From Flavobacteriales bacterium (GTDB taxonomy: Bacteria > Bacteroidota > Bacteroidia > Flavobacteriales_F > PHOS-HE28): a DNA stretch of 64,000 nucleotides. The notes beneath the pieces are model-generated. The model had not been told where the DNA came from. It did no database searches and saw nothing but the letters and a program-made list of their open reading frames with translations. Positions 1 through 64,000 of this stretch are shown piece by piece; positions within the stretch are counted from its first letter, which is position 1, and every line of letters starts with the position of its first letter. The position numbers and the translations under genes are program-made. The DNA lies in assembly GCA_023382455.1 (NCBI GenBank), contig JAHDVX010000017.1, positions 1 through 64,000 of the forward strand, given 5' to 3'.

Positions 1-1187
1 AGGAATACTATCCGTTCGGGGACACGTGCTTCGGAGCGTTCGCCAAGAAGCGGTACCGCTACGTGGGCAAGGAGAAGGACAACGAAAGCGGGTTGTATTA
101 CTATGGGGCGCGGTATTATGCGGGGTGGATGTGCCGGTTTATTTCAGTGGACCCGTTGGCGGCGAGTTATGCGCACTTGAACCCCTATAATTATGCTGGG
201 AATAAGCCGATAGGGGACTTGGATATTGATGGGATGCAATCACCCACGGAACCGGTTGCCGAGACTCAGAAATACGGATTTGCTTCCGGTAACGAAGCGT
301 TCGACGCAGTGGCCAACAAGGTGCTATCGGATCATTCGAGTGGCACGGCGGTCAACATTGAGATCACCCAATGTGATGGCTACGCTGAAGGGAGCATCGA
401 GGTTGATGGCGTGACCGCATATTACGACACCGTACGCGGATTCTATGACGCTGAGGGCAATGCCTTAACGGCAAATGCTGAAGGCGACTTGCATACGGAT
501 GGAGCTATGAACAACGCGGCAGGAGCGTTGAGCATCTCAGTAACAAGGGACGGAATCATTCGTGAGCAATACCTTGAACAGAATCCTCGAAGGGCAAGTC
601 GGTTCGTGGAGGCAATCGAGGATGCGCCGACGTTAAAGGATGCCCGATCGTTGGCAAAAGAAGCCTTTGATACTCGGAATGCGCATCGAACAGCGATGCA
701 AGAACGCCTCACGCATGCTGGTGAAGCCTACTCCAAGACCGTGGAGAATAAACAACGGACCTTCGAGAGCATGGAGGAAAAGGCTGGTAAAACGAAGGAG
801 GGGTACAAGAGTATCGCTGAGAAGTCCGGATCAGGAAGCAATAAGGGCGTTACCGCCGCTGCAAAAGGGCTTAAGTGGCTCGGCATAGCTGGAACTATCA
901 TCTCCACCATTTTTTCAGTGAGAAGGATTATCACTGCTCCACCGCCGAATCGAGGGCAAGTCGCTATTGAGGAAGGGGCTGGGCTTGCTGGTGGTCTATT
1001 GGGTGGATGGCTTGGCGGCATGGCTGGAGCAGGACTGGCGACCTTGGTTCTCGGAGGGCCAGTTGGATGGGCGGCTTTGGGCATCATTGCCGTTGTCAGT
1101 ATTGCTGGCGCGTATGTCGGAAGCGAGCTTGCCCGCGACGCAGTTCAATCCAACGAACCGCTGTCAATTCCACGGTTCAGTTTCTAA
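1..1187 (+). CDS. Rhs core/tip protein, 5' truncated by window edge, glycine-zipper membrane-active C-terminus
   Basis: The frame is open from base 3 and begins inside the Rhs repeat-associated core (EYYPFG, then the RYVGKEKD, GLYYYGARYY and DPLA..YNYAGNKPIGDLDIDG landmarks, ending near base 235). The core shell normally encloses and releases a variable C-terminal toxin tip. Here the tip is about 310 residues: an unrecognised region, a charged helical stretch (bases 640-850), then a hydrophobic segment (KWLGIAGTIISTIFSV) and a long Gly/Ala-rich segment (bases 970-1130) with repeated GxxxG spacing. That composition suggests a pore-forming or membrane-inserting tip; this is inference, as no named toxin family is recognised. 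A membrane protein gene follows after 4 bases, as expected for a cognate immunity gene. No secretion gene (VgrG, PAAR, T6SS) is in view. The N-terminal part lies outside the window. Confidence 0.85.
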   Translation, partial: EYYPFGDTCFGAFAKKRYRYVGKEKDNESGLYYYGARYYAGWMCRFISVDPLAASYAHLNPYNYAGNKPIGDLDIDGMQSPTEPVAETQKYGFASGNEAFDAVANKVLSDHSSGTAVNIEITQCDGYAEGSIEVDGVTAYYDTVRGFYDAEGNALTANAEGDLHTDGAMNNAAGALSISVTRDGIIREQYLEQNPRRASRFVEAIEDAPTLKDARSLAKEAFDTRNAHRTAMQERLTHAGEAYSKTVENKQRTFESMEEKAGKTKEGYKSIAEKSGSGSNKGVTAAAKGLKWLGIAGTIISTIFSVRRIITAPPPNRGQVAIEEGAGLAGGLLGGWLGGMAGAGLATLVLGGPVGWAALGIIAVVSIAGAYVGSELARDAVQSNEPLSIPRFSF

Positions 1188-1191
1188 GGCC

Positions 1192-1677
1192 ATGCCTTTG
1201 AGATACGCAAGAAGTGATTTGAACAACGCATCAATGGGGTTGTTCGTCTTTTTGGGCCTTGCAGGCGCAATGGCCGCTTTTGCATTGGATCAACGCACTC
1301 TTGGCCTTGTGGTCATGGTTGCAATTCTGGTCATCGCGTGGCTCATTGACAGGAAGTTCGTTGCCGTCGAACCATTCACCGTTGTATTCAGAAGATCGGG
1401 CAATGAACTCCAAATAGAGAAGTCGTTCTTTTTGGTTCCTTACTCGAAGCGAAGACTTCCCTTTACCCATTTGACAACCACAACCAACGACATTGTCCTA
1501 CATGATGGCGGACATTCATCACTTGTGAATGTTACGGACAGCTTGGAGTTGGACAAGGTGGATATCGCACTTTCGGGCACATTTGTGGATGCCTTTCAAG
1601 TAATTGGTGATTCCCATTCAATACATCAAGGCATGGTGGATCTGCTATCTGGTGGCGAACACATCAACCATGGGTAA
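1192..1677 (+). CDS. Small membrane protein, putative immunity to the upstream Rhs tip
   Basis: A 161-residue protein starting at ATG 1192, four bases after the stop of the Rhs gene; the frame is open further upstream but that part overlaps the Rhs gene. Residues about 14-50 form two closely spaced hydrophobic segments (FVFLGLAGAMAAFAL and LGLVVMVAILVIAWLI), followed by a soluble domain of about 110 residues. I recognise no family. Its position directly behind a polymorphic toxin tip and its membrane topology suit an immunity protein against a membrane-active toxin, in the way colicin pore immunities are membrane proteins. The function is inferred from context only. Confidence 0.6.
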   Translation: MPLRYARSDLNNASMGLFVFLGLAGAMAAFALDQRTLGLVVMVAILVIAWLIDRKFVAVEPFTVVFRRSGNELQIEKSFFLVPYSKRRLPFTHLTTTTNDIVLHDGGHSSLVNVTDSLELDKVDIALSGTFVDAFQVIGDSHSIHQGMVDLLSGGEHINHG

Positions 1678-1706
1678 CGCGGATATGCTGCGCATACGGT
1701 AATGCG

Positions 1707-3299
1707 ATGAATCGTCACTTTGGGGCAACGCACCACATCCAGCCGAGCAACATCCACGACACAACCGGGATCACCCCTTCGATACAACGAAGCCGTAGCT
1801 GTTTTGAAAATTCCGCGTTTTGGCAGTGTCTTGATAATCGGATAGGGAGGAAAAGAGTACCTTCGGCCAAGTTCTTTGACATACGTCCCGGAACGGCGGA
1901 CCCCGCCCGGTACTACAACACGCTGCACTGCCCGTCCCGCCTAAGCGGGATGATGGACGGGCGCAGCCGCATCGCCACCATCCGAATAGGCAATGATGCG
2001 GAGGACGCCACGCCCACCATCAAGTTCAACTTGGAGGACCACTTGGGTACCTCCAGTGTAATGCTGGATTCCGGCGGGAACCTCATCAACCGGGAGGAGT
2101 ACTATCCTTTCGGGGAGACCAGCTTCGGGGCCTTTGCGAAGAAGCGGTACCGCTATGTGGGGAAGGAGAAGGACAATGAGAGTGGCCTGTACTACTATGG
2201 AGCGCGGTATTATGCGGGGTGGATGTGCCGGTTCGTGAGCGTGGATCCGCTGGCGGCGAACTATGCGCACTTGAACCCATATAATTATGCAGGTAACAAG
2301 CCGATAGGGGATCTGGATATTGATGGGTTGCAGGGGACGGGGGAGCAGCAAAGCGGGGACGGTAGCCCGATGACGCAGGTTCCAGCCACCGATGGAGTAC
2401 CCACCTTCGAACTCAAAGCGGCCGAGATCGTTCGGTCGAAGACGGAAGGCCAAGGGGATTCGGCAAGCCCGTCCGTGGCTTCGACCGCTCCGGTGCTGGC
2501 AGCAGATCAAACCGCAAGACCGGGGGCCATCCGCCAGCCCCATAGTCCTCCGAGGCTGCCGGATGCCGCCCCGCAAGCAGGCTTTCTCGGTTTGAAGCCC
2601 GTAGGGGCACAATCACAACAGACCATAGGCCCGGCGGATGACAGCTACGCCCATAAGCTGATGTCCGATCAACATCGCTTGACAAACTATCTCAATAAGC
2701 AAAAGGAAGGCAGGCGGCAGCTTGACCCCACGGCCATGGCGGGCGCGGAGGGTTTGATAACAGCGGCTCAGCATCCGGTGGACGTGGCGTTGGTCTTTGT
2801 GCCGGAACTGCTGTTGATGCGTGTTCAGAAAGTCGCTGAAGCATACCGGTTGGCAAATGGGATCGTTAGATCAAGTGAGGTTACCGTATTTCACACAGTA
2901 CGGAGTTCCGAGCAAGCAAGCAGCATGTTGAGGGGTGTTGATGCCACGAGGCTGAGTACAGGTAGTCGGTTTGGAGCTGGAGTTTATACATCTGAGCAAG
3001 TAGGAACAACACTACTTGAGCTATCCGCTCACAATGCCACTGGCAGTCATACAATTCGCTATGCGTTGGACTTGAACAAGGCGAAGGTCCTCGACCTTAC
3101 TGAGTTTTCTACCGCTGCTGAATGGGGTTATGCTGGTGGTGGAATATCCACGGCCACACAGAGTATCGGGGCCAAAGCTTTCGATGCGGGCTACTCTGTT
3201 GTGAAATTCCCATCCGTACGAGGGCCCGGTTCCAATTATGCAGTGATAGGGAACTTTGAAGAGTTATTGAAGGCGCACATGATATTCCCTGTACCATGA
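1707..3299 (+). CDS. Truncated Rhs core with RES/ADP-ribosyltransferase-like C-terminal toxin tip
   Basis: The 530-residue frame shows Rhs similarity only from about base 1951 (MDGRSRIATIRIG, then EDHLG, EYYPFG and the full core to base 2330). The first 80 residues do not look Rhs-like, so the true start is unclear and the gene may be a displaced tip cassette rather than a complete Rhs protein. After a Pro/Ala-rich linker, the last 140 residues carry FHTVRSSEQ (around residue 395), STGSRFGAGVYTSE (R421), LLELS (E438) and GYSVVKFPSVRGPGSNY (S503). This order of Arg, Glu and a Ser in a PSxR context resembles the RES-domain / ART-fold toxins that attack NAD+ or transfer ADP-ribose. The assignment rests on motif resemblance. 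The stop overlaps the start of the next gene (ATGA). Confidence 0.7.
   Translation: MNRHFGATHHIQPSNIHDTTGITPSIQRSRSCFENSAFWQCLDNRIGRKRVPSAKFFDIRPGTADPARYYNTLHCPSRLSGMMDGRSRIATIRIGNDAEDATPTIKFNLEDHLGTSSVMLDSGGNLINREEYYPFGETSFGAFAKKRYRYVGKEKDNESGLYYYGARYYAGWMCRFVSVDPLAANYAHLNPYNYAGNKPIGDLDIDGLQGTGEQQSGDGSPMTQVPATDGVPTFELKAAEIVRSKTEGQGDSASPSVASTAPVLAADQTARPGAIRQPHSPPRLPDAAPQAGFLGLKPVGAQSQQTIGPADDSYAHKLMSDQHRLTNYLNKQKEGRRQLDPTAMAGAEGLITAAQHPVDVALVFVPELLLMRVQKVAEAYRLANGIVRSSEVTVFHTVRSSEQASSMLRGVDATRLSTGSRFGAGVYTSEQVGTTLLELSAHNATGSHTIRYALDLNKAKVLDLTEFSTAAEWGYAGGGISTATQSIGAKAFDAGYSVVKFPSVRGPGSNYAVIGNFEELLKAHMIFPVP
1931..1961. repeat. Nested inverted repeat at the left edge of the second Rhs module
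   Basis: Outer arms CCCGTCC (1931-1937) and GGACGGG (1955-1961) are perfect complements and enclose a second stem, CCGC/GCGG, with a CTAA loop. Recognisable Rhs coding similarity starts inside the right arm, so the element sits at the junction between unrelated and Rhs-derived sequence. It may be a REP-like insertion or a recombination scar. Confidence 0.5.
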
Positions 3300-3745
3300 A
3301 ACTACCGGCCTTTCAATTCACATGTCGGAACTGTGGCAGCACTTTCGTCGAGCCGGAAGTACCAGAAGGTTCGTACGGGGTATTCTTGTTGCGATCCGCA
3401 GGTGGTGAACGCAGGTCACTTGACGCAGATGTGGATCGTGTGTTTGATGAAATCACCGCACTTGTTCGCGCCGTAACCGGCAATCAATCAAACGATCGGT
3501 CGTTCGCCGCATTACACCATAAAGCATTTTCTGCCACGTGCGATGCGGATAAATCTCATCAGCCATTTATTCTTGGAGCCAATCCAACTTGTCCGAAATG
3601 TGCTTCAAGCGAATTGTCCTGGAAACCACTTCAAGGTGTAGCACCATTTGAAGTCCCCGAAGTGGAACATCACTTATGGCACCAGTTAACCAGTGACCAG
3701 AAGTATGAGGTTATCAAGGGCGCTCTTGGTCAACTGGAAAAGTAG
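3296..3745 (+). CDS. Zinc-ribbon protein, putative immunity to the RES/ART-like tip
   Basis: A 149-residue protein whose ATG overlaps the stop of the upstream Rhs tip gene (ATGA), implying translational coupling. Two Cys pairs, C10-x-x-C13 and C99-x-x-C102, could form one split zinc ribbon. The middle is charged and soluble and there is no signal peptide, so it should act in the cytoplasm, where a NAD- or ADP-ribose-directed toxin would also act. No family is recognised. The immunity role is inferred from order and overlap. Confidence 0.6.
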   Translation: MKLPAFQFTCRNCGSTFVEPEVPEGSYGVFLLRSAGGERRSLDADVDRVFDEITALVRAVTGNQSNDRSFAALHHKAFSATCDADKSHQPFILGANPTCPKCASSELSWKPLQGVAPFEVPEVEHHLWHQLTSDQKYEVIKGALGQLEK

Positions 3746-3754
3746 CCCGCGCTC

Positions 3755-6238
3755 ATGGGCAGTCTTATGGATCATAACTTTTGGGTAATGTACCGCAGCC
3801 AACCCTTACTGGCGTATTTCAAGGGCAACCCCTTGGAGAAGACGCGCTGGGTGATCAAGGACAGCGCTGTCTGGTCGGGCCTGAAATGGGCCGTGGACTG
3901 GACGCCCTTGGACGAAAGCATCCTCGACACACGGCCCTATACCACCACCTACGCCTACGATGCGCTGAACCGCGTGCGGAACCTGGCCTATCCGGAGGAT
4001 ACCAACGGCCAGCGACAGGAACTCACGCCTAAATACAATCGGGCAGGCTCCCTTGAACGGATCGAGCTGCAAGGCGCGCCCGTGGTGGAGCGCGTGGCCT
4101 ACAATGCCAAAGGCCAGCGCATCCTGCTGGCCCGGGCCAACGGCTTCCATACCCGCTACGCCTATGACCCGGTCACATTCCGCCTGAAGCGCATCCGCAC
4201 CGAACGCTTCACCCAAAGCGGCTACACCTACACGCCCCAGAGCGGCAACGTGCGGCAGGACACCGGCTACGAGTACGACCTCGGCGGAAACATCATCAAG
4301 ATCAAGGAGCGCATCACCGACTGCGGCATCAACGGCTCGTTGCTGGGCAGCGATGCCTTAGACAAAACATTTGAGTACGACCCGCTCAAGCGATTATTGA
4401 AGGCCACCGGCCGCGAGAGCGGCAACAAGTGGAACGGCGACCACTGGGCGCCGACAAGCGCCATGACCGCCAGCCCCAACGCCAACCACGTGCGGGCCTA
4501 TACCCGGAGGTACAGCTACGATAAAGTGGGCAACGTGCAGGAGCTGGTACACCAGGCCATCAGCAACAACTACACGCGCGTATACAATTACACCACCGGC
4601 CTCAACCGCTTGGCCAACATCAGCACCGCAGGCAGCCCGCCCACGGTGAACGCCGCCTTCCTGTACGATGCCAATGGCAACCTGGTGAAGAATGACACCG
4701 AACGCTTATACGAATGGAACGCCGCCGACCAGCTGGCCTACACCAAGCTCCAGACCAGCGGCGCACCCCCGCAAATACAGGCCCATTACCTGTACGATGC
4801 CGCCGGGCAGCGCGTGAAGAGGCTGGTGCGCAACGGCGGCGGGTACCTCATGGAGGCCTGTGTGTACATCGATGGCATCTTCGAGCACCGCTTCCGGGAG
4901 GGCGGTACCCAGCAGACCTCCCTGCTGATCAAGGATGGCCGCAACCAGATCGCCACGGTGCGGGCGGGTGACCCGCTGGACGGGAACATACCCTACTTCA
5001 CTTACGAATTGGAGGACCACCTCGGGTCTCAAGTGGGCCGTATGGATGAGAACGGCACCGCCGTGGACCGCCTGGAGTACTACCCATTCGGCGAATTCAG
5101 CCTAAGGCAGAACCCGGTCCGCTACGGCTACGTGGGCAAGGAGTACGACTTCGAGACGGGGCTGAACTATTATGGGGCGAGGTACTACGCGGCGTGGACG
5201 TGCAGGTTTATTAGCGTGGATCCGCTGGCGGATAAGTACATGTACTTAACACCGTACAACTACGCGGCCAATGACCCCATAGGAGACTTCGACATAGACG
5301 GGCAACAGAACAACAAGTCTGCGCAGGATGGTGGTGGGGATCGAATGAACTTCAGCGACATGCTACCGAAGGGGAACGACACGGACTCCACCAAGCCCCC
5401 GGTAGTACTGCAAATGGAGAAGAAGGCTAATGGCGGTCTTGCAACAGGCAAAGAGTTGGAAGCACCGGATACCGTAGGCAGTGTTGAGGAGATGGTGCAG
5501 TTCGCCTCCAAGAAATTCGATGAGGCTAAGGCTAAAGCGGGGGAGTTGTGGGACAAAGGAGTTGAAACAGTGAAAGAGGCGGCAGACAAAGCGAAGAAGG
5601 AAGCCTTTCGGGCCACAGCAACAGGTGCCGTTGATGCGCTGGATTGGATCAACGATGGCGAATGGTCCACACCTGCGACCGATGACGATGTGAATGCTTA
5701 TCAGCTCTCCTATCAATGGGTACACGGCACGGGCTCAGACCAACGGACGTTTACCGAGAATAGTACCATGGGGCAGCAGATGTTGCAGGCCGACTACGTA
5801 CAGCGCGCCATGTACAGTGCTGGATTAGGTTCGATTACTGGTGGCAACAATACAGCAGATGCAACCCGATCCCTACGAAATGAAAACCCTGCATTGTATG
5901 TCGTTGACTTTACAAACGATGTGACGGGGGCGAATCCAGCGCGTGGTTTCCATGGCAGCATTAACGGGACAGTGACCGCCGGTCCCGCTATCGTATTCTC
6001 GAATTACACAGCATTAGTGCCGCTCACAATTGAGTTGAATGATCGCATGACTGCAACATCCGGCACCCGTGCTTCAGCCACCGTTGGAGGTTACGATATT
6101 CAGAACCCTACCGCTGTTTACAAGACTGAGAACCCTTATGGACCCAACGGACAATTCCGAACCATTGAAGTGACCTACACCATGCGCGTGATCGCCGTGA
6201 TGTCCGTTCCCTCTCCATTACGACTGCCAATACGATGA
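3755..6238 (+). CDS. Rhs repeat protein with uncharacterised C-terminal tip
   Basis: An 827-residue protein. Residues about 50-430 hold YD/RHS repeats (TYAYDALNRV, YEYDLGGNI, FEYDPLKRL, YSYDKVGNV, FLYDANGNLV, YLYDAAGQRV), followed by the core EDHLG, EYYPFG, VGKEYDFETGLNYYGARYY and DPLADKY landmarks to residue about 515. The start at ATG 3755 already lies within the repeat shell; the several hundred N-terminal residues usual for full Rhs proteins are missing, so this is also a truncated module. After the core comes a helical Lys/Ala-rich segment (residues 570-630) and a 190-residue tip containing WVHGTGSDQRTFTENS that I cannot assign. Its core differs from the two upstream modules (LNYYGARYYAAW against LYYYGARYYAGW). 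A lipoprotein gene overlaps its stop. Confidence 0.85.
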   Translation: MGSLMDHNFWVMYRSQPLLAYFKGNPLEKTRWVIKDSAVWSGLKWAVDWTPLDESILDTRPYTTTYAYDALNRVRNLAYPEDTNGQRQELTPKYNRAGSLERIELQGAPVVERVAYNAKGQRILLARANGFHTRYAYDPVTFRLKRIRTERFTQSGYTYTPQSGNVRQDTGYEYDLGGNIIKIKERITDCGINGSLLGSDALDKTFEYDPLKRLLKATGRESGNKWNGDHWAPTSAMTASPNANHVRAYTRRYSYDKVGNVQELVHQAISNNYTRVYNYTTGLNRLANISTAGSPPTVNAAFLYDANGNLVKNDTERLYEWNAADQLAYTKLQTSGAPPQIQAHYLYDAAGQRVKRLVRNGGGYLMEACVYIDGIFEHRFREGGTQQTSLLIKDGRNQIATVRAGDPLDGNIPYFTYELEDHLGSQVGRMDENGTAVDRLEYYPFGEFSLRQNPVRYGYVGKEYDFETGLNYYGARYYAAWTCRFISVDPLADKYMYLTPYNYAANDPIGDFDIDGQQNNKSAQDGGGDRMNFSDMLPKGNDTDSTKPPVVLQMEKKANGGLATGKELEAPDTVGSVEEMVQFASKKFDEAKAKAGELWDKGVETVKEAADKAKKEAFRATATGAVDALDWINDGEWSTPATDDDVNAYQLSYQWVHGTGSDQRTFTENSTMGQQMLQADYVQRAMYSAGLGSITGGNNTADATRSLRNENPALYVVDFTNDVTGANPARGFHGSINGTVTAGPAIVFSNYTALVPLTIELNDRMTATSGTRASATVGGYDIQNPTAVYKTENPYGPNGQFRTIEVTYTMRVIAVMSVPSPLRLPIR

Positions 6239-6678
6239 AAGTCCGGTCAACATTCCCATGGCCTTTTATCAGCACTCTTGTCTTCGCTATCTCGTGCGGC
6301 CCACGAGCGATCCGTTCAACTGATGAAGTGGTGGGCAAGTACACATATTCCTTCCCGACTGGTCAGGTGGAGGTGTTATATCTGAATGCGGACTTGTCCT
6401 ATCGCCAAGAGTTCTTTGGAGACAGTGCGTCGTTCCATAGTGGAGGAGATCCGCTGTTCGGCAATGACGGGAAATGGCGGATCAATAAAGGGAACACAAT
6501 CGTACTTGTTGCGCCTCTTTCATTTTGCAAGAACAGAGACGTTCGCAAGGTTCTAAGTAAACCGGTTCGTTACATTGACTTTAGCCTGCCTTGGATACCT
6601 GCCACGCGAAACCAGAACGCTACATTGTGGTTGAGCGATGACGATTTTTATGTTCTACAACGTGTCCAAGAACCGTGA
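6235..6678 (+). CDS. Small lipoprotein, putative immunity to the third Rhs tip
   Basis: A 147-residue protein starting in an ATGA overlap with the upstream Rhs gene. The N-terminus is a lipoprotein signal (hydrophobic FISTLVFAISC, lipidated Cys about 21). The rest is a beta-rich soluble domain of unknown family. If it is the cognate immunity protein, its periplasmic or outer-membrane location would imply that the third tip acts in the periplasm or envelope. That reading is inference from context. Confidence 0.6.
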   Translation: MKVRSTFPWPFISTLVFAISCGPRAIRSTDEVVGKYTYSFPTGQVEVLYLNADLSYRQEFFGDSASFHSGGDPLFGNDGKWRINKGNTIVLVAPLSFCKNRDVRKVLSKPVRYIDFSLPWIPATRNQNATLWLSDDDFYVLQRVQEP

Positions 6679-6701
6679 CTGATAGTGAACGTGGCCTGCT
6701 C

Positions 6702-6969
6702 CCTCTCTGGCGCGAGCGTCCTCCGCTCGTGCCGTTCTACACCCCTCTCTGGCGCGAGCGTCCTCCGCTCGTGCCGTTCTACACCCTACCCTCCCTCTCT
6801 GGCGCGAGCGTCCTCCGCTCGTGCCGTTCTACACCCCTCTCTGGCGCGAGCGTCCTCCGCTCGTGCCGTTCTACACCCTACCCTCACCATCATGAGCGAA
6901 CGCTACAAGTTCGTTGAGGGCCACTGGGTAAAGGGCGTAAAGGGGGCACGAGCGGAGGACGCTCGCGCC
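6702..6969. repeat. REP-like hairpin units: four direct copies and one inverted
   Basis: A 25-bp unit beginning GGCGCGAGCG, with spacer TCCTC and ending CGCTCGTGCC, occurs at 6709-6733, 6751-6775, 6801-6825 and 6843-6867. It occurs again as its reverse complement at 6945-6969. Each unit folds on itself (GGCxCGAGCG against CGCTCGxGCC). Spacings are 42, 50 and 42 bases because each unit is part of a longer repeat ending GTTCTACACC. The mixed orientation and self-complementarity fit REP elements mobilised by RAYT transposases, not a CRISPR array. Confidence 0.8.
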
Positions 6970-7014
6970 AGAAATGTTGAAGATGCGGGCTTCCTTAGGG
7001 CCATGGGCTTTTAA
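6892..7014 (+). pseudogene. Possible 5' remnant of a REP-associated tyrosine transposase (IS200-like)
   Basis: The frame begins MSERYKFVEGHW, which resembles the N-terminus of Bacteroidota RAYT/TnpA_REP proteins (typically M-S-x-x-Y-K-F). After about 15 codons the similarity stops and the frame runs through the inverted repeat unit to a stop at 7012-7014. The neighbouring repeat units are what such a transposase would act on. Only a dozen residues support this. Confidence 0.35.
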
Positions 7015-7212
7015 AGACCGGGCGCAAGTTCTCCACAGGGGTTGATAAGCCGGACGTTATGCGTTCATGGAAGATCATGCCCGAACCTGAGGAGGGAGGT
7101 TTTCCCGGGCTCTCACGGTTGGTGGTCGGTGAATCGGAACTTGCCGCTTCCGGCAGCGGGAGAGTTGTCCTAACTTTATCGGTCCGCTAAGCATCGGACT
7201 GAAACGAAAGCC

Positions 7213-7473
7213 ATGGACATCGCGAACATCAAACTAACACTGATGGAGCGCCTCATGCTGGTGTGGGACGAGGCCGCCTTGAAGCGCATTGGAACAGCCA
7301 TTGAGACGGAGATCGCCAAAGAGGTCGACCAGGAGGACTATACGGACGAGGAGATCGAGGAATTGGATCGCCGCCAGGCCAGGCACCTCAGCGGCGAAAG
7401 CGCATCGTACACACGCGAGGAAGCATTGCGCATGATGCGTGAAGGGTCCGATAAGTATCGGACCAAGGGATGA
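7213..7473 (+). CDS. Type II antitoxin (RelB/ParD-like addiction module component)
   Basis: An 86-residue acidic protein with a helical N-terminal half (LTLMERLMLVWDEAAL) and a C-terminal segment (SGESASYTREEALRMMRE) typical of short Bacteroidota antitoxins that pair with ParE/RelE toxins. It overlaps the toxin gene downstream by four bases (ATGA), the usual arrangement for antitoxin-first operons. It should bind and neutralise the toxin and repress the operon. A perfect inverted repeat (7445-7464) lies near its 3' end. Confidence 0.75.
   Translation: MDIANIKLTLMERLMLVWDEAALKRIGTAIETEIAKEVDQEDYTDEEIEELDRRQARHLSGESASYTREEALRMMREGSDKYRTKG
7445..7464. repeat. Perfect inverted repeat GGTCCGATA-AG-TATCGGACC
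   Basis: Nine-base arms around a two-base spacer, inside the 3' end of the antitoxin gene. It belongs to a set of CCGATA/TATCGG hairpins also seen at 14157-14172 and 14180-14197, and in a shorter form at 7919-7936. Confidence 0.7.
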
Positions 7474-7763
7474 GCTTCACGCTGGTCATCAAGCCCGAGG
7501 CGATCAAGGAGACCGCCGAGATCTACGCCTATTACAAAGAGATCGACCAGCGGCTTGCCGATCGCTTCGAGAGAGGACTTGACACGGTCTATAGGGAGAT
7601 CCAGCGACGTCCGGAGCGATACGCCATCCGCAAGAAGAACTACCGGCACCTTCAGTTGAAGAAATTCCCCTACCGCGTGGTGTATGCGCTGATCGGCCAA
7701 GAGGTGGTCGTGTTCCAAGTCAGGCATACCCGCCGCAGGCCCAGCAAGGAATACGGGCCATAG
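7470..7763 (+). CDS. Type II toxin, RelE/ParE superfamily
   Basis: A 97-residue basic protein with the ParE/RelE layout: two N-terminal helices (KPEAIKETAEIYAYYKEIDQ, FERGLDTVYREIQRRP) and a C-terminal beta sheet ending in KKFPYRVVYALIGQEVVVFQVRHTRR. KFPYRVVY followed by VRH is characteristic of the family. Members either cleave mRNA on the ribosome (RelE) or poison gyrase (ParE); sequence alone does not say which applies. It is intact and coupled to the antitoxin gene upstream. Confidence 0.85.
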   Translation: MSFTLVIKPEAIKETAEIYAYYKEIDQRLADRFERGLDTVYREIQRRPERYAIRKKNYRHLQLKKFPYRVVYALIGQEVVVFQVRHTRRRPSKEYGP

Positions 7764-7937
7764 GGATAGCGATCGGTCCACGTTGATCGGCCGGCTGAAA
7801 GGTTCCATGCCCCAACAGTGGTGTCCCGCAAAGGCATGGGCAAGCATTTCTTGGCCGAGGTGGACGGACGGGCTTGACGAATGTCTCTCACCACCAACCC
7901 GCTGCACCCGACATTTGCGTCCGATACTTTTCGGACC

Positions 7938-9023
7938 ATGAAAACGCAGGCATGGGTGGCCGGGGCCCTCTTGATCGTGCTGGCCGGTTGCGGCAGCGAT
8001 GATGGCACCATCACCCCTACGGTAGGGCCCATCACCGAGAGCGTATATGCCAACGGCTTCGTGAAAGCACAAGGGCAATACCAGGTGTACCCCACGGCCA
8101 CCGGCACCGTGCTGCAGCTGCTGGTGAAGGAGGGCGATACCGTGAAGGCCGGGCAGCCCCTGATGCGCATCGACGACCGCACCAGCGGGGCGGGCGAACG
8201 CAGCGCCGCCGCCCAGGTACAGCTGCTGGAGCGCAACGCCGCCGAGAACGGTCCCGTGCTGGTGCCGCTGAAGGATGCCGCCGAACAGGCCCGCAGCAAG
8301 TACCTGCTGGACAGCACCAACTACGAGCGGCAGAAGAACCTGTGGGCGCAACAGATCGGCAGCCGGACTGACCTGGAACAGCGCGAGCTGGCCTTCACCA
8401 CCAGCCGTGCGGCCTGGGTGCGCGCCAACAAGACGCTGGCCGAGACCCGCGACAATGTGCGCACGCAGCTGGAGGTGGCCCGCAACAACGCCGCCATCAG
8501 CACCGCCGGGCAACAGGACCGCATGCCCGCCAGCCTGATCGACGGCATCGTGTATGACCTGATGATCGAGCCCGGCGAGCTGGCCACGCCGCAAAAGCCC
8601 GTGGCCGTGATCGGCAGCGCCGACGACCTCTACCTGGAACTGGAGGTGGACGAGTACGATATCCGCCGCATCCACACGGGCCAGCCCGTGATGGTCACGC
8701 TGGATAGCTACGGCAACGAAGTGTTCCGCGCCGAGGTGTCGCGCATCATCCCGCTGATGAACGAGCGCTCCCGCACCTTCAAGGTGGAGGCCCGCTTCAC
8801 GCAAAAGCCGCCGCGTTTGTACCCCAACCTCACCGCCGAGGCCAGCATCGTGGTGCACACCAAGGAGAACGCCCTGCTGGTGCCCGCCGCGTACATCGTG
8901 GACGGCAGCTACGTGCTCACCGGCGAAGACGGCCGCACCCGGGTGAAGACCGGCCTGCGCGACATGGAGCAGGTGGAGGTGCTGGAGGGCATCACGGCGG
9001 AAACCCGGCTGCGCAAGCCCTGA
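7938..9023 (+). CDS. HlyD/RND-type efflux periplasmic adaptor lipoprotein
   Basis: A 361-residue protein starting at ATG 7938; the frame is open upstream, but the lipoprotein signal MKTQAWVAGALLIVLAGC (Cys 18) fixes the start. Then follow a biotinyl-lipoyl-like beta region (GTVLQLLVKEGDTVKAGQPLMRIDD), a coiled-coil hairpin (about residues 75-180), the second lipoyl half (DGIVYDLMIEPGELATPQKPVAVI) and a beta-barrel/membrane-proximal region. It should bridge the inner-membrane permease encoded next to an outer-membrane channel. The permease gene starts 3 bases after its stop. The order adaptor, permease, ATPase recalls DevBCA and MacAB; the substrate is unknown. No TolC-like gene is present in the window. 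A short inverted repeat (GTCCGA/TCGGAC, 7919-7936) sits directly before the start codon. Confidence 0.85.
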   Translation: MKTQAWVAGALLIVLAGCGSDDGTITPTVGPITESVYANGFVKAQGQYQVYPTATGTVLQLLVKEGDTVKAGQPLMRIDDRTSGAGERSAAAQVQLLERNAAENGPVLVPLKDAAEQARSKYLLDSTNYERQKNLWAQQIGSRTDLEQRELAFTTSRAAWVRANKTLAETRDNVRTQLEVARNNAAISTAGQQDRMPASLIDGIVYDLMIEPGELATPQKPVAVIGSADDLYLELEVDEYDIRRIHTGQPVMVTLDSYGNEVFRAEVSRIIPLMNERSRTFKVEARFTQKPPRLYPNLTAEASIVVHTKENALLVPAAYIVDGSYVLTGEDGRTRVKTGLRDMEQVEVLEGITAETRLRKP

Positions 9024-9026
9024 GCC

Positions 9027-10289
9027 ATGCGCCTGCTGGCCAACATCTCCCTCACGCTGCTGCGCGCCAAGATGCGCCAGACGCTGGTGGCCGCCGGGGG
9101 CGTGATGTTCAGCATCGCCATGTTCGTCACCCTACTCGGTTTCATGCACGGGCTGAACCGCCTGTTGGACGGCCTGATCCTGAACCGCACCCCGCATGTG
9201 CGCCTCTACCACGAGCCCACACCTTCGCCGCAGCAACCCGTGCAGCTGGCCTACGCCGACAGCACCAACCCGCCCGCACACTACTTCATCCGTTCGGTGA
9301 AGCCCAAAGACGATCTGCCGCGCCTGCGCAACGCGCCGGCCATCATGGAGGCCTTGGAGAAAGATCCGCGTGTGCTGGACGTCACGCCCAGGCTGGTGGC
9401 CCAAGTGCTCTTCCATGTGGGCACCACCGACCTCAATGGACAGGTCATGGGCATCGACGTGCTGCACGAAATGCAGTACTACATGTTCGCCGACTACATG
9501 GTGGGCGGCGACCCCACCGACCTGGCGCGCGGCAACAATACCATTGTGCTGGGCAAGAAGTTGGCCGATATCATGGAGGCGCGCATCGGCGACCAGGTGC
9601 AGCTCACCACCGCCTCCGGCGAGCGGGCCATGCTGCGTGTTGTGGGCTATTTCCAAAGCGGCATCGCCGAGTTCGACAAGGTGCAGTGCTACGCCAACAT
9701 GGCCACGGTGCAACGCCTGCTGGCCCGCCCCGCCAGCTATATCACCGACATCCACGTGAAGCTGCATGACATCAATGCCGCGCCCGCCATGGCCAAGGAG
9801 CTGGCCGCCCGTTTTCCCGTGCAAGCCATGGACATCCAGACGGCCAACGCCCAGTTCGAGACTGGCAGCAACGTGCGCAGCATCATCAGCTACGCCGTGG
9901 GCATCGTGCTGCTGATCGTGGCCGGCTTCGGCATCTACAACATCCTCAACATGATGATCAACGAGAAGCTCGATGCCATCGCCATCCTGAAGGCCACGGG
10001 CTTCAGCGGCCGCGACGTGCAGCGGATCTTCCTGCTCCTCAGCCTGGTCATCGGTGTCAGCGGCGCCATCGGTGGCGCGGTGGTGGGCTTCGCCCTGCAG
10101 AACGTGATCAACAACGTGCCCTTCCACCCGGAGGCCATCCCGGCCGTCACCCACTTCCCGGTGGATTTCAGCCCGAAATTCTACGTCATCGCCATCTCCT
10201 TTGCCCTCATCACCTCGTGGGTGGCCGGCTGGTTCCCCGCGCGCCGGGCGGCCAAGGTGGATCCGGTGGAGATCATTCGGGGAAAGTGA
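9027..10289 (+). CDS. FtsX/MacB-family ABC transporter permease
   Basis: A 420-residue protein with one N-terminal membrane segment (about residues 15-40), a large extracytoplasmic domain of the MacB periplasmic core type (about 45-285) and three C-terminal membrane segments (about 288-312, 335-360 and 385-405). It ends with the FtsX-family tail FPARRAAKVDPVEIIRGK. The conserved loop EKLDAIAILKATGFSGRDVQRIFLL couples to the ATPase. With the adaptor before it and the ATPase after it, it forms a mechanotransmission-type exporter in which the permease drives the adaptor and a channel rather than moving substrate through its own pore. Confidence 0.9.
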   Translation: MRLLANISLTLLRAKMRQTLVAAGGVMFSIAMFVTLLGFMHGLNRLLDGLILNRTPHVRLYHEPTPSPQQPVQLAYADSTNPPAHYFIRSVKPKDDLPRLRNAPAIMEALEKDPRVLDVTPRLVAQVLFHVGTTDLNGQVMGIDVLHEMQYYMFADYMVGGDPTDLARGNNTIVLGKKLADIMEARIGDQVQLTTASGERAMLRVVGYFQSGIAEFDKVQCYANMATVQRLLARPASYITDIHVKLHDINAAPAMAKELAARFPVQAMDIQTANAQFETGSNVRSIISYAVGIVLLIVAGFGIYNILNMMINEKLDAIAILKATGFSGRDVQRIFLLLSLVIGVSGAIGGAVVGFALQNVINNVPFHPEAIPAVTHFPVDFSPKFYVIAISFALITSWVAGWFPARRAAKVDPVEIIRGK

Positions 10290-10327
10290 GTGGTGGCAGG
10301 TGAATGGTGATAGGTGCACATACGTAA

Positions 10328-10347
10328 GGGCGGATCATGATCCGCCC
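10328..10347. repeat. Perfect 20-bp palindrome between permease and ATPase genes
   Basis: GGGCGGATCATGATCCGCCC is fully self-complementary. It contains an ATG (10337) in frame with the ATPase gene, which makes that codon an unlikely start. It could be an operator or a small repeat element. Confidence 0.7.
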
Positions 10348-10360
10348 GAAAACCCGAAAG

Positions 10361-11050
<690 letters not shown>

Positions 11051-11225
11051 CCCTTCGGCTCCTCAGTCGCTTCGCGCCTTGCGGAGCACCGCTTCGCGAA
11101 TGCTCAGGGTGACGGGAAAGCTGAAACCACTGGTCGGGAGATAGGGATGGGTCACGAACGATGCCAAGGCGTGGGCATGACCGTGCCGCTTATTCCGCAC
11201 GCGTGCCCTTGGGTGTTACCCGCCC

Positions 11226-11519
11226 TCAGTACGGCCGATCCTTGGGGTCACGCTTACCGTGCCATACCGAGAGCACATAAATCTTGGTGGTACTGTACGA
11301 ATAGAATACCAAGTGGTCGCCGATGCCTTTGGATCGCACGTCCGGGTCGCTGGTCGGCCGACCCAGCTTCGGGTGCACCGCGATCACGCGTAATGCGGCG
11401 CGGAACATTCCGTCCAGCTTCTCACTGTATCTCGTGGACCCGTTGCGCTCCGCCCAATAACGCAAGATCTCCATGCGTTCCTGCTGGGCGTTGGCTGACC
11501 AAATTATTTCCCGAGCCAT
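11226..11519 (-). CDS. Type II toxin, RelE/ParE superfamily
   Basis: A 97-residue protein beginning MAREIIWSANAQQERMEILRYWAERNGS and ending HLVFYSYSTTKIYVLSVWHGKRDP. This is the ParE/RelE pattern of N-terminal helices, a Lx-RPTSDPD-R turn and a closing beta strand with a basic tail. The antitoxin gene lies directly upstream on the same strand and overlaps it by 16 bases. It appears intact. The target (gyrase or ribosome) cannot be told from sequence. Confidence 0.85.
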   Translation of the reverse strand: MAREIIWSANAQQERMEILRYWAERNGSTRYSEKLDGMFRAALRVIAVHPKLGRPTSDPDVRSKGIGDHLVFYSYSTTKIYVLSVWHGKRDPKDRPY

Positions 11520-11740
11520 TCATCCGCGGCCTTGTTCGCTTCGCGTTCCGTAAGGGTTCGGCCGGCCTTAATGTCCTTTTTCCCTCGATCGATCGAGGCC
11601 TGTTGCTCCTTGGTCAGCTCGTACGGCTCCAGGTTTGCGCTGTCCGTGCCCATCAGGCGGTACATCTCGCGCAGCAACGCGCTGTCCCGCGACCGTTGGA
11701 TGCGGTTGATCAAGCGCTTCTTCAACTCCGTGTCGGACAT
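11504..11740 (-). CDS. Type II antitoxin paired with the downstream ParE/RelE toxin
   Basis: A 78-residue protein (MSDTELKKRLINRIQRSRDSALL...). A TTG 24 bases upstream is possible, but ATG 11740 with GGAAG before it is preferred. The C-terminal half (LTKEQQASIDRGKKDIKAGRTLTEREANKAADEWL) is the motif common to Bacteroidota addiction-module antitoxins; this tail usually wraps the toxin. It is the first gene of a two-gene minus-strand operon. Confidence 0.75.
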   Translation of the reverse strand: MSDTELKKRLINRIQRSRDSALLREMYRLMGTDSANLEPYELTKEQQASIDRGKKDIKAGRTLTEREANKAADEWLGK

Positions 11741-11833
11741 GGCTTCCGCAATTGATGCTACCAAGATAAGGATTTGAAGAGGGGCGCTCCACGCCCAAGG
11801 ACAGGATTTCTTGAATCACGAGGGGCGCAGAGT

Positions 11834-12070
11834 TTACGCGATCAAGCGCCTGACCTTGGCCATCGACTCTTCCCGTGTATGGGCCTTGGTTTTCCCGCTC
11901 ACCATGTCCTGGTACCGGCCTTCCAGCTCAGCCACCTCGTCATCCGTCAAATCATCCTCGCCATGGAGATGCAGCTTGATCAAAAGGGTCCGTATGGCTT
12001 CGAGCACACTGGTGTCCCCCTCGTTCTCGATCATCCGGATGATCTCGGTCCTCAGCTCAACGGCGGTCAT
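11834..12070 (-). CDS. Orphan antitoxin-like protein
   Basis: A 78-residue acidic protein (MTAVELRTEIIRMIENEGDTSVLEAIRTLL...) with the same build as the neighbouring antitoxins: an N-terminal helical dimerisation part, a DDLTDDEVAELEGRYQDMVSGKTKAHTREE region and a basic end. The next gene on its strand is another antitoxin (11504-11740), not a toxin, so it has no partner in view. It could be a relic whose toxin is lost, or it could cross-act on a neighbour's toxin. Confidence 0.6.
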   Translation of the reverse strand: MTAVELRTEIIRMIENEGDTSVLEAIRTLLIKLHLHGEDDLTDDEVAELEGRYQDMVSGKTKAHTREESMAKVRRLIA

Positions 12071-12211
12071 GGCGGCGTGGTTGGTAGGGTAAAATTAGGG
12101 ATGACAGGGGCGTTTCGGAAAGGTGGCCCTTGGCAGCACTTGGGCCATCTACAGGGGCAATGGCATTGGACATCGCCCGAACGATCTATCTTTGGAACTC
12201 AGCCACCCGCC

Positions 12212-12439
12212 ATGGGTGCCGTATCGCTTCGTACCGAACTCTCCGACCTGATCCGGAAGGAGAAGAATGATTCGCTGCTCGAGGTCTTGAAGAGCATCCT
12301 CAGCGGAGGTTCCGGGAATACCTTGCTCAGGGCCAAGCTCACCTCGCGGGCGTTGAAGGCGGAAGAAGACCTCGCCACCGGGCGCATATTGGGTACCCAC
12401 GAAGTACGCGCACGGCTCGCAGAACGCAGGAAGCGGTGA
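12212..12439 (+). CDS. Antitoxin-like protein, partner of a disrupted ParE
   Basis: A 75-residue basic/helical protein (MGAVSLRTELSDLIRKEKNDSLLEVLKSIL...). It shares its N-terminal pattern with the 11834-12070 protein and ends RILGTHEVRARLAERRKR. Its stop overlaps a GTG (GTGA at 12436-12439) that would start the toxin gene, the normal coupled layout, but that toxin frame is broken. The start is ATG 12212; the frame is open upstream without similarity. Confidence 0.6.
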   Translation: MGAVSLRTELSDLIRKEKNDSLLEVLKSILSGGSGNTLLRAKLTSRALKAEEDLATGRILGTHEVRARLAERRKR

Positions 12440-12735
12440 GGCTGCAAGTTTCCGAATAGGCCGTTGCGCGGATCGAGGACATTTGGGACTACTATGCCGA
12501 AGAGGCCAGTGAACGCGTGGCGGACAAGATCACCAATAGGATCGTGGACGACATCGACTGGTTGCTCGATCATCCTCGTGGAGGCCAGTACGAACCGTTA
12601 TTGGAGCACTTGGGCCTGGGCCATCGTCGCAAAGTGAGCGGGAACTACAAGATCATCTACCGCATCGTCGATGATCTGATCTTTGTATCGGACGTCTTCG
12701 ATACGCGGCAGGATCCCGGAAGAATGGTGTGGTAG
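12436..12735 (+). pseudogene. ParE/RelE toxin gene interrupted by an in-frame amber codon at codon 8
   Basis: Reading from GTG 12436 gives V-R-L-Q-V-S-E, then TAG (12457-12459), then in the same frame AVARIEDIWDYYAEEASERVADKI and a complete ParE-like body ending GNYKIIYRIVDDLIFVSDVFDTRQDP. The residue expected at the stop is Gln, since a single change from CAG gives TAG. The rest shows no other lesion, so inactivation looks recent. Reinitiation at GTG 12517 would give 72 residues lacking the first helix. The antitoxin upstream is intact. Confidence 0.75.
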
Positions 12736-12786
12736 GACGAAACAGCGGAAGCCCACCGGGACACGCGCCAGGTAAAACACCCACCC

Positions 12787-12976
12787 CTATTTCAGCCGCT
12801 TTTCAATGATATCCGTAAGCCGGTTGCACAGCGCTTCCAACTGCTGTAGGTGCTCCCGGTGCTGGTCCAGCATCTTGGTTACCACCTCGGCGGGAACGTG
12901 GTTGTGCTGGGCGAAAATGTAGCCTGCCACCGTGGTGTTGTCGGGATAACCGCATGTGCGGCCCAATGTCGTTCTT
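12787..12976 (-). pseudogene. Possible gene fragment, C-terminal coding remnant
   Basis: On the minus strand, an open stretch ending TAG (12787-12789) reads CGYPDNTTVAGYIFAQHNH and then a helical, charged end (EVVTKMLDQHREHLQQLEALCNRL...). An in-frame stop lies just upstream (about 12980) and there is no ATG at the right end, so it looks like the tail of a lost gene. No family is recognised. Confidence 0.3.
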
Positions 12977-13107
12977 TACAAACCCACGTACCTAAAAAGG
13001 GGAAGCTTACACGCCAACCAACGACGGTCCTTGTTCGACCACCCACCTGCCCGGCATAACCCCCAGGCCGAAAGCCCGTAAACAGGCACCCTTTCAAAAG
13101 GTGCCAC

Positions 13108-13857
13108 ATGAGAAATCATCAGGCTCTCGCGCTGCTTTGTTCCACCCTTCTGTTCGGCCAGGCAGACCTGATGGCCCAGCGGCAATCCATCACGTGGAAC
13201 TGGGCCAATGTGGTGTGCGCGGACATGCTGAACTGCTCTTCCGGATGCAGCGCCTGCAACCAGCCCGGCCAATTTGACGCCAGTTTCTACGGGGCCGGCG
13301 CGGCCTGGATCGGTGTGAGCACTTGCCCCTATCCCACGGTGACTGGCGACAATGCCGTGCACACGGACGGCTGGGGCATCGGGCCTGAGCCGTTGAAGGC
13401 GGTGATGCTGGTGGGCGTGGCGAACGGCCCCATGGCACTGGATTCCATCATCATCCGTCACCGGGCGGAGGGGACGGGCCCCATGCGGCTGCAAATCTCG
13501 CTGAAACGCAACCTGATGGAACCGGCGGCCGTGGTGTATGACGGGCCCATCGACGCGGAGTTCAAGGAATTGGTCCTCACCGACATGGGTAGCTTGCAGA
13601 TCCCTGACGGCGCCACGGCGGCCGGTTTCCAGCTGCAGTTCCGCGTATATGGCAGCACGGCCGGTGCGTGGTTGCTGGATGCCGTACGCGTATCCGCCAC
13701 ACCGGTCCAAGGCGACATCCCGATGGGCATCGACGTGGTGGATGCCAAAACCCCGGACGTAAGCAAGCCCATGTACGACCTATTGGGCCGCCCCGCCGAT
13801 CCCGGTCCCGGTGTGCGGATCGCCCCGGACGGGCGGCGATACTTGGTGATCGAGTAA
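13108..13857 (+). CDS. Secreted protein of unknown function with a possible C-terminal sorting-like tail
   Basis: A 249-residue protein with a signal peptide (ALALLCSTLLFGQADLMAQ, cleavage likely after AQ about residue 24). The mature part contains a Cys cluster (CADMLNCSSGCSACNQ, residues 38-52) and a beta-rich domain. The end, MYDLLGRPADPGPGVRIAPDGRRYLVIE, resembles the YDLxGR...GxYxx..G part of Bacteroidota T9SS sorting tails, but is shorter and lacks the usual KxxK/R finish. A small hairpin (GGCACC/GGTGCC) sits just before the start. Role unknown. Confidence 0.6.
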   Translation: MRNHQALALLCSTLLFGQADLMAQRQSITWNWANVVCADMLNCSSGCSACNQPGQFDASFYGAGAAWIGVSTCPYPTVTGDNAVHTDGWGIGPEPLKAVMLVGVANGPMALDSIIIRHRAEGTGPMRLQISLKRNLMEPAAVVYDGPIDAEFKELVLTDMGSLQIPDGATAAGFQLQFRVYGSTAGAWLLDAVRVSATPVQGDIPMGIDVVDAKTPDVSKPMYDLLGRPADPGPGVRIAPDGRRYLVIE

Positions 13858-14268
13858 TTCGCCTGTGCTCCAGTTTCGCAGAACCACGCCGGGTGTGAAT
13901 CCCGCATTCCAGACCAGAACACTTGAAATCTGATACCTGCGGTATCGATCTTCAAGTTGATTGATCCCATGCTCAAGGGGTCGCACCATCCGTGTGCTTC
14001 CGTGTGAATCAGTGGTTGAAAAGCATTCGTCCTGTGCACTACAGGGCGCGCAAGGCCCAAGCTGCCCGATCCATCCCCTCCAATGTTCAGGCCGTTGGAT
14101 TCTTGACGGGATCGCAGGATAAAACAGGATGGATCATCAGGCTCCCATCCTGTCCATCCGATATTTATCGGACCTGTTCGCCCGATACCTATCGGGCCTG
14201 TCCAAAGCCCGAACCCCCATCCTGTTCCCTGCGGGTATCTTCGCGGCCCGCAACGCATTTTCACTTCC
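13858..14268. other. Intergenic region upstream of lysS with two perfect hairpins
   Basis: No gene is supported. It contains TCCGATA-TT-TATCGGA (14157-14172) and GCCCGATA-CC-TATCGGGC (14180-14197), about 70-110 bases before lysS. I see no clear promoter. Confidence 0.6.
14157..14197. repeat. Pair of CCGATA/TATCGG inverted repeats
   Basis: Two adjacent perfect hairpins with two-base spacers, separated by seven bases. They are related to the inverted repeat at 7445-7464. Their position suggests a dispersed palindromic repeat family rather than a gene-specific operator. Confidence 0.65.
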
Positions 14269-15789
14269 ATGGCCGAGCAGCTGACCGAACAGGAGGTTTA
14301 CCGCCGACAGTCCTTGCAGAAGATCCGCGAAATGGGCATCGAGCCCTTCCCCGCCGCCGCATACTCCGTGAATGCCCACAGCAAGGAGATCATCGCCTCG
14401 TTCAAAGATGATGAAGGAGGGGAACCGCGCCAGGTGTGCATCGCCGGGCGGGTGATGGGCATCCGCGTGATGGGCAAGGCCGCCTTCCTGGTGCTGCGCG
14501 ACAGCGAGGGCGATATCCAGGTGTACATCACCCGCGACGACCTGGCCCCCGGCGAGGACAAGGCCCTGTACAACGAGTTCTTCAAGAAGCACCTGCACTT
14601 GGGCGATTTCATCGGCGTGAAGGGATTCGTGTTCCGCACCCGCACGGGCGAGATCACCGTGCACATGCAGGAACTCACCTTCCTGGCCAAATCGCTGCGG
14701 CCGCTGCCCACGCCCAAGACCGACGACCAGGGCGTGGTGCATGATGCCTTCACCGATCCCGAGCTGCGCTACCGCATGCGCTACGTGGACCTGGTGGTGA
14801 ACCCCGCCGTGAAAGAGACCTTCCTGAAGCGCACCCGCATCTTCAACGCCATGCGCGCCTGCTTCCAGGAGAGCGGCTATGTGGAGGTGGACACGCCCGT
14901 GCTGCAGCCCATCCCCGGCGGCGCCGCGGCGCGCCCGTTCGAGACGCACCACAATGCGCTGGACATGCCGCTGTTCCTGCGCATCGCCAACGAGCTCTAC
15001 CTCAAGCGGCTGATCGTGGGCGGCTTCGACGGCGTGTTCGAGTTCAGCCGCAACTTCCGCAACGAGGGCATGGACCGCACCCACAACCCGGAGTTCACGG
15101 TGATGGAGCTTTACGTGGCCTACAAGGACTACCGCTGGATGATGGACTACATCGAGGGCGTGTTCCGCACGGTGGCCACCGCGGCCAACGGCAGCACCAC
15201 GGCCACCTTCCAGGGCAAGGCCATCGACTTCGGCAAACCGTTCCGGCGGATCACCATGTGCGGCAGCATCCAGGAGAAGACCGGCAAGGATGTGCTGGCC
15301 ATGGATGAGCGCGAACTGGGCGAACTGTGCAAGCAGCACGGCGTGGAGGTGACCGCCGCCATGGGCAAGGGCAAGCTGATCGATGAGCTCTTCAGCGCCC
15401 TGGTGCAGCCGGAGCTGGTCCAGCCCACGTTCGTGATGGATTTCCCCGTGGAGATGAGCCCGCTGTGCAAGAAGCACCGCGACGACCCGCGCCTTACCGA
15501 GCGCTTCGAGCTGTTCGTGGCCGGTTTCGAGGTGGCCAACGCCTACAGCGAGCTGAACGACCCGATCGACCAGCGCGAGCGCTTCGAGGAACAGATGAAG
15601 CTGATGGCACGCGGCGACGACGAGGCGATGTTCATCGACCAGGACTTCCTGCGGGCGCTGGAATACGGCATGCCCCCCACCAGCGGCATCGGCATCGGCA
15701 TGGACCGCCTGGTGATGCTACTGACCGACAATCCGGCCATCCAGGAGGTGCTGTTGTTCCCGCAGATGAGGCCGGAAAAGGTGGATTGA
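14269..15789 (+). CDS. lysS: Lysyl-tRNA synthetase, class II
   Basis: A 506-residue enzyme charging tRNA-Lys with lysine in the cytoplasm. An N-terminal OB-fold anticodon-binding domain (about 60-160) precedes the class II catalytic core: motif 1 around FQESGYVEVDTPVLQP, motif 2 FSRNFRNEGMDRTHNPEFTVMELY and motif 3 GIGIGMDRLVMLLTD near the end. PGGAAARPFETHHN and the start MAEQLTEQEVYRRQSLQKIREMGIEPFP are typical of Bacteroidota LysS. Full length, with no visible defect. It appears to be a single-gene unit. Confidence 0.97.
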   Translation: MAEQLTEQEVYRRQSLQKIREMGIEPFPAAAYSVNAHSKEIIASFKDDEGGEPRQVCIAGRVMGIRVMGKAAFLVLRDSEGDIQVYITRDDLAPGEDKALYNEFFKKHLHLGDFIGVKGFVFRTRTGEITVHMQELTFLAKSLRPLPTPKTDDQGVVHDAFTDPELRYRMRYVDLVVNPAVKETFLKRTRIFNAMRACFQESGYVEVDTPVLQPIPGGAAARPFETHHNALDMPLFLRIANELYLKRLIVGGFDGVFEFSRNFRNEGMDRTHNPEFTVMELYVAYKDYRWMMDYIEGVFRTVATAANGSTTATFQGKAIDFGKPFRRITMCGSIQEKTGKDVLAMDERELGELCKQHGVEVTAAMGKGKLIDELFSALVQPELVQPTFVMDFPVEMSPLCKKHRDDPRLTERFELFVAGFEVANAYSELNDPIDQRERFEEQMKLMARGDDEAMFIDQDFLRALEYGMPPTSGIGIGMDRLVMLLTDNPAIQEVLLFPQMRPEKVD

Positions 15790-15961
15790 AAGGCTGAAAG
15801 GGGAAAGCTGAAGGCTGAAAACCGCGTGTCGCAGATAACGGCGTTGTGGCCGTGAGTCACGAGCTTGCCTCGCGCTGCGGCGCGTGCATCCCTAGCAACT
15901 GGGAACCGGTAACGGACAACCATCCGCCCCTACGAACTCCGAACTACGAACTGAACCCTCG

Positions 15962-17410
15962 TCAGCCCACGCTCCCCTCCAAGCTCACGGCCAGCAGCTT
16001 CTGGGCTTCCACGGCGAACTCCATGGGCAGCTTGTTCAGCACGTCCTTGCAGTAGCCGTTCACGATGAGGCTCACGGCCTTCTCAGGCGGGATGCCGCGC
16101 TGGTTGAGGTAGAAGAGCTGGTCCTCGCCGATCTTGCTGGTGGTGGCCTCGTGCTCCACCATGGCCGTGGGGTTCTCGCTCTCGATGTACGGGAAGGTGT
16201 GCGCCCCGCACTTGTCGCCCAGCAGCAGCGAATCGCACTGGCTGAAGTTGCGCGCACCCTTGGCACCCTTGCCGATCTTCACCAAGCCCCGGTAGCTGTT
16301 ATTGCTCCGGTCGGCGCTGATCCCCTTGCTGACGATGGTGCTCTTGGTCCCCTTGCCCACGTGGGTCATCTTGGTACCCGTATCGGCCTGCTGGAAACCC
16401 TTGGTGAGGGCCACGCTGTAGAATTCGCCCACGCTGTGGTCGCCCTTGAGGATGCAGCTGGGGTATTTCCAGGTGATGGCGCTGCCGGTCTCCACCTGGG
16501 TCCAGCTGATCTTGGCCCGGTCACCGGCGCAGATGCCGCGCTTGGTGACGAAGTTGTACACGCCTCCCTTGCCGTTCTCATCGCCGGGGTACCAGTTCTG
16601 CACGGTGCTGTACTTGATCTCGGCATCCTCCATGGCGATCAGTTCCACCACCGCCGCGTGCATCTGGTTTTCATCACGCATGGGGGCGGTGCAGCCCTCC
16701 AGGTAGCTCACATAGCCGCCCTTGTCGCAGATCAGCAGCGTACGCTCAAACTGGCCCGTATTGGCCGAGTTGATCCGGAAGTAGGTGCTCAGCTCCATGG
16801 GGCAGCGCACGCCCGGCGGGATGTAGCAGAAGCTGCCGTCGCTGAACACCGCGCTGTTGAGCGCCGCGTAGAAGTTGTCCGTGCGCGGCACCACCGTACC
16901 CAGGTACTTGCGCACCAGGTCCGGGTGGTTTTGGATAGCGTCGCTCAGGCTGCTGAAGATGATGCCCTTCTCCTTGAGTGCCTCCTGGAAGGTGGTCTTC
17001 ACGCTTACGCTGTCGAACACCACGTCCACCGCCACGCCGGCCAGGCGCTTCTGCTCCTGCAAGGAGATGCCCAGCTTCTCGAAGGTCTTGACCAGCTCCG
17101 GGTCGGCTTCGTCCAGGCTGTTGAGCTTCGGTTTCTTCTTGGGCGCGCTGTAGTAGTGGGCATCCTGGAAGTCAATCTCCGGATACTGCAGCAGGGCCCA
17201 CTTGGGCTCCTCCATTTTCTGCCAGAGGCGGAAGGCCTCCAGCCGCCATTCCAACAGCCATTGGGGCTCGTTCTTCTTGGCGCTGATGAACCGGACCGTG
17301 TCCTCGTTCAGCCCCTTGGGGGCCAACTCGCTTTCGATGTCGGTGACGAAGCCGTACTCGTACTCCTTCGAGGTGGCCTCCTTGAGGATATCGTCTTGTT
17401 CCTGTGCCAT
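15962..17410 (-). CDS. sufB: Fe-S cluster assembly scaffold protein SufB
   Basis: A 482-residue protein from ATG 17410 ([21 protein letters not shown]). SufB forms the SufBC2D scaffold on which Fe-S clusters are built. Diagnostic stretches include [84 protein letters not shown] and the end [24 protein letters not shown] with the conserved late Glu/Cys region. An A-type carrier gene lies upstream on the same strand. SufC, SufD and SufS are not in the window, so the suf genes are split or continue elsewhere. Confidence 0.96.
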
Positions 17411-17579
17411 TGGAATGCCGAGGGGAAGGACGAGTGCCGGGTAAGCGTGTGCAAGGCCGTGCCAAGCAACGTGCATCTTACGTTCACCCCATTCACGCCA
17501 TGCTTGTCCTCCTTACCTGCTTTATGTGCTTAACCCTTAACCTTCAATACCTGCCTCTCCTCCTTTCCTTCCCTGCCCC

Positions 17580-17906
17580 TCAGATCGAAAAACTCTCGCC
17601 GCAACCGCAGGTGCGGCTCGCATTGGGGTTGACGAACTGGAAGCCCCGGCCGTTGAGCCCGCCGTGGTAGTCCAAGGTGGTGCCCAGCAGATAGAGCAGG
17701 CTCTTCTTGTCCACCACCACCTTCACCCCGTTGTCCTCGAATTCCTTGTCCCCCTCGCGCAGGGTGTCGTCGAACACCAGGTCGTAGGAGAGGCCGCTGC
17801 AGCCGCCTCCCTTCACGCCCACGCGCACGAAATGGCCGGGGCCGCGGCCTTCCTGGCCCAGGAGCTTGGTGAACTCCTCCTTCGCCGCGTCGCTCACCTT
17901 GATCAT
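17580..17906 (-). CDS. A-type iron-sulfur carrier protein (IscA/SufA/ErpA family)
   Basis: A 108-residue HesB-fold protein with the three conserved cysteines: C36 in GGGCSGLSYDL and C100/C102 in TCGCGESF. It transfers Fe-S clusters from scaffold to target proteins. It lies upstream of sufB on the same strand with a 169-base gap, consistent with a shared role and perhaps co-transcription. Which of the IscA/SufA/ErpA names applies cannot be told from sequence alone. Confidence 0.93.
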   Translation of the reverse strand: MIKVSDAAKEEFTKLLGQEGRGPGHFVRVGVKGGGCSGLSYDLVFDDTLREGDKEFEDNGVKVVVDKKSLLYLLGTTLDYHGGLNGRGFQFVNPNASRTCGCGESFSI

Positions 17907-17980
17907 CGCAACTATCGTTTAGAACCCTTCTAAATTAGGTCTGCAAAGGTACGCGTCATGCGCCCCGTAAACAACGGTGC

Positions 17981-19108
17981 TCAGTTGCCGGGCCAGGTGC
18001 GCCCCATCTCGTGCAGCAGGCTGCCCCAGTTCACCCCGCCCACCTTGGTGCCCAGCCGCACGATCACCAGCTCGCGGGCCGGGTCCACGTAGATGTACTG
18101 GCCCAGGATGCCGCGGGCCATGAAGTCGCCTTCCTTCGAGGGAAGCCACCATTGATACTGGTAATACCAGGCACTGGCCTGTGCGGTGTCCACGCGGGTG
18201 CTTTGCTCCACCCAGTCCCTGGGCACCAGTTGCCGGCCCTGCCAGTTGCCGCCGTGCAGGTACAGGGAACCCAGCTTGGCGAAGTCGCGGGCCGGGGCGT
18301 TCAGGCAGCAAAAGGTCTTTTCGATGCCGCCCTTCTTGCGGTCGATGCTCCAGGAGGCCGGGTACTCCATGCCCAGCGGGGCCCACAGCTTGTCGTTCAG
18401 GTATTGGGTCACCGTGCGCGGGTCGTTGTGCGCCCGCAAGGCCCGCTCCAGCACCCAGCCCAGCAACTGCGAGCTCCCGCTCTGGTACTCGAAGTGGGTT
18501 CCCGGCTCATGGGCCAGCTTCATCCGGGCCATCGCGCGGTAGAGCCGCCGCCCGTAGTAGAACGAGGCAGCATCCCCGAACGGGTTGCTATAGCTCTCGT
18601 TGAATTTCAACCCGCCGGTCATTTGCAGCAGGTGCTCCACGGTCACCCGGTCGAATCCGTTCTCCTTCAGTTCCGGGATGAAGTCCGTCACCGGCTGCTG
18701 CACGGTGCGGATGTACCCGTCCGCCACCGCGCAGCCGATCAGCATGCTGGTCACGCTCTTGGCCATGGAGAACGAGGCGTGCAGCTGGCCGCGGTGGTAT
18801 TCCTTGAAATACCGCTCGTACACCACGGTGTCCCGCCGGACCACCAGGAAGGCCACGGTACGGTGCTCCTCCAGGAACGCATCGAATGCCTGCTCCCTGC
18901 CCTCGACGGTGATCGTTCGCGGCCCGTGCTCCACGGTGGATGAAGGGTATTCCCAGAGGCTGGGCGCCGCCGGCAGGGCACGCGAGGGGAACTTCCTGTA
19001 ATCGTCGGTATCGGCAAAGTTGTAGATGAAGAAGCGGCCCACCTTGCATCCTCCGAGAAGCAGGCTGGCCAGGAGGACCGCGGCGGCCCGGGGCAAAATT
19101 CGGTGCAT
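17981..19108 (-). CDS. Serine hydrolase lipoprotein (class C beta-lactamase-like/PBP4-like fold)
   Basis: A 375-residue protein from ATG 19108 with lipoprotein signal (AAAVLLASLLLGGC, Cys 21). The catalytic S114-x-x-K117 (FSMAKSVTSMLIG) is clear. The second motif appears as YQSGSSQLLG (YxS, where Asn is more common) and the third region as ARGILGQY. Members hydrolyse amide or ester bonds (esterases, D-aminopeptidases, PBPs); the substrate here is unknown. The lipid anchor places it in the envelope. It is transcribed away from rpoN with about 100 bases between the starts. Confidence 0.85.
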   Translation of the reverse strand: MHRILPRAAAVLLASLLLGGCKVGRFFIYNFADTDDYRKFPSRALPAAPSLWEYPSSTVEHGPRTITVEGREQAFDAFLEEHRTVAFLVVRRDTVVYERYFKEYHRGQLHASFSMAKSVTSMLIGCAVADGYIRTVQQPVTDFIPELKENGFDRVTVEHLLQMTGGLKFNESYSNPFGDAASFYYGRRLYRAMARMKLAHEPGTHFEYQSGSSQLLGWVLERALRAHNDPRTVTQYLNDKLWAPLGMEYPASWSIDRKKGGIEKTFCCLNAPARDFAKLGSLYLHGGNWQGRQLVPRDWVEQSTRVDTAQASAWYYQYQWWLPSKEGDFMARGILGQYIYVDPARELVIVRLGTKVGGVNWGSLLHEMGRTWPGN

Positions 19109-19212
19109 GCCCAAAACTACCGGTTCGCGATCAGCCCCGGTTCCTGCATGCAGCGGTACCTTCGCACACACCGGAATCCATAGCCCGGACGGAACGCCCG
19201 CCGCCACGTGCC

Positions 19213-20667
19213 ATGCTCAAGCAGTACCTCTCCCAGAAGCTCCAACAGAAGCTCAGCCCCCAGCAGATCCAACTGATGAAACTGCTGCAAGTGCCCACCA
19301 TTGAGCTGGAGCAGCGGATCAAGCAGGAGATCGAGGAGAACCCCGCGCTGGAGGAGGGCGGGGACGATGAGAACGAGCCCATCATCACCGAGGAGCAGAG
19401 CATCGAGGAGAACCAGGACGAGCCCGAGAGCAGCAACGAGGAGTTCGACCTGAGCGATTACTTCGAGGACGACGACACGCCCGACTACAAACTGAGCTCC
19501 AGGAACCAGGGGGCGGACGACGACAGCTTCGAGTCTCCCATCGCCGTGGGCACCACTTTCCAGGAATCCCTCGGCTCGCAGCTTGACCTGCGCCACGTGG
19601 ACGAGCGCACCCGGATGCTGGGTGGCCAACTGATCGGCAACCTGGACGAGGACGGCTACCTGCGGCGCGAGCTGGACCAGATCGTGAACGACCTGGCCTT
19701 CACCGCCAACATCACCACCGATGAGGAGGAGCTGGGCCGGGTGCTGCGCGAGGTGCAGTCGCTGGACCCCCCCGGCGTGGCCGCCCGCGACCTGCGCGAA
19801 TGCCTGCTGCTGCAGCTGGAGCGCATGCCCAACGCAGTGGACACCATCACCGCAAGGGCCATCGTGGACAAACACTTCGAGGCCTTCACCAAGAAGCACT
19901 ACGACCGCATCATGGAGCGGCTGGAGATCGACGAGGACGCCCTGCGCGACGCCATCGACGTGATCGTCCGCCTGAACCCCAAGCCGGGAAACACGGTCCG
20001 TGACGCCTCCCGTGCCGCCCAGACCATCATCCCCGACTTCGCCGTCACCGCCGTCAACGGCCAGCTGGAACTCTCCCTCAATGGGCGCAATGCCCCCGAA
20101 CTGCGCATCAGCCGCCAGTACCGCGACATGATCAAGGAGTACCAGCGCAACAAGAAGGACAAGGACGCCAAGGAGGCCCTGGTCTTCATCAAGCAGAAGC
20201 TCGATTCGGCCAAGTGGTTCATCGATGCCATCAAGCAGCGGCAGAACACCCTGCTGGTCACCATGGAGGCCATCCTGGAGCACCAGCGCGACTTCTTCCT
20301 CACCGGCGACGAGACCAAGATGAAGCCCATGATCCTGAAGGACATCGCGGACCGCGTGGGCATGGATATCAGCACGGTGAGCCGCGTGGCCAACAGCAAG
20401 TACGTGCAGACCGACCACGGCACCTACCTGCTCAAGTTCTTCTTCAGTGAGCGCCTCACCACGGACAGCGGCGAGGAGGTGAGCACCCGCGAGGTGAAGA
20501 AGATCCTGGAGGACGCCATCGCCTCCGAAGACAAGCGCGACCCCCGCACCGATGACGAACTGACCCGCCTGCTGCGTGAAAAGGGCTACAACATCGCCCG
20601 CCGCACCGTGGCCAAGTACCGCGAACAGCTGAACCTGCCCGTGGCGCGGTTACGCAAGGAGCTTTGA
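19213..20667 (+). CDS. rpoN: RNA polymerase sigma-54 factor
   Basis: A 484-residue protein. Region I is the Gln/Leu-rich start (QKLSPQQIQLMKLLQVPTIELEQ, residues 12-34) needed for activator response. An acidic linker follows (residues 47-85), then the core-binding domain and the C-terminal DNA-binding part with the RpoN box ARRTVAKYRE (residues 462-471). DISTVSRVANSKYVQTDHGTY is the usual helix-turn-helix region. It needs an AAA+ activator such as the NtrC-type protein encoded at 46063-47442. The next gene starts two bases after its stop. Confidence 0.96.
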   Translation: MLKQYLSQKLQQKLSPQQIQLMKLLQVPTIELEQRIKQEIEENPALEEGGDDENEPIITEEQSIEENQDEPESSNEEFDLSDYFEDDDTPDYKLSSRNQGADDDSFESPIAVGTTFQESLGSQLDLRHVDERTRMLGGQLIGNLDEDGYLRRELDQIVNDLAFTANITTDEEELGRVLREVQSLDPPGVAARDLRECLLLQLERMPNAVDTITARAIVDKHFEAFTKKHYDRIMERLEIDEDALRDAIDVIVRLNPKPGNTVRDASRAAQTIIPDFAVTAVNGQLELSLNGRNAPELRISRQYRDMIKEYQRNKKDKDAKEALVFIKQKLDSAKWFIDAIKQRQNTLLVTMEAILEHQRDFFLTGDETKMKPMILKDIADRVGMDISTVSRVANSKYVQTDHGTYLLKFFFSERLTTDSGEEVSTREVKKILEDAIASEDKRDPRTDDELTRLLREKGYNIARRTVAKYREQLNLPVARLRKEL

Positions 20668-20669
20668 CC

Positions 20670-21284
20670 ATGCGCAAGGCCGCCCATGTGCTCTCGGTGG
20701 TGTTGCACCCGGTGTGGATGCCCACCCTCGCGCTGGTCGTCGCCTTTGCCATCGACCCGCACCTCACCTTCGCCTTCTCGCCACAAGGCCAGTGGATCAT
20801 CATCGGCATGGTCTTCATCATGACCGCGCTCTTCCCCGTGTCCAGCATGTTCATGCTGTGGCGCAGCGGCCTGGTGGGCGAACTGGCCATGCCCCGGCGC
20901 AGTGAGCGCATCCTGCCCTGCGCGCTCACGCTGGTCTACTTCTGCATGGCCTACTACCTGCTGCGGAAAACGCCCAACCACCCGGCCACGCTGGCCTTGT
21001 TCACCAGCATCATCATGAGCATTGCCGCAGCGCTGTTGATCAACCTGCGCTGGAAGATCAGCTTGCACATGGTGGGCGTTGGCGGCTTGGTGGGCATGAG
21101 CCTCGGCCTATGGCTCCTGCACGGCGCACAAACGGGTTACCTGCCGTGGTTGTTCCTGCTGGCCGGGGCGCTGGGCACCGCAAGGCTATTGGTCACCGAC
21201 CACACGCCTGCGCAGATCTATGCCGGAGCCGCATTGGGCGCAGTGGCCACCTTCACGTGCATGGCATTCGGCATTTATTACTGA
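20670..21284 (+). CDS. Polytopic membrane protein with degenerate PAP2-like C-terminus
   Basis: A 204-residue protein with about six membrane segments, starting at ATG 20670 just after rpoN, so probably co-transcribed. The last third (KISLHMVGVGG and TARLLVTDHTPAQIYAGAALG) lines up with the end of PAP2 phosphatases, where SRxxxxxHxxxD is expected. The Arg and His are kept, but Asp is Gln and the preceding SGH is not evident, so phosphatase activity is doubtful. Function unknown. Confidence 0.7.
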   Translation: MRKAAHVLSVVLHPVWMPTLALVVAFAIDPHLTFAFSPQGQWIIIGMVFIMTALFPVSSMFMLWRSGLVGELAMPRRSERILPCALTLVYFCMAYYLLRKTPNHPATLALFTSIIMSIAAALLINLRWKISLHMVGVGGLVGMSLGLWLLHGAQTGYLPWLFLLAGALGTARLLVTDHTPAQIYAGAALGAVATFTCMAFGIYY

Positions 21285-21728
21285 ATGCAAGGTGACGAGT
21301 GAATGGTGATTGGTGATAGGAAGTTTTCGATGAACCGCGTGAGTTCACCCCAATCACCAATCACTGGTATCCGGAGAAATGATGACAACACCAGCTGCGA
21401 CCCCTCCGGGGTCGGACGACATGATGTTGATTTTGGCTAAATGCTGCGACCCCTCCGGGGTCGAAAGCCCAGCATTGACGTAGGATTTCGACCCCGGAGG
21501 GGTCGCAGCATATAGGAGCATATCATCATAGGAATTCGACCCCGGAGGGGTCGCAGCCGGTGTTCGTGTCCACGTGGAAATCAGAAACGCTTCAGAAGCA
21601 GTTCCCTCGCGAGTCCATGCCTGGCCTGTATTGTAGGAGAAGGTCATGATTTTCTCCGGACGCTAATGTTTCACCAATCACTTATCACCGACCACCCTTC
21701 GATATGCATCGGGGCACCAATCCCCGGA
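21285..21728. other. Non-coding interval with palindromic repeats
   Basis: It holds four REP-like palindromes (21394-21557). Flanking short sequences GGTGATTGGTGAT (around 21304) and ATCACCAATCAC (around 21352 and 21671) are inverted copies of each other. No gene is supported. Confidence 0.65.
21394..21557. repeat. Four REP-like palindromes, two in each orientation
   Basis: GCTGCGACCCCTCCGGGGTC(G) occurs at 21394-21414 and 21443-21463 and as its reverse complement at 21489-21509 and 21537-21557. Each copy is itself a hairpin (CGACCCC/GGGGTCG). The head-to-head arrangement is typical of REP/BIME units. Confidence 0.8.
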
Positions 21729-22892
21729 TCACTCCCGCAGGAATTTGGTGGTGAGTACCGTTCCGCCAGCCTTCACCTGCACGAGGTACGCCCCGGATGG
21801 AACTGCGCCAATGTCGTACAACCCTTTTGCCACCTTGCGGACAGGCAGCTCCTGGCCCATGGCGTTGAATAACCGCACTTGTGTAGCAACACCGCCGCGC
21901 ACTTGCACCCGGATCTGCCCGGGATCGTCCGTGGGCGCCACCACCAACGCGGGCATTGTCGCCTCATTCACGCCCGTGGAAAAGGACACGTACACCGTAT
22001 CGGTCACCTGGTTGCAGCCGGCATCCGGGGTGAACACCACGCGGTAGTAGCCGGTGTCCAATCCAGCCCAGTTGGCGGAAACACCACTGATCGGGGGGTC
22101 TGCTGTGTTCCAACCGTCCAATCCACGGTAGAGGTTCGCTATTCCCGACACAGGTGAATGCAAGGGGTACGACTCGGTGGTGTCCGGCACCGCTTCGAGC
22201 AGGTTCACTTGGCCCTGCATGGTGCCCGGCTGCGTTCCGGAAGTCTCCACAAGAAGGCTCAGGTTGTTGCAGGAATTGGCGATGATCTGCGTAGTGTCAT
22301 CCACCACTTGGCCGCATGCCAAGTCGTGCAAGCGCAGGTGGTACGTATGTCCTGTGGGCACGTTGCCGAACCAGACCGTATGGCCGTAACAAGGCAACGA
22401 CTCGCAGCCCATGCAGTCCCCCGGGGCGAGTTCAACCACACCGTCCTGGACCAAGCGCACGTGCGTCAGACTGTCCACAGGGTGGCAACATGGACCTTGT
22501 ATGGACGAATCATCGCAATATGCGCCAGACACGAAAGCGGAATCCGTATATTCTCCTACCTCGGCCCAAGCGCTGATCGAGAAGCCACCGCCTTGCCAGT
22601 AGCTGCCTGAAACGCTGAGGCCCCAGCCCAATTGCTTCATCTGGAACGGGAAAGACTGGACCACTTGCCCATTGTGGTAGGCTTGCCAGTTGTAATCACC
22701 CGGCGGCAATTGGTCGTCAAAGCCAACGTGCCCATCGGACCACAGCACGGAATCGACCTCCCCGTTACAAGAGAGTTGAAGGTCTCCTTCAGTGCATGAA
22801 CCAAAAGGGTGGCTCACCCAAGTAAAGCTACATTGGGCCATTGCGGCCGCTGGCAGAAGAGCGAGGGAAATCAGTATGGTATGGGTGCGCAT
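21729..22892 (-). CDS. Secreted protein with type IX secretion C-terminal sorting domain
   Basis: A 387-residue protein with signal peptide (HTILISLALLPAAAMAQ, cleaved about residue 19). A beta-rich, Cys-containing body follows, with repeats of the SprB/PKD-like type ending DTGYYRVVFTPDAGCNQVTDTVYVSF. The last 80 residues form a T9SS sorting domain: VVAPTDDPGQIRVQVRG, VRLFNAMGQEL, GLYDIGAVPSGAYLVQVKAGGTVLTTKFLRE. It should cross the outer membrane by T9SS and be surface-attached or released. The ligand or role is unknown. Confidence 0.85.
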   Translation of the reverse strand: MRTHTILISLALLPAAAMAQCSFTWVSHPFGSCTEGDLQLSCNGEVDSVLWSDGHVGFDDQLPPGDYNWQAYHNGQVVQSFPFQMKQLGWGLSVSGSYWQGGGFSISAWAEVGEYTDSAFVSGAYCDDSSIQGPCCHPVDSLTHVRLVQDGVVELAPGDCMGCESLPCYGHTVWFGNVPTGHTYHLRLHDLACGQVVDDTTQIIANSCNNLSLLVETSGTQPGTMQGQVNLLEAVPDTTESYPLHSPVSGIANLYRGLDGWNTADPPISGVSANWAGLDTGYYRVVFTPDAGCNQVTDTVYVSFSTGVNEATMPALVVAPTDDPGQIRVQVRGGVATQVRLFNAMGQELPVRKVAKGLYDIGAVPSGAYLVQVKAGGTVLTTKFLRE

Positions 22893-22957
22893 GTTGGTGT
22901 GGGTTGGTGCATTTATCTTTAAACTTTGGGGTGATCCTAGTTTTTGTTTCGCCCATG

Positions 22958-24962
22958 TCAGCGACGGACACGATTAACGATGAACCGAGCAAAGGAATCC
23001 TGACCTGTAAGGTGGAGCAAGTAGATGCCAGTGCTCAGAAAAGGCACCTTTATCCCATCGGAAATCGTATTGAGATGACCAGTTTGTATGATACGACCTG
23101 ATGCGTCATACAACTCGTACATCTGGTCATCCATCACAGAGGCCTCATCTAAATCCAGAATTTTCAGCCGTTCTTCAGTTGGAGCATATACTACACCAAA
23201 TTGAGCGACCTCTCCGTCAGAAGAAAGGTTCTCCGTCTCATCCTCGCAATACGGAATGGGCATGGGCGAGGATTGACCGCACGTGATCGCCGGAGTTGTC
23301 GGTGGATCAGTGTATAACGGCAAGCAAGGTGCAAATGGCGGAACAGAAAAGGTCCCGTAACCAAACGTTCCGTTCCAAGTCGTGCCCGGACCCCAGTAGT
23401 AGGTACCAGTTCCTGGAGGGCGTTTGGTACTTGGGCCTAAAACACCCGTATATACTCCATTTAGATTAATCTGATGAAAGGTAAATGGTTCTGAAAAGGA
23501 AGGAGTGCAAACTTCCCTTCCATTACTTTTTATCTTACATCCAATGATATCAATCGCATTCGCGTACGGTGGGCACCCAGAACAAGTTGCATTACTTTTA
23601 CCTCTGAGCCAGACTCGCCCATTGCAATTTACAGTTATCTCACAACGATCAAAAACCACGCGACCTGCAATAAAGTCAATTTCCAATATGTTCGGGAAAT
23701 ACTCGCACCCAGACCCACTTGTGGTGGCAGGGTTTTGTATATATGTAAATGACTTATCCTCTTCAAGTATCTTGCAGTTAATGAATTTTGTTCGGTTATC
23801 TGGTCCAGAAGGTGGCCATGTAGAAACTGATGCATCGTAGCACGGTCCGACCCGGCCATAAAAGGTACAATTCGAATAAGTAATAGCCTTTGATTTCTGC
23901 CAACTGCAATATGAAGATGGACTTGCCGAAGCTTGAAACAGGCAATTATCGAATGATATATTGTTCGTTGACAAATTAGCTTGATCTGTGATAAAACCGC
24001 AAAATTTATTACCAATGAACGAACAAGACGTAAAGCTTCCATTGGCTACCGTACTTGGTGTTGGACAATACGGAGTTGATTCCATTTCGGCATCAAAGCC
24101 ACATGCTGGACTTGAATAAATGCGCCCAATCCCATTGAAATTGAAAACGGTACTACTAACTGTTAAACCATTACCACCGCCCCATGACAAACCCTGCCTG
24201 ATATTATTTCTGAACTCACAGTTTTCTATACTAATTTTCATCGAGGAAGCATCACCTGAGCACAAGTACAGCCCATCACGACCAAAGTGATGTACTTGTA
24301 GAAATGCCAGATTAACTTCACGGCAGGATGTTATGATTATGCCGTCGTGACTTATTTGAAACCCATCGTAATTATATTTACCTCCAATAATGATGTTGTC
24401 AATGTTTCCATCAAGCTGAAACATTTTCATGGTTATGCGAGAACAATTATTTATTTGAATTATCGGTCCAATCATGGCAACCTCATTCCAAGGACCAGTA
24501 GGACTGGAACAGCTTACATTGACTTTTGCGTTAATAACACTTGCGATTTTTACAAATCTTCCAAACAATAGACAATTTTCAGTTCTAATAATAGTACGTT
24601 CCTTTCCATAAATATCAACATTGTGACATCCATCCAATTCAAATGGAATTGAAAAGCGAGTAAAACAAGACATGCACTCTCCAGAAGGTGCGCCGAACCA
24701 TTGGCGACCAACAATGAACTCCCCATCCGGCATGGACAAGGAAGTATAGCCGCCTCGCGCGTTTATCCAGGCAGCAGCGGCGCGGAAGGCCTCATGGTCA
24801 CTGCAATTATCGTTAGGGACTGCGCCGAAATCCATGATGGACAAAACAGCAATCCCCGGGGGGGGGGGGGTACAACGCTGGATTTGGACTGATAGCTGGC
24901 GGGCACTGCGCTATTGCATCGCTGAAGAAAACAAGAAGAATGGGAATGAGTGTATTACGCAT
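22958..24962 (-). pseudogene. Secreted right-handed beta-helix protein with T9SS tail, split by a poly-C tract (frameshifted or phase-variable)
   Basis: The gene starts at ATG 24962 with a signal peptide (MRNTLIPILLVFFSDAIAQ). At residue about 32 the frame enters 13 consecutive C (coding strand) and, as sequenced, ends after 49 residues. In the other frame, from ATT just after the tract, a 600-residue protein reads SIMDFGAVPNDNCSDHEAFRAAAAWINARGG, the classic start of pectate-lyase-like beta helices, then a long parallel beta-helix repeat region (many FxNCxF and ISIENCEF-type turns). It ends in a T9SS tail (LYDASGRIIQTGHL, STGIYLLHL, ARFIVNRVRR). A tract of 12 or 15 C would join both halves exactly. 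The gene is more AT-rich than its neighbours. It is either ON/OFF switchable by slippage or carries a sequencing error in the homopolymer. Confidence 0.8.
24858..24870. repeat. 13-base G/C homopolymer inside the beta-helix gene
   Basis: Thirteen G on the plus strand (C on the coding strand), preceded by CCCC, lie between signal peptide and mature protein. With 13 the frame is broken; 12 or 15 restores it. Such tracts slip readily during replication. Confidence 0.85.
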
Positions 24963-25150
24963 TTCGCGATGGTTATGTGAGTGGTATGACTCCAGACAAG
25001 TTGATGGTTGGACAGAGGTAAGAAATTCTTGTGCGCTTGTCAAGACATTTAGCATTACAGTAGTTGCCGGAAACTATTGGCGATGGATATGAGGTTGGTG
25101 GCTATGAATTCGGAACGATCCGCCCGTCCGTACAGCAGGCTGTGCAGCGA

Positions 25151-26161
25151 TCACCCCAACGCCAACTGCCAGCGCCACGCATCCCTAAGCGCATCGCCCA
25201 ATGTGAGTTCCGTGCGCCAGCCCAACACGTTCAGGCTCTTCGCGGTATCGGCATACATCGCCACCACATCGCCGGCGCGGCGCGGCCCGATCACAAAAGG
25301 CACCTTCACGCCGTTCACTTCCTCGAAGGTGTGTACTGCTTCGAGCACGGTGTTGCCCTGCCCGGTACCGAGATTGAACACTTCACAAAGCGGGGCCTTT
25401 TGCTTCGCGATCCATTGCAGCGCCAGCACATGCGCCTTGGCCAGGTCCACCACGTGGATGTAGTCGCGGATGCAGCTGCCGTCGCGCGTGGGGTAGTCGT
25501 TGCCGAAGACGGTGAGTTTGTCACGCAATCCCGCTGCGGCCTGGGTGATGAAGGGCACCAGGTTGTTCGGCACGCCGATGGGCAACTCGCCGATATGTGC
25601 CGAAGGATGTGCACCGATCGGATTGAAGTAGCGCAGCATCACCACGCGCAGGGCCGGGTCCGCAATGGAGGCGTCGCGCAGCATTTGCTCGCACACCACC
25701 TTGGTGTAGCCGTAGGGTGAAGCCGCTGCGCCCGTGGGGGAATCTTCCGTTACCGGCAGTTTGTCGCCTTCGCCATACACCGTGCAAGAGGAGGAGAATA
25801 CGAGGTCCTTCACCTTGTGGTCAGCCATCACGCGCAGCAGCGTCACCAGCGATCCAATGTTGTTGTGGTAGTATTTCAGCGGGTCGCGCACGCTCTCGCC
25901 AACGGCCTTGTCCGCCGCGAAGTGGATCACGCTATCGGGCTTTTCCTGCACGAACACCAGGTTCATGGCCCGGGCATCCGTGCAGTCGATGCGATGGATC
26001 ACGGGCTTGCGTCCGGTGATCTTCTCCAGGCCGAGCAGTACCCGCTCCTCGCTGTTGCGCAGGTCGTCCACGATGATCGGCGTGCAACCGGCCGCCAACA
26101 ATTCCACCCAGGTATGCGAGCCGATGAAGCCTGCGCCGCCGGTAACGATCGTCTTTTTCAT
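25151..26161 (-). CDS. galE: UDP-glucose 4-epimerase
   Basis: A 336-residue extended SDR enzyme from ATG 26161. The NAD-binding TGGAGFIGS is at residues 7-15. SSSCTVYGE supplies the catalytic Ser/Thr, and SPYGYTKVVCE the Tyr-x-x-x-Lys pair. The RDGSCIRDYIHVVDLAKAHVLAL and NLGTGQGNTVLE stretches are GalE-specific. It interconverts UDP-glucose and UDP-galactose (possibly the N-acetyl forms) for polysaccharide synthesis. It stands alone here, with unrelated neighbours. Confidence 0.95.
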   Translation of the reverse strand: MKKTIVTGGAGFIGSHTWVELLAAGCTPIIVDDLRNSEERVLLGLEKITGRKPVIHRIDCTDARAMNLVFVQEKPDSVIHFAADKAVGESVRDPLKYYHNNIGSLVTLLRVMADHKVKDLVFSSSCTVYGEGDKLPVTEDSPTGAAASPYGYTKVVCEQMLRDASIADPALRVVMLRYFNPIGAHPSAHIGELPIGVPNNLVPFITQAAAGLRDKLTVFGNDYPTRDGSCIRDYIHVVDLAKAHVLALQWIAKQKAPLCEVFNLGTGQGNTVLEAVHTFEEVNGVKVPFVIGPRRAGDVVAMYADTAKSLNVLGWRTELTLGDALRDAWRWQLALG

Positions 26162-26275
26162 GCTAGGCTTCGCATTACATGGTATTCTTGGTGACAAAGG
26201 ACAAACGAATCAGGTTAGCCTCCTATCTGCGTCCATCCGCGTGTATCAGCGGTTTTTGAAACGAAAAAATTTCAG

Positions 26276-26348
26276 TGGGCCCAGCAGGATTTGAACCTGC
26301 GACCAACGGATTATGAGTCCGCTGCTCTGACCGCTGAGCTATAGGCCC
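26276..26348 (-). tRNA. tRNA with CAU anticodon (Ile2 with lysidine, or elongator Met)
   Basis: A 73-nt cloverleaf on the minus strand: acceptor GGGCCTA paired with TGGGCCC and discriminator A; D arm GCTC...GAGC; anticodon arm GCGGA-CTCATAA-TCCGT with anticodon CAT; variable loop TGGTC; T arm GCAGG-TTCAAAT-CCTGC. No CCA is encoded. The perfectly paired acceptor excludes initiator tRNA. The body resembles E. coli tRNA-Ile2(CAU), whose C34 becomes lysidine, but elongator tRNA-Met is not excluded. Confidence 0.93.
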
Positions 26349-26410
26349 CGAAAGGAGCCGCGAAAATAGCCGGACCGCCGCTTCCCCTGCGGCCGATAGC
26401 TTCGCGCCCC

Positions 26411-27055
26411 ATGGATCCACGCACGGCCTATCACACCATCATCCTCGACCTCGGCGGCGTGCTGATCGATGTGGACTACCACGCCGCGGCCCGCGCCTTC
26501 GCCCAGGAAGGCTTCTCCGACTTCGAGACCCTTTACAGCAAAGCCAAGCAGGACCACCTCTTCGACGGCTTCGAGGCCGGGGCCATCAGCCCGGCGGAAT
26601 TCCGGGAGCGCATCCGCAGGATGCTGGGCAAACCCCTGGCTGATGCCCGCATCGATGCCTGCTGGAACGCCATGCTCGGCCATATCCCGCAGGAACGCCT
26701 CGACCTGGTGCAACGCCTGAAGGAGCGCTTCCAAGTGCTGCTGCTCAGCAACACCAACGCCATCCATGTGCCTGCCTTCGAGGCCATCGTGGCGCGGGAA
26801 AACGGCATCGCCGATTTCAAGGCATTGTTCAACGGCGCCTACTACAGCTGCGAACTGGGCATGCGCAAGCCCGACATGGAGGTCTTCCAAGAGGTGCTGC
26901 GCCGCCACCAGTCGGACCCGGCACGCGCGTTGTTCATCGACGACAGTATCCAGCACGTGGAAGGCGCACGCCAAGCCGGCCTGCATGCCGAACACCTGGA
27001 ACTGGCGCACGAGGACGTGCTGGGGCTGGTGCGGCGGCTGGGCCTGTTGGCCTGA
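26411..27055 (+). CDS. HAD-family hydrolase (subfamily IA, YihX-like)
   Basis: A 214-residue HAD protein. Motif I is DLGGVLIDVD (nucleophile Asp 13; the usual second Asp at +2 is Gly, as in the DLGGV/DLGNV branch). An alpha-helical cap is at residues about 20-90, motif II is VLLLSNTNAIH, motif III is the Lys in GMRKPDMEVF, and motif IV is ALFIDDSIQHVEGA. Likely a sugar-phosphate or nucleotide phosphatase; the exact substrate is unknown. It is convergent with the next gene, with no gap. Confidence 0.92.
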   Translation: MDPRTAYHTIILDLGGVLIDVDYHAAARAFAQEGFSDFETLYSKAKQDHLFDGFEAGAISPAEFRERIRRMLGKPLADARIDACWNAMLGHIPQERLDLVQRLKERFQVLLLSNTNAIHVPAFEAIVARENGIADFKALFNGAYYSCELGMRKPDMEVFQEVLRRHQSDPARALFIDDSIQHVEGARQAGLHAEHLELAHEDVLGLVRRLGLLA

Positions 27056-27391
27056 TCACTTCCGCTTTTTGCCCGCTCTCCGCTTCGGGAAAGGCAGGGC
27101 CTCCGCCATGCGCAACAGCAGGTCCGGAAGCCGGTGGAACCCGGTGACCATGTCCTCGGCAACGAGGTAGTAGTCCTTGGAGCCGGGAAAGACCTCCGCC
27201 TTCTCGCATTGGTTCTTCAAGGCTGCGCTTTCGGGCATGATCTTCAGCAACAATTGGTCGTCGCAGATGAAGCCCACCGGCTTGCCATCGGCATACAGGG
27301 CAAACTCCCCGAACATCGGCCTCACGCTGAATCGCTCCGGATCGCCAAGGTGCCGCAGGATGAAAGCGGCGGTTTCCTTGCTGGTGGCCAT
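27056..27391 (-). CDS. TfoX/Sxy N-terminal-domain protein
   Basis: A 111-residue protein (ATG 27391). MATSKETAAFILRHLGD, then RFSVRPMFGEFALYADGKPVGFICDDQLLLKI, is the TfoX N-terminal domain signature (R-x-M-FGExxLYxxGKxVGxI-DxxL-LK). Proteins with only this domain are common and not proven competence regulators. A basic tail (PFPKRRAGKKRK) ends it. It probably shares a transcript with the two small VOC-fold genes upstream on the same strand (3 bases apart). Confidence 0.88.
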   Translation of the reverse strand: MATSKETAAFILRHLGDPERFSVRPMFGEFALYADGKPVGFICDDQLLLKIMPESAALKNQCEKAEVFPGSKDYYLVAEDMVTGFHRLPDLLLRMAEALPFPKRRAGKKRK

Positions 27392-27393
27392 GG

Positions 27394-27789
27394 TCAAGCA
27401 AGGGTTTGTGCGAATGCGATGATGTGCCCGTCCGGATCGGCGAGGTAGCCGGCCGTATCTCCCCAATCCCGTGGCTGCACCGTACTGATCGGCACCGCGC
27501 CGCAGGCCAAGGCGTGGTCGTAGGCTGCCCGGGCATCGGCCACCTTCAGGTAAAGTTCGCAGCGCGGAATGCCGTTGCCCTTGTCCGGATGCGGGGTCTT
27601 ACCCTCCAATATCTTGGCGATGCCCCGGTTGGGCATCAGCCCCAGCCGGCATATTGCGGATAAATGGAACTCGGTCATGCCGGGCACATGCAGGTCCGGT
27701 TCGCGGCCCAGGATCCCGCGGTAGAACGCGGTGCTGCGCTCCTGGTCCTCCACGTAGAGGATGGTCTGCACAAGATGGATGGCGGGCAT
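27394..27789 (-). CDS. VOC-superfamily (glyoxalase-like) protein
   Basis: A 131-residue single-unit VOC protein with two beta-alpha-beta-beta-beta halves: IHLVQTILYVEDQERSTAFYRGILGREPDLH and CELYLKVADARAAYDHALACGAVPISTVQPRDWGDTAGYLADPDGHIIAFAQ. The ends of both halves carry residues usable for metal binding, but the ligand set is incomplete enough that the substrate is not predictable. It lies between the TfoX-like gene and methylmalonyl-CoA epimerase on one strand, with gaps of 3 and 7 bases. Confidence 0.88.
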   Translation of the reverse strand: MPAIHLVQTILYVEDQERSTAFYRGILGREPDLHVPGMTEFHLSAICRLGLMPNRGIAKILEGKTPHPDKGNGIPRCELYLKVADARAAYDHALACGAVPISTVQPRDWGDTAGYLADPDGHIIAFAQTLA

Positions 27790-27795
27790 GTTGCT

Positions 27796-28206
27796 TCAGG
27801 GTTCGGCCGGGCGCTCCTGGCACAGCTCCACCAGCACGCCATTGGCGTCCTTCGGGTGGATGAAGCAGACCAGCTTGTTGTCCGCGCCGGGCTTGGGTTC
27901 CTCGTTCAGCAGGGTGAAGCCCTCGGACTTCAGGCGCGCCATTTCCCGGCGGATGTCGGCCACGGCGAAGGCGATGTGGTGGATGCCCTCGCCGCGCTTG
28001 GCGATGGATCTGGCGATGGGGCCGTCCGGGCGCGTGCTCTCCAGCAGCTCGATCTTGTTGGGCCCGCTGCGGAAGAACGAGGTGGTGACCCCCTCGCTCT
28101 CCACGGCCTCACGCTTGTACGGTGCCACGCCCAGCAACCGCGTGTACACGTCCTCGGCCGCCTGCAGGTCCTTCACCGCGATGCCGATATGCTCGATCTG
28201 GATCAT
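27796..28206 (-). CDS. mce: Methylmalonyl-CoA epimerase
   Basis: A 136-residue VOC enzyme converting (S)- to (R)-methylmalonyl-CoA in propionate metabolism. The start MIQIEHIGIAVKDLQAAEDVYTRLLG, then IELLEST, GEGIHHIAFAVADI and GVLVELCQ, provide the conserved His/Gln-Glu/His/Glu metal site pattern of this family. The mutase subunits are not in the window. First gene of a compact three-gene minus-strand run. Confidence 0.93.
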   Translation of the reverse strand: MIQIEHIGIAVKDLQAAEDVYTRLLGVAPYKREAVESEGVTTSFFRSGPNKIELLESTRPDGPIARSIAKRGEGIHHIAFAVADIRREMARLKSEGFTLLNEEPKPGADNKLVCFIHPKDANGVLVELCQERPAEP

Positions 28207-28236
28207 GCCGGAAAGTTATCCACCCGCCCGCTCAAC

Positions 28237-28264
28237 AAAAAGCCCCGCCTTCGGCGGGGCTTTC
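28237..28264 (-). terminator. Rho-independent terminator
   Basis: Stem AGCCCCGCC/GGCGGGGCT (9 bp) with a TTC loop, followed on the minus strand by a T run (plus-strand AAAAA at 28237-28241). It sits directly after the stop of the 28283-29080 gene, which it should terminate. Confidence 0.85.
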
Positions 28265-28282
28265 TAAAGATTCCAGGGGCGT

Positions 28283-29080
28283 TCATCGCTTGAGGAAGGT
28301 CTCGCCCATCTTGTTGTCGTAATTCAGGTAGTAAAGCCCCTTCGCCAGGTCGCTCACATCAATGTTCGTGGAATAACCACGCTTGACGATGTTGCCGAAC
28401 TGGTCGTAGATCTCGTAGAGGCTGCCGCCGCTCATGCGGATCGTCTTCGCGCCTTTGTCGTAGGTCCAGGTGATCGCCGGTACCGAGGGGTCGGTGTAGG
28501 TCACGCTCTCGCTCAGGCGCGACCGCTTGGTCATGTCGTCCTGCTTCACCCGGAAGGTGTTCTCCCCGCTGTGCGGAAGCACCTTGAAGGTGTACGTGTG
28601 TTCGCCCGGCGTACCCACGCCCGGCACCTCCCCGATGCGCACCCACTTGTTCCAGCGCTTCTGCTGCACCACGAACGGCAGCTCGCCTGTTTCGTTGCTG
28701 GTGGTCCAACTGTATATGCCGTCGGCCGAAACACCTTGCTTCACGATGTCGAACGTGCTCTTGGGCTTGAGCACTTCCGGGTTCAGCACCTTGGGCATGC
28801 ACCCGTCCTTGTGGTTGATCTTGACGATCACCGGGTCGCCCACCTTGAGCTTGAAGTAGGACAGGTCAATCTCGAATGCGCTCGAGTTGATCTCGTCCGT
28901 GGTGATCTTGTCGTTCACCGTCACTTGGAACACGCAAAAGCCCACGCCGGCTTCCGAGAACGGGTTCTGTACGAACAGGTTCTTGCCTTGGTAGTTGCCC
29001 TCCAACACGATGGTGCCGGCCTGGGTGCAAAGCCCCGGAGCAAGGGCGGCAAGGAGGAGCAGTGTTCTGGACTTCAACAT
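28283..29080 (-). CDS. Secreted protein with T9SS-like C-terminal tail
   Basis: A 265-residue protein from ATG 29080 with signal peptide (RTLLLLAALAPGLCTQAG). Two Ig-like beta domains are suggested by residues 20-190. The end, GGSLYEIYDQFGNIVKRGYSTNIDVSDLAKGLYYLNYDNKMGETFLKR, follows the T9SS sorting tail plan (YDxxGxxVKxG, I-D-SxLxxGxYYLxx, ExFLKR). Function unknown; a clear terminator follows it. Confidence 0.82.
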   Translation of the reverse strand: MLKSRTLLLLAALAPGLCTQAGTIVLEGNYQGKNLFVQNPFSEAGVGFCVFQVTVNDKITTDEINSSAFEIDLSYFKLKVGDPVIVKINHKDGCMPKVLNPEVLKPKSTFDIVKQGVSADGIYSWTTSNETGELPFVVQQKRWNKWVRIGEVPGVGTPGEHTYTFKVLPHSGENTFRVKQDDMTKRSRLSESVTYTDPSVPAITWTYDKGAKTIRMSGGSLYEIYDQFGNIVKRGYSTNIDVSDLAKGLYYLNYDNKMGETFLKR

Positions 29081-29157
29081 GACATGCGGCGAGTAGGGCC
29101 CGAAATATAAGCGCCGGAGCCGCCCGGGGCCAAAGGACCGGTAGTAGACGGCATGGT

Positions 29158-29685
29158 TCACAATGCCTCCCTGGGGAGCACCGAGGCGGCCATCGCACGG
29201 ACGTCCTCCAAGGTGAAGGGCGTGCCATTACGGGTATCGGACACTTGGAAGGTGCGCGTCCCCACGGTGATGGACCTGTGGAAATGATGGAAGACCAACG
29301 TGGTGTCGTCCGGGAATTCCGAGCGGTAGACCAGCAGGTCCGGGGTTTCCTCCACGATGCTGTTCCGCTTCAGCAGGTCGCGGTCCAGGTCGGCCTTGAT
29401 GCCCGCCATGTCGCTTGGGGCTTCCTGGATCTCCAGCGCATAATGGTCGCCCGCCCGCACCTCCAATTTGCCGGCGGCATCCTTCCAAACGATGCTTGGC
29501 GACGGCGCCCCGCCGGGAATCTCCAACACCAAGGGGATCTGGTGCACCGAGAGGTCCGTCCGTGCCGCCGATCGCGCACTGTCCTCCGCAGCAGCCATGC
29601 GTTTTGCAGCGTCAAACCGGCCATCGCCACACGAGGCCTGGATAAATGCCACGGTGGTCAGGGAGATAAGGATGGACTGCTTCAT
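29158..29685 (-). CDS. Lipoprotein of unknown function
   Basis: A 175-residue protein from ATG 29685. The N-terminus MKQSILISLTTVAFIQASCGDG looks like a lipoprotein signal (Cys 19). The body is mixed alpha/beta with SITVGTRTFQVSDTRNGTPFTLEDVRAM near the end. No family is recognised. It lies between the secreted T9SS-tail gene and the alpha-2-macroglobulin gene on the same strand. Confidence 0.65.
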   Translation of the reverse strand: MKQSILISLTTVAFIQASCGDGRFDAAKRMAAAEDSARSAARTDLSVHQIPLVLEIPGGAPSPSIVWKDAAGKLEVRAGDHYALEIQEAPSDMAGIKADLDRDLLKRNSIVEETPDLLVYRSEFPDDTTLVFHHFHRSITVGTRTFQVSDTRNGTPFTLEDVRAMAASVLPREAL

Positions 29686-29714
29686 GGGGCGAAAGTAGCG
29701 GCATGCAGGCTGCT

Positions 29715-32700
29715 TCATTTTCCCACCTTGATCCGCACGCCTTCACTGTGCGCGGCGAACTCCGGTGCGTACATGCATTGGGCAGTGGTGATGCCGTTGC
29801 TGAAGTTGCCGGCCTGGGCCACGCGCAGGTCGTATTCCAGCACGTAGGTGCCAGCAGGTACGTGGTCAAAGAAGAAGTCCGTGGCGGCATCACGGGTGCT
29901 CTGGTACCAGCCCAGCCCGCCCTCGAAGCGGTAGCCGCTGAGGGTTTCGGTGGGCTCCAGGCCGCTGGCGCGAAGGTCCTTCAGGTGTACGTAGTCCATG
30001 TCGCGGTCACTGCGCAGCTCGATGCGCACGGTGAGCTTGTCTCCGGGCTTCAGTGTGCGGGCCTTGTCCAACGCGATCAGCTTGGCGCCGTCGGGCCCGC
30101 TTTCCTTCAGCAGCACCTGCTTGCGGATGCTGAACGGGCTTTCGGCCACCGTCACCCGGTCCATCTGCTCGAAGTACTGCCAGTACAAGGCACCCCAGGC
30201 CGCGCGATCGGCGGTGGTGGTCACCGCCACATGGCCCATGTCGGGCTTGATCTCTTCCGCGGACCAGCTCTTGGTAAAGTAGCCCGTGCCGGCCTCCTGC
30301 TTATCGGGCACCACCACCATGCGGCCCACGGTGATCTGCGGCGTGCCGGCATCCTGCAGCCAGTCGTCGCCGGTCAGCAACAGCGCGTAGCAGGCATCGG
30401 CGGTGGCGGTGGTGGTCTTCCAATCGGTGGTCTGCTTCAGCTTCAGCAGGTGCAGGCGCAGCTCGTTCACGGCGGCCTGGTCCCGGGCCACTTCGTGGAA
30501 GGCCTCGATCAGCAAGGCGTGCGTTTCCGTGGGGAAGTCCCACCAGTACCAGCCGGCATTGAAGTTCTTCCAGTACATGCCCAGCTCCTCGCTGCGGGTG
30601 GCGCGCTCACCCAGCGACTTGAGGATCAGCTGCGCGGTGGCCTTGTCCCCCATGCGGTGTAGGGCCAGGGCGATCATGGCCTGTTCCTGCTGGCCGAAGT
30701 CCAGCCAGGTCTCCTTCAGGCGGCCTTTGTAGAAATCCACGGCGGTGCCGGTGGCTCCGGTGATTGCCCAACGCGGGAAGAAGCTGCGGGCGTAGAGGTA
30801 CTGCACCACGTCATGGCCCGGCGTGTAGTGCTTCAGCTGGTCGGCGGTAAGGTCCTTCTGCAGGCGCTTGTAGCCGGTGAGCAGGTCGTCGTCCAACCAT
30901 TGCACGGCGTTCTTCAGCATGGCTTGTGTTTGGCCATCGGGCCTCAGGTCCGCGGCGCCAAGTTTCTCCAGATGGCCGAAGCCGGACACGATCTGCTGCG
31001 TGGTCCAGCGGGAAGGCTGCATGCCGCTGAACCAGGGCCAGGCACCGCTCTCGATCTGTGCGTCGCGAAGTTGCTTCAAGGCCTTGGCCCGCTCGGTTGC
31101 CATGCGCTGCAGGTCGAACAGCAGGCCGATGCGCTGCTTGCGTTCGCGTTCATCGCGGGCATTGAGCACCCAGGGCGTTTCGGCCAGCACCACGTTCTTC
31201 AGTTCGGGGTTCTTCTCCAGCTTGCTCAGGAATGCCTCCGTGTCCTCGGCTCCGCTCGGACCGACAGAGGCTTTCCATTGTGCAAAGACCTGCTTGATGG
31301 CGGGCCGTTGGTCCACGATGTGCGCCGCGAGGCTGTTGGCGTAGAGGCGGCTGAAGACCTGTTCGCTGCACTGGTGCGGGTATTCCATCAGGTAAGGCAG
31401 CGCCTGCACGGCGTACCAGGCCGGGTTGGGCGTGAACTCCAGCTTCAGGCTTTGGTGGCGCAGCGTGGTGCTGGTGTTGTGCATCAGCTTTTCCAGCGTG
31501 AAGCTCTTTGTGCCGGCCTTGCCGACGGGCAGCGGCAAGCTTTCGGTGACCAGCACGCGGTCGGTGAGGATGGGCAGCGGCCGTTGCTCGGCATCGGTGA
31601 AGGCACCGGCCTTGGCACTGATGCGCACGGCCACCACGCCCAGGCCTTCCGGCACGGCGAGCGTCCATTGCACAGAGGCGCTGGCGCCCGGCGCTGCGGT
31701 AAAGGGTCTTGCGTTGTCCTGCATGCCGAAGGCCGAATCCACGGGCTTGTCGGTGAAGGGGTCGAAGAGTTCGAGGGTGGCGGTTCCAGATGTGGTGGCT
31801 CCCTCAGGGTCTCGCGCAGCGGCCCCTGAGGCCACCACATTCACCTTGGCACTCACCGTGATGGTGTCTCCCTCGCGCAGGAAACGCGGCAGGTTGGGGA
31901 CCACCATCAGGGGTTTCTGCGTGATCACCTCTTTGGTGAAGAGCGCGGTCTTCAGGTCGGTGGTGTGGGCCAGGCCCAGGAATTTCCAGCGGGTGAGCGC
32001 ATCCGGCATGGTGAATTTCAGCACCACGTTGCCGTCGCGGTCGGTGAGCAGGTCGGGGAAGAAGAAGGCCGTCTCGCGGAAATCCGTGCGCGTGGCGGGT
32101 TGCGGCGTGGCCGGGGCCGGAGGGACCGCCGCTGTGGCGTCCGCTTGGTCCCCATCCGCATTTTCCGCAAGGGCAAGCCCGGAACCCGATTCCTCGGCCT
32201 CTTTCATTTTGTCGCTTGGCGGGGCCGAAGGAGCAAATCCAACGGTTTCCAGGGCCATTTCCAGCGCCCCCCTGAACCGTATTCCACCATACAGACCGAA
32301 ATCAAAGAGGCGCAGCACCGGCGCATTGCGCACCGTATCGCCGGGCATGTCCGAGGCATACCACAAGTGCTCATTCCTTCCCAGGCCGAAGGGCGCGGGG
32401 CCTTCCCATGCCAACCGGGCGGAATAGCCAGGCCAGATGGGCATGTCCCAAGTGTTCGGCACAAAGGCATCCAACGAGGCATCGTACATGCCCGCGAGCA
32501 GTTGGGCGGTGGCGCCGTTGCCCTTGGACCCGCTGATCTTCAGGCGCCATTCCTCGTTCGCGCCGGGCAGCAGCTTGTCGCGGAAGCGCATCCACTCCAC
32601 GTGCAGCTCCTTGTTGCTCCACGGCACATCGATGGCCACGCTCTGCTGGTGCGGGCGGCCCCGCTCCACCGCGATGAAGTGGACACCGAAGCCGCCGCGG

Positions 32701-35700
32701 TCAGCCTCCATCACCGGCAGTTCCACCAATTGCTGCCCATGCTTCAGGCTGAGCCAACGACGCACGGCGAGCTTCCCGGCGCGCTCCACCTCCATCAGCA
32801 CACGGGCCTCGGGCAGGGCGGAACTGAGCAGCAGCCGGGCCTTGCCGCCCGGTTCCACTTGGGCCTGCACGGCCTCCACATGGAAGGGCTCGTTCACGAA
32901 CCCGGTGTGCTCCACGGCGGGGTCGTACACGGTGAACACTTTGCGCACCTTCACTTCGCGGCCTTCCGCGCCGGTGGCGGAAGCCTCGACCAGGTAGCTG
33001 CCCACATCCCAGCCCGCAATGCCGTCCAGCACCAGCTTCTTGCCTTGGGCACGCCAACCGGTACGCTCCAGCACGGTTTGTTCCTTGGGCCAGGTGAGCG
33101 GGTCGTTCTCATTGGTCCAGGCGTCCTGCGGGAAGCGTTTCCGGAATTCCTCCTGCGTGAGCACGGGGCGGTCCGGGCGGTCCCACAGTCGCTCCCGCAG
33201 CGGGAAGGCCGGGGCTTGCAGCCGCGTGATGCGCACGTCCATGGGCACGTCCAGTGCATGGCCGTCCAGGTCCTGCACGTTCAGTTGCAGGCTGTCCGCT
33301 TGGCTGCGGTCCAGGCCTTGGTCCGCGCCGATGTGGATGTCGATGCTTCGATAGCCCACGGTGATGCCGGTGCTGCCCTGTTGCGTTTCGCCGTTCAGGT
33401 CGGTCACTTCGGCCTCCACGGTGAAATTGAAGCTCGGGTCCGCCTGGCGGGGAACGGCGCGGTCCGCCTCGGCGAGGAAGCTGAGGCTGAACTTGCCCCC
33501 GGCATCGGTGGTGGCGGTGCCGCTGGCCACTTCGGTGGCGCGGCCCCAGGGGATGAACCTGCGCCAATAGTCGCCGCACCACCAGGGCATGCGCGCGCTG
33601 CGGGTCACCCTCCAGCGCACCGTGGCGCCGTCCAGCGGCACACCGGCATAGCTCTTGGCCATGCCGTGCACGGTGGCGGTGGTGTTCAGCCTCGGCGCGG
33701 CCGTGGCCGTGTCGTTCGGCGGGAAGAGCACCTCGAAGGTGGGCCGCTTGTATTCCTCCACCGAGATGCTGCGACTGCCATGCGTTTCGGCAAGGGTCAT
33801 GCTTCCGGTGAGCGTTCCCGCCGGGGCGGTGAAGCGCCCGTGGAAAGCGCCGTAGGCGTCGGTGGTGACGGCGAGTGAATCCACCTTCTCGCCGTGTACA
33901 TCCCGCAATTCCACACGGGTGGACCAGCCCGCTTTCACCACGGTGGTGCCGCCGCGCTTCACGGTGACGATGCCCTTGAACTCCACGGGCTGGCCCGGCC
34001 GGTATATGGCGCGGTCGGTGAAGAGGAAGGTGCGGATGCTGTCGCCTTGCTCGTCGTAATGGCCCCAGCCGTAATAGCGGTCGTCCAGCTCCAGGCGGTC
34101 CGCGCCGTGCGTGATGGTCCAGCGGCCTTGGCCATAGGAATCCATCGGCCACGCGGCCTGCGCCATGCCGTCGGCATCGGTGATCGCGCTGCCGGCCTGG
34201 CGCTGCTGCCAACGGCCGTCGCGGTAGCCGCTGAGGGACAGCACGGCCTTGGCGCCTTGCACGGGTGCGCCGCTTTCGCGGTCCATCACCAGCACTTGCG
34301 CGATGTTGCCGCCGATGTTGCGCGCGGCGGCGGCCAGGTGCGTGGCGCGGAACGAGGCGATGGAGACGGGCGCGTTGGCGAACGATCCCGCAGTGGACAC
34401 CAGGATGCTGTAGTCGCCCAGCGGGAGCGCATCCACCGGCAGTTCGCTGAGGTGCGTGTTGTGGTCGCCGTCATCGGGCAGCGGCACGCTCCACGCGCGC
34501 AGCGGCTTGAGGCCGAGCAGGCGCTTCAGTTGGTCCTGGTCGCTGTAGCCGCGATCGGCGCGGCCTTCATCGGCCACGATGCGCAGCCACACGCGCGGCG
34601 CGTTGGCCCAAGTAAGCGCTATGCGGAAGGCGCGGTCGGGCACCACGGCTTCCTCGGCGGTGACATCCATTGAAGGCTGCTGCAACGCGGCCAGCAGGGC
34701 GCGGGCCTTCTTCACCGCGAAGGGCCCGGGGTTGGCGGCGATCACTCCTTGGCAGATCCGCGCCGCCGTGCGCCGCTCGTCCTTCCACGTGCTGTCGGGG
34801 TCCTGGCGCTGGAAGCGTCCGCCTTGCGCCACGTGCTGCTGGGCGATGGCCAGATCCACTTCGGCCTTGGCCTCCGCGTCGGCGAGGGCGTCGCGGAAGG
34901 TGGTAAGGCCTTGCAGGTACAGGCTGTCCTTGGCGGGCAGCGGGCTGTTGCCCTGGATGAAGCCCAAGCGTTCCAAGGTGAGCGCGGTAAGGGCCGTCGG
35001 CTCACCGTCGGTCCCGTGCAGCGCGGTGAGCCGCTGGTAGAGCAGCACGGCCTGGGCCTCCCACGCGCTGCTGTCCCGCGTCACCAGGTGCGCCTGTGCG
35101 AAGATGGCGGGCGCTGCGAAAAGCCGCGGATCATCCAGCCGGAAGCCGGAAGCGGGTTCGGCCAGGCGCGTTTCGCTGTTGCGGAACACCTCCAGTGCGC
35201 GGTGGGCCAGCAGATCCAGCAGCGTGGGCCGCAGGCGCAGGTCCGCCTCGGCGGGTTCCAACAGCGCGGCCAACTCGCCCGTGGTGATCGCGGCCAAGGC
35301 ATCGGCCGGTTCCAGCGAAGCACGGTATTCCGCAATCACCTTGCGCATGTAGGTGGCCTGGTCCCAGGTGTCGGGGTCATCGGAAGGCTCGGCCAGCACG
35401 GTGCGGTCCAGCACGCGCCAGCGGTCCTGCTGGTACAGGTTCCACCATTGCTCCGCCACCACGCTGTGCAGCAATTGCGCCAGTGGCAGGGCGGCGGTAT
35501 CGGCGCGTTGGCCCATGGCCTGCAGCACCGCCTTCGGCTCGGCACCGGTCAACTGCAGGAAGCGGCCCTTGTACATCCACGCGCGGAACTCGGTGCGCCA
35601 ATCGGCCTTGGCGGCGGCCTCGGCGAGGAGCTTCTCCGTTAGGCTGAGCGCGGAGGCATACTGGCCGAGGTCACTGAGGGAATCGATCTTCTGCCAGGTG

Positions 35701-35810
35701 GGGTCCTGCTGCATGCGGGCGTGCTGTTGGGCGCGTTGCGCGGTGGCGCAGCCCAGCACCGCCAAGGCGGCCAGGCCGGACGCGGCCATGATCTTGCGGA
35801 GTTGTTGCAT
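29715..35810 (-). CDS. Alpha-2-macroglobulin family lipoprotein with thioester motif
   Basis: A 2031-residue protein from ATG 35810; the lipoprotein signal GLAALAVLGC follows (Cys about 21). A helical N-terminal third precedes the MG domains, with the hallmark FLFTDRAIYRPGQPVEFKGIV and the TAGNFR-like linkers. YPHQCSEQVFSRLY contains the CxEQ thioester (C1481, bases 31359-31370), followed by the alpha-helical thioester domain (ALHRMGDKATAQLILKSL and ESGAWPWFSGMQ) and a receptor-binding-like beta domain. The family traps attacking proteases by covalent capture after bait cleavage. In many Proteobacteria it is paired with PBP1c; no such gene is adjacent here. It is longer than E. coli YfhM (about 1650 residues). 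Confidence 0.93.
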   Translation of the reverse strand: MQQLRKIMAASGLAALAVLGCATAQRAQQHARMQQDPTWQKIDSLSDLGQYASALSLTEKLLAEAAAKADWRTEFRAWMYKGRFLQLTGAEPKAVLQAMGQRADTAALPLAQLLHSVVAEQWWNLYQQDRWRVLDRTVLAEPSDDPDTWDQATYMRKVIAEYRASLEPADALAAITTGELAALLEPAEADLRLRPTLLDLLAHRALEVFRNSETRLAEPASGFRLDDPRLFAAPAIFAQAHLVTRDSSAWEAQAVLLYQRLTALHGTDGEPTALTALTLERLGFIQGNSPLPAKDSLYLQGLTTFRDALADAEAKAEVDLAIAQQHVAQGGRFQRQDPDSTWKDERRTAARICQGVIAANPGPFAVKKARALLAALQQPSMDVTAEEAVVPDRAFRIALTWANAPRVWLRIVADEGRADRGYSDQDQLKRLLGLKPLRAWSVPLPDDGDHNTHLSELPVDALPLGDYSILVSTAGSFANAPVSIASFRATHLAAAARNIGGNIAQVLVMDRESGAPVQGAKAVLSLSGYRDGRWQQRQAGSAITDADGMAQAAWPMDSYGQGRWTITHGADRLELDDRYYGWGHYDEQGDSIRTFLFTDRAIYRPGQPVEFKGIVTVKRGGTTVVKAGWSTRVELRDVHGEKVDSLAVTTDAYGAFHGRFTAPAGTLTGSMTLAETHGSRSISVEEYKRPTFEVLFPPNDTATAAPRLNTTATVHGMAKSYAGVPLDGATVRWRVTRSARMPWWCGDYWRRFIPWGRATEVASGTATTDAGGKFSLSFLAEADRAVPRQADPSFNFTVEAEVTDLNGETQQGSTGITVGYRSIDIHIGADQGLDRSQADSLQLNVQDLDGHALDVPMDVRITRLQAPAFPLRERLWDRPDRPVLTQEEFRKRFPQDAWTNENDPLTWPKEQTVLERTGWRAQGKKLVLDGIAGWDVGSYLVEASATGAEGREVKVRKVFTVYDPAVEHTGFVNEPFHVEAVQAQVEPGGKARLLLSSALPEARVLMEVERAGKLAVRRWLSLKHGQQLVELPVMEADRGGFGVHFIAVERGRPHQQSVAIDVPWSNKELHVEWMRFRDKLLPGANEEWRLKISGSKGNGATAQLLAGMYDASLDAFVPNTWDMPIWPGYSARLAWEGPAPFGLGRNEHLWYASDMPGDTVRNAPVLRLFDFGLYGGIRFRGALEMALETVGFAPSAPPSDKMKEAEESGSGLALAENADGDQADATAAVPPAPATPQPATRTDFRETAFFFPDLLTDRDGNVVLKFTMPDALTRWKFLGLAHTTDLKTALFTKEVITQKPLMVVPNLPRFLREGDTITVSAKVNVVASGAAARDPEGATTSGTATLELFDPFTDKPVDSAFGMQDNARPFTAAPGASASVQWTLAVPEGLGVVAVRISAKAGAFTDAEQRPLPILTDRVLVTESLPLPVGKAGTKSFTLEKLMHNTSTTLRHQSLKLEFTPNPAWYAVQALPYLMEYPHQCSEQVFSRLYANSLAAHIVDQRPAIKQVFAQWKASVGPSGAEDTEAFLSKLEKNPELKNVVLAETPWVLNARDERERKQRIGLLFDLQRMATERAKALKQLRDAQIESGAWPWFSGMQPSRWTTQQIVSGFGHLEKLGAADLRPDGQTQAMLKNAVQWLDDDLLTGYKRLQKDLTADQLKHYTPGHDVVQYLYARSFFPRWAITGATGTAVDFYKGRLKETWLDFGQQEQAMIALALHRMGDKATAQLILKSLGERATRSEELGMYWKNFNAGWYWWDFPTETHALLIEAFHEVARDQAAVNELRLHLLKLKQTTDWKTTTATADACYALLLTGDDWLQDAGTPQITVGRMVVVPDKQEAGTGYFTKSWSAEEIKPDMGHVAVTTTADRAAWGALYWQYFEQMDRVTVAESPFSIRKQVLLKESGPDGAKLIALDKARTLKPGDKLTVRIELRSDRDMDYVHLKDLRASGLEPTETLSGYRFEGGLGWYQSTRDAATDFFFDHVPAGTYVLEYDLRVAQAGNFSNGITTAQCMYAPEFAAHSEGVRIKVGK

Positions 35811-36109
35811 GGTGCGATGCCACCGCTTTCCGCGGCGCGAGGGATGTTGTTCGCAAAGCTCGTGCATCAATGGCGTGGTACACGGGGAGACGGGAAAAGT
35901 TCAGCAAGGGAAGGGAAGGCGGTGAATGGTGAGGATGATGACCGCAAAGGCCGATCGTCCTTCCTCAGAGCGTTGTGCCATAACAGGTGCGGCAGTTCCA
36001 TTGGCACATTTCGGCGTGATTCCCCGGCCGTGCAGGCCCCGTGCAGAACAATGCGCGCCCGTCGCTTGTTCCGGAACGACGTTCACCGTGTTTCCTACTT
36101 TCACCCATC
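35811..36109. other. Divergent intergenic region
   Basis: It separates the macroglobulin gene (minus) from the glutamate-synthase-like gene (plus) and so should hold both promoters. I see no clear consensus site and no RNA gene. Confidence 0.5.
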
Positions 36110-37642
36110 ATGCGCAAGGCCTTCTGGACCGTTTTCATCTTCCTGATCCTGCTCATCGCCGCCATCGGCTGGTTCCACCGGGGTGCCCTCTGGGCCTACG
36201 TCGTGGTGCTTCCCCTGTTCGCCCTGGGCGTCTACGACACGATCCAGAAGCGCCACATCATCCTGCGCAACTTCCCGTTACTGGGCTACTTCCGCTACGG
36301 CTTCGAATTCATCTCACCGGAGATCCAGCAGTACTTCATCGAGCGCTCCACCGACGGCAGGCCCTTCAGCCGCCAACAGCGGTCCCTGGTGTATCAGCGT
36401 GCCAAGAACGTGATGGACACGGTGCCCTTCGGCACGCAGCTGGACATCAACGCGGCGAACTACGAAGGCATCCGCCACACCATCTATCCGAAGGAAAAGC
36501 CAGCCGAGGCACCCCGGGTGAAGTTCGGCGGCGCGTACTGCAAGAAGCCCTACATGGCCTCGTTGCTGAACGTCTCCGCCATGAGCTTCGGCGCGCTGAG
36601 CGACCGCGCGGTGATGGCGCTGAACCTGGGCGCGAAAAAGGGCGGTTTCTACCACAACACCGGCGAGGGCGGGCTGAGCGACCACCACCTGAAGTACGGC
36701 GGCGACCTGGTGTGGCAGATCGGCACCGGTTATTTCGGTTGCCGCACCAAGGAAGGCAACTTCGACGCGAAGCTGTTCCAGGAAAAGGTGGCCGCGCACC
36801 CGCAGGTGAAGATGATCGAGCTGAAGATCTCGCAAGGCGCGAAGCCCGGCCACGGCGGCGTGTTGCCTGCGGTGAAGAACACGCCGGAGATCGCGCGCAT
36901 CCGGCATTTGGAGCCGCACACCACCGTGATCTCCCCGCCGGGACATACCGCCTTCCACGACGCGAAAAGCCTGCTCGAGTTCATCGGCAAGCTGCGTGAC
37001 CTGAGCGGCGGGCTACCCGTGGGGTTCAAGCTCTGCATCGGCCGCACGGAGGAGTTCACCGAGATCTGCGAGCAGATGGTGAAGACCGGCATGCGGCCGG
37101 ACTTCATCACGGTGGACGGCGCCGAGGGCGGAACCGGCGCATCGCCGTTGGAGTTCACGGATTCCGTGGGCATGCCCATCGAGCCGGCGCTGATGTTCGT
37201 GCGGCGCACGCTGGAACGCTACGGCCTGCACGGCGAGATCAAGGTGATCGCCAGCGGAAAGGTGCTCACCGCCGCCAGCCTGATGAAGATGCTTGCGCTC
37301 GGCGCCGATACGTGCAACAGCGCCCGCGGCTTCCTCTTTTCCCTGGGCTGCATCCAAGCCCTGCGCTGCAACACCAACAAATGCCCCACGGGCATCACCA
37401 CCCACGACCGCAGCCTGGTGCGCGGCCTGGTGGTGAGCGACAAGTGCGAGCGCGTGTACAACTTCCACAAGAACACGCTGCATACCTTCATGGAGCTGCT
37501 GGCCGCCTGCGGGCTGGACAAGGTGGAGGACATCCGCATGAGCGACTTCATGCGCGGCGACGAGTTCGTGCAACTGGCCAACCGCTACTTCCCCGACGGG
37601 CTGGGCGCGGTGATGAACGTCTCTCCCGGTGCTTCGGCGTAG
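36110..37642 (+). CDS. FMN-binding glutamate synthase-like membrane protein
   Basis: A 510-residue protein from ATG 36110. Residues about 5-45 form two membrane segments (FWTVFIFLILLIAAIGW, LWAYVVVLPLFALGVY). The rest is the FMN (beta/alpha)8 domain of the GltB large subunit: VSAMSFGALSDRAV, NTGEGGLSDHHL, ISQGAKPGHGGVLP, FITVDGAEGGTGASP, and the Cys cluster CIQALRCNTNKCPTGITTH, which fits a 3Fe-4S site. It lacks the glutaminase domain, so it belongs to the stand-alone group whose electron donor and substrate are unsettled. Confidence 0.9.
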   Translation: MRKAFWTVFIFLILLIAAIGWFHRGALWAYVVVLPLFALGVYDTIQKRHIILRNFPLLGYFRYGFEFISPEIQQYFIERSTDGRPFSRQQRSLVYQRAKNVMDTVPFGTQLDINAANYEGIRHTIYPKEKPAEAPRVKFGGAYCKKPYMASLLNVSAMSFGALSDRAVMALNLGAKKGGFYHNTGEGGLSDHHLKYGGDLVWQIGTGYFGCRTKEGNFDAKLFQEKVAAHPQVKMIELKISQGAKPGHGGVLPAVKNTPEIARIRHLEPHTTVISPPGHTAFHDAKSLLEFIGKLRDLSGGLPVGFKLCIGRTEEFTEICEQMVKTGMRPDFITVDGAEGGTGASPLEFTDSVGMPIEPALMFVRRTLERYGLHGEIKVIASGKVLTAASLMKMLALGADTCNSARGFLFSLGCIQALRCNTNKCPTGITTHDRSLVRGLVVSDKCERVYNFHKNTLHTFMELLAACGLDKVEDIRMSDFMRGDEFVQLANRYFPDGLGAVMNVSPGASA

Positions 37643-37653
37643 GTTCGGGCGCA

Positions 37654-38142
37654 ATGGAAGGCGCTGCACCGTTCCTGGCGATGGTCCTCGCCCGGCTGCA
37701 ACAGCTGGGCCTTGACATGGCGGAGCTGCAAGCCGACCACCTCTGCTACCGCGTGGGATCCGCGGTGTGTTACCAGGAGATGCAGTCGGAGCTTGCCGGC
37801 CTGGGCGTACTGCTCGGCAAAAGCATCGTCGGTGGAAGGCCGATCGCCACCTACCGTTTGCACGAACCCGTACGGGTCCAAGGCCAGGTGGTGGATGTGG
37901 TGGAGCTGCCCGCGCCCAAGCCCGGAAGCCCCTATCCCGAGGGGTTCGAGCATGCCGAGTTCGTCGTTGCCGGGGAACTGGAGGATCTCCTGCGCACGCA
38001 CCCCGGCCTGGACTGGGATACGGGCGGGCTGCACAAGGCGCACAATCCGGAGCTGCGGCTGCGCTTGGGTGCCGCAAGCGCGAAGTTCCACCGCACCGCG
38101 CTCGCCGAGCTGATCGCCGCGGAAAAGCGGGATCAAGCGTAG
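37654..38142 (+). CDS. VOC-fold protein of the YecM type
   Basis: A 162-residue protein starting at ATG 37654, 11 bases after the previous stop. ADHLCYRVGSAVCYQEMQSEL, then VVELPAPKPGSPYPEGFEHAEFVV, and HKAHNPELRLRL match the YecM branch of the VOC superfamily, a putative metal-binding fold of unknown function. Its 3' end overlaps the convergent FAD oxidoreductase gene by 10 bases. Confidence 0.82.
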   Translation: MEGAAPFLAMVLARLQQLGLDMAELQADHLCYRVGSAVCYQEMQSELAGLGVLLGKSIVGGRPIATYRLHEPVRVQGQVVDVVELPAPKPGSPYPEGFEHAEFVVAGELEDLLRTHPGLDWDTGGLHKAHNPELRLRLGAASAKFHRTALAELIAAEKRDQA

Positions 38143-39155
38143 CGGGCCGCGTCCACCGCCGGATCCAGCGGCTTGCCGTCCAGCAGGTGATCCAGCAGGT
38201 GCTTGGCGCACCACGGGGCCTGCATCACGCCGCGGGCACCCAATCCGTTCATCACGGCGGTGGACGGCCCCGTCTTGCCCAGGATCGGTTTGCGGTCACG
38301 CGCGGCGGGGCGCACCCCAGCATGGTGCTCCACCACTTCCACCGGCGCATCCAGCATCTCCGAAAGGCGGTCCAACATCCAATCACGGGCCTGGGCCGTG
38401 GGGCCTTCCCATACGTCCGTCCATTTGAAGGTGGAACCCACGCGGAAAAGGTCATTGCCCACCGCAAGCAGGCCCGTGCCGCCATGTACGATCCGGCTGA
38501 GCTTCAACCCCGGGATCCGTACGGTGAGCGATTCGCCCTTCACCGGCACCAGGCCGGGGTGATCGGAGAACGGCCCGGTGCAGCGCACCAGCCAACGGCC
38601 CTGGATCCCCGCGACCGATGCCCCATGCAGCCCCGCCTGCACCTCGTCCTCCGCGACCACGCACTCGGTGATCGCTTCCTCGCGCAGCAATTCCTCCCGC
38701 TGCGCATCGAGCAGGCGCGGGAGGTCCAACCATCCGGCATCAGTGACGGTGCCGTGGCCGTACGGCGCGCGGAAGGGGCCGTGATCGATCTCCGGTTCTG
38801 GCCGGCGGGCCAGGAAGGCGGCCATGCCGGGCCTGGCCATGGCCTGCTTCCATTGGTCCGCCTGCTTGGCGTCCGCAAAAAGCTGCACCAGCACGTCATC
38901 GTGCCAGCAGGAAAGGCCCGTCCGCCGGTCCCATGCGGTGAAGAACGACCGTGCGGAAGGCATCAGGAATTCCGCACCCCAGCAGAGGCTGCCGCGCCGC
39001 AGCACCACGGGGTTCACCGCGCCACCGGCGGCCAGGGTGGCGCTGCCCGGCTGCTTCCGGTCGAACAAATGCACGGAAAGCCCGCGTTGCCGGGCGCTTT
39101 CCGCCAGCACGGCCCCGGCGATGCCGCGGCCCAGGATGAGCAGGTCGTAGCGCAC
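38133..39155 (-). CDS. FAD-dependent oxidoreductase (DAO family)
   Basis: A 340-residue flavoprotein. The N-terminal dinucleotide motif is LLILGRGIAGAVLAESARQRGLSVHLFDR (Gly 9-x-Gly 11-x-x-Gly 14). GSATLAAGGAVNPVV and a C-terminal GVRPAARDRKPILG...VMNGLGARGVMQAPWCAKHLLDHLL match the D-amino-acid-oxidase fold, as in ThiO, SoxA and the MnmC C-domain. GVRPAxxDRxPxxG is close to MnmC, but no methyltransferase domain is attached. The substrate is not predictable. Confidence 0.87.
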   Translation of the reverse strand: MRYDLLILGRGIAGAVLAESARQRGLSVHLFDRKQPGSATLAAGGAVNPVVLRRGSLCWGAEFLMPSARSFFTAWDRRTGLSCWHDDVLVQLFADAKQADQWKQAMARPGMAAFLARRPEPEIDHGPFRAPYGHGTVTDAGWLDLPRLLDAQREELLREEAITECVVAEDEVQAGLHGASVAGIQGRWLVRCTGPFSDHPGLVPVKGESLTVRIPGLKLSRIVHGGTGLLAVGNDLFRVGSTFKWTDVWEGPTAQARDWMLDRLSEMLDAPVEVVEHHAGVRPAARDRKPILGKTGPSTAVMNGLGARGVMQAPWCAKHLLDHLLDGKPLDPAVDAARYA

Positions 39156-39199
39156 CGCGCAAAGGTGGCGAAAAGCCTTGCGGCGCTTCCTGTCCGCGG

Positions 39200-39559
39200 T
39201 CAGGCGGCCAACAGGCGTTCCATGCGCTGGAACAGGTCGTCGGTATCGAACGGCTTCTGCAGCAGGTCATTTGCACCCGCACCGGACACGGTGGTGCGCA
39301 AATGGGGCAGTTCATACGCCGTGATGATGATCACCGGGATACCGATGCCCCTGGACCGGAGCTCCTCCACCAAGGAGAGGCCGTCCACGTGGGGCAGACC
39401 CAAGTCGATGACCAGCAGATCGGCGGGTTCATCCTGCAGCATGCGCTCCAATTCGCGGCCATCGTTCAGCGTGGTGACGCGCCATTGCGCATCCATGGCC
39501 CGGTGCGCAATGGCCCTGCGCACCCAGGCATCGTCTTCCACGATCATTACATGGCGCAT
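39200..39559 (-). CDS. Single-domain response regulator
   Basis: A 119-residue CheY-like receiver without output domain: acidic pair E8-D9-D10, phospho-acceptor D52 in LLVIDLGLP, Thr 80 (VIIIT) and Lys 102 (LLQKPF). It should relay phosphate or act through a partner protein. No kinase gene is adjacent; the next histidine kinase gene is at 44217-46004. Confidence 0.9.
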   Translation of the reverse strand: MRHVMIVEDDAWVRRAIAHRAMDAQWRVTTLNDGRELERMLQDEPADLLVIDLGLPHVDGLSLVEELRSRGIGIPVIIITAYELPHLRTTVSGAGANDLLQKPFDTDDLFQRMERLLAA

Positions 39560-39615
39560 GTCCGGGGTGGTTTCCACGTTCCTACGCACACCGGATCGGT
39601 GTGGTTTCAACGCCC

Positions 39616-40968
39616 CTACAAACTGCCGGTGACGAGCTTGACGATGTCGTGGCCGTTCACCGCCAGGATCACCGTCAGCAGGAAGGCCATGCCCATCATC
39701 TGCGCATACTCCAACACCTTCTGCGGCGCGGGTTTGCGCGCTACGGCCTCGTAGAGCAGGAACACCACATGGCCGCCGTCCAGGGCGGGGATCGGCAGGA
39801 TGTTCAGCACCGCGAGCGCCAAGGACAGGAAGGCGGTCATCTCCCAGAACCGCGACCACACCCATTGCGGGCCATAGGCCTTGCTCATGGCGATCAACCC
39901 GCCCATCTGCTTCATGCCTGCCGTGCTGCCCAGCAACTTGAATGAGGAGACGTTGTCCTTCAGCCGCTGCCAACCGTATTGGATGCCGGCCGGGATGCTG
40001 GACAACAGACTGAACTTCTCCGTGGCGAAGGTGAAGTACTCGGACGGCGAGCGCGGCTGCAGGCCCACGATCCCGGCGGCGTCCACATCCACCGGAACGC
40101 GCACCTCGTGCCCGCTTCGCAGCAGGGTCACTTCCACGCGCTGCCCCTTGCGGTCCTTCACCGCCTCCACAAAATCATCGAAATACCGCGTGGGTTCTCC
40201 GTTCACGGCGATGATGCGGTCCCCGCTGCGGAACCCGCCCGACTTGGCCGCGTTGTTGCCGGCGATCACCGAATCCACGTAGAACGGGAACCGGGGGGTG
40301 AAGAGCACCTTCTCGTTGGCCTCCAGGATGCGCTCCTGGATGTCACGGCTCAGCTCGATCTGCTTTTTCTCCGGCGCGCCCAGCTCATTGTCCCGCTCCA
40401 CGGTCACATGCCGCGCACCGTCGATCAGGATGGCCAGCGACACATCTCCCAGGGTCTTCGGCTCGCGGCCCTCCACGTCCAGGATGCGGTCGCCGTCGCG
40501 GAACCCCTCGGCCATCATCAACGCACTGGGCGACACGCCGTAGGTGAGGTTGCGCACGGGCAGGTACTCCCGGCCCCACACAAAGAGCACCATGGAGTAG
40601 ATGGCGAAGGCCAACAGCACGTTCACTGTTACGCCCCCCACCATCACGATCAGGCGCTGCCACACCGGCTTGGCCCGGAACTCCCACGGCTCGGGCGGCC
40701 GTTTCATGCGTTCCTTCTGCTCGGCGTCCATGCTCTCGTCCACCATGCCGGCGATCTTCACATAGCCCCCGAAGGGCAGTGCGCCGATGCCGTACACGGT
40801 ATCACCGATCTTCTTCTTCAGCAAGGCGTACGGCCAATCGAAAAAGAGAAAGAACTTCTCCACCCGCATGCCGAAAAGCTTGGCGGGCAGGAAGTGGCCG
40901 AACTCATGCAGGGCCACCAGGATGGACAGGCCCAGGATAAGCTGGCCGGCGTAGATCAGGACCTCCAT
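39616..40968 (-). CDS. rseP: RIP metalloprotease RseP (site-2 protease)
   Basis: A 450-residue inner-membrane zinc protease. HEFGH (residues 21-25) in the first membrane segment supplies the Zn ligands. FGGYVKIAGMVDES follows. The middle holds PDZ domains (FRDGDRILDVEGREPKTLGD and FRSGDRIIAVNGEPTRYFDDFVE). NILPIPALDGGHVVFLLYEA near the end gives the LDG Asp ligand. It cuts anti-sigma factors and signal-peptide remnants within the membrane. Its start overlaps the end of dxr by 13 bases; a dxr-rseP pair is common in Bacteroidota. Confidence 0.95.
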   Translation of the reverse strand: MEVLIYAGQLILGLSILVALHEFGHFLPAKLFGMRVEKFFLFFDWPYALLKKKIGDTVYGIGALPFGGYVKIAGMVDESMDAEQKERMKRPPEPWEFRAKPVWQRLIVMVGGVTVNVLLAFAIYSMVLFVWGREYLPVRNLTYGVSPSALMMAEGFRDGDRILDVEGREPKTLGDVSLAILIDGARHVTVERDNELGAPEKKQIELSRDIQERILEANEKVLFTPRFPFYVDSVIAGNNAAKSGGFRSGDRIIAVNGEPTRYFDDFVEAVKDRKGQRVEVTLLRSGHEVRVPVDVDAAGIVGLQPRSPSEYFTFATEKFSLLSSIPAGIQYGWQRLKDNVSSFKLLGSTAGMKQMGGLIAMSKAYGPQWVWSRFWEMTAFLSLALAVLNILPIPALDGGHVVFLLYEAVARKPAPQKVLEYAQMMGMAFLLTVILAVNGHDIVKLVTGSL

Positions 40969-42143
40969 GCGGGGGACTTCAGGGATTCGTGGGCTGCTTG
41001 CCTGGTTTCGGAATCGGTGGCCTGCAGGGCTTCCAGGTCCGGTGAAGGTACAAAGTTCGCCTTTGCAAGCCGATCGGCGATAAGGTCACTCATCTCCAGG
41101 AACCCGATGCGCTCCTGCAGGAAGGCCTCCACGGCCACCTCGTTGGCTGCATTGAGCACACAGGGTGCATTGCCCCCGCGCCGCATGGCCTCCAGGGCCA
41201 AGACCAGGTTGGGGAAGGCTTCCAGGTCGGGCGGCTCGAAGGTGAGGCTCGGGTATCGCGCGAAATCGAAGCGGGGCCAGTCGGTGGCCAGGCGATGCGG
41301 GAAGGCCAGTGCATACAGGATGGGCAGCTTCATGTCCGGCAGGCCCATCTGGGCCTTCATGCTCCCGTCGCGGAACTGCACCAGGCTGTGGATGATGCTC
41401 TGCGCATGCACGATGATCTCCACTTGTTCAGGCTTCAGGCCGAAGAGCCATTTGGCCTCGATCGCCTCCAGGCCCTTGTTCATCAGGCTGGCGCTGTCGA
41501 TGGTGATCTTGGCGCCCATGGACCAGTTGGGGTGCTTCAGCGCCTGGGCCCTGGTCACCCCTGATAGCTGCTGCCGCGACCAACCACGGAAGGGCCCGCC
41601 GCTGGCCGTGAGGGTGATCTTCTCGATCGGGTTATCCCACTCCCCGGCCATGCACTGGAAAATGGCGGAATGCTCGCTGTCCACCGGATAGATGTTCACG
41701 CCCTTCTCCCGCGCCCGCCGAGTCACCAGTTCACCGGCCACCACCAAGGTCTCCTTGTTCGCCAGTGCGATGGGCTTGCCCGCGTCGATGGCCGCCAGCG
41801 TGGGACGCAGGCCCGCATAGCCCACCATGGCGGTGAGCACCAGGTCGATGTCCTCCATGCACACGGCCTGCTCAATGGCCTCCAGGCCGGCATACACCTT
41901 CACGCCCAACGGAAAGAGCGCATCGCGCACCTCGGCGTGCCGGGCCCGGTCGGCGATCACCACGGCGTTCGGCCTGAACTCCCGGGCCTGCTGCACCAAC
42001 AGGTCGGCATTGCTCCCGGCGGTAAGCAGCTCAACCTGAAAATGCCCGGGCTGGTCACGTACCACATCCAGGGCCTGGGTTCCGATGGAACCCGTGCTGC
42101 CGAGTATGGCCAACCGTTTCGCCGTTGTTTCCGTGTTCCTCAT
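40956..42143 (-). CDS. dxr: 1-deoxy-D-xylulose 5-phosphate reductoisomerase
   Basis: A 395-residue enzyme of the MEP isoprenoid pathway converting DXP to MEP with NADPH. LAILGSTGSIGTQALDVVRD is the NADPH motif, ALANKETLVVAGELV and PVDSEHSAIFQC bind metal and substrate, and KITLTASGGPFRG, HPNWSMGAKITIDSASLMNKGLEAIEAKWLFG is the diagnostic core. Complete. First gene of a minus-strand unit with rseP. Confidence 0.97.
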   Translation of the reverse strand: MRNTETTAKRLAILGSTGSIGTQALDVVRDQPGHFQVELLTAGSNADLLVQQAREFRPNAVVIADRARHAEVRDALFPLGVKVYAGLEAIEQAVCMEDIDLVLTAMVGYAGLRPTLAAIDAGKPIALANKETLVVAGELVTRRAREKGVNIYPVDSEHSAIFQCMAGEWDNPIEKITLTASGGPFRGWSRQQLSGVTRAQALKHPNWSMGAKITIDSASLMNKGLEAIEAKWLFGLKPEQVEIIVHAQSIIHSLVQFRDGSMKAQMGLPDMKLPILYALAFPHRLATDWPRFDFARYPSLTFEPPDLEAFPNLVLALEAMRRGGNAPCVLNAANEVAVEAFLQERIGFLEMSDLIADRLAKANFVPSPDLEALQATDSETRQAAHESLKSPAWRS

Positions 42144-42282
42144 ACTGCCCTGGTCAAGGGCCGCAAAGTTCGCTCACCGCCGCCGTAATGGATGCCCGGC
42201 CCCCAAGGGATGCATCGGGGCAACCCCACCCCCACCGGTCAACGTAGGAACGGCGACTATTTTCCCCGCCCAATACCGCGCC

Positions 42283-43176
42283 ATGCGATCGTTCATTTCC
42301 CGGTATCCGGTGCTCACGTTCGTCCTGCTCACCTTGGCCTACCAGTTTTTCGTGGTGGGCGTGGTGTGGTGGCGCCTGCCCGAGGGTGGGCACATGCACG
42401 GCGACCCGGCGGCGCACATGGTGTTCCGGTTCCGGGTGTTCGGCCCGTTGCTGTTCTCCGTGCTGCTCACGTACTACTTGGAGGGCGGGGCAGGGCTGAG
42501 GCACCTGTTCGGGAGTTTCGCCCACTGGCGGGTGCCGGCCCCATGGTACGCCTTGGCCTTCTCGTGGAAATTCCTGTTCACCTGGGCGGGCACCGGCATG
42601 CTGGCCTTGCTGGGCATCCGCATGTGGCCGGGCTTTTTCGTGGACGGCGTGATGGAGGGTGAACCCAACGTGTTCCTGTCCCTGTTGCACAACATGCCCT
42701 TCATCGTGGGGATTGCCTTCGTGGAGGAAACGGCGTGGATGAAATACGGCGTGACCCGCCTCCAGCGGCGCTTCCATGCGTTGCCCGCCTGCCTGATGGT
42801 GGGGATGGCCTGGGGCCTGTGGTACCTGCCCATGTTGCTGGTGGGCGAAGGTGTGCCCGACGGGTACCCGTGGCCTGTCTTCCTGGCGAGCATGGTGGCC
42901 CTCACCATCCTGCTCGGCTGGGCGTACAACATGACGCACAGCGGGCTGGTGCTGCTGATCATGCAGATCGTCAGCAACTGCGCCTTCTTCCTGCTGCCCG
43001 TGCTGCCCGGCTACTGGGACATGGACAGCACCTACGTGACGGCCTTCGTGTGGGCCAACGTCACCAGTGCGGCGCTACTGACGCTGATCTTCGGCTGGCG
43101 CGAGCTGGGCCGCCGCAAGCGGGCCATGTGGCAGGTGGAAGCGGAACCGGCCAAGGAGGTGGTGCCGGCTGCTTGA
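42283..43176 (+). CDS. CPBP-family intramembrane glutamic endopeptidase-like protein
   Basis: A 297-residue polytopic membrane protein from ATG 42283. The catalytic-type motif EETAWMKYG (E148-E149) is followed by GMAWGLWYLPMLL and NMTHSGLVLLIMQIVSN, the order of motifs in CAAX prenyl protease-related (ABI/CPBP) proteins. Motif 1 in classical members is EExxxR; here Gly or Thr-Arg replaces the Arg position, so activity is uncertain. No bacteriocin genes are near. The last 15 residues are hydrophilic. Confidence 0.85.
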   Translation: MRSFISRYPVLTFVLLTLAYQFFVVGVVWWRLPEGGHMHGDPAAHMVFRFRVFGPLLFSVLLTYYLEGGAGLRHLFGSFAHWRVPAPWYALAFSWKFLFTWAGTGMLALLGIRMWPGFFVDGVMEGEPNVFLSLLHNMPFIVGIAFVEETAWMKYGVTRLQRRFHALPACLMVGMAWGLWYLPMLLVGEGVPDGYPWPVFLASMVALTILLGWAYNMTHSGLVLLIMQIVSNCAFFLLPVLPGYWDMDSTYVTAFVWANVTSAALLTLIFGWRELGRRKRAMWQVEAEPAKEVVPAA

Positions 43177-43194
43177 TCGGTGCCTCGCACCGGG

Positions 43195-44154
43195 TCAAGT
43201 CCGCTTGGCCGCCGCACGCCTTAACCGGTCGTTGATGGCAGCACCCAGGCCCTGGTTGGGGAAGACCTCCGCCAGGATCACTTCTGCCTCACCCGCGTCC
43301 AGCCGGCGCATCGCCGCGAACAGGTTGCGCGCCGCCTCGGGCAGCTCCCCGCCGGGGGAGAGGACTTCGCCGAATTCCGCGCCATGGCCCGTACGGAACC
43401 CGATGACGCCGATCCGTTTGCCCGCATGTTCCCGCATCAGGGCCGCTACATCCCCGATATGGACCGATTTGCGCGGCGCATAGTGGCTTTCCATGGTGCC
43501 CGGCGCAGCGGGCAGCACCCTTTTCCTTGCCGGGGCCACCTGCCCGATCACGGTCTCCACGGCCTCCACCGGTGTGCCGCCGGGCCGGTATAGCACCCAT
43601 GCATCCTGGTCGGCCTCCCAACCGATGATGGTGCTCTCCACCCCCACCGTGCAAGCACCACCGTCCAGGATGTAGGGCACCTTGCCGCCCAGCTGATCGG
43701 CCACGTGCCGGGCCGTGGTGGGGCTCACATAGCCGAACGGGTTGGCGCTGGGTGCCGCCAGGGGGAACTCCAGCGAACGCAGCAGGGCAAGTGCCACCGG
43801 ATGGGCGGGCATGCGCACCGCCACGGTATCCAGCCCGCTGGTCACCAGGTCCGGTACCCGGCCGCCTTTGGGCATGACCAAGGTGAGCGGGCCCGGCCAA
43901 AAGCGGTCCATCAACACCTCCGCACCCGGGGGGAGCGCTGCGGCCACCTCGCCCAACTGCCCCTTTCCGTGGACATGCACGATCAGCGGGTCGAATGCGG
44001 GGCGCTGCTTGGCCTCGAAGATCTTCAGCACGGCCGATCCATCGTATGCATTTGCCGCCAGGCCGTACACGGTTTCAGTGGGGATCGCCACCAGATCGCC
44101 CCGCCGAAGCAGGTCGGCCGCAAGCAGCAGGTCGGTGCCGATCTCCGTTCTCAC
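43195..44154 (-). CDS. L-threonylcarbamoyladenylate synthase (Sua5 type)
   Basis: A 319-residue protein making threonylcarbamoyl-AMP for the universal t6A37 modification of ANN-decoding tRNAs. The YrdC domain (about residues 8-190) has GDLVAIPTETVYGLAANA, KQRPAFDPLIVHV, FWPGPLTLV and AAPSANPFGYVSPTTARHVADQL. A linker and C-terminal Sua5 domain follow (PAAPGTMESHYAPRK ... ERNLFAAMRRLD-like). The two-domain form distinguishes it from TsaC. It follows the histidine kinase gene on the same strand with a 62-base gap. Confidence 0.94.
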   Translation of the reverse strand: MRTEIGTDLLLAADLLRRGDLVAIPTETVYGLAANAYDGSAVLKIFEAKQRPAFDPLIVHVHGKGQLGEVAAALPPGAEVLMDRFWPGPLTLVMPKGGRVPDLVTSGLDTVAVRMPAHPVALALLRSLEFPLAAPSANPFGYVSPTTARHVADQLGGKVPYILDGGACTVGVESTIIGWEADQDAWVLYRPGGTPVEAVETVIGQVAPARKRVLPAAPGTMESHYAPRKSVHIGDVAALMREHAGKRIGVIGFRTGHGAEFGEVLSPGGELPEAARNLFAAMRRLDAGEAEVILAEVFPNQGLGAAINDRLRRAAAKRT

Positions 44155-44216
44155 CGCACAAAGGTCCGTACTGTCCGCGAATGCCGCTGGGCATCCCGCC
44201 TCAATCTCACGGTGGA

Positions 44217-46004
44217 TCAGGATACCGGGAACGTGAGGATGAAGTCGGTGCCTCGCCCCACCTGGCTTTCCACGTCCACGTGCACGCCGTGTGCGTTGAG
44301 GATGGTGCGTGCACTGGTGAGGCCCAGGCCCATGCCGCCCGGCCGGCCTGAGTAGAACGCCTGGAAAAGCCGCTGGATCTCCCCGGCGGGGATTCCCTTG
44401 CCGTTGTCCGCCACAAGGATGCGGACCTTGCCCTGGTGCAGTTTAGCCTGGAGCCTCAGCTGCCCTTGCCCTTCCTGCATCGCCTCGATGGCGTTGATGC
44501 ACAGGTTGGTGAGCGCCACGCCCAGCATAGCAGGGTCTGCGCTCACGGAATCCACCCCCTCCCCCACTTCCACCGAGGCCTTCATCCGCAACAGGTCCAT
44601 GCGGTCCTGCACGGAGGAGACGGCTTGTTCCAACAGGTCGCGCACCCGGCAGGGCCGCTTGTCCAGGTCCCTGGGCTTGGAGGATTCCAGCAGGTCGGTG
44701 ATCAGGTTGCGGATCCGGCCCGTGTTACGCGCCAGGATGTCCGAATACGGACTCAGCTCCTCGCGCACCTTGGGCTCCAGCTCGTCCAGCATCTGCTCCA
44801 GCGCCATCTGGAGGTTGGTGAGCGGGTTGCGCACCTCGTGGGCGATGGTGCGCGCAATGCCCCCCGTGATGGCCAAGCGGTCCGATTCCGCCAGGAGTTC
44901 CTGCACCCGCCGGGTCTCGGAGATGTCGGTGAGGGTGATCACGAAGCCGTCCAGCAGGCGGAGCGCATGCACGTTGAGCCAGCTGCCGGGGCGCGCCACC
45001 GATTGCCGGTTGGCCGCATAGGGCGTGCCCGTTTCCACCACCTCCAGCAGCGCCTGGTACAGGTCCGGGGCCCGCAGCTCGGGGAAATGCTCCAGCAGGT
45101 GGCGGCCCACCAATTCATCCGGAAGGCCCGGCCCCAGGAGGTTGCCGCTTTCCCGGTTGGCCAGGATGCATTCCTGGTCCACCACCCGCCCCTTGCCGTC
45201 GCGCACGCTGCGGAAAGCCAGGATGGCACTGGCCGAACTGTCCAGCACACGCTTCAGCAGTCTTTCCGCGAATTCGCGGGTGCGTACCTCCTGGGCCAGC
45301 TCGTCCATCTTGCGCAAGGTCTCCATCTCGGCCTGCTCGGCCTTGGCCAAGGCCCGGAACAGGCGCCAGAAAAGCAGGCCGGACACCACCACCGCCAGGA
45401 CGGAGAAGACCAGCATCATGATCGGCGTGTCGGGCTTCAGGCTCCGCTCGCGGTTCAGGCTGGCGTCGCGGATGCGTCCGGTCTCTGCGGCCAGCCGGTC
45501 CTTTTCCAGCCTCACCCGCGCCTCCAGGTCGCGTGTGCGGCCGAGCAGCTCGGATTCGTGCCCCTGCAGGCCCGTGTCGCTGCTGCGCTCGGCCAGGAAG
45601 CGGTCCTGCACCAGTTTCAGCATTTGCCGCGACATGCCTTGGATGGGCCCGAGGTCGAGGCCGGTGGCGCCGGCCCGCTGCAGGGAGTCCAGGCGCCGGA
45701 TGCTGCGCTCCACTACCGGCTGCGCCCGGTGGAAGGGCCGCATGAAGGCCGTGTCGTGCGTGAGGGTGTAGCTCCCCAGGCCCACTTCCGCATCTTTCAG
45801 GCCGGAGGTCAGGGACTCCAATTCATGCAGCACGGCATTGCATTCCAGGATGGTCCGGTTGGCCCTGGAATAACTGTCGAAGGTGCGCACCGAGGCGAAC
45901 AGCAGCAGCAGCAACACCAGCACGGTACCTGCGTACAGCACCCGCAATACCCGCCGCTCCCGCAGGTTCCTCCTGGCCGTGCCACCGTCCGGGATCTTCA
46001 CCAT
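44217..46004 (-). CDS. Membrane sensor histidine kinase with CHASE3-like sensor and PAS domain
   Basis: A 595-residue kinase. TM1 is at residues 20-42 (VLYAGTVLVLLLLLFASV), then an extracytoplasmic helical domain of CHASE3 type (SYSRANRTILECNAVLHELESLTSGLKDAEVGLGSYTLT), TM2 at about 200-222, and a PAS domain at about 255-370. HisKA carries His about 386 in RTIAHEVRNPLTNLQMAL, and the HATPase domain has NLCINAIEAMQEG (N box), VADNGKGIP (G1) and GGMGLGLTSARTILNAHG (G2). It lies directly downstream of an NtrC-type regulator gene (58-base gap), its likely partner. Confidence 0.92.
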   Translation of the reverse strand: MVKIPDGGTARRNLRERRVLRVLYAGTVLVLLLLLFASVRTFDSYSRANRTILECNAVLHELESLTSGLKDAEVGLGSYTLTHDTAFMRPFHRAQPVVERSIRRLDSLQRAGATGLDLGPIQGMSRQMLKLVQDRFLAERSSDTGLQGHESELLGRTRDLEARVRLEKDRLAAETGRIRDASLNRERSLKPDTPIMMLVFSVLAVVVSGLLFWRLFRALAKAEQAEMETLRKMDELAQEVRTREFAERLLKRVLDSSASAILAFRSVRDGKGRVVDQECILANRESGNLLGPGLPDELVGRHLLEHFPELRAPDLYQALLEVVETGTPYAANRQSVARPGSWLNVHALRLLDGFVITLTDISETRRVQELLAESDRLAITGGIARTIAHEVRNPLTNLQMALEQMLDELEPKVREELSPYSDILARNTGRIRNLITDLLESSKPRDLDKRPCRVRDLLEQAVSSVQDRMDLLRMKASVEVGEGVDSVSADPAMLGVALTNLCINAIEAMQEGQGQLRLQAKLHQGKVRILVADNGKGIPAGEIQRLFQAFYSGRPGGMGLGLTSARTILNAHGVHVDVESQVGRGTDFILTFPVS

Positions 46005-46062
46005 GCGCCTTTGGGGTGCTTCCGCGGGCCTGCGTCCTCCACCGACAGCATCATGAGCCCAT

Positions 46063-47442
46063 TCAGATCTCGATGCCGAAGGACTTCAGCTTGTTGTACA
46101 GGGTCTTCCGGTCGATGTTCAGCATCTCCGCCGTGCGCGACTTGTTGAAGCCGTTTCGCTCCAAGGCCTTCAGGATGGCCTGCTTCTCGGCGGAATGCGA
46201 CACGCCCTTGAGGCCTTCCAGGTTGAGGTTTTCCGCCAGGGTATGATGTTCCACGGTACGCGGCGCGGGCAATCCGCCGATCACTTCCGCCGGGAGCCCG
46301 TTGAGCTGCACCTGCGGCCCCGTGGTGAGGAGCACCGCCCGCTTCACCACGTTGCGCAATTCACGCAGGTTGCCCGGCCAGGAGTGCGCCAGCAGGCGCT
46401 CCTTCACCGCCGGGTCGAACGCCTCCACGGACCGGCCCAATTGCGCGTTGGCCTGGGCCAGGAAGTAGTCCGCGAAGGTGATGATGTCATCCGGCCGGTC
46501 CCGCAAGGGCAGCAGCGAGAGGGCGAACTCGTTCACCCGGTGGAAGAGGTCCTCCCGGAAGCGGCCATCGCCCACGGCCGTGGGCAGGTCCTCGTTGGTG
46601 GCCGCCAACACGCGCACATCCACCGTGATGTCCTTCTCGCCCCCCACGCGCTTGAACTGTCGCTCCTGCAACACCCGCAACAGCTTCACCTGGTTCTCGT
46701 AAGTCAGGTTGCCGATCTCGTCCAGTAACAGGGTGCCGCCGTCCGCCTGCTCAAAGCTGCCCCGCTTGTCGCTCACGGCACCGGTAAAGGCCCCCTTGAT
46801 GTGCCCGAAGAGCTCGCTGCCGGCCAGGTCCTTGGGAAGGGCCCCGCAATCCACGGCCACGAACGCCCCCTGTGATCGCCGGCTTTGCCGGTGGATCTCC
46901 TTGGCCACGTATTCCTTGCCCGTGCCGGTCTCGCCGGTGATCAGCACCGTCATGTCCGTGGGGGCCACCAGGGAAATGTGGCGGGCCAGCGCCTCGGCCT
47001 GCACGCCGGTCCCCTGCACGTACTCCTCCGTGGCGGGTGCCGGTGCCTGGCCCCGGGGGGCCTCCGCCACCTGCTTGCCGGAGGCCAACGCCTCCTTGAT
47101 CCGCATCAGGATCTCATCCGGGTAGAGCGGCTTACCCACGTAATCAAAGGCGCCCTGCCGCATGAGCTCCACGGCGGTCCGCACGTCCGAATAGCCGGTG
47201 ATGATGATTACCGCCGTATCCCGCGATCTGCCCTTGATGTGGCTGAGCATCTCCCGACTATCCGTGTCCGGCAGGCGGTGGTCACACAGTACCAGGTCAT
47301 ACCGGTGCTTGGCCAGGAGGTCCTTGGCGGTGGCGCCCCGCTGCGCCGTGTCCACGGCATAGCCCTGCTTGGTCAGGAATCGTGCGAGCAAGGTGCAGAT
47401 GTCGGCATCGTCGTCGATGACCAGCAGGCGGGTGGGATCCAT
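46063..47442 (-). CDS. Sigma-54-dependent response regulator (NtrC family)
   Basis: A 459-residue activator. The receiver (residues 5-120) has D54 as acceptor (LVLCDHRLP). The AAA+ domain has Walker [22 protein letters not shown] (sigma-54 contact loop), Walker [13 protein letters not shown] and the R-finger region. A Fis-type HTH closes it ([35 protein letters not shown]). Partner sigma factor RpoN is encoded at 19213. It is the second gene of a minus-strand run (lone receiver, NtrC-type, kinase) and should drive sigma-54 promoters when phosphorylated. Confidence 0.95.
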
Positions 47443-47461
47443 TCAGGTGGTGGGAACGGGG

Positions 47462-47815
47462 TCAGGTGGCAAGCCCCAGTTTGCGCAGGCCGTCTAAGAT
47501 ACTGTTCTTGTCCAACGGCTTTGCGATAAACAGATCGGCACCGAGTTCCCGGGCCTTGGCGCGCTCATTGTCCACCGCACTGATGGCGATCACCCGTACC
47601 TCGGGTTGTGCTCCCCTGATCTCGGGGATCAACTGATAGCCCAGTCCATCCGGCAGGTGGATGTCCAGGAAGACCACCTGATAGGGTCCGCCGTGCAGCT
47701 TTTCCCGGCCATGCGCCAGCGAGTGGGCCATGTCCGCCCCGATCCCCATGCGCCCCAACAGGTTCTTTAGCAGGAAGCAGATCTCCGCCTCATCATCGAT
47801 CAGCAGCACGTTCAT
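47462..47815 (-). CDS. Single-domain response regulator
   Basis: A 117-residue receiver (MNVLLIDDEAEICFLLKNLLG) with acidic pair D7-D8, phospho-acceptor D51 (VVFLDIHLPDG), Ser 79 (VIAISAVD) and Lys 99 (FIAKPLD). An alternative ATG at 47833 adds six residues. It precedes the NtrC-type gene by 19 bases on the same strand and has no output domain. It may act as a phosphate relay or sink for the kinase downstream. Confidence 0.88.
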   Translation of the reverse strand: MNVLLIDDEAEICFLLKNLLGRMGIGADMAHSLAHGREKLHGGPYQVVFLDIHLPDGLGYQLIPEIRGAQPEVRVIAISAVDNERAKARELGADLFIAKPLDKNSILDGLRKLGLAT

Positions 47816-48240
47816 GTCTTGCTCTTGCTCCATCACCGGAACGCCCATGGCCGTGGACCAGGCCCGCAAATAACGCGCCCGGGGCTTTTCAGGCCATGAA
47901 GTGCGGTATTTGAGCGGCGACCGTGCGCTATTCGGGCACCGATCTCCCCAAGGATTCCACACCTCATGATATTCGTCGCTTGGCCACGTGTGTGCCTCGC
48001 AAGGCCAAACCAGGGCATGGGGCAGGGGCATTTGCCGCAAGCTGCACCTGAGCGGCTTGGCTTGTCCGTAATTTTGGCGGTTCGCCCGGTTGCTCGCACA
48101 ATTCGCACCCCAAAAACCTACCCGGAACGGGTGCCAGGAGAAGCGAACCGGCCCGGCACCGCTCGAAGAAGTGGCCAGAACGAACCTAAACAACTGTTGA
48201 TCAAGCATTTCAACACATCGTTCCACGTGGAACAGCACAG
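47816..48240. other. Divergent intergenic region before mnmG with a parS-like site
   Basis: A 425-base region between the lone receiver gene (minus) and mnmG (plus). Its only recognisable element is the 16-bp palindrome at 48219-48234. I looked for DnaA boxes (TTATNCACA) and sigma-54 promoters and saw none that are convincing. Confidence 0.5.
48219..48234. promoter_or_regulatory. parS-like ParB-binding site, copy 1
   Basis: CGTTCCACGTGGAACA contains the perfect 14-bp palindrome GTTCCACGTGGAAC and differs from the classical parS TGTTCCACGTGAAACA at two positions. It lies 6 bases upstream of the mnmG start. Confidence 0.85.
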
Positions 48241-50130
48241 ATGAATCCGGATTTTGACATCATCGTCGTTGGTGCCGGTCATGCAGGTTGCGAAGCGGCC
48301 GCCGCTGCAGCCAACATGGGCAGCTCCGTTCTGCTCGTGACCATGAACATGGGTGTGATCGCCCAAATGAGCTGCAACCCGGCCATGGGGGGTGTAGGCA
48401 AGGGCCAGATCGTGCGGGAGGTGGATGCCCTCGGCGGGTACTCCGGGATCATCAGCGACCTGAGCACGGTCCAGTTCCGCATGCTCAACCGGAGCAAGGG
48501 CCCGGCCATGTGGAGCCCCCGAAGCCAGAACGACCGGAACTTGTTCGCCCAGGCCTGGCGGCAACAACTGGAGCAAACACCCAAGGTTCACTTCCGCCAG
48601 GACACCGTCACCGGACTGCTCACCGCAACGGATGGGAAGGGGAACACCCGCGTCGCCGGGGTTAAGACCGGATTGGGCGGGGCCATCACCTCACGGGCGG
48701 TCATCCTCACCAACGGCACCTTCCTCAGCGCGGTGATGCACATCGGGGAGAAACAGTTTGGTGGAGGACGCGCCGGTGAAAAAGCGGCCTACGGCATTAC
48801 CGAGCAACTGGCCGAACTGGGCTTTGTCTCCGGCCGCATGAAGACAGGAACCCCGCCCCGCGTGGACGGCCGCAGCATTGATTACACCCAGCTACAGGAA
48901 CAACCTGGGGATGAGAACCCGGCGAAATTCAGCTTCTCCGACCGGACCAAGCCCGCCCAACGCCAGTTGAGCTGCTGGATGACCTACACCTCCCCCGAGG
49001 TGCACGACATCCTCCGCAGCGGCTTCAACCGAAGCCCGATGTTCGCCGGCCGCATCCAAGGAGTCGGGCCTCGCTACTGCCCCAGCATCGAGGACAAGAT
49101 CCACCGCTTCGCCGAGAAGGACAGCCACCAGATCTTCGTGGAACCCGAGGGGTGGAACACGGTGGAAACCTACATCAACGGATTCAGCACCAGCCTTCCC
49201 GAGGAAGTGCAGACAGCCGCACTCCGAAAGCTCCCCGGCTTTGCACAAGCCCGGATCTTTAGGCCAGGCTATGCCGTGGAGTACGACTACTTCCCCCCCA
49301 CCCAACTGGCCCATACCCTGGAGACCAAGTTGGTGGATGGCCTCTATTTCGCCGGCCAGATCAACGGCACCACCGGCTATGAGGAGGCTGCGTGCCAAGG
49401 CCTGATCGCAGGGATGAACGCCCACCTGAAGGTCCAAGACAAGTCCCCTTTTGTGCTGCGGCGTGATGAAGCCTACATCGGGGTGCTGATCGACGACCTG
49501 ATCACCAAGGGCACCGAAGAACCCTATCGGATGTTCACCAGCCGGGCTGAATTCCGCATCCTGCTGCGGCAGGACAATGCGGATCTCCGCCTTACGCCCC
49601 TTTCCCATGCCGTGGGCCTTGCAAGCGAAGAAAGGCTTCGCCAGACCGAACGCAAGGCATCGCAGACCAGCGAATTGCTGAACAAGTTGCGCACGGAAAG
49701 CGTGGAACCCGAGGCAGCCAATCCGGCGATCGTTCCACGTGGAACAGAGCCCATAAAACAAAAGGTCAAGCTATACAACCTGCTTCTGCGACCTCAGCTT
49801 TCGTACGCAGATATTGAGCCCTTATCACCGACCCTGACCACTCTTTCCAACTCCTTCGGCGAGCTCCGTTCCGAAGTGGTGGAACAAGCGGAGATCAAAG
49901 CGAAATACGAGGGATACATCGAGAAAGAACGCAACCTGGCTGACCGGCTTCAGCACCTGGAAGACGTCCCCCTGGCCAAGGATATGCCCTACGAGAAGTT
50001 GGTTTCACTCTCCATGGAGGCACGCCAAAAACTCGAAAAGATCAAGCCAGCGACCCTGGGTCAAGCCTCCAGAATCAGTGGCATCTCCCCTTCGGACATC
50101 AGTGTACTAATGGTCTATTTGGGCCGCTAA
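48241..50130 (+). CDS. mnmG: tRNA uridine-5-carboxymethylaminomethyl modification enzyme MnmG
   Basis: A 629-residue FAD enzyme that works with MnmE to modify wobble U34 in several tRNAs. The N-terminal FAD motif is IIVVGAGHAGCEAAAAAANMG. NPAMGGVGKGQIVREVDALGG, GRMKTGTPPRVDGRSID, CPSIEDKIHRF and GQINGTTGYEEAACQGLIAGMNA are diagnostic. The C-terminal helical MnmE/tRNA-binding region ends ARISGISPSDISVLMVYLGR-like. Complete. A parS-like site lies inside its 3' half (49731-49746) and others just before and after the gene. In many bacteria mnmG is next to the replication origin and parAB. Confidence 0.97.
   Translation: MNPDFDIIVVGAGHAGCEAAAAAANMGSSVLLVTMNMGVIAQMSCNPAMGGVGKGQIVREVDALGGYSGIISDLSTVQFRMLNRSKGPAMWSPRSQNDRNLFAQAWRQQLEQTPKVHFRQDTVTGLLTATDGKGNTRVAGVKTGLGGAITSRAVILTNGTFLSAVMHIGEKQFGGGRAGEKAAYGITEQLAELGFVSGRMKTGTPPRVDGRSIDYTQLQEQPGDENPAKFSFSDRTKPAQRQLSCWMTYTSPEVHDILRSGFNRSPMFAGRIQGVGPRYCPSIEDKIHRFAEKDSHQIFVEPEGWNTVETYINGFSTSLPEEVQTAALRKLPGFAQARIFRPGYAVEYDYFPPTQLAHTLETKLVDGLYFAGQINGTTGYEEAACQGLIAGMNAHLKVQDKSPFVLRRDEAYIGVLIDDLITKGTEEPYRMFTSRAEFRILLRQDNADLRLTPLSHAVGLASEERLRQTERKASQTSELLNKLRTESVEPEAANPAIVPRGTEPIKQKVKLYNLLLRPQLSYADIEPLSPTLTTLSNSFGELRSEVVEQAEIKAKYEGYIEKERNLADRLQHLEDVPLAKDMPYEKLVSLSMEARQKLEKIKPATLGQASRISGISPSDISVLMVYLGR
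49731..49746. promoter_or_regulatory. parS-like ParB-binding site, copy 2 (inside mnmG)
   Basis: The same 16 bases as copy 1, here read as part of the codons for I-V-P-R-G-T in mnmG. A protein-coding region keeping an exact 14-bp palindrome points to selection on DNA sequence. Confidence 0.85.
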
Positions 50131-50138
50131 TCCTCGAT

Positions 50139-50154
50139 CGTTCCACGTGGAACA
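50139..50154. promoter_or_regulatory. parS-like ParB-binding site, copy 3
   Basis: CGTTCCACGTGGAACA again, in the 30-base gap between mnmG and the methyltransferase gene, just before the latter's start at 50161. Confidence 0.85.
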
Positions 50155-50160
50155 AGCTCC

Positions 50161-51048
50161 ATGGAACACCTTTCCTCCTGCCCGATCTGTGGCTGCCCGG
50201 ACAGCACCCCCGCACATACCTGTACCGACCACACCGTGACCGGTGCACGGTTCACCATCCAACAATGCCTGGGTTGCGGGCTCTATTTCACCAACCCCAG
50301 ACCCGCCGGGAACAAGATCGGGGACTATTACCTCTCCGAGAACTACATCTCACACGCCGCCAAGGCCCGAACGCTCCGGGACCATCTCTACCATTGGGTG
50401 AGGCGACGCGCCATCAAAGGCAAGCACAACCTGATCCGGTCCCATGTGGAGCACGGCCGTTTGCTGGATATCGGGTGTGGAACCGGCAGCTTCTTGGCGT
50501 ACATGAAAGAGGTGGGCTATGACGTTCAGGGTGTGGAGGTCAGTACTGCTGCCCGTCAAGTGGCCCAGGAAAAACAGATCACCGTTGTGGAGGAACTGGG
50601 GAAAATCCCGGAAACCGACCGCTTTGACGTCATCACGCTTTGGCATGTACTGGAACATGTGCCCGATCCATTGCAAACCATGAAGGAGGTTTTTCATCGC
50701 TGCGCACCAGGTGGGCTCCTGGTGGTGGCGGTACCGGACCGATCCAGCTGGGATTGCAGCCACTATGGTGTGGACTGGGCTGCATGGGATGTTCCCCGGC
50801 ATCTGTTCCACTTCCAGGGCCAGGATGTGCAGCGGTTGTTCAAAACTACTGGATTCACACCGCTGGAGACCCGCAAGATGTGGTTCGATGCACCCTACGT
50901 GGCCATGCTCAGTGAGCAGCACCGAGGAGCGGGACCGATTGCTTCACTCATCAAGGGAGCAGCCATCGGTTTGTGGTCGAATGGCGTGGCTTGGGCCAAT
51001 GGGCGCCCAACTTCAAGTTCCCTGTACTTGGCCAAAAAGACCAAATAA
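50161..51048 (+). CDS. Class I SAM-dependent methyltransferase with N-terminal zinc-binding cysteines
   Basis: A 295-residue protein. Residues 7-45 carry CPICG and CLGCG, a zinc ribbon typical of the methyltransferase-12 group that acts on lipids or sugars of surface polysaccharides. The Rossmann core has LLDIGCGTGSFLAYMKEVGYDVQGVEVS (motif I) and VITLWHVLEHVPDPLQTM (motif III region). LYFTNPRP with GDYYLSENYISHA is characteristic of the family. It lies 30 bases after mnmG; the substrate is unknown. Confidence 0.88.
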   Translation: MEHLSSCPICGCPDSTPAHTCTDHTVTGARFTIQQCLGCGLYFTNPRPAGNKIGDYYLSENYISHAAKARTLRDHLYHWVRRRAIKGKHNLIRSHVEHGRLLDIGCGTGSFLAYMKEVGYDVQGVEVSTAARQVAQEKQITVVEELGKIPETDRFDVITLWHVLEHVPDPLQTMKEVFHRCAPGGLLVVAVPDRSSWDCSHYGVDWAAWDVPRHLFHFQGQDVQRLFKTTGFTPLETRKMWFDAPYVAMLSEQHRGAGPIASLIKGAAIGLWSNGVAWANGRPTSSSLYLAKKTK

Positions 51049-51311
51049 CCAGGAAGGCCCTAAATATTCGATTTGCGCGACTTTCTACTGATTATGGACA
51101 CCAACCATTCCCAATGACCCGATGTGCCAGCAGATCAAATCTATGGACCTTGTATTAATTCACTGATTATCAGCGCCTTAATTGTTAATCACACATTTCT
51201 TCCCATTACACCGGGAACTTGGCCCTTGTCGGTGGTGTTCCATCGCATGGAATGGCGCTCAGCGTCCACATCCGTACCTTTGCCGCCCCATTCATAGACC
51301 CTCTGTTGACC

Positions 51312-52868
51312 ATGACCACGCTTGCCGCCTCCTCGCGCATCTCGGATGTGCTCAAGAAATGGAACATCACCGAAAGCCAATCCGGCGTTTCCACCGGTAC
51401 CAAGTGGCTCAAGGGTGAGGGAAAGCAACATGCCTGCGTTTCCCCGGTGGACGGCGCAGAGTTCGGCACCGTCCGTGGTGCCTCCAAAGCGGAGTATGAA
51501 CAGGCCGTGTCAGCGGCTCACCAGGCCTTCTTGGAATGGCGCAACTGGCCGGCACCCAAGCGTGGCGAGGTGGTACGCCAGTTCGGCGAGGAGCTTCGCA
51601 AGCACAAGGCCGACCTGGGCAAGCTGGTGAGTTATGAGATGGGCAAGAGCTACCAGGAAGGCCTGGGCGAGGTTCAGGAGATGATCGACATCTGCGATTT
51701 CGCGGTGGGCCTCTCCCGCCAGCTCTACGGCCTCACCATGCACAGTGAGCGGCCCGAACACCGCATGTACGAGCAATGGCACCCGCTGGGTCCGGTGGCC
51801 ATCATCACCGCGTTCAACTTCCCGGTGGCCGTGTGGTCCTGGAACTTGGCCATTGCCCTGGTCTGCGGCGATACCTGCATCTGGAAACCCAGCCACAAGG
51901 TGCCCATGTGCAGCGTGGCCTGCCAAGTGATCCTGTCCGGTGTGCTGGCCAGGAACCATGTGCCCGAGGGGGTTTCCGTGCTGCTCAACGGTGGCCGCGA
52001 AGTGGGTGAAGGCCTCACCAATGACGAACGCATCCCGCTGGTGAGCGCCACCGGCAGCACCCGCATGGGGCAGACCGTGGGCGCCGCCGTGGCCAAGCGC
52101 TTCGGCCGTTCCCTGCTGGAATTGGGCGGCAACAACGCCATCATCATCACCCCTAAAGCCGACCTGGACATCGCCCTGCACGCCTCCCTCTTCGGGGCTG
52201 TGGGTACCGCAGGCCAGCGTTGCACGTCCACGCGCCGCCTGATCATTCACGAATCGGTGTACGACCAGTTCACCAAGAAGCTGGTGAATGCCTACGGCCA
52301 GCTCCGCATCGGCGACCCGCTGGATGAGAACAACCACGTAGGGCCGCTGATCGACCGCACAGCCGTGGATGACTACACCAAGGCTTTGGCCACTGCAGTG
52401 GAGCAGGGCGGCAGGATGCTGGTGCCCGGCGGTACGCTCAGCGGCGAGGGCTACACCACCGGCTGCTACGTGAAACCGGCCGTGGTGGAGGCCAAGCCCG
52501 ACATGCCCATCGTCCAGGTGGAGACCTTCGCTCCGATCCTGTACGTGATGAAATATGCGGGTGATGTGACCGAGGCCATCGCCATCCAGAACAACGTGAA
52601 GCAAGGGCTGTCCTCCTCGTTGATGACCACCGACATGCGCGAAATGGAACAGTTCCTTTCCGCCGGTGGAAGCGATTGCGGCATCGCCAACGTGAACATC
52701 GGCACCAGCGGGGCCGAGATCGGTGGGGCCTTCGGTGGTGAAAAGGAAACCGGCGGCGGGCGCGAAAGCGGGTCCGATTCCTGGAAGCTCTACATGCGCC
52801 GCCAGACCAACACCATCAACTACGGCACCAAGCTGCCATTGGCACAGGGTATCAAGTTTGATCTCTGA
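51312..52868 (+). CDS. Aldehyde dehydrogenase, ALDH7 family (L-aminoadipate-semialdehyde type)
   Basis: A 518-residue enzyme from ATG 51312 (MTTLAASSRISDVL); the frame is open upstream without similarity. The catalytic Cys is in GTAGQRCTSTRRL, the general base Glu in SLLELGGNNAIII, and the NAD site has FNFPVAVWSWNLAIAL and SATGSTRMG. The end GGEKETGGGRESGSDSWKLYMRRQTNTINYG marks ALDH7 (antiquitin/AmaB), which oxidises alpha-aminoadipate semialdehyde in lysine breakdown. Substrate by family, not proven. It is preceded by a 263-base AT-richer gap without visible genes. Confidence 0.92.
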   Translation: MTTLAASSRISDVLKKWNITESQSGVSTGTKWLKGEGKQHACVSPVDGAEFGTVRGASKAEYEQAVSAAHQAFLEWRNWPAPKRGEVVRQFGEELRKHKADLGKLVSYEMGKSYQEGLGEVQEMIDICDFAVGLSRQLYGLTMHSERPEHRMYEQWHPLGPVAIITAFNFPVAVWSWNLAIALVCGDTCIWKPSHKVPMCSVACQVILSGVLARNHVPEGVSVLLNGGREVGEGLTNDERIPLVSATGSTRMGQTVGAAVAKRFGRSLLELGGNNAIIITPKADLDIALHASLFGAVGTAGQRCTSTRRLIIHESVYDQFTKKLVNAYGQLRIGDPLDENNHVGPLIDRTAVDDYTKALATAVEQGGRMLVPGGTLSGEGYTTGCYVKPAVVEAKPDMPIVQVETFAPILYVMKYAGDVTEAIAIQNNVKQGLSSSLMTTDMREMEQFLSAGGSDCGIANVNIGTSGAEIGGAFGGEKETGGGRESGSDSWKLYMRRQTNTINYGTKLPLAQGIKFDL

Positions 52869-53023
52869 CCAGGCAAGGAGGAGCCTTCCGGACCATCCTT
52901 GGAAAACCGGGCGCATCCCTCGATGTAGCCCGGTTTCCCGTTCCTTGGCCTTTCAACGGAAAGGCCATCTTTATCCACCTTGGATCCGGCAACCCGGGTG
53001 ATTTTGCAACGTCTCCCGCATCC

Positions 53024-54298
53024 ATGACCCCATCTACCCGCCTGGCCCTATTCCTTTCGATCATCGCCTTTAGCGCATGCCGTCCATCCGCTGAACAAGG
53101 AGAACCCCGAACGCCGCTGGCCATGGGTGCATGGCACATGGCGCTGGACCTGGACTCCACCGAAGGACACCTGGAGCTTCCGTTCCGTTTCGATGTCACC
53201 GGAGGCCCGGAAGCCCTGAACCTGGTGATCCATAACCAGGACGAGGCCATCACCGTGGATTCCGTTTCCTTCCGGGGAGACAGCATCCGCATCCGCATGC
53301 CTTTCTTCGATTCGGAGTTCCTTGGGGCCTTGAAAGGCGACTCGGCTTTCCAAGGTGTTTGGATCAATCACTACAAGGGGCCGGACTACCGCATTCCCTT
53401 CTTGGCCACGGCTGGCGCCCAGCCTCGGTTCCCCGGGGCAACCACAGCCCCATCCATTGACCTTTCAGGGGACTGGGAGGTACATTTCACCCATGCGGAT
53501 GACCCCGACCAGGACGAACCGGCCATCGGCATCTTCACGCAGGACAAGGGGCAAGTGAAGGGTTCCTTCGCCACTCCTTCGGGCGACCTCCGCTTCCTGG
53601 AAGGTGTGATCACGGGTGATTCCCTGTTCCTGTCCACCTTCAACGGCTCCATGGCCTACCTCTTCCGGGCCGCAATACACGGAGATAGCCTTTCGGGCGA
53701 CTTCCACAGCGGCCACCGCTGGGCCCAACCGTGGTATGCCGTGCGTAACCCGCATTTCACACTGCCGGATGATGAGAGCATGACCAAGCTGAACCCCGAT
53801 CATCCAGTGGCGTTTTCCTTTCCGGGCGTGGATGGCCACGTACACAGCAGCAGTGATGAGCAGTACAAGGGCAAGGTGGTGGTGCTGGACATCATGGGCA
53901 CGTGGTGCCCGAACTGCCTGGACGAGGCGCGGATGCTGCAGGAATTCCAGCAGAAATACCAAGCCCAGGGCCTGGAGGTGGTCTCCCTCTGCTTCGAGCG
54001 CGGAACGGATGATGCCAAGGCCTTGGAGGCGATCCGGCGCTTCGGTGAACGGCTCGGCATCACCTACAGCCTGTTGTACGCCGGCCAAGCCACGAAGGAA
54101 AACGTGGCCCAGGCCCTGCCATTCATCGATCGGCTGAAAGCCTACCCCACCACGCTGATCATCGGGCGAGACGGTCGGGTGGGCCACATCTACACCGGCA
54201 TCTACGGGCCGGGCACGGGTGCGCGGTATATCCGGTTCAAGGAGCGGATGGAGAACGCCATCGTCCAGCTGCTGAACACGCCTGCAGAAAGGCAATAG
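53024..54298 (+). CDS. TlpA-like thioredoxin-fold lipoprotein with N-terminal extension
   Basis: A 424-residue protein with lipoprotein-type signal (LALFLSIIAFSAC, Cys 19). Residues 30-250 form a beta-rich region of unknown function. The C-terminal redoxin domain has IMGTWCPNCLDEARMLQEF with the redox pair C295-P-N-C298 and the cis-Pro region YPTTLIIGRDGRVGHIYTG. It should act in the periplasm as a disulfide reductase. Similar two-part proteins are common in Bacteroidota. It is convergent with the peptidase gene downstream. Confidence 0.9.
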   Translation: MTPSTRLALFLSIIAFSACRPSAEQGEPRTPLAMGAWHMALDLDSTEGHLELPFRFDVTGGPEALNLVIHNQDEAITVDSVSFRGDSIRIRMPFFDSEFLGALKGDSAFQGVWINHYKGPDYRIPFLATAGAQPRFPGATTAPSIDLSGDWEVHFTHADDPDQDEPAIGIFTQDKGQVKGSFATPSGDLRFLEGVITGDSLFLSTFNGSMAYLFRAAIHGDSLSGDFHSGHRWAQPWYAVRNPHFTLPDDESMTKLNPDHPVAFSFPGVDGHVHSSSDEQYKGKVVVLDIMGTWCPNCLDEARMLQEFQQKYQAQGLEVVSLCFERGTDDAKALEAIRRFGERLGITYSLLYAGQATKENVAQALPFIDRLKAYPTTLIIGRDGRVGHIYTGIYGPGTGARYIRFKERMENAIVQLLNTPAERQ

Positions 54299-54310
54299 CG
54301 GCTGTTCCGG

Positions 54311-55843
54311 TCAGTTCGCCCCGTCAACCACCGGCCGCCGGTCGCGGTTGGCCAGTTCCCAGGCCGTGTGGAAGACCAGCAGGGTGCGTTGCTGCAGCAG
54401 ATCGAACCGGATGCGGTCCACCTCATCATGCGGTCCGTGGTAATCCGCGTGCACCCCGTTGAAGAAGAACGCTACCGGAATACCCTTCTTGGCAAAATTG
54501 TAGTGGTCGCTGCGGTAGTAGAAGCGGTTGGGGTCACCGTCCGCATCGAAGGTGTAGTCCAGGTCCAGCTTGGTATACAGGTGGTTCTGTTCCTCCACGA
54601 TCGCACCCAGCTCGCTGCTCAGGCGCTTGCTGCCGATCACATAGACAAAGCGTGAGCTGTCGCCGTGCACCGTGTCCACCCGGCCGATCATGTCGATATT
54701 GAGGTCAACCACCGTGCTGTCCAGCGGAAACACCGGATGGTCGGTGTACCAACGCGAGCCCAACAAGCCCTTTTCCTCCCCGCTCACGGTCATGAACAAT
54801 ACGCTGCGGCGAGGGCCATGGCCTTCTGCCTTGGCCTTGGCAAATGCATGCGCCATGGCCAGCACGGCCACCGTGCCCGACCCGTCATCGTCCGCGCCGT
54901 TGTATACCTCGCCATCCTTCATGCCCACATGGTCGTAATGGGCTGTAACCACTACCAACTCCCCTTTCCGGTCACTGCCTTCCACGTAGCCCAGTACGTT
55001 CTCCGCCGTGAGGTGCTCGTCCAGCGGCTTGCTGGTGAAGCGCACGGGCACCTTCACCACCAACCGCTTCCGGGTGGCCTTCTTCATGGCCTTCTTCACG
55101 TTGAGACCACCGGCGTGAAGCAGGCTTTCCGCAAGGTCCATGGTGACCACCATGACCTGCACACCGCCGCTTTGGTTCTTCCTTTCCGGCACGTCCAGAC
55201 GCATCCGGCCTTCCGATATTGCACCCCCGAAGCCTTCCATAATGGCCTTGGCGCCCGGCGTGGCCACCAGGACCACCTGTGTTCCGGTCTTCACCAAGGT
55301 CTCGCTCACCTTCCGCAGGTCGGGCATCAATCCGTTGCCGGACTTGCCGTCGTCCAACAACAGCACCACCTTGCTGCCACCACCCAGCTTTGCCCCGCCC
55401 AGGGTCAGCGTGTTCAGCACCATCACCTCACCGGTCTGGAGGTCCCCGGCAAGCTGTTCATCGAAGGTGAAGTAATCCTTCATGAACACGGCATCCTTGC
55501 CGGCAACATTAAGTGAAATGCCCCCGGGTTTGGAGATCACCACAGGGAACTGCTGCCGGTAGCCGTCCGCCATCAGGCCACGCTCCAGCCCCCCAGGCAC
55601 CGGTGGGATGCCATCCTTGCGGAACTGGTCCATGATGTAGGCCGCAGCCATCTTCTCGCCCTTACGGCCGGTCTCCCTGCCCTCGAAGGCATCACTGGCC
55701 AGCACCCCCAGGTGTGTACGCAACATGTCCTGGGTGATGGCGGCTCCGTAGCGCATGGCCACGCTGTCCACCTGGCCGGCCACTTGGACGGAAAGGACCA
55801 AGGCGGCCGAAACGATCCAAGACCTGATTGGAACACGCTTCAT
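54311..55843 (-). CDS. Secreted M28-family zinc aminopeptidase
   Basis: A 510-residue protein with signal peptide (SWIVSAALVLSVQVAGQ). Metal ligands appear in VTAHYDHVGMKDGEVYNGADDDGSGTVAVLAMA (His and bridging Asp), MTVSGEEKGLLGSRWY (catalytic Glu, ligand Glu), DLNIDMIGRVD (Asp), and a late His in GVHADYHGPHDEVDRI. An inserted protease-associated-like domain lies at about 150-270. No T9SS tail is seen, so it is likely periplasmic. It probably cleaves N-terminal residues from peptides. Confidence 0.92.
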   Translation of the reverse strand: MKRVPIRSWIVSAALVLSVQVAGQVDSVAMRYGAAITQDMLRTHLGVLASDAFEGRETGRKGEKMAAAYIMDQFRKDGIPPVPGGLERGLMADGYRQQFPVVISKPGGISLNVAGKDAVFMKDYFTFDEQLAGDLQTGEVMVLNTLTLGGAKLGGGSKVVLLLDDGKSGNGLMPDLRKVSETLVKTGTQVVLVATPGAKAIMEGFGGAISEGRMRLDVPERKNQSGGVQVMVVTMDLAESLLHAGGLNVKKAMKKATRKRLVVKVPVRFTSKPLDEHLTAENVLGYVEGSDRKGELVVVTAHYDHVGMKDGEVYNGADDDGSGTVAVLAMAHAFAKAKAEGHGPRRSVLFMTVSGEEKGLLGSRWYTDHPVFPLDSTVVDLNIDMIGRVDTVHGDSSRFVYVIGSKRLSSELGAIVEEQNHLYTKLDLDYTFDADGDPNRFYYRSDHYNFAKKGIPVAFFFNGVHADYHGPHDEVDRIRFDLLQQRTLLVFHTAWELANRDRRPVVDGAN

Positions 55844-55855
55844 TCAACAGGCACC

Positions 55856-56287
55856 TTAACACTCAATGGCTTCCACCCTTCGCTGGTGCCGTCCGCCCTC
55901 GAACCGGGCGGAAAGAAAGTCGTCCACGATGGCCATGGCCTCCTCCGCGGACAAGTACCTTGCGGGGAGGGCCAGCACATTGGCATTGTTGTGCTCCCGG
56001 GCCAGCCTGGCCACATCGGGCCGCCAAGCCAAGGCCGAACGGATGCCCGCATGTTTGTTGGCCGTGATGTTCACCCCGTTGCCGCTGCCGCAGATCACGA
56101 TACCCAGGTCGGATGATCCCTCCCCGGCCACCGCCTGCGCCACGGCATGGGCATAGCCCGGGTAATCGGTGCTTTCCTCGCTATGCGTCCCTTTGTCCGT
56201 TACCTGGTGCCCGCCCTTCCGCAGGTGCGCGATCACCTGTTCCTTCAGCTTGAAGCCCGCGTGGTCACTGCCTATGGCGATGTGCAT
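55856..56287 (-). CDS. rpiB: Ribose-5-phosphate isomerase B
   Basis: A 143-residue enzyme (MHIAIGSDHAGFKLKEQVIAHL) interconverting ribose 5-phosphate and ribulose 5-phosphate. D9-H10 at the start, ESTDYPGYAHAVA, and VICGSGNGVNITANKHAGIRSAL (phosphate binding with catalytic Cys in ICGSG) are RpiB hallmarks. It lies 12 bases upstream of the M28 peptidase gene on the same strand, so the two may be co-transcribed. Confidence 0.95.
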   Translation of the reverse strand: MHIAIGSDHAGFKLKEQVIAHLRKGGHQVTDKGTHSEESTDYPGYAHAVAQAVAGEGSSDLGIVICGSGNGVNITANKHAGIRSALAWRPDVARLAREHNNANVLALPARYLSAEEAMAIVDDFLSARFEGGRHQRRVEAIEC

Positions 56288-56710
56288 GACCCCAAAGATA
56301 ACAGGCCGGTCACCGATCGAACAGCCCGCATGTGCATAACCGAGTTATCCTGTGTACAACTATCCATGACTTTTTCCGGGACGGTCAAACCCTGTGCTGC
56401 ATGCACCTTTTTCCCGGATAAGCAAGGATCCTCCATCAATCTTTACCCACGCCGATCGAACGATCCCAGGTACCCTGAAATCGACCCGTTTCATCCACGG
56501 AACCTTCCCATCCAGGGGATCAACGATCGTGCATAACCGTCCTTTGCCCGACCCCAAGGCCCCGATCCCCGTTGAAGTCCGAAACCAACCCCTTGTTCAT
56601 CCTCCGTGGAATACTTTTGAGAAGTGAGAATGCCAAGCCCGCTCCCCTCCGAACGCCAACACGATCAACAGCCCATATCATATCAACATCACTTCTTAAA
56701 AGAAGGATTC
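56288..56710. other. Divergent intergenic region
   Basis: It separates rpiB (minus) and the MORN protein gene (plus). No gene, RNA or repeat is supported; only a good ribosome-binding site (AGAAGGATTC) just before ATG 56711 stands out. Confidence 0.5.
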
Positions 56711-58219
56711 ATGATACTGATGTGTGCATGGAGTGTTGCCCTGTGTGCACAGGGGGATACCACGTTCCAGCGGTACTTTTATCCCGATGGAACGATCAGC
56801 AGCGAGGGTACCTTGGTGGGCGGGCGGCCGGAGGGGTTCTGGAAAACCTTCTACCCGGACGGAAAGTTGAAAAGCAGCGGGAACCGTGTGCATTTTGAGC
56901 TCAGCGGCACCTGGTCCTTCCGCACACCCGACGGGGAGTTGGAGAGCACGGTGGACTATGCGGCCGGCAAGAAGAACGGATCCTTGTGCAGGTATGCACC
57001 GGACAGTGTGCTGGTGAGCGAGGAGCACTATGCGGATGATGTGAAGGAGGGATACAGCAGCACTTTTTTCCCGGACGGAAAGCTTCGCTCCCGCACGGAA
57101 TACAAGCACGGCAAGGAGGAAGGAAAGGCCTATGAGTACGCCGAGGATGGACGGCCATTGACCATCACCCTGTGGCGCAGCGGCGTGCTGCAGCGCAGGT
57201 TGGAGATCAACCGGTATGATGCGCAGGGACGGCGGCAAGGGGAGTGGCAGGGCTACTATCCGAACGGAAACATCCAATGGGAAGGTCGATTTGTGGACGA
57301 CAAGCGGCAAGGCATCTTCAAGGAGTACGACAAGCAAGGCAACCTGCTGGAACTGGCCAAGTACGACATGGACCAATTGTTGCCGGAAGCGAAGGAGACC
57401 ATGCTGCTGGACATCCGCAACACCTACCATGCCAACGGCAAGGTGGCCAGCTTGGGCAGCTACACCAAGGAAGGCCGAAAGGAAGGTCTGTTCAGGATGT
57501 ATGATGACCAAGGTAAACCTGTAGAGGCTGCCATCTACCGTGATGACGTGCTGGTGGGTTCCGGTGCCGTGAGCGAGGCGGGCGCCATGACCGGGCCTTG
57601 GACGGAATATTACAGCACCGGCGAGAAAAGGGCCGAGGGCAGCTACGTGGACGGGAAGCGCGATGGGGCTTGGGTTTTCCACTACCGCAGCGGGGAGGTG
57701 GAGCAGCGGGGCAACTACCGGGATGGCTTGCCACAAGGTGAATGGCGTTGGTTCTATCCGGGAGGAGCGACCCACCGCGAGGAATACTACCGGAAAGGCA
57801 AGGAGGACGGTTCCTCCACGGAGTTCGCCGAGGATGGTTCCGTGATCATCCAAGGGCAGTACATCGACGGGTTGAAGGATGGGAAGTGGACCTACCACGT
57901 TGGTGGCCATACCGAGTCGGGTGCATACAAGGACGGCCTTCGGGACGGACCTTGGGCCAGCTTCTATGATGATGGCAAACGCTATTTCACCGGTTCCTTC
58001 GTGGCCGGCGAACGCAACGGGAAACACAAGTGGTACTGGCCCAACGGACGGCTGAAATTGGAGGGCCGGTACACGGCCGGCCTGGAACAAGGGGATTTCA
58101 ATTATTTCAATGAGACGGGAACGCTATTGCTCACCATCCGTTACAAGGACGGCAAGGAAATGCGACTGGACAACGAAAAGCTGCCGCCGCCCTACGAACC
58201 GGCCGGATTTGCGCCTTGA
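56711..58219 (+). CDS. Secreted MORN-variant (YwqK-type) repeat protein
   Basis: A 502-residue protein from ATG 56711, with AGAAGG before it; upstream in-frame codons lack similarity. A short signal peptide (ILMCAWSVALCAQG) is followed by about 18 copies of a roughly 23-residue MORN/YwqK repeat of the form YxxDGxxxxEGxYxxGKxxGxW (for example YFYPDGTISSEGTLVGGRPEGFW, YYPNGNIQWEGRFVDDKRQGIF). These fold into extended beta sheets and are common in Bacteroidota exported proteins. Function unknown. The next gene (histidine kinase) starts 20 bases after its stop, so they may be co-transcribed. Confidence 0.88.
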   Translation: MILMCAWSVALCAQGDTTFQRYFYPDGTISSEGTLVGGRPEGFWKTFYPDGKLKSSGNRVHFELSGTWSFRTPDGELESTVDYAAGKKNGSLCRYAPDSVLVSEEHYADDVKEGYSSTFFPDGKLRSRTEYKHGKEEGKAYEYAEDGRPLTITLWRSGVLQRRLEINRYDAQGRRQGEWQGYYPNGNIQWEGRFVDDKRQGIFKEYDKQGNLLELAKYDMDQLLPEAKETMLLDIRNTYHANGKVASLGSYTKEGRKEGLFRMYDDQGKPVEAAIYRDDVLVGSGAVSEAGAMTGPWTEYYSTGEKRAEGSYVDGKRDGAWVFHYRSGEVEQRGNYRDGLPQGEWRWFYPGGATHREEYYRKGKEDGSSTEFAEDGSVIIQGQYIDGLKDGKWTYHVGGHTESGAYKDGLRDGPWASFYDDGKRYFTGSFVAGERNGKHKWYWPNGRLKLEGRYTAGLEQGDFNYFNETGTLLLTIRYKDGKEMRLDNEKLPPPYEPAGFAP

Positions 58220-58239
58220 ACAGACCACCTATTGAGGCC

Positions 58240-61200
58240 ATGTCCAACAAGGAGCAGGAGGAGCCTATATCAGTGAACGGGCTGGTGCCGGAGCAGCGCA
58301 TGCAGTTGTATGACGACCTGTTCTCCGGCGACCTGCTCGGGTTGTTCACCACGAGCCTGACGGGCCGCTGGCTGAACTGCAACAACGCCCTGGCCAAGCT
58401 CCTGGGATACGACTCCCGGGAGGAATTGCTCACTATACCCTTGGCCGAGCTCTACTTCGACCTGGGCGAACGGCAACGCTTCATCGAGATCCTGCAGGAG
58501 AAGAAACGGCTGAACAATTATGAGATCCTGTTGAAACGCCGCGACGGAAGCGCCGTGCATGTGCTGGAGAATGTGGTGATCCGGGAAATGCCGGGAAGGG
58601 CCTCGGTGATCGAAGGCGTGGTGATCGACATTACACACCTGCGCAGATCCGAGCTGGAGCAACGTGTGCTTGCCGCCAATTACCGCCAGTTGACCGAGCA
58701 CATCAAGGATGGGCTGCTGGTTATCAAGAACGGGAGAATATCCTTTGCCAACGGCTCTGCGGAGAAGCTGTTGGGCGGAGTTCCCTTGGCGGGCCAGGAG
58801 CTGCTTCCCTTGGTGGCCGATCAGGACCGGGAACGGATGGGGCGCCTGCTACAGGATGCGGAAAACGGAGAAGATCCCGCGGAGGAGAGGATTGAATTCC
58901 AGGCGAAGTCCGGGGATACCAGGCCCTTGGTGGTTCACGCCGTGCGCTGCTGGCACCTGGACGGGCCCGCGCTGCAGCTGACCCTGCAGGACATGGAGGC
59001 CGAACAGAAGCTGATGGCGGAGCGCCTGCGCGCCACCATGGCTGAGGAGATCAACGCCGTGCTCCGCAAGGAGATTGCCGAGCACAAGCGCACCCAGGAG
59101 GCCTTGTCCAAGAGCAGGCGCATGGCCCAGAGCCTGATCGACAGCTCGCTGGACATGATCGTAGCCGTGGATCAGCAGAACCGGATCACCCAGTTCAATC
59201 CTGCAGCCACCATCAAGTTCGGGTATGAACAGGACGAAGTGCTGGGCCGCAACTCCCGCATCCTTTACGAGAGCGACGAGGAGTTCACACGGATACAGAA
59301 CGAGTTGAACCGATTCGGCGCCTATGCCGGGGAGGTGCGCAACATCACCCGGGAGGGGAGGACCTTCGTGAGTTTCCTGGCGGCCTCCCGCATCCTGGAC
59401 GAGGATGCCAACGTGCTGGGCAGCATGGGTGTAAGCCGCGACGTGACCCAGGCCAAGCAGGACCGCGAGGCGCTGCGCCAAAGCGAGGAACGCTACCGCG
59501 ACCTGGTGGACAATGCCAACGACCTGATCATCACCGTGGACCCGCAAGGAAAGTTCCTCTTTGTGAACCGTGCCTGGGAGAAGGCCATGGGGTACACCGA
59601 AAAAGACCGGGAGAACCTCAGTCTGTATGACCTGATCGTGGAGGATAGTAAGCGTGAAAAAGCCCATACGTGGATGGCCGGCCACCATGATAAGCCGGTC
59701 TCTGAACCGTGGCAGGCCACCTTCCGGGCCAAGGATGGACGCTTGTTGCACTGCGAGGGCATTTCATCCATCCGGGAAGAGAACGGCAAGGTGGTGATGG
59801 TGCGCAGCATCCTGCGCGACATCACCGAGAGCCAGGCGGCACAAGAAATGATCCGCAGGCACAGCGCCAAGGAAAAAGCCCTGTTCGAGAGCAGCGAGCA
59901 TCTCTTTTGGACCGTGGACAAGCGCATCGCCCTCACCAGCTTCAACCAGGGTTACCACGACATGATCGTGCGCCTTCATGGCAAGCCGCCCCGGATACAG
60001 CCCGACCCCAAGGAGCCCAAGGAGCTCTTCGCCACGAAGGATTACCACGACTTCTGGAGGACCAAGTATGACCTGGCATTCAAGGGTGAGAAGGTGCGTT
60101 TCGAAACCAGGGTGCATGACACGGAGGGAAAGCTGGTCTGCAACGAGATCTTCCTTAGTCCCGTGTTCAATGCCGACGGTGAGGTGGAGGAGGTCTTCGG
60201 CGTGGGCATCGAGGTGACCTCCGAGCGCGAAGCAGAAGCCTTGGTGCGCGAGCAGGCCGCCAAGCTGGAGGCCATCTTCGAGAACAGCGCCGATGTGATG
60301 ATCTGGAGCTTGGACCGCAACTTCACCATCACCGCGTGCAACAGGTTCTTCATCGCCAACACGGAACGCATCTACAACCGGAGGATCGGGCAAGGTGACA
60401 ACATCCAGCTGATGTTCAGTGATGTGATTAGTGTGGAGCAAAACCAGGAGTGGATCAAGGCCTACGGGGCCTGCTTTGCGGGGAAGGAAATCCACACCGA
60501 GGCCCGTGTGACCCTCAACGATGGCACCGCCATCTGGCTGGAGCTCTTCATGAGCCCCATCCGTGAGGGTGGTACCATCAACGAGGTGAGCTGCCTGGCC
60601 CATGACATCACGGAGAAGAAACTGACGGAAAAGGCCATTGCGGACAGCCTGCGGGAAAAGGAAGTCCTGCTCAAGGAGGTCCACCACCGCGTGAAGAACA
60701 ACCTGCAGATCATCAGCAGCATCTTCAGCCTGCAACGCGACCACGTGGACGGGGATGAACGCCTGTTGACCCTGCTGCAGGAAAGCAAGGACCGCATCCG
60801 CAGCATGTCCTACATCCACGAAAGCCTGTACCAGAACAAGAACTTCAGCCACGTGGACATGGTCCGCTACATCGACGGACTCTGCGGGAACCTGGCCATG
60901 AGCTACTCCCTCAACGGGCGCATCCGCCTGGCCACCGACCTGCAGCCCCTGCTGTTGGACATCGACAAGGCCATTCCCTGTGGACTGGTGCTGAATGAAT
61001 TGATCAGCAATGCACTGAAGCATGCCTTCCCGGACGGAAGGGAAGGGCGCATCTCCATTGCCATGCACGAGGAAGGAAAGACAGTGGTGATACGCCTTGC
61101 CGATGACGGTGTGGGTTTCCCGGAAGGCCGGGATGAGGAGGAACGCGGCCTGGGTTTGGAATTGGTGCAATTATTGATGGAACAGTTGGACGGCAAAGCC

Positions 61201-61263
61201 GTACGAGAGCGCGCCAGCCCATTGAAGGGAACCGCGTATTTGATTACTTTTGAACGTACCTGA
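58240..61263 (+). CDS. Multi-PAS cytoplasmic histidine kinase (HisKA_2 type)
   Basis: A 1007-residue protein from ATG 58240; an alternative TTG overlaps the previous stop. It has no membrane segment. About five or six PAS domains follow in series (for example QSLIDSSLDMIVAVDQQNRITQFN, RDLVDNANDLIITVDPQGKFLFVNRAWE, ENSADVMIWSLDRNFTITACN), with PAC tails (GVSRDVTQAK, SILRDITESQ). HisKA_2 has the phospho-accepting His in LLKEVHHRVKNNLQIISSI (His 815/816), then an HATPase with NELISNALKHAFPDGREG, LADDGVGFP and ERGLGLELVQLLMEQL. A LytTR regulator gene follows after 9 bases and is the likely partner. Confidence 0.94.
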   Translation: MSNKEQEEPISVNGLVPEQRMQLYDDLFSGDLLGLFTTSLTGRWLNCNNALAKLLGYDSREELLTIPLAELYFDLGERQRFIEILQEKKRLNNYEILLKRRDGSAVHVLENVVIREMPGRASVIEGVVIDITHLRRSELEQRVLAANYRQLTEHIKDGLLVIKNGRISFANGSAEKLLGGVPLAGQELLPLVADQDRERMGRLLQDAENGEDPAEERIEFQAKSGDTRPLVVHAVRCWHLDGPALQLTLQDMEAEQKLMAERLRATMAEEINAVLRKEIAEHKRTQEALSKSRRMAQSLIDSSLDMIVAVDQQNRITQFNPAATIKFGYEQDEVLGRNSRILYESDEEFTRIQNELNRFGAYAGEVRNITREGRTFVSFLAASRILDEDANVLGSMGVSRDVTQAKQDREALRQSEERYRDLVDNANDLIITVDPQGKFLFVNRAWEKAMGYTEKDRENLSLYDLIVEDSKREKAHTWMAGHHDKPVSEPWQATFRAKDGRLLHCEGISSIREENGKVVMVRSILRDITESQAAQEMIRRHSAKEKALFESSEHLFWTVDKRIALTSFNQGYHDMIVRLHGKPPRIQPDPKEPKELFATKDYHDFWRTKYDLAFKGEKVRFETRVHDTEGKLVCNEIFLSPVFNADGEVEEVFGVGIEVTSEREAEALVREQAAKLEAIFENSADVMIWSLDRNFTITACNRFFIANTERIYNRRIGQGDNIQLMFSDVISVEQNQEWIKAYGACFAGKEIHTEARVTLNDGTAIWLELFMSPIREGGTINEVSCLAHDITEKKLTEKAIADSLREKEVLLKEVHHRVKNNLQIISSIFSLQRDHVDGDERLLTLLQESKDRIRSMSYIHESLYQNKNFSHVDMVRYIDGLCGNLAMSYSLNGRIRLATDLQPLLLDIDKAIPCGLVLNELISNALKHAFPDGREGRISIAMHEEGKTVVIRLADDGVGFPEGRDEEERGLGLELVQLLMEQLDGKAVRERASPLKGTAYLITFERT

Positions 61264-61272
61264 GCAGAAGCA

Positions 61273-62028
61273 ATGGCGCAGACCAACGTACTGGTTGTTG
61301 AGGATGAGAGCATCGTCAGCAAGGACATCCAGCAGAGCCTGAAGAAGTTGGGCTACCACGTGGTGGGGGCGGCCGCCACGGGCGAGAACGCCGTGGCCCT
61401 GGCCTTGGAGGCGAAGCCGGACATCATCCTCATGGACATCATGCTCAAGGGTGAGATGAACGGCATCGAAGCGGCCACGCGCATCCGTGCCGAGGCCAAC
61501 ATCCCCGTGATCTTCCTGACGGCCTATGCCGACGAAAGCACCTTGAGTAAGGCCAAGGTCACCCAGCCGTACGGCTACATCATCAAGCCCTTCAAGGAGA
61601 TCGATATCCACACGGCCATCGAAATGGCCCTGTACAAGCACAAGAAGGAAGCCGAGGTGCTCAAGGAGCGCGACCTGCTCTTTAGCCTGGTGGAAGGCCA
61701 GGGCGGCAACAAGGACATCCTCTTTGTGAAGAGCAACAGCCGCATGGTGAAGCTGCGCACCACCGACATCTACTTCATCGAGGCGCTGAAGGACTATGTG
61801 GTGATCAACACCCTGAACACCCGCTACACCATCCACAGCACCATGAAGGACATCGAGGCCAAGCTGCCCGAGGCCGATTTCATGCGCGTGCACCGCTCCT
61901 TCATCGTACGGATCGACAAGATCACCGCCATTGAGCAGCCAAACCTGATCCTGGAGAACGACAAGAAGGTGATCCCCATCGGCGGCAGTTACAAGGATGA
62001 GCTGGCCAAGCGGCTCAACCTGGTGTAG
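61273..62028 (+). CDS. LytTR-family response regulator
   Basis: A 251-residue regulator: receiver (residues 5-120) with D55 in IILMDIMLKGEMNG, Thr (FLTAYAD) and Lys (YIIKPF), then a LytTR DNA-binding domain (about 148-248) with IYFIEALKDYVVINT, MRVHRSFIVRIDKI and IPIGGSYKDEL. It should act with the multi-PAS kinase encoded directly upstream. Its targets are unknown. Convergent with rnr, 6 bases apart. Confidence 0.94.
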   Translation: MAQTNVLVVEDESIVSKDIQQSLKKLGYHVVGAAATGENAVALALEAKPDIILMDIMLKGEMNGIEAATRIRAEANIPVIFLTAYADESTLSKAKVTQPYGYIIKPFKEIDIHTAIEMALYKHKKEAEVLKERDLLFSLVEGQGGNKDILFVKSNSRMVKLRTTDIYFIEALKDYVVINTLNTRYTIHSTMKDIEAKLPEADFMRVHRSFIVRIDKITAIEQPNLILENDKKVIPIGGSYKDELAKRLNLV

Positions 62029-62034
62029 GCCGTC

Positions 62035-64000
62035 TCAGCGCCGTTTCTTTCCCTTGCGGGCCGCCTTTTCCTCCCTGCGGGCATTTTTGGACCCCGTTCC
62101 TTTCGGGCTGCGGAAGCCTTTCTGCGCCCCGCGTCCGTGTTGGGCGGGGGCGGGGCGGGTCTCATCCCAGTAGCCGCGGCCCGGCCGTGAGGGCGGCGCT
62201 TGTACCGGTTCCTCCTCCACCAAGGAGAAATCCACCGTGCGCTTTTCCATGTCCACGCCGCGCACCATCACCTGCAACTCGTCGCCCAGGCGGAAACGGC
62301 GGCCGCTGCGCAGGCCCACCACGGCATACTGGTCCTGGTCGAAGCGGTAGTGGTCGCCGGGCAATTGCTGCAGGGCGATCATGCCCTCGCACTTGTTCTC
62401 CGCCAGTTCCACGTACACCCCCCAGGCCGTAAGCCCGCTGACGATACCGCCGAAGGTCTGCCCGATGCGCTCCAACATGAACTCGGCCTGCTTGAAGCGG
62501 ATGCTCGCACGCTCGGCATCGGCCGCCCGCTTCTCCATCTGGGAACTGTGCACGCAGCTCAGCTCCAGTTTCTTCTTGTCCAACGGCTTCCCGCCGGCCA
62601 GGTAATGGGCCAGCGCCCGGTGTACCATCAGGTCGGGATAGCGCCGTATGGGGCTGGTGAAGTGCGTGTAATCGTCGAAGGCCAGGCCGTAGTGGCCGAT
62701 GTTGTCCGTGCTGTAGATGGCCTTGCTCATGGCGCGGATGGTGAGCTGCTTGAGGATGTTCTCCTCCTCGCTGCCCTTGATTTCGCGCATCAGCTGGTTG
62801 ATGGCCTTGGGCAGGTCCTCGGGCCGGCCGTCGGTCTTCAGGTTATGGCCGAAGCTCTGGGCCAGGGTGCGCAACTGCTGCACTTTGTCGGGGTCTGGAA
62901 GGTCGTGTATGCGGTACACGAAGGGTGGTGCACCGCCCTTGCGTCGGCTGATGGCGGCCGCCACGCGTTTATTGGCCAGCAGCATGAACTCCTCGATCAA
63001 CCAATTGGCCTCGCCCATCACCTTTTCGTACACCTCGATGGGCCGCCCCTTGTCATCCAGCCGGAACTTCACCTCGTTGCCGCCCACCTCCAGGGCGCCG
63101 TTGGCCATGCGTTCCTTGCGCAGGATAGTGGCCAGGCCGTGCAGGGTGAGCACCTCGTCCTTGTATTCGCCCTCGCCGCCATCGATCAGTGCCTGGGCCT
63201 CGTGGTAGGCGAAGCGGCGGTTGCTGCGCATGATGGTGCGCCCGAACCATTCGCTGTGCAGGCGCGCCTGTGGATCCAGCTCGAAAATGGCGCTGAAGCT
63301 GAGCTTGTCCTCGTCCGGGTTGAGCGAGCAGAGGTTGTTGCTGAGGCGCTCCGGAAGCATGGGCACCACGCGGTCCACCAGGTACACGCTGGTGGCACGG
63401 GCCGCTGCCTCCTTGTCCACCACGGTGCCGGGCTGCACGTAGTGGCTCACGTCCGCGATGTGGATACCCACTTCCCAGTTCCCGTTGGGCAGCTTGCGCA
63501 GGCTCAGTGCGTCGTCCAGGTCTTTGGCGTCGGCCGGGTCGATGGTGAGGGTGGTCACGGCCCGCATGTCGCGCCGGGCGGCGATCTCCCTGGTGCTGAA
63601 ATCCGCCGGGATGGACTCCGCCGCCACCTCCACCTCCAAGGGGAATTCGGCGGGCAGGTCAAACTCGGCCAAGATGGCGTGGATCTCCACTTCATGTTCA
63701 CCGGCCTTGCCCAGGATACGCTCCACTGCGCAGCGCGGCATTTCCTTGGGGTTGTCCCAAGGGGCCATCTCGGCCACCACCTTTTCACCGGGCCGCGCCC
63801 CGTGCAGGTCTGCGGGCGGGATCAGCAACGGGCGGTTCATCTTTTGGTCATCCGGCCGCAGCACCAGGTTGGCGCCCATTTGTTCCACCTTGCCCACAAA
63901 GCGGGTGCGGCGGCGCTCCAGCACCTGGAGCACCTTCCCCTCGGGGCGGCCACGCTGGCCGGAGATGCGGATCAATACCCGGTCGCCATGCAGGGCCGTG
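62035..64000 (-). CDS. rnr: Ribonuclease R, 5' end outside the window
   Basis: About 655 residues of a 3'-5' exoribonuclease are present; the frame runs open to base 64000 (reading LHGDRVLIRI near the edge), so the N-terminal part is cut off. Cold-shock domains come first, then the RNB catalytic domain with TLTIDPADAKDLDDALSLR, which holds the catalytic Asp cluster, and RATSVYLVDRVVPMLPERLSNNLCSL. DYTHFTSPIRRYPDLMVHRAL follows, then an S1 domain (GGIVSGLTAWGVYVELAENKCEG) and a long basic tail (RSPKGTGSKNARREEKAARKGKKRR) typical of RNase R. It degrades structured RNA. Confidence 0.94.
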   Translation of the reverse strand, partial: TALHGDRVLIRISGQRGRPEGKVLQVLERRRTRFVGKVEQMGANLVLRPDDQKMNRPLLIPPADLHGARPGEKVVAEMAPWDNPKEMPRCAVERILGKAGEHEVEIHAILAEFDLPAEFPLEVEVAAESIPADFSTREIAARRDMRAVTTLTIDPADAKDLDDALSLRKLPNGNWEVGIHIADVSHYVQPGTVVDKEAAARATSVYLVDRVVPMLPERLSNNLCSLNPDEDKLSFSAIFELDPQARLHSEWFGRTIMRSNRRFAYHEAQALIDGGEGEYKDEVLTLHGLATILRKERMANGALEVGGNEVKFRLDDKGRPIEVYEKVMGEANWLIEEFMLLANKRVAAAISRRKGGAPPFVYRIHDLPDPDKVQQLRTLAQSFGHNLKTDGRPEDLPKAINQLMREIKGSEEENILKQLTIRAMSKAIYSTDNIGHYGLAFDDYTHFTSPIRRYPDLMVHRALAHYLAGGKPLDKKKLELSCVHSSQMEKRAADAERASIRFKQAEFMLERIGQTFGGIVSGLTAWGVYVELAENKCEGMIALQQLPGDHYRFDQDQYAVVGLRSGRRFRLGDELQVMVRGVDMEKRTVDFSLVEEEPVQAPPSRPGRGYWDETRPAPAQHGRGAQKGFRSPKGTGSKNARREEKAARKGKKRR

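Follow-up and report, generated by a model that had tools for sequence, protein, structure and literature searches.

On the minus strand of the window, that is, the whole 64-kb stretch of DNA analysed here, a gene for a putative secreted protein extends from 24962 to 22958 and is divided between two reading frames. The start codon and a signal-peptide frame occupy 24871..24962, a poly-C tract lies at 24858..24870, and a body frame of 632 codons, beginning GIAVLSIMDFGAVPNDN, runs over 22961..24857 to a stop codon at 22958..22960. The ATG at 24962 opens MRNTLIPILLVFFSDAIAQCPPAISPNPALY; exactly 13 C come next (24870-24858), ahead of GGGGATTGCTG. Translation from this ATG gives MRNTLIPILLVFFSDAIAQCPPAISPNPALYPPPP. 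The tract begins 92 nt after the ATG, i.e., in the 5′ part of the open reading frame. A first-pass annotation of this DNA had proposed that the signal-peptide frame and the body lie in different frames meeting at 13 C, and that 12 or 15 C would join them at a PPPPG-type junction; translation confirmed both points. The assembled 13 C give a product of only 49 residues, which ends ...PPPPGDCCFVHHGFRRSP, and 12 or 15 C give ...YPPPP(P)GIAVLSIMDFGAVPNDN... in a frame with no stop before 22958. When tract lengths of 11–15 C were translated, the repeat number moved the gene between the long frame and an early stop. Apart from the tract, the body frame is unbroken, and a TTG at 24844, internal to it, is merely a mechanical start.

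No other C/G run longer than 7 is present in the window. When the tract is collapsed, about 0.016 runs of at least 13 are expected there under a first-order model. Runs of at least 7 numbered 3, against 21 expected under a first-order model, so that long C/G runs appear to be avoided elsewhere in the window. For Campylobacter, a C/G repeat threshold of 7 or more has been used, and 13 C is far above it (PMC6321876). The GC content of the gene is 44%, vs. 61% in the window, and the gene was possibly acquired from elsewhere. Its downstream neighbour with a T9SS tail (21729-22892) has a GC content of 59%.

The joined frame has a Sec signal peptide, MRNTLIPILLVFFSDAIAQ, followed by CPPAISPNPALY; it was read by eye and matched to the relative L129, which has the same layout, and no dedicated predictor was used. 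The body is predicted to be a right-handed parallel beta-helix of the pectate-lyase/AlgE/RbmB type. This prediction draws on profile matches to the crAss-type tail fibre gp22, AlgE4 epimerase, carrageenase and pectate lyase (PDB, E 6.8e-9 and weaker), and on Foldseek, whose best matches to an AlphaFold model of low confidence (mean pLDDT only 55.5) were AlgE4 and RbmB, with E about 1e-7 to 1e-6; the Pfam Beta_helix match (E 1.9e-4) stayed below its cut-off. AlgE4, RbmB and pectate-lyase proteins share with the window protein the predicted body fold and a DFGAxPND-type N-terminal motif, but identity is low, about 11–14%, and the window protein adds a T9SS tail. That tail, a putative type A sorting domain at 22967..23180 on the minus strand, scored marginally, reaching 22.5 bits for TIGR04183 against a curated cut-off of 23 and 21.2 for PF18962 against a curated cut-off of 27. 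Of the beta-helix with T9SS tail described at first pass, the beta-helix stands, and the tail looks real yet falls just under both curated cut-offs. The genome encodes SprA (SprA_N, 550 bits), the sole T9SS component searched for.

Relatives of the gene within the genus, at about 27–34% identity, have no tract, and in them a single frame covers both signal peptide and body. The closest of them, L129, shares the layout, with its parts in frame (...CCSAAMAQCPIPF...), and reads MILIRQASVVLGILCCSAAMAQCPIPF...NIVDNFGACPDDGESDHAAF, with signal peptide and body continuous. Since these relatives have both parts in a single frame, the two frames in the window represent one gene. The first-pass annotation had held that relatives lacking the tract, with the gene simply in frame, would refute a switch; such genes were found only among these distant beta-helix relatives, where they suggest that the tract was gained, probably locally, rather than that no switch exists. 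The relatives recovered in the contig scan come from Flavobacteriales MAGs, and the isolate name Go_SlAct suggests activated sludge. A second assembly of the source species was not found in the scan of genome contigs.

Elsewhere in the same genome, C/G runs of at least 10 are few, once clusters beside 10-N gaps are set aside. Poly-G/C clusters at C6, C10 and C35 adjoin such gaps and were excluded as assembly trouble, as were tracts at contig ends. Three tracts lie at the starts of signal-peptide genes, including that of the window. At C13:67038-67052, 15 C stand at codon 3 (ATGATAT[C15]), out of frame, where 14 or 17 would be required, and precede a 1438-aa secreted protein with a weak T9SS-tail match. 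At C1:4704-4713, 10 C stand at codon 4 (ATGATTATCTG[C10]), in frame, in a gene for an SprB-repeat-type protein. Four clean within-gene tracts of 10–12 were also present, in genes which, from their translations and without a search, we take to encode an NRPS-like large enzyme, a NusB-like protein and two large proteins. All four are in frame, which argues that random miscounting is not general in this assembly. MutS and MutL are both encoded, so slippage would be held down, and an unusually high switching rate is not claimed.

Runs of at least 12 C are present in 25 of 45 genomes of the genus. For a survey of clean tracts (at least 12 C/G, n = 51), neighbourhoods near gaps, contig ends and other long runs were set aside, and a tract was counted when an ATG lay no more than 90 nt upstream of it and led to a protein that has a hydrophobic signal-like segment and whose frame is open for at least 100 aa. 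The hydropathy rule for the signal-like segment is crude, yet the same for tracts and controls. By this rule, 22/51 tracts lie at the starts of signal-peptide genes, vs. 173/3000 random positions (5.8%; p about 2e-14); the window gene, whose ATG is 92 nt upstream, falls outside the 90-nt limit and is not among the 22. Several contigs from relatives, at L108, L105, L115 and L128, terminate within or next to a long C/G run, which looks as if assembly had broken at tracts of mixed length; in L108, a run at 3032-3053 directly precedes a 925-aa secreted protein. Beyond the genus, among other Bacteroidia, tracts precede signal-peptide genes in G069 (L252, L257), and the tract habit may not be confined to the genus. 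In G049 (L265), from another Bacteroidia family, a G14 run around 2089 falls within a putative T9SS sorting domain and leaves the assembled frame intact; a slip at this point would turn sorting, not export, on or off.

The SprB-repeat family (profile A2) has a start-proximal repeat in 35 of the 52 members with a readable start. Leaving out ten members picked for a long tract, 25/42 members not preselected for a repeat carry one, vs. 4/176 control genes (p about 1e-17). These repeats are poly-C or poly-G of 8–16, (AC)10, or 7-base units such as (GCACGCC)5, and they encode proline, glycine or other residues. In L156, L163, L170 and L161, (GCACGCC)5, (GCACACG)4 or (AC)10 replaces the homopolymer near the start. 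Because the repeat unit and the encoded residues vary, it is the repeat and its place that are conserved, not the peptide. In the ‘NLWVNG’ family, to which the C13:67038-67052 gene belongs, close members have 8–15 C at the same place.

Tract lengths differ between copies with 92–98% identical flanks, e.g., 10 vs. 9 in L239/L240 of G007; the copies L113/L248 of G024, with flanks 82–97% identical, have 12 vs. 9, and L157/L158, from two genomes and with similar flanks, have 10 vs. 9. These differences concern sister loci of the genus and not the window gene, for which no close relative was available. Among 42 genes with curated starts, 7 are in frame, 19 have one base too many and 16 one too few; under a looser start rule, 13 are ON and 36 OFF. 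The in-frame share of 7/42 is somewhat below one third, and the genes are distributed over the three frames nearly at random, with OFF somewhat over-represented. Start-proximal tracts of only 8–10 in relatives are also found out of frame.

The same kind of tract is found in stand-alone LytTR regulators of about 130 aa, where an N-terminal poly-C occurs at L096 3338-3349, L106 3470-3481, L086 3231-3243 and L091 325-336; two of these are in frame and two out of frame. The copy in the source genome (L058 5906-6079) is entangled with a 10-N gap. Together, these five genes are the best five matches of their profile. It is possible that the poly-C LytTR genes are phase-variable regulators. Divergent secreted proteins of one family (...DTWK.ILR.DPYLA.GYFIV..., 513–525 aa) adjoin two of the LytTR genes, at L058 6389-7930 on the plus strand and L086 1337-2914 on the minus strand, and such a neighbour is possibly the regulator’s target.

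We regard it as likely that the gene at 24962-22958 is a translational contingency locus and one member of a genus-wide repertoire of switches that turn surface proteins on and off at random. DNA polymerase slippage on the C tract would gain or lose single C. With 12 or 15 C (or 9 or 18), the signal peptide and the beta-helix with its T9SS tail would be made as a single exported surface protein (ON); at 13 or 14 C, ribosomes would run out of frame just past the signal peptide and meet an early stop (OFF), the presumed state of the window as assembled. The repertoire would consist of short repeats about 3–30 codons from the start codon of secreted genes, mostly of T9SS or SprB type, and would take in some stand-alone LytTR regulators. 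The contingency locus suggested at first pass finds support in what is observed, namely, the layout, its recurrence in genome and genus with enrichment at the starts of signal-peptide genes, copies that are nearly identical but differ in tract length, and the presence of all three frames. That place and mutability are conserved, and the peptide is not, fits a lineage-wide repertoire of slippage contingency loci. It remains an inference that lengths change within living populations at useful rates, that the protein is thereby switched, and that a selective benefit, in the face of phages or predators or in attachment, keeps the switch.

On a rival reading, the true tract has 12 or 15 C, sequencing or assembly got the count wrong, and the gene is always on. 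An error of one base would be enough, homopolymers of this length are error-prone, and the assembly does have poly-G trouble near 10-N gaps (three tract clusters), such that some assembled lengths may be wrong. However, these 10-N scaffold gaps also suggest a short-read assembly, in which we infer miscounts to be rarer; the within-gene tracts of similar length in this genome are in frame, and relatives are out of frame even at the short start tracts described above. A miscount at the window tract would also leave unexplained why tracts gather at the starts of signal-peptide genes, and we consider this reading improbable.

Still less credence is given to a decaying pseudogene with a single frameshift at a weak spot. 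The out-of-frame assembly would fit it, as would the foreign origin suggested by the low GC content and the further downstream truncation of L114, a tract-bearing paralog in G024, but the 632 codons contain no other lesion, the sole lesion sits at the one place where a single base would revert it, and the same type of lesion recurs across unrelated secreted families. Transcription slippage is possible on long homopolymers, and with most assembled copies out of frame, it could be supposed that RNA polymerase slippage or ribosomal frameshifting yields a fixed share of full-length protein. A programmed shift, however, is expected to have one fixed offset; the offsets are mixed (19 vs. 16, plus 7 in frame), and programmed frameshifting of fixed direction was accordingly judged unlikely. 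RNA slippage would likewise not account for the AC and 7-base repeats found at the same position, so correction at the RNA level ranks as very improbable, on a par with the pseudogene.

Contingency loci that switch by slippage are known mainly from host-adapted pathogens, and phase variation in Bacteroidota is mostly known as DNA inversion. The poly-G/C loci, or ‘phasomes’, of Campylobacter, Neisseria, Helicobacter and Haemophilus (PhasomeIt, PMC6321876) share with the present ones a long 5′ C/G run in a surface-related gene, a frame set by length modulo 3, and many loci per genome. On the other hand, the loci described here belong to uncultured environmental Flavobacteriales with MutS and MutL, their cargo is of T9SS/SprB type with a signal peptide, and polymorphism within a clone has not yet been shown. 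Invertible promoters of Bacteroides (PMC10939037) likewise switch the surface randomly on and off in Bacteroidota, but by DNA inversion rather than the repeat slippage proposed at the window locus. For the FSD surface genes of Ornithobacterium hominis, a passage of one paper speaks of a ‘putative phase variation mechanism’ (PMC13183296) and does not itself name a repeat mechanism; O. hominis is host-associated and the genes are of another protein family, and the first description of O. hominis does not mention phase variation. A literature search returned no report on such a repertoire in T9SS bacteria or on repeat slippage in Bacteroidetes, which is weak evidence because most subscription papers lay outside the search. 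As far as searchable papers go, the earlier remark that slippage phase variation of a T9SS cargo would be unusual holds, and the mechanism is known, whereas no description was found of the lineage, of the T9SS/SprB-type cargo, of the preference for the signal-peptide region, or of LytTR regulators as apparent members.

With less assurance than for the locus itself, we lean towards the wider view that a free-living T9SS lineage runs a slippage repertoire that switches secreted proteins preferentially in their signal-peptide region, where the switch has arisen independently from different repeat units. Stand-alone LytTR regulators would belong to this repertoire as well, and a single slip could then flip one surface protein or, alternatively, a regulator. 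If this is true, environmental bacteria too would randomise their surface by slippage, plausibly against phages and grazers, and many ‘frameshifted’ secreted genes in such MAGs would be switched-off genes, not pseudogenes.
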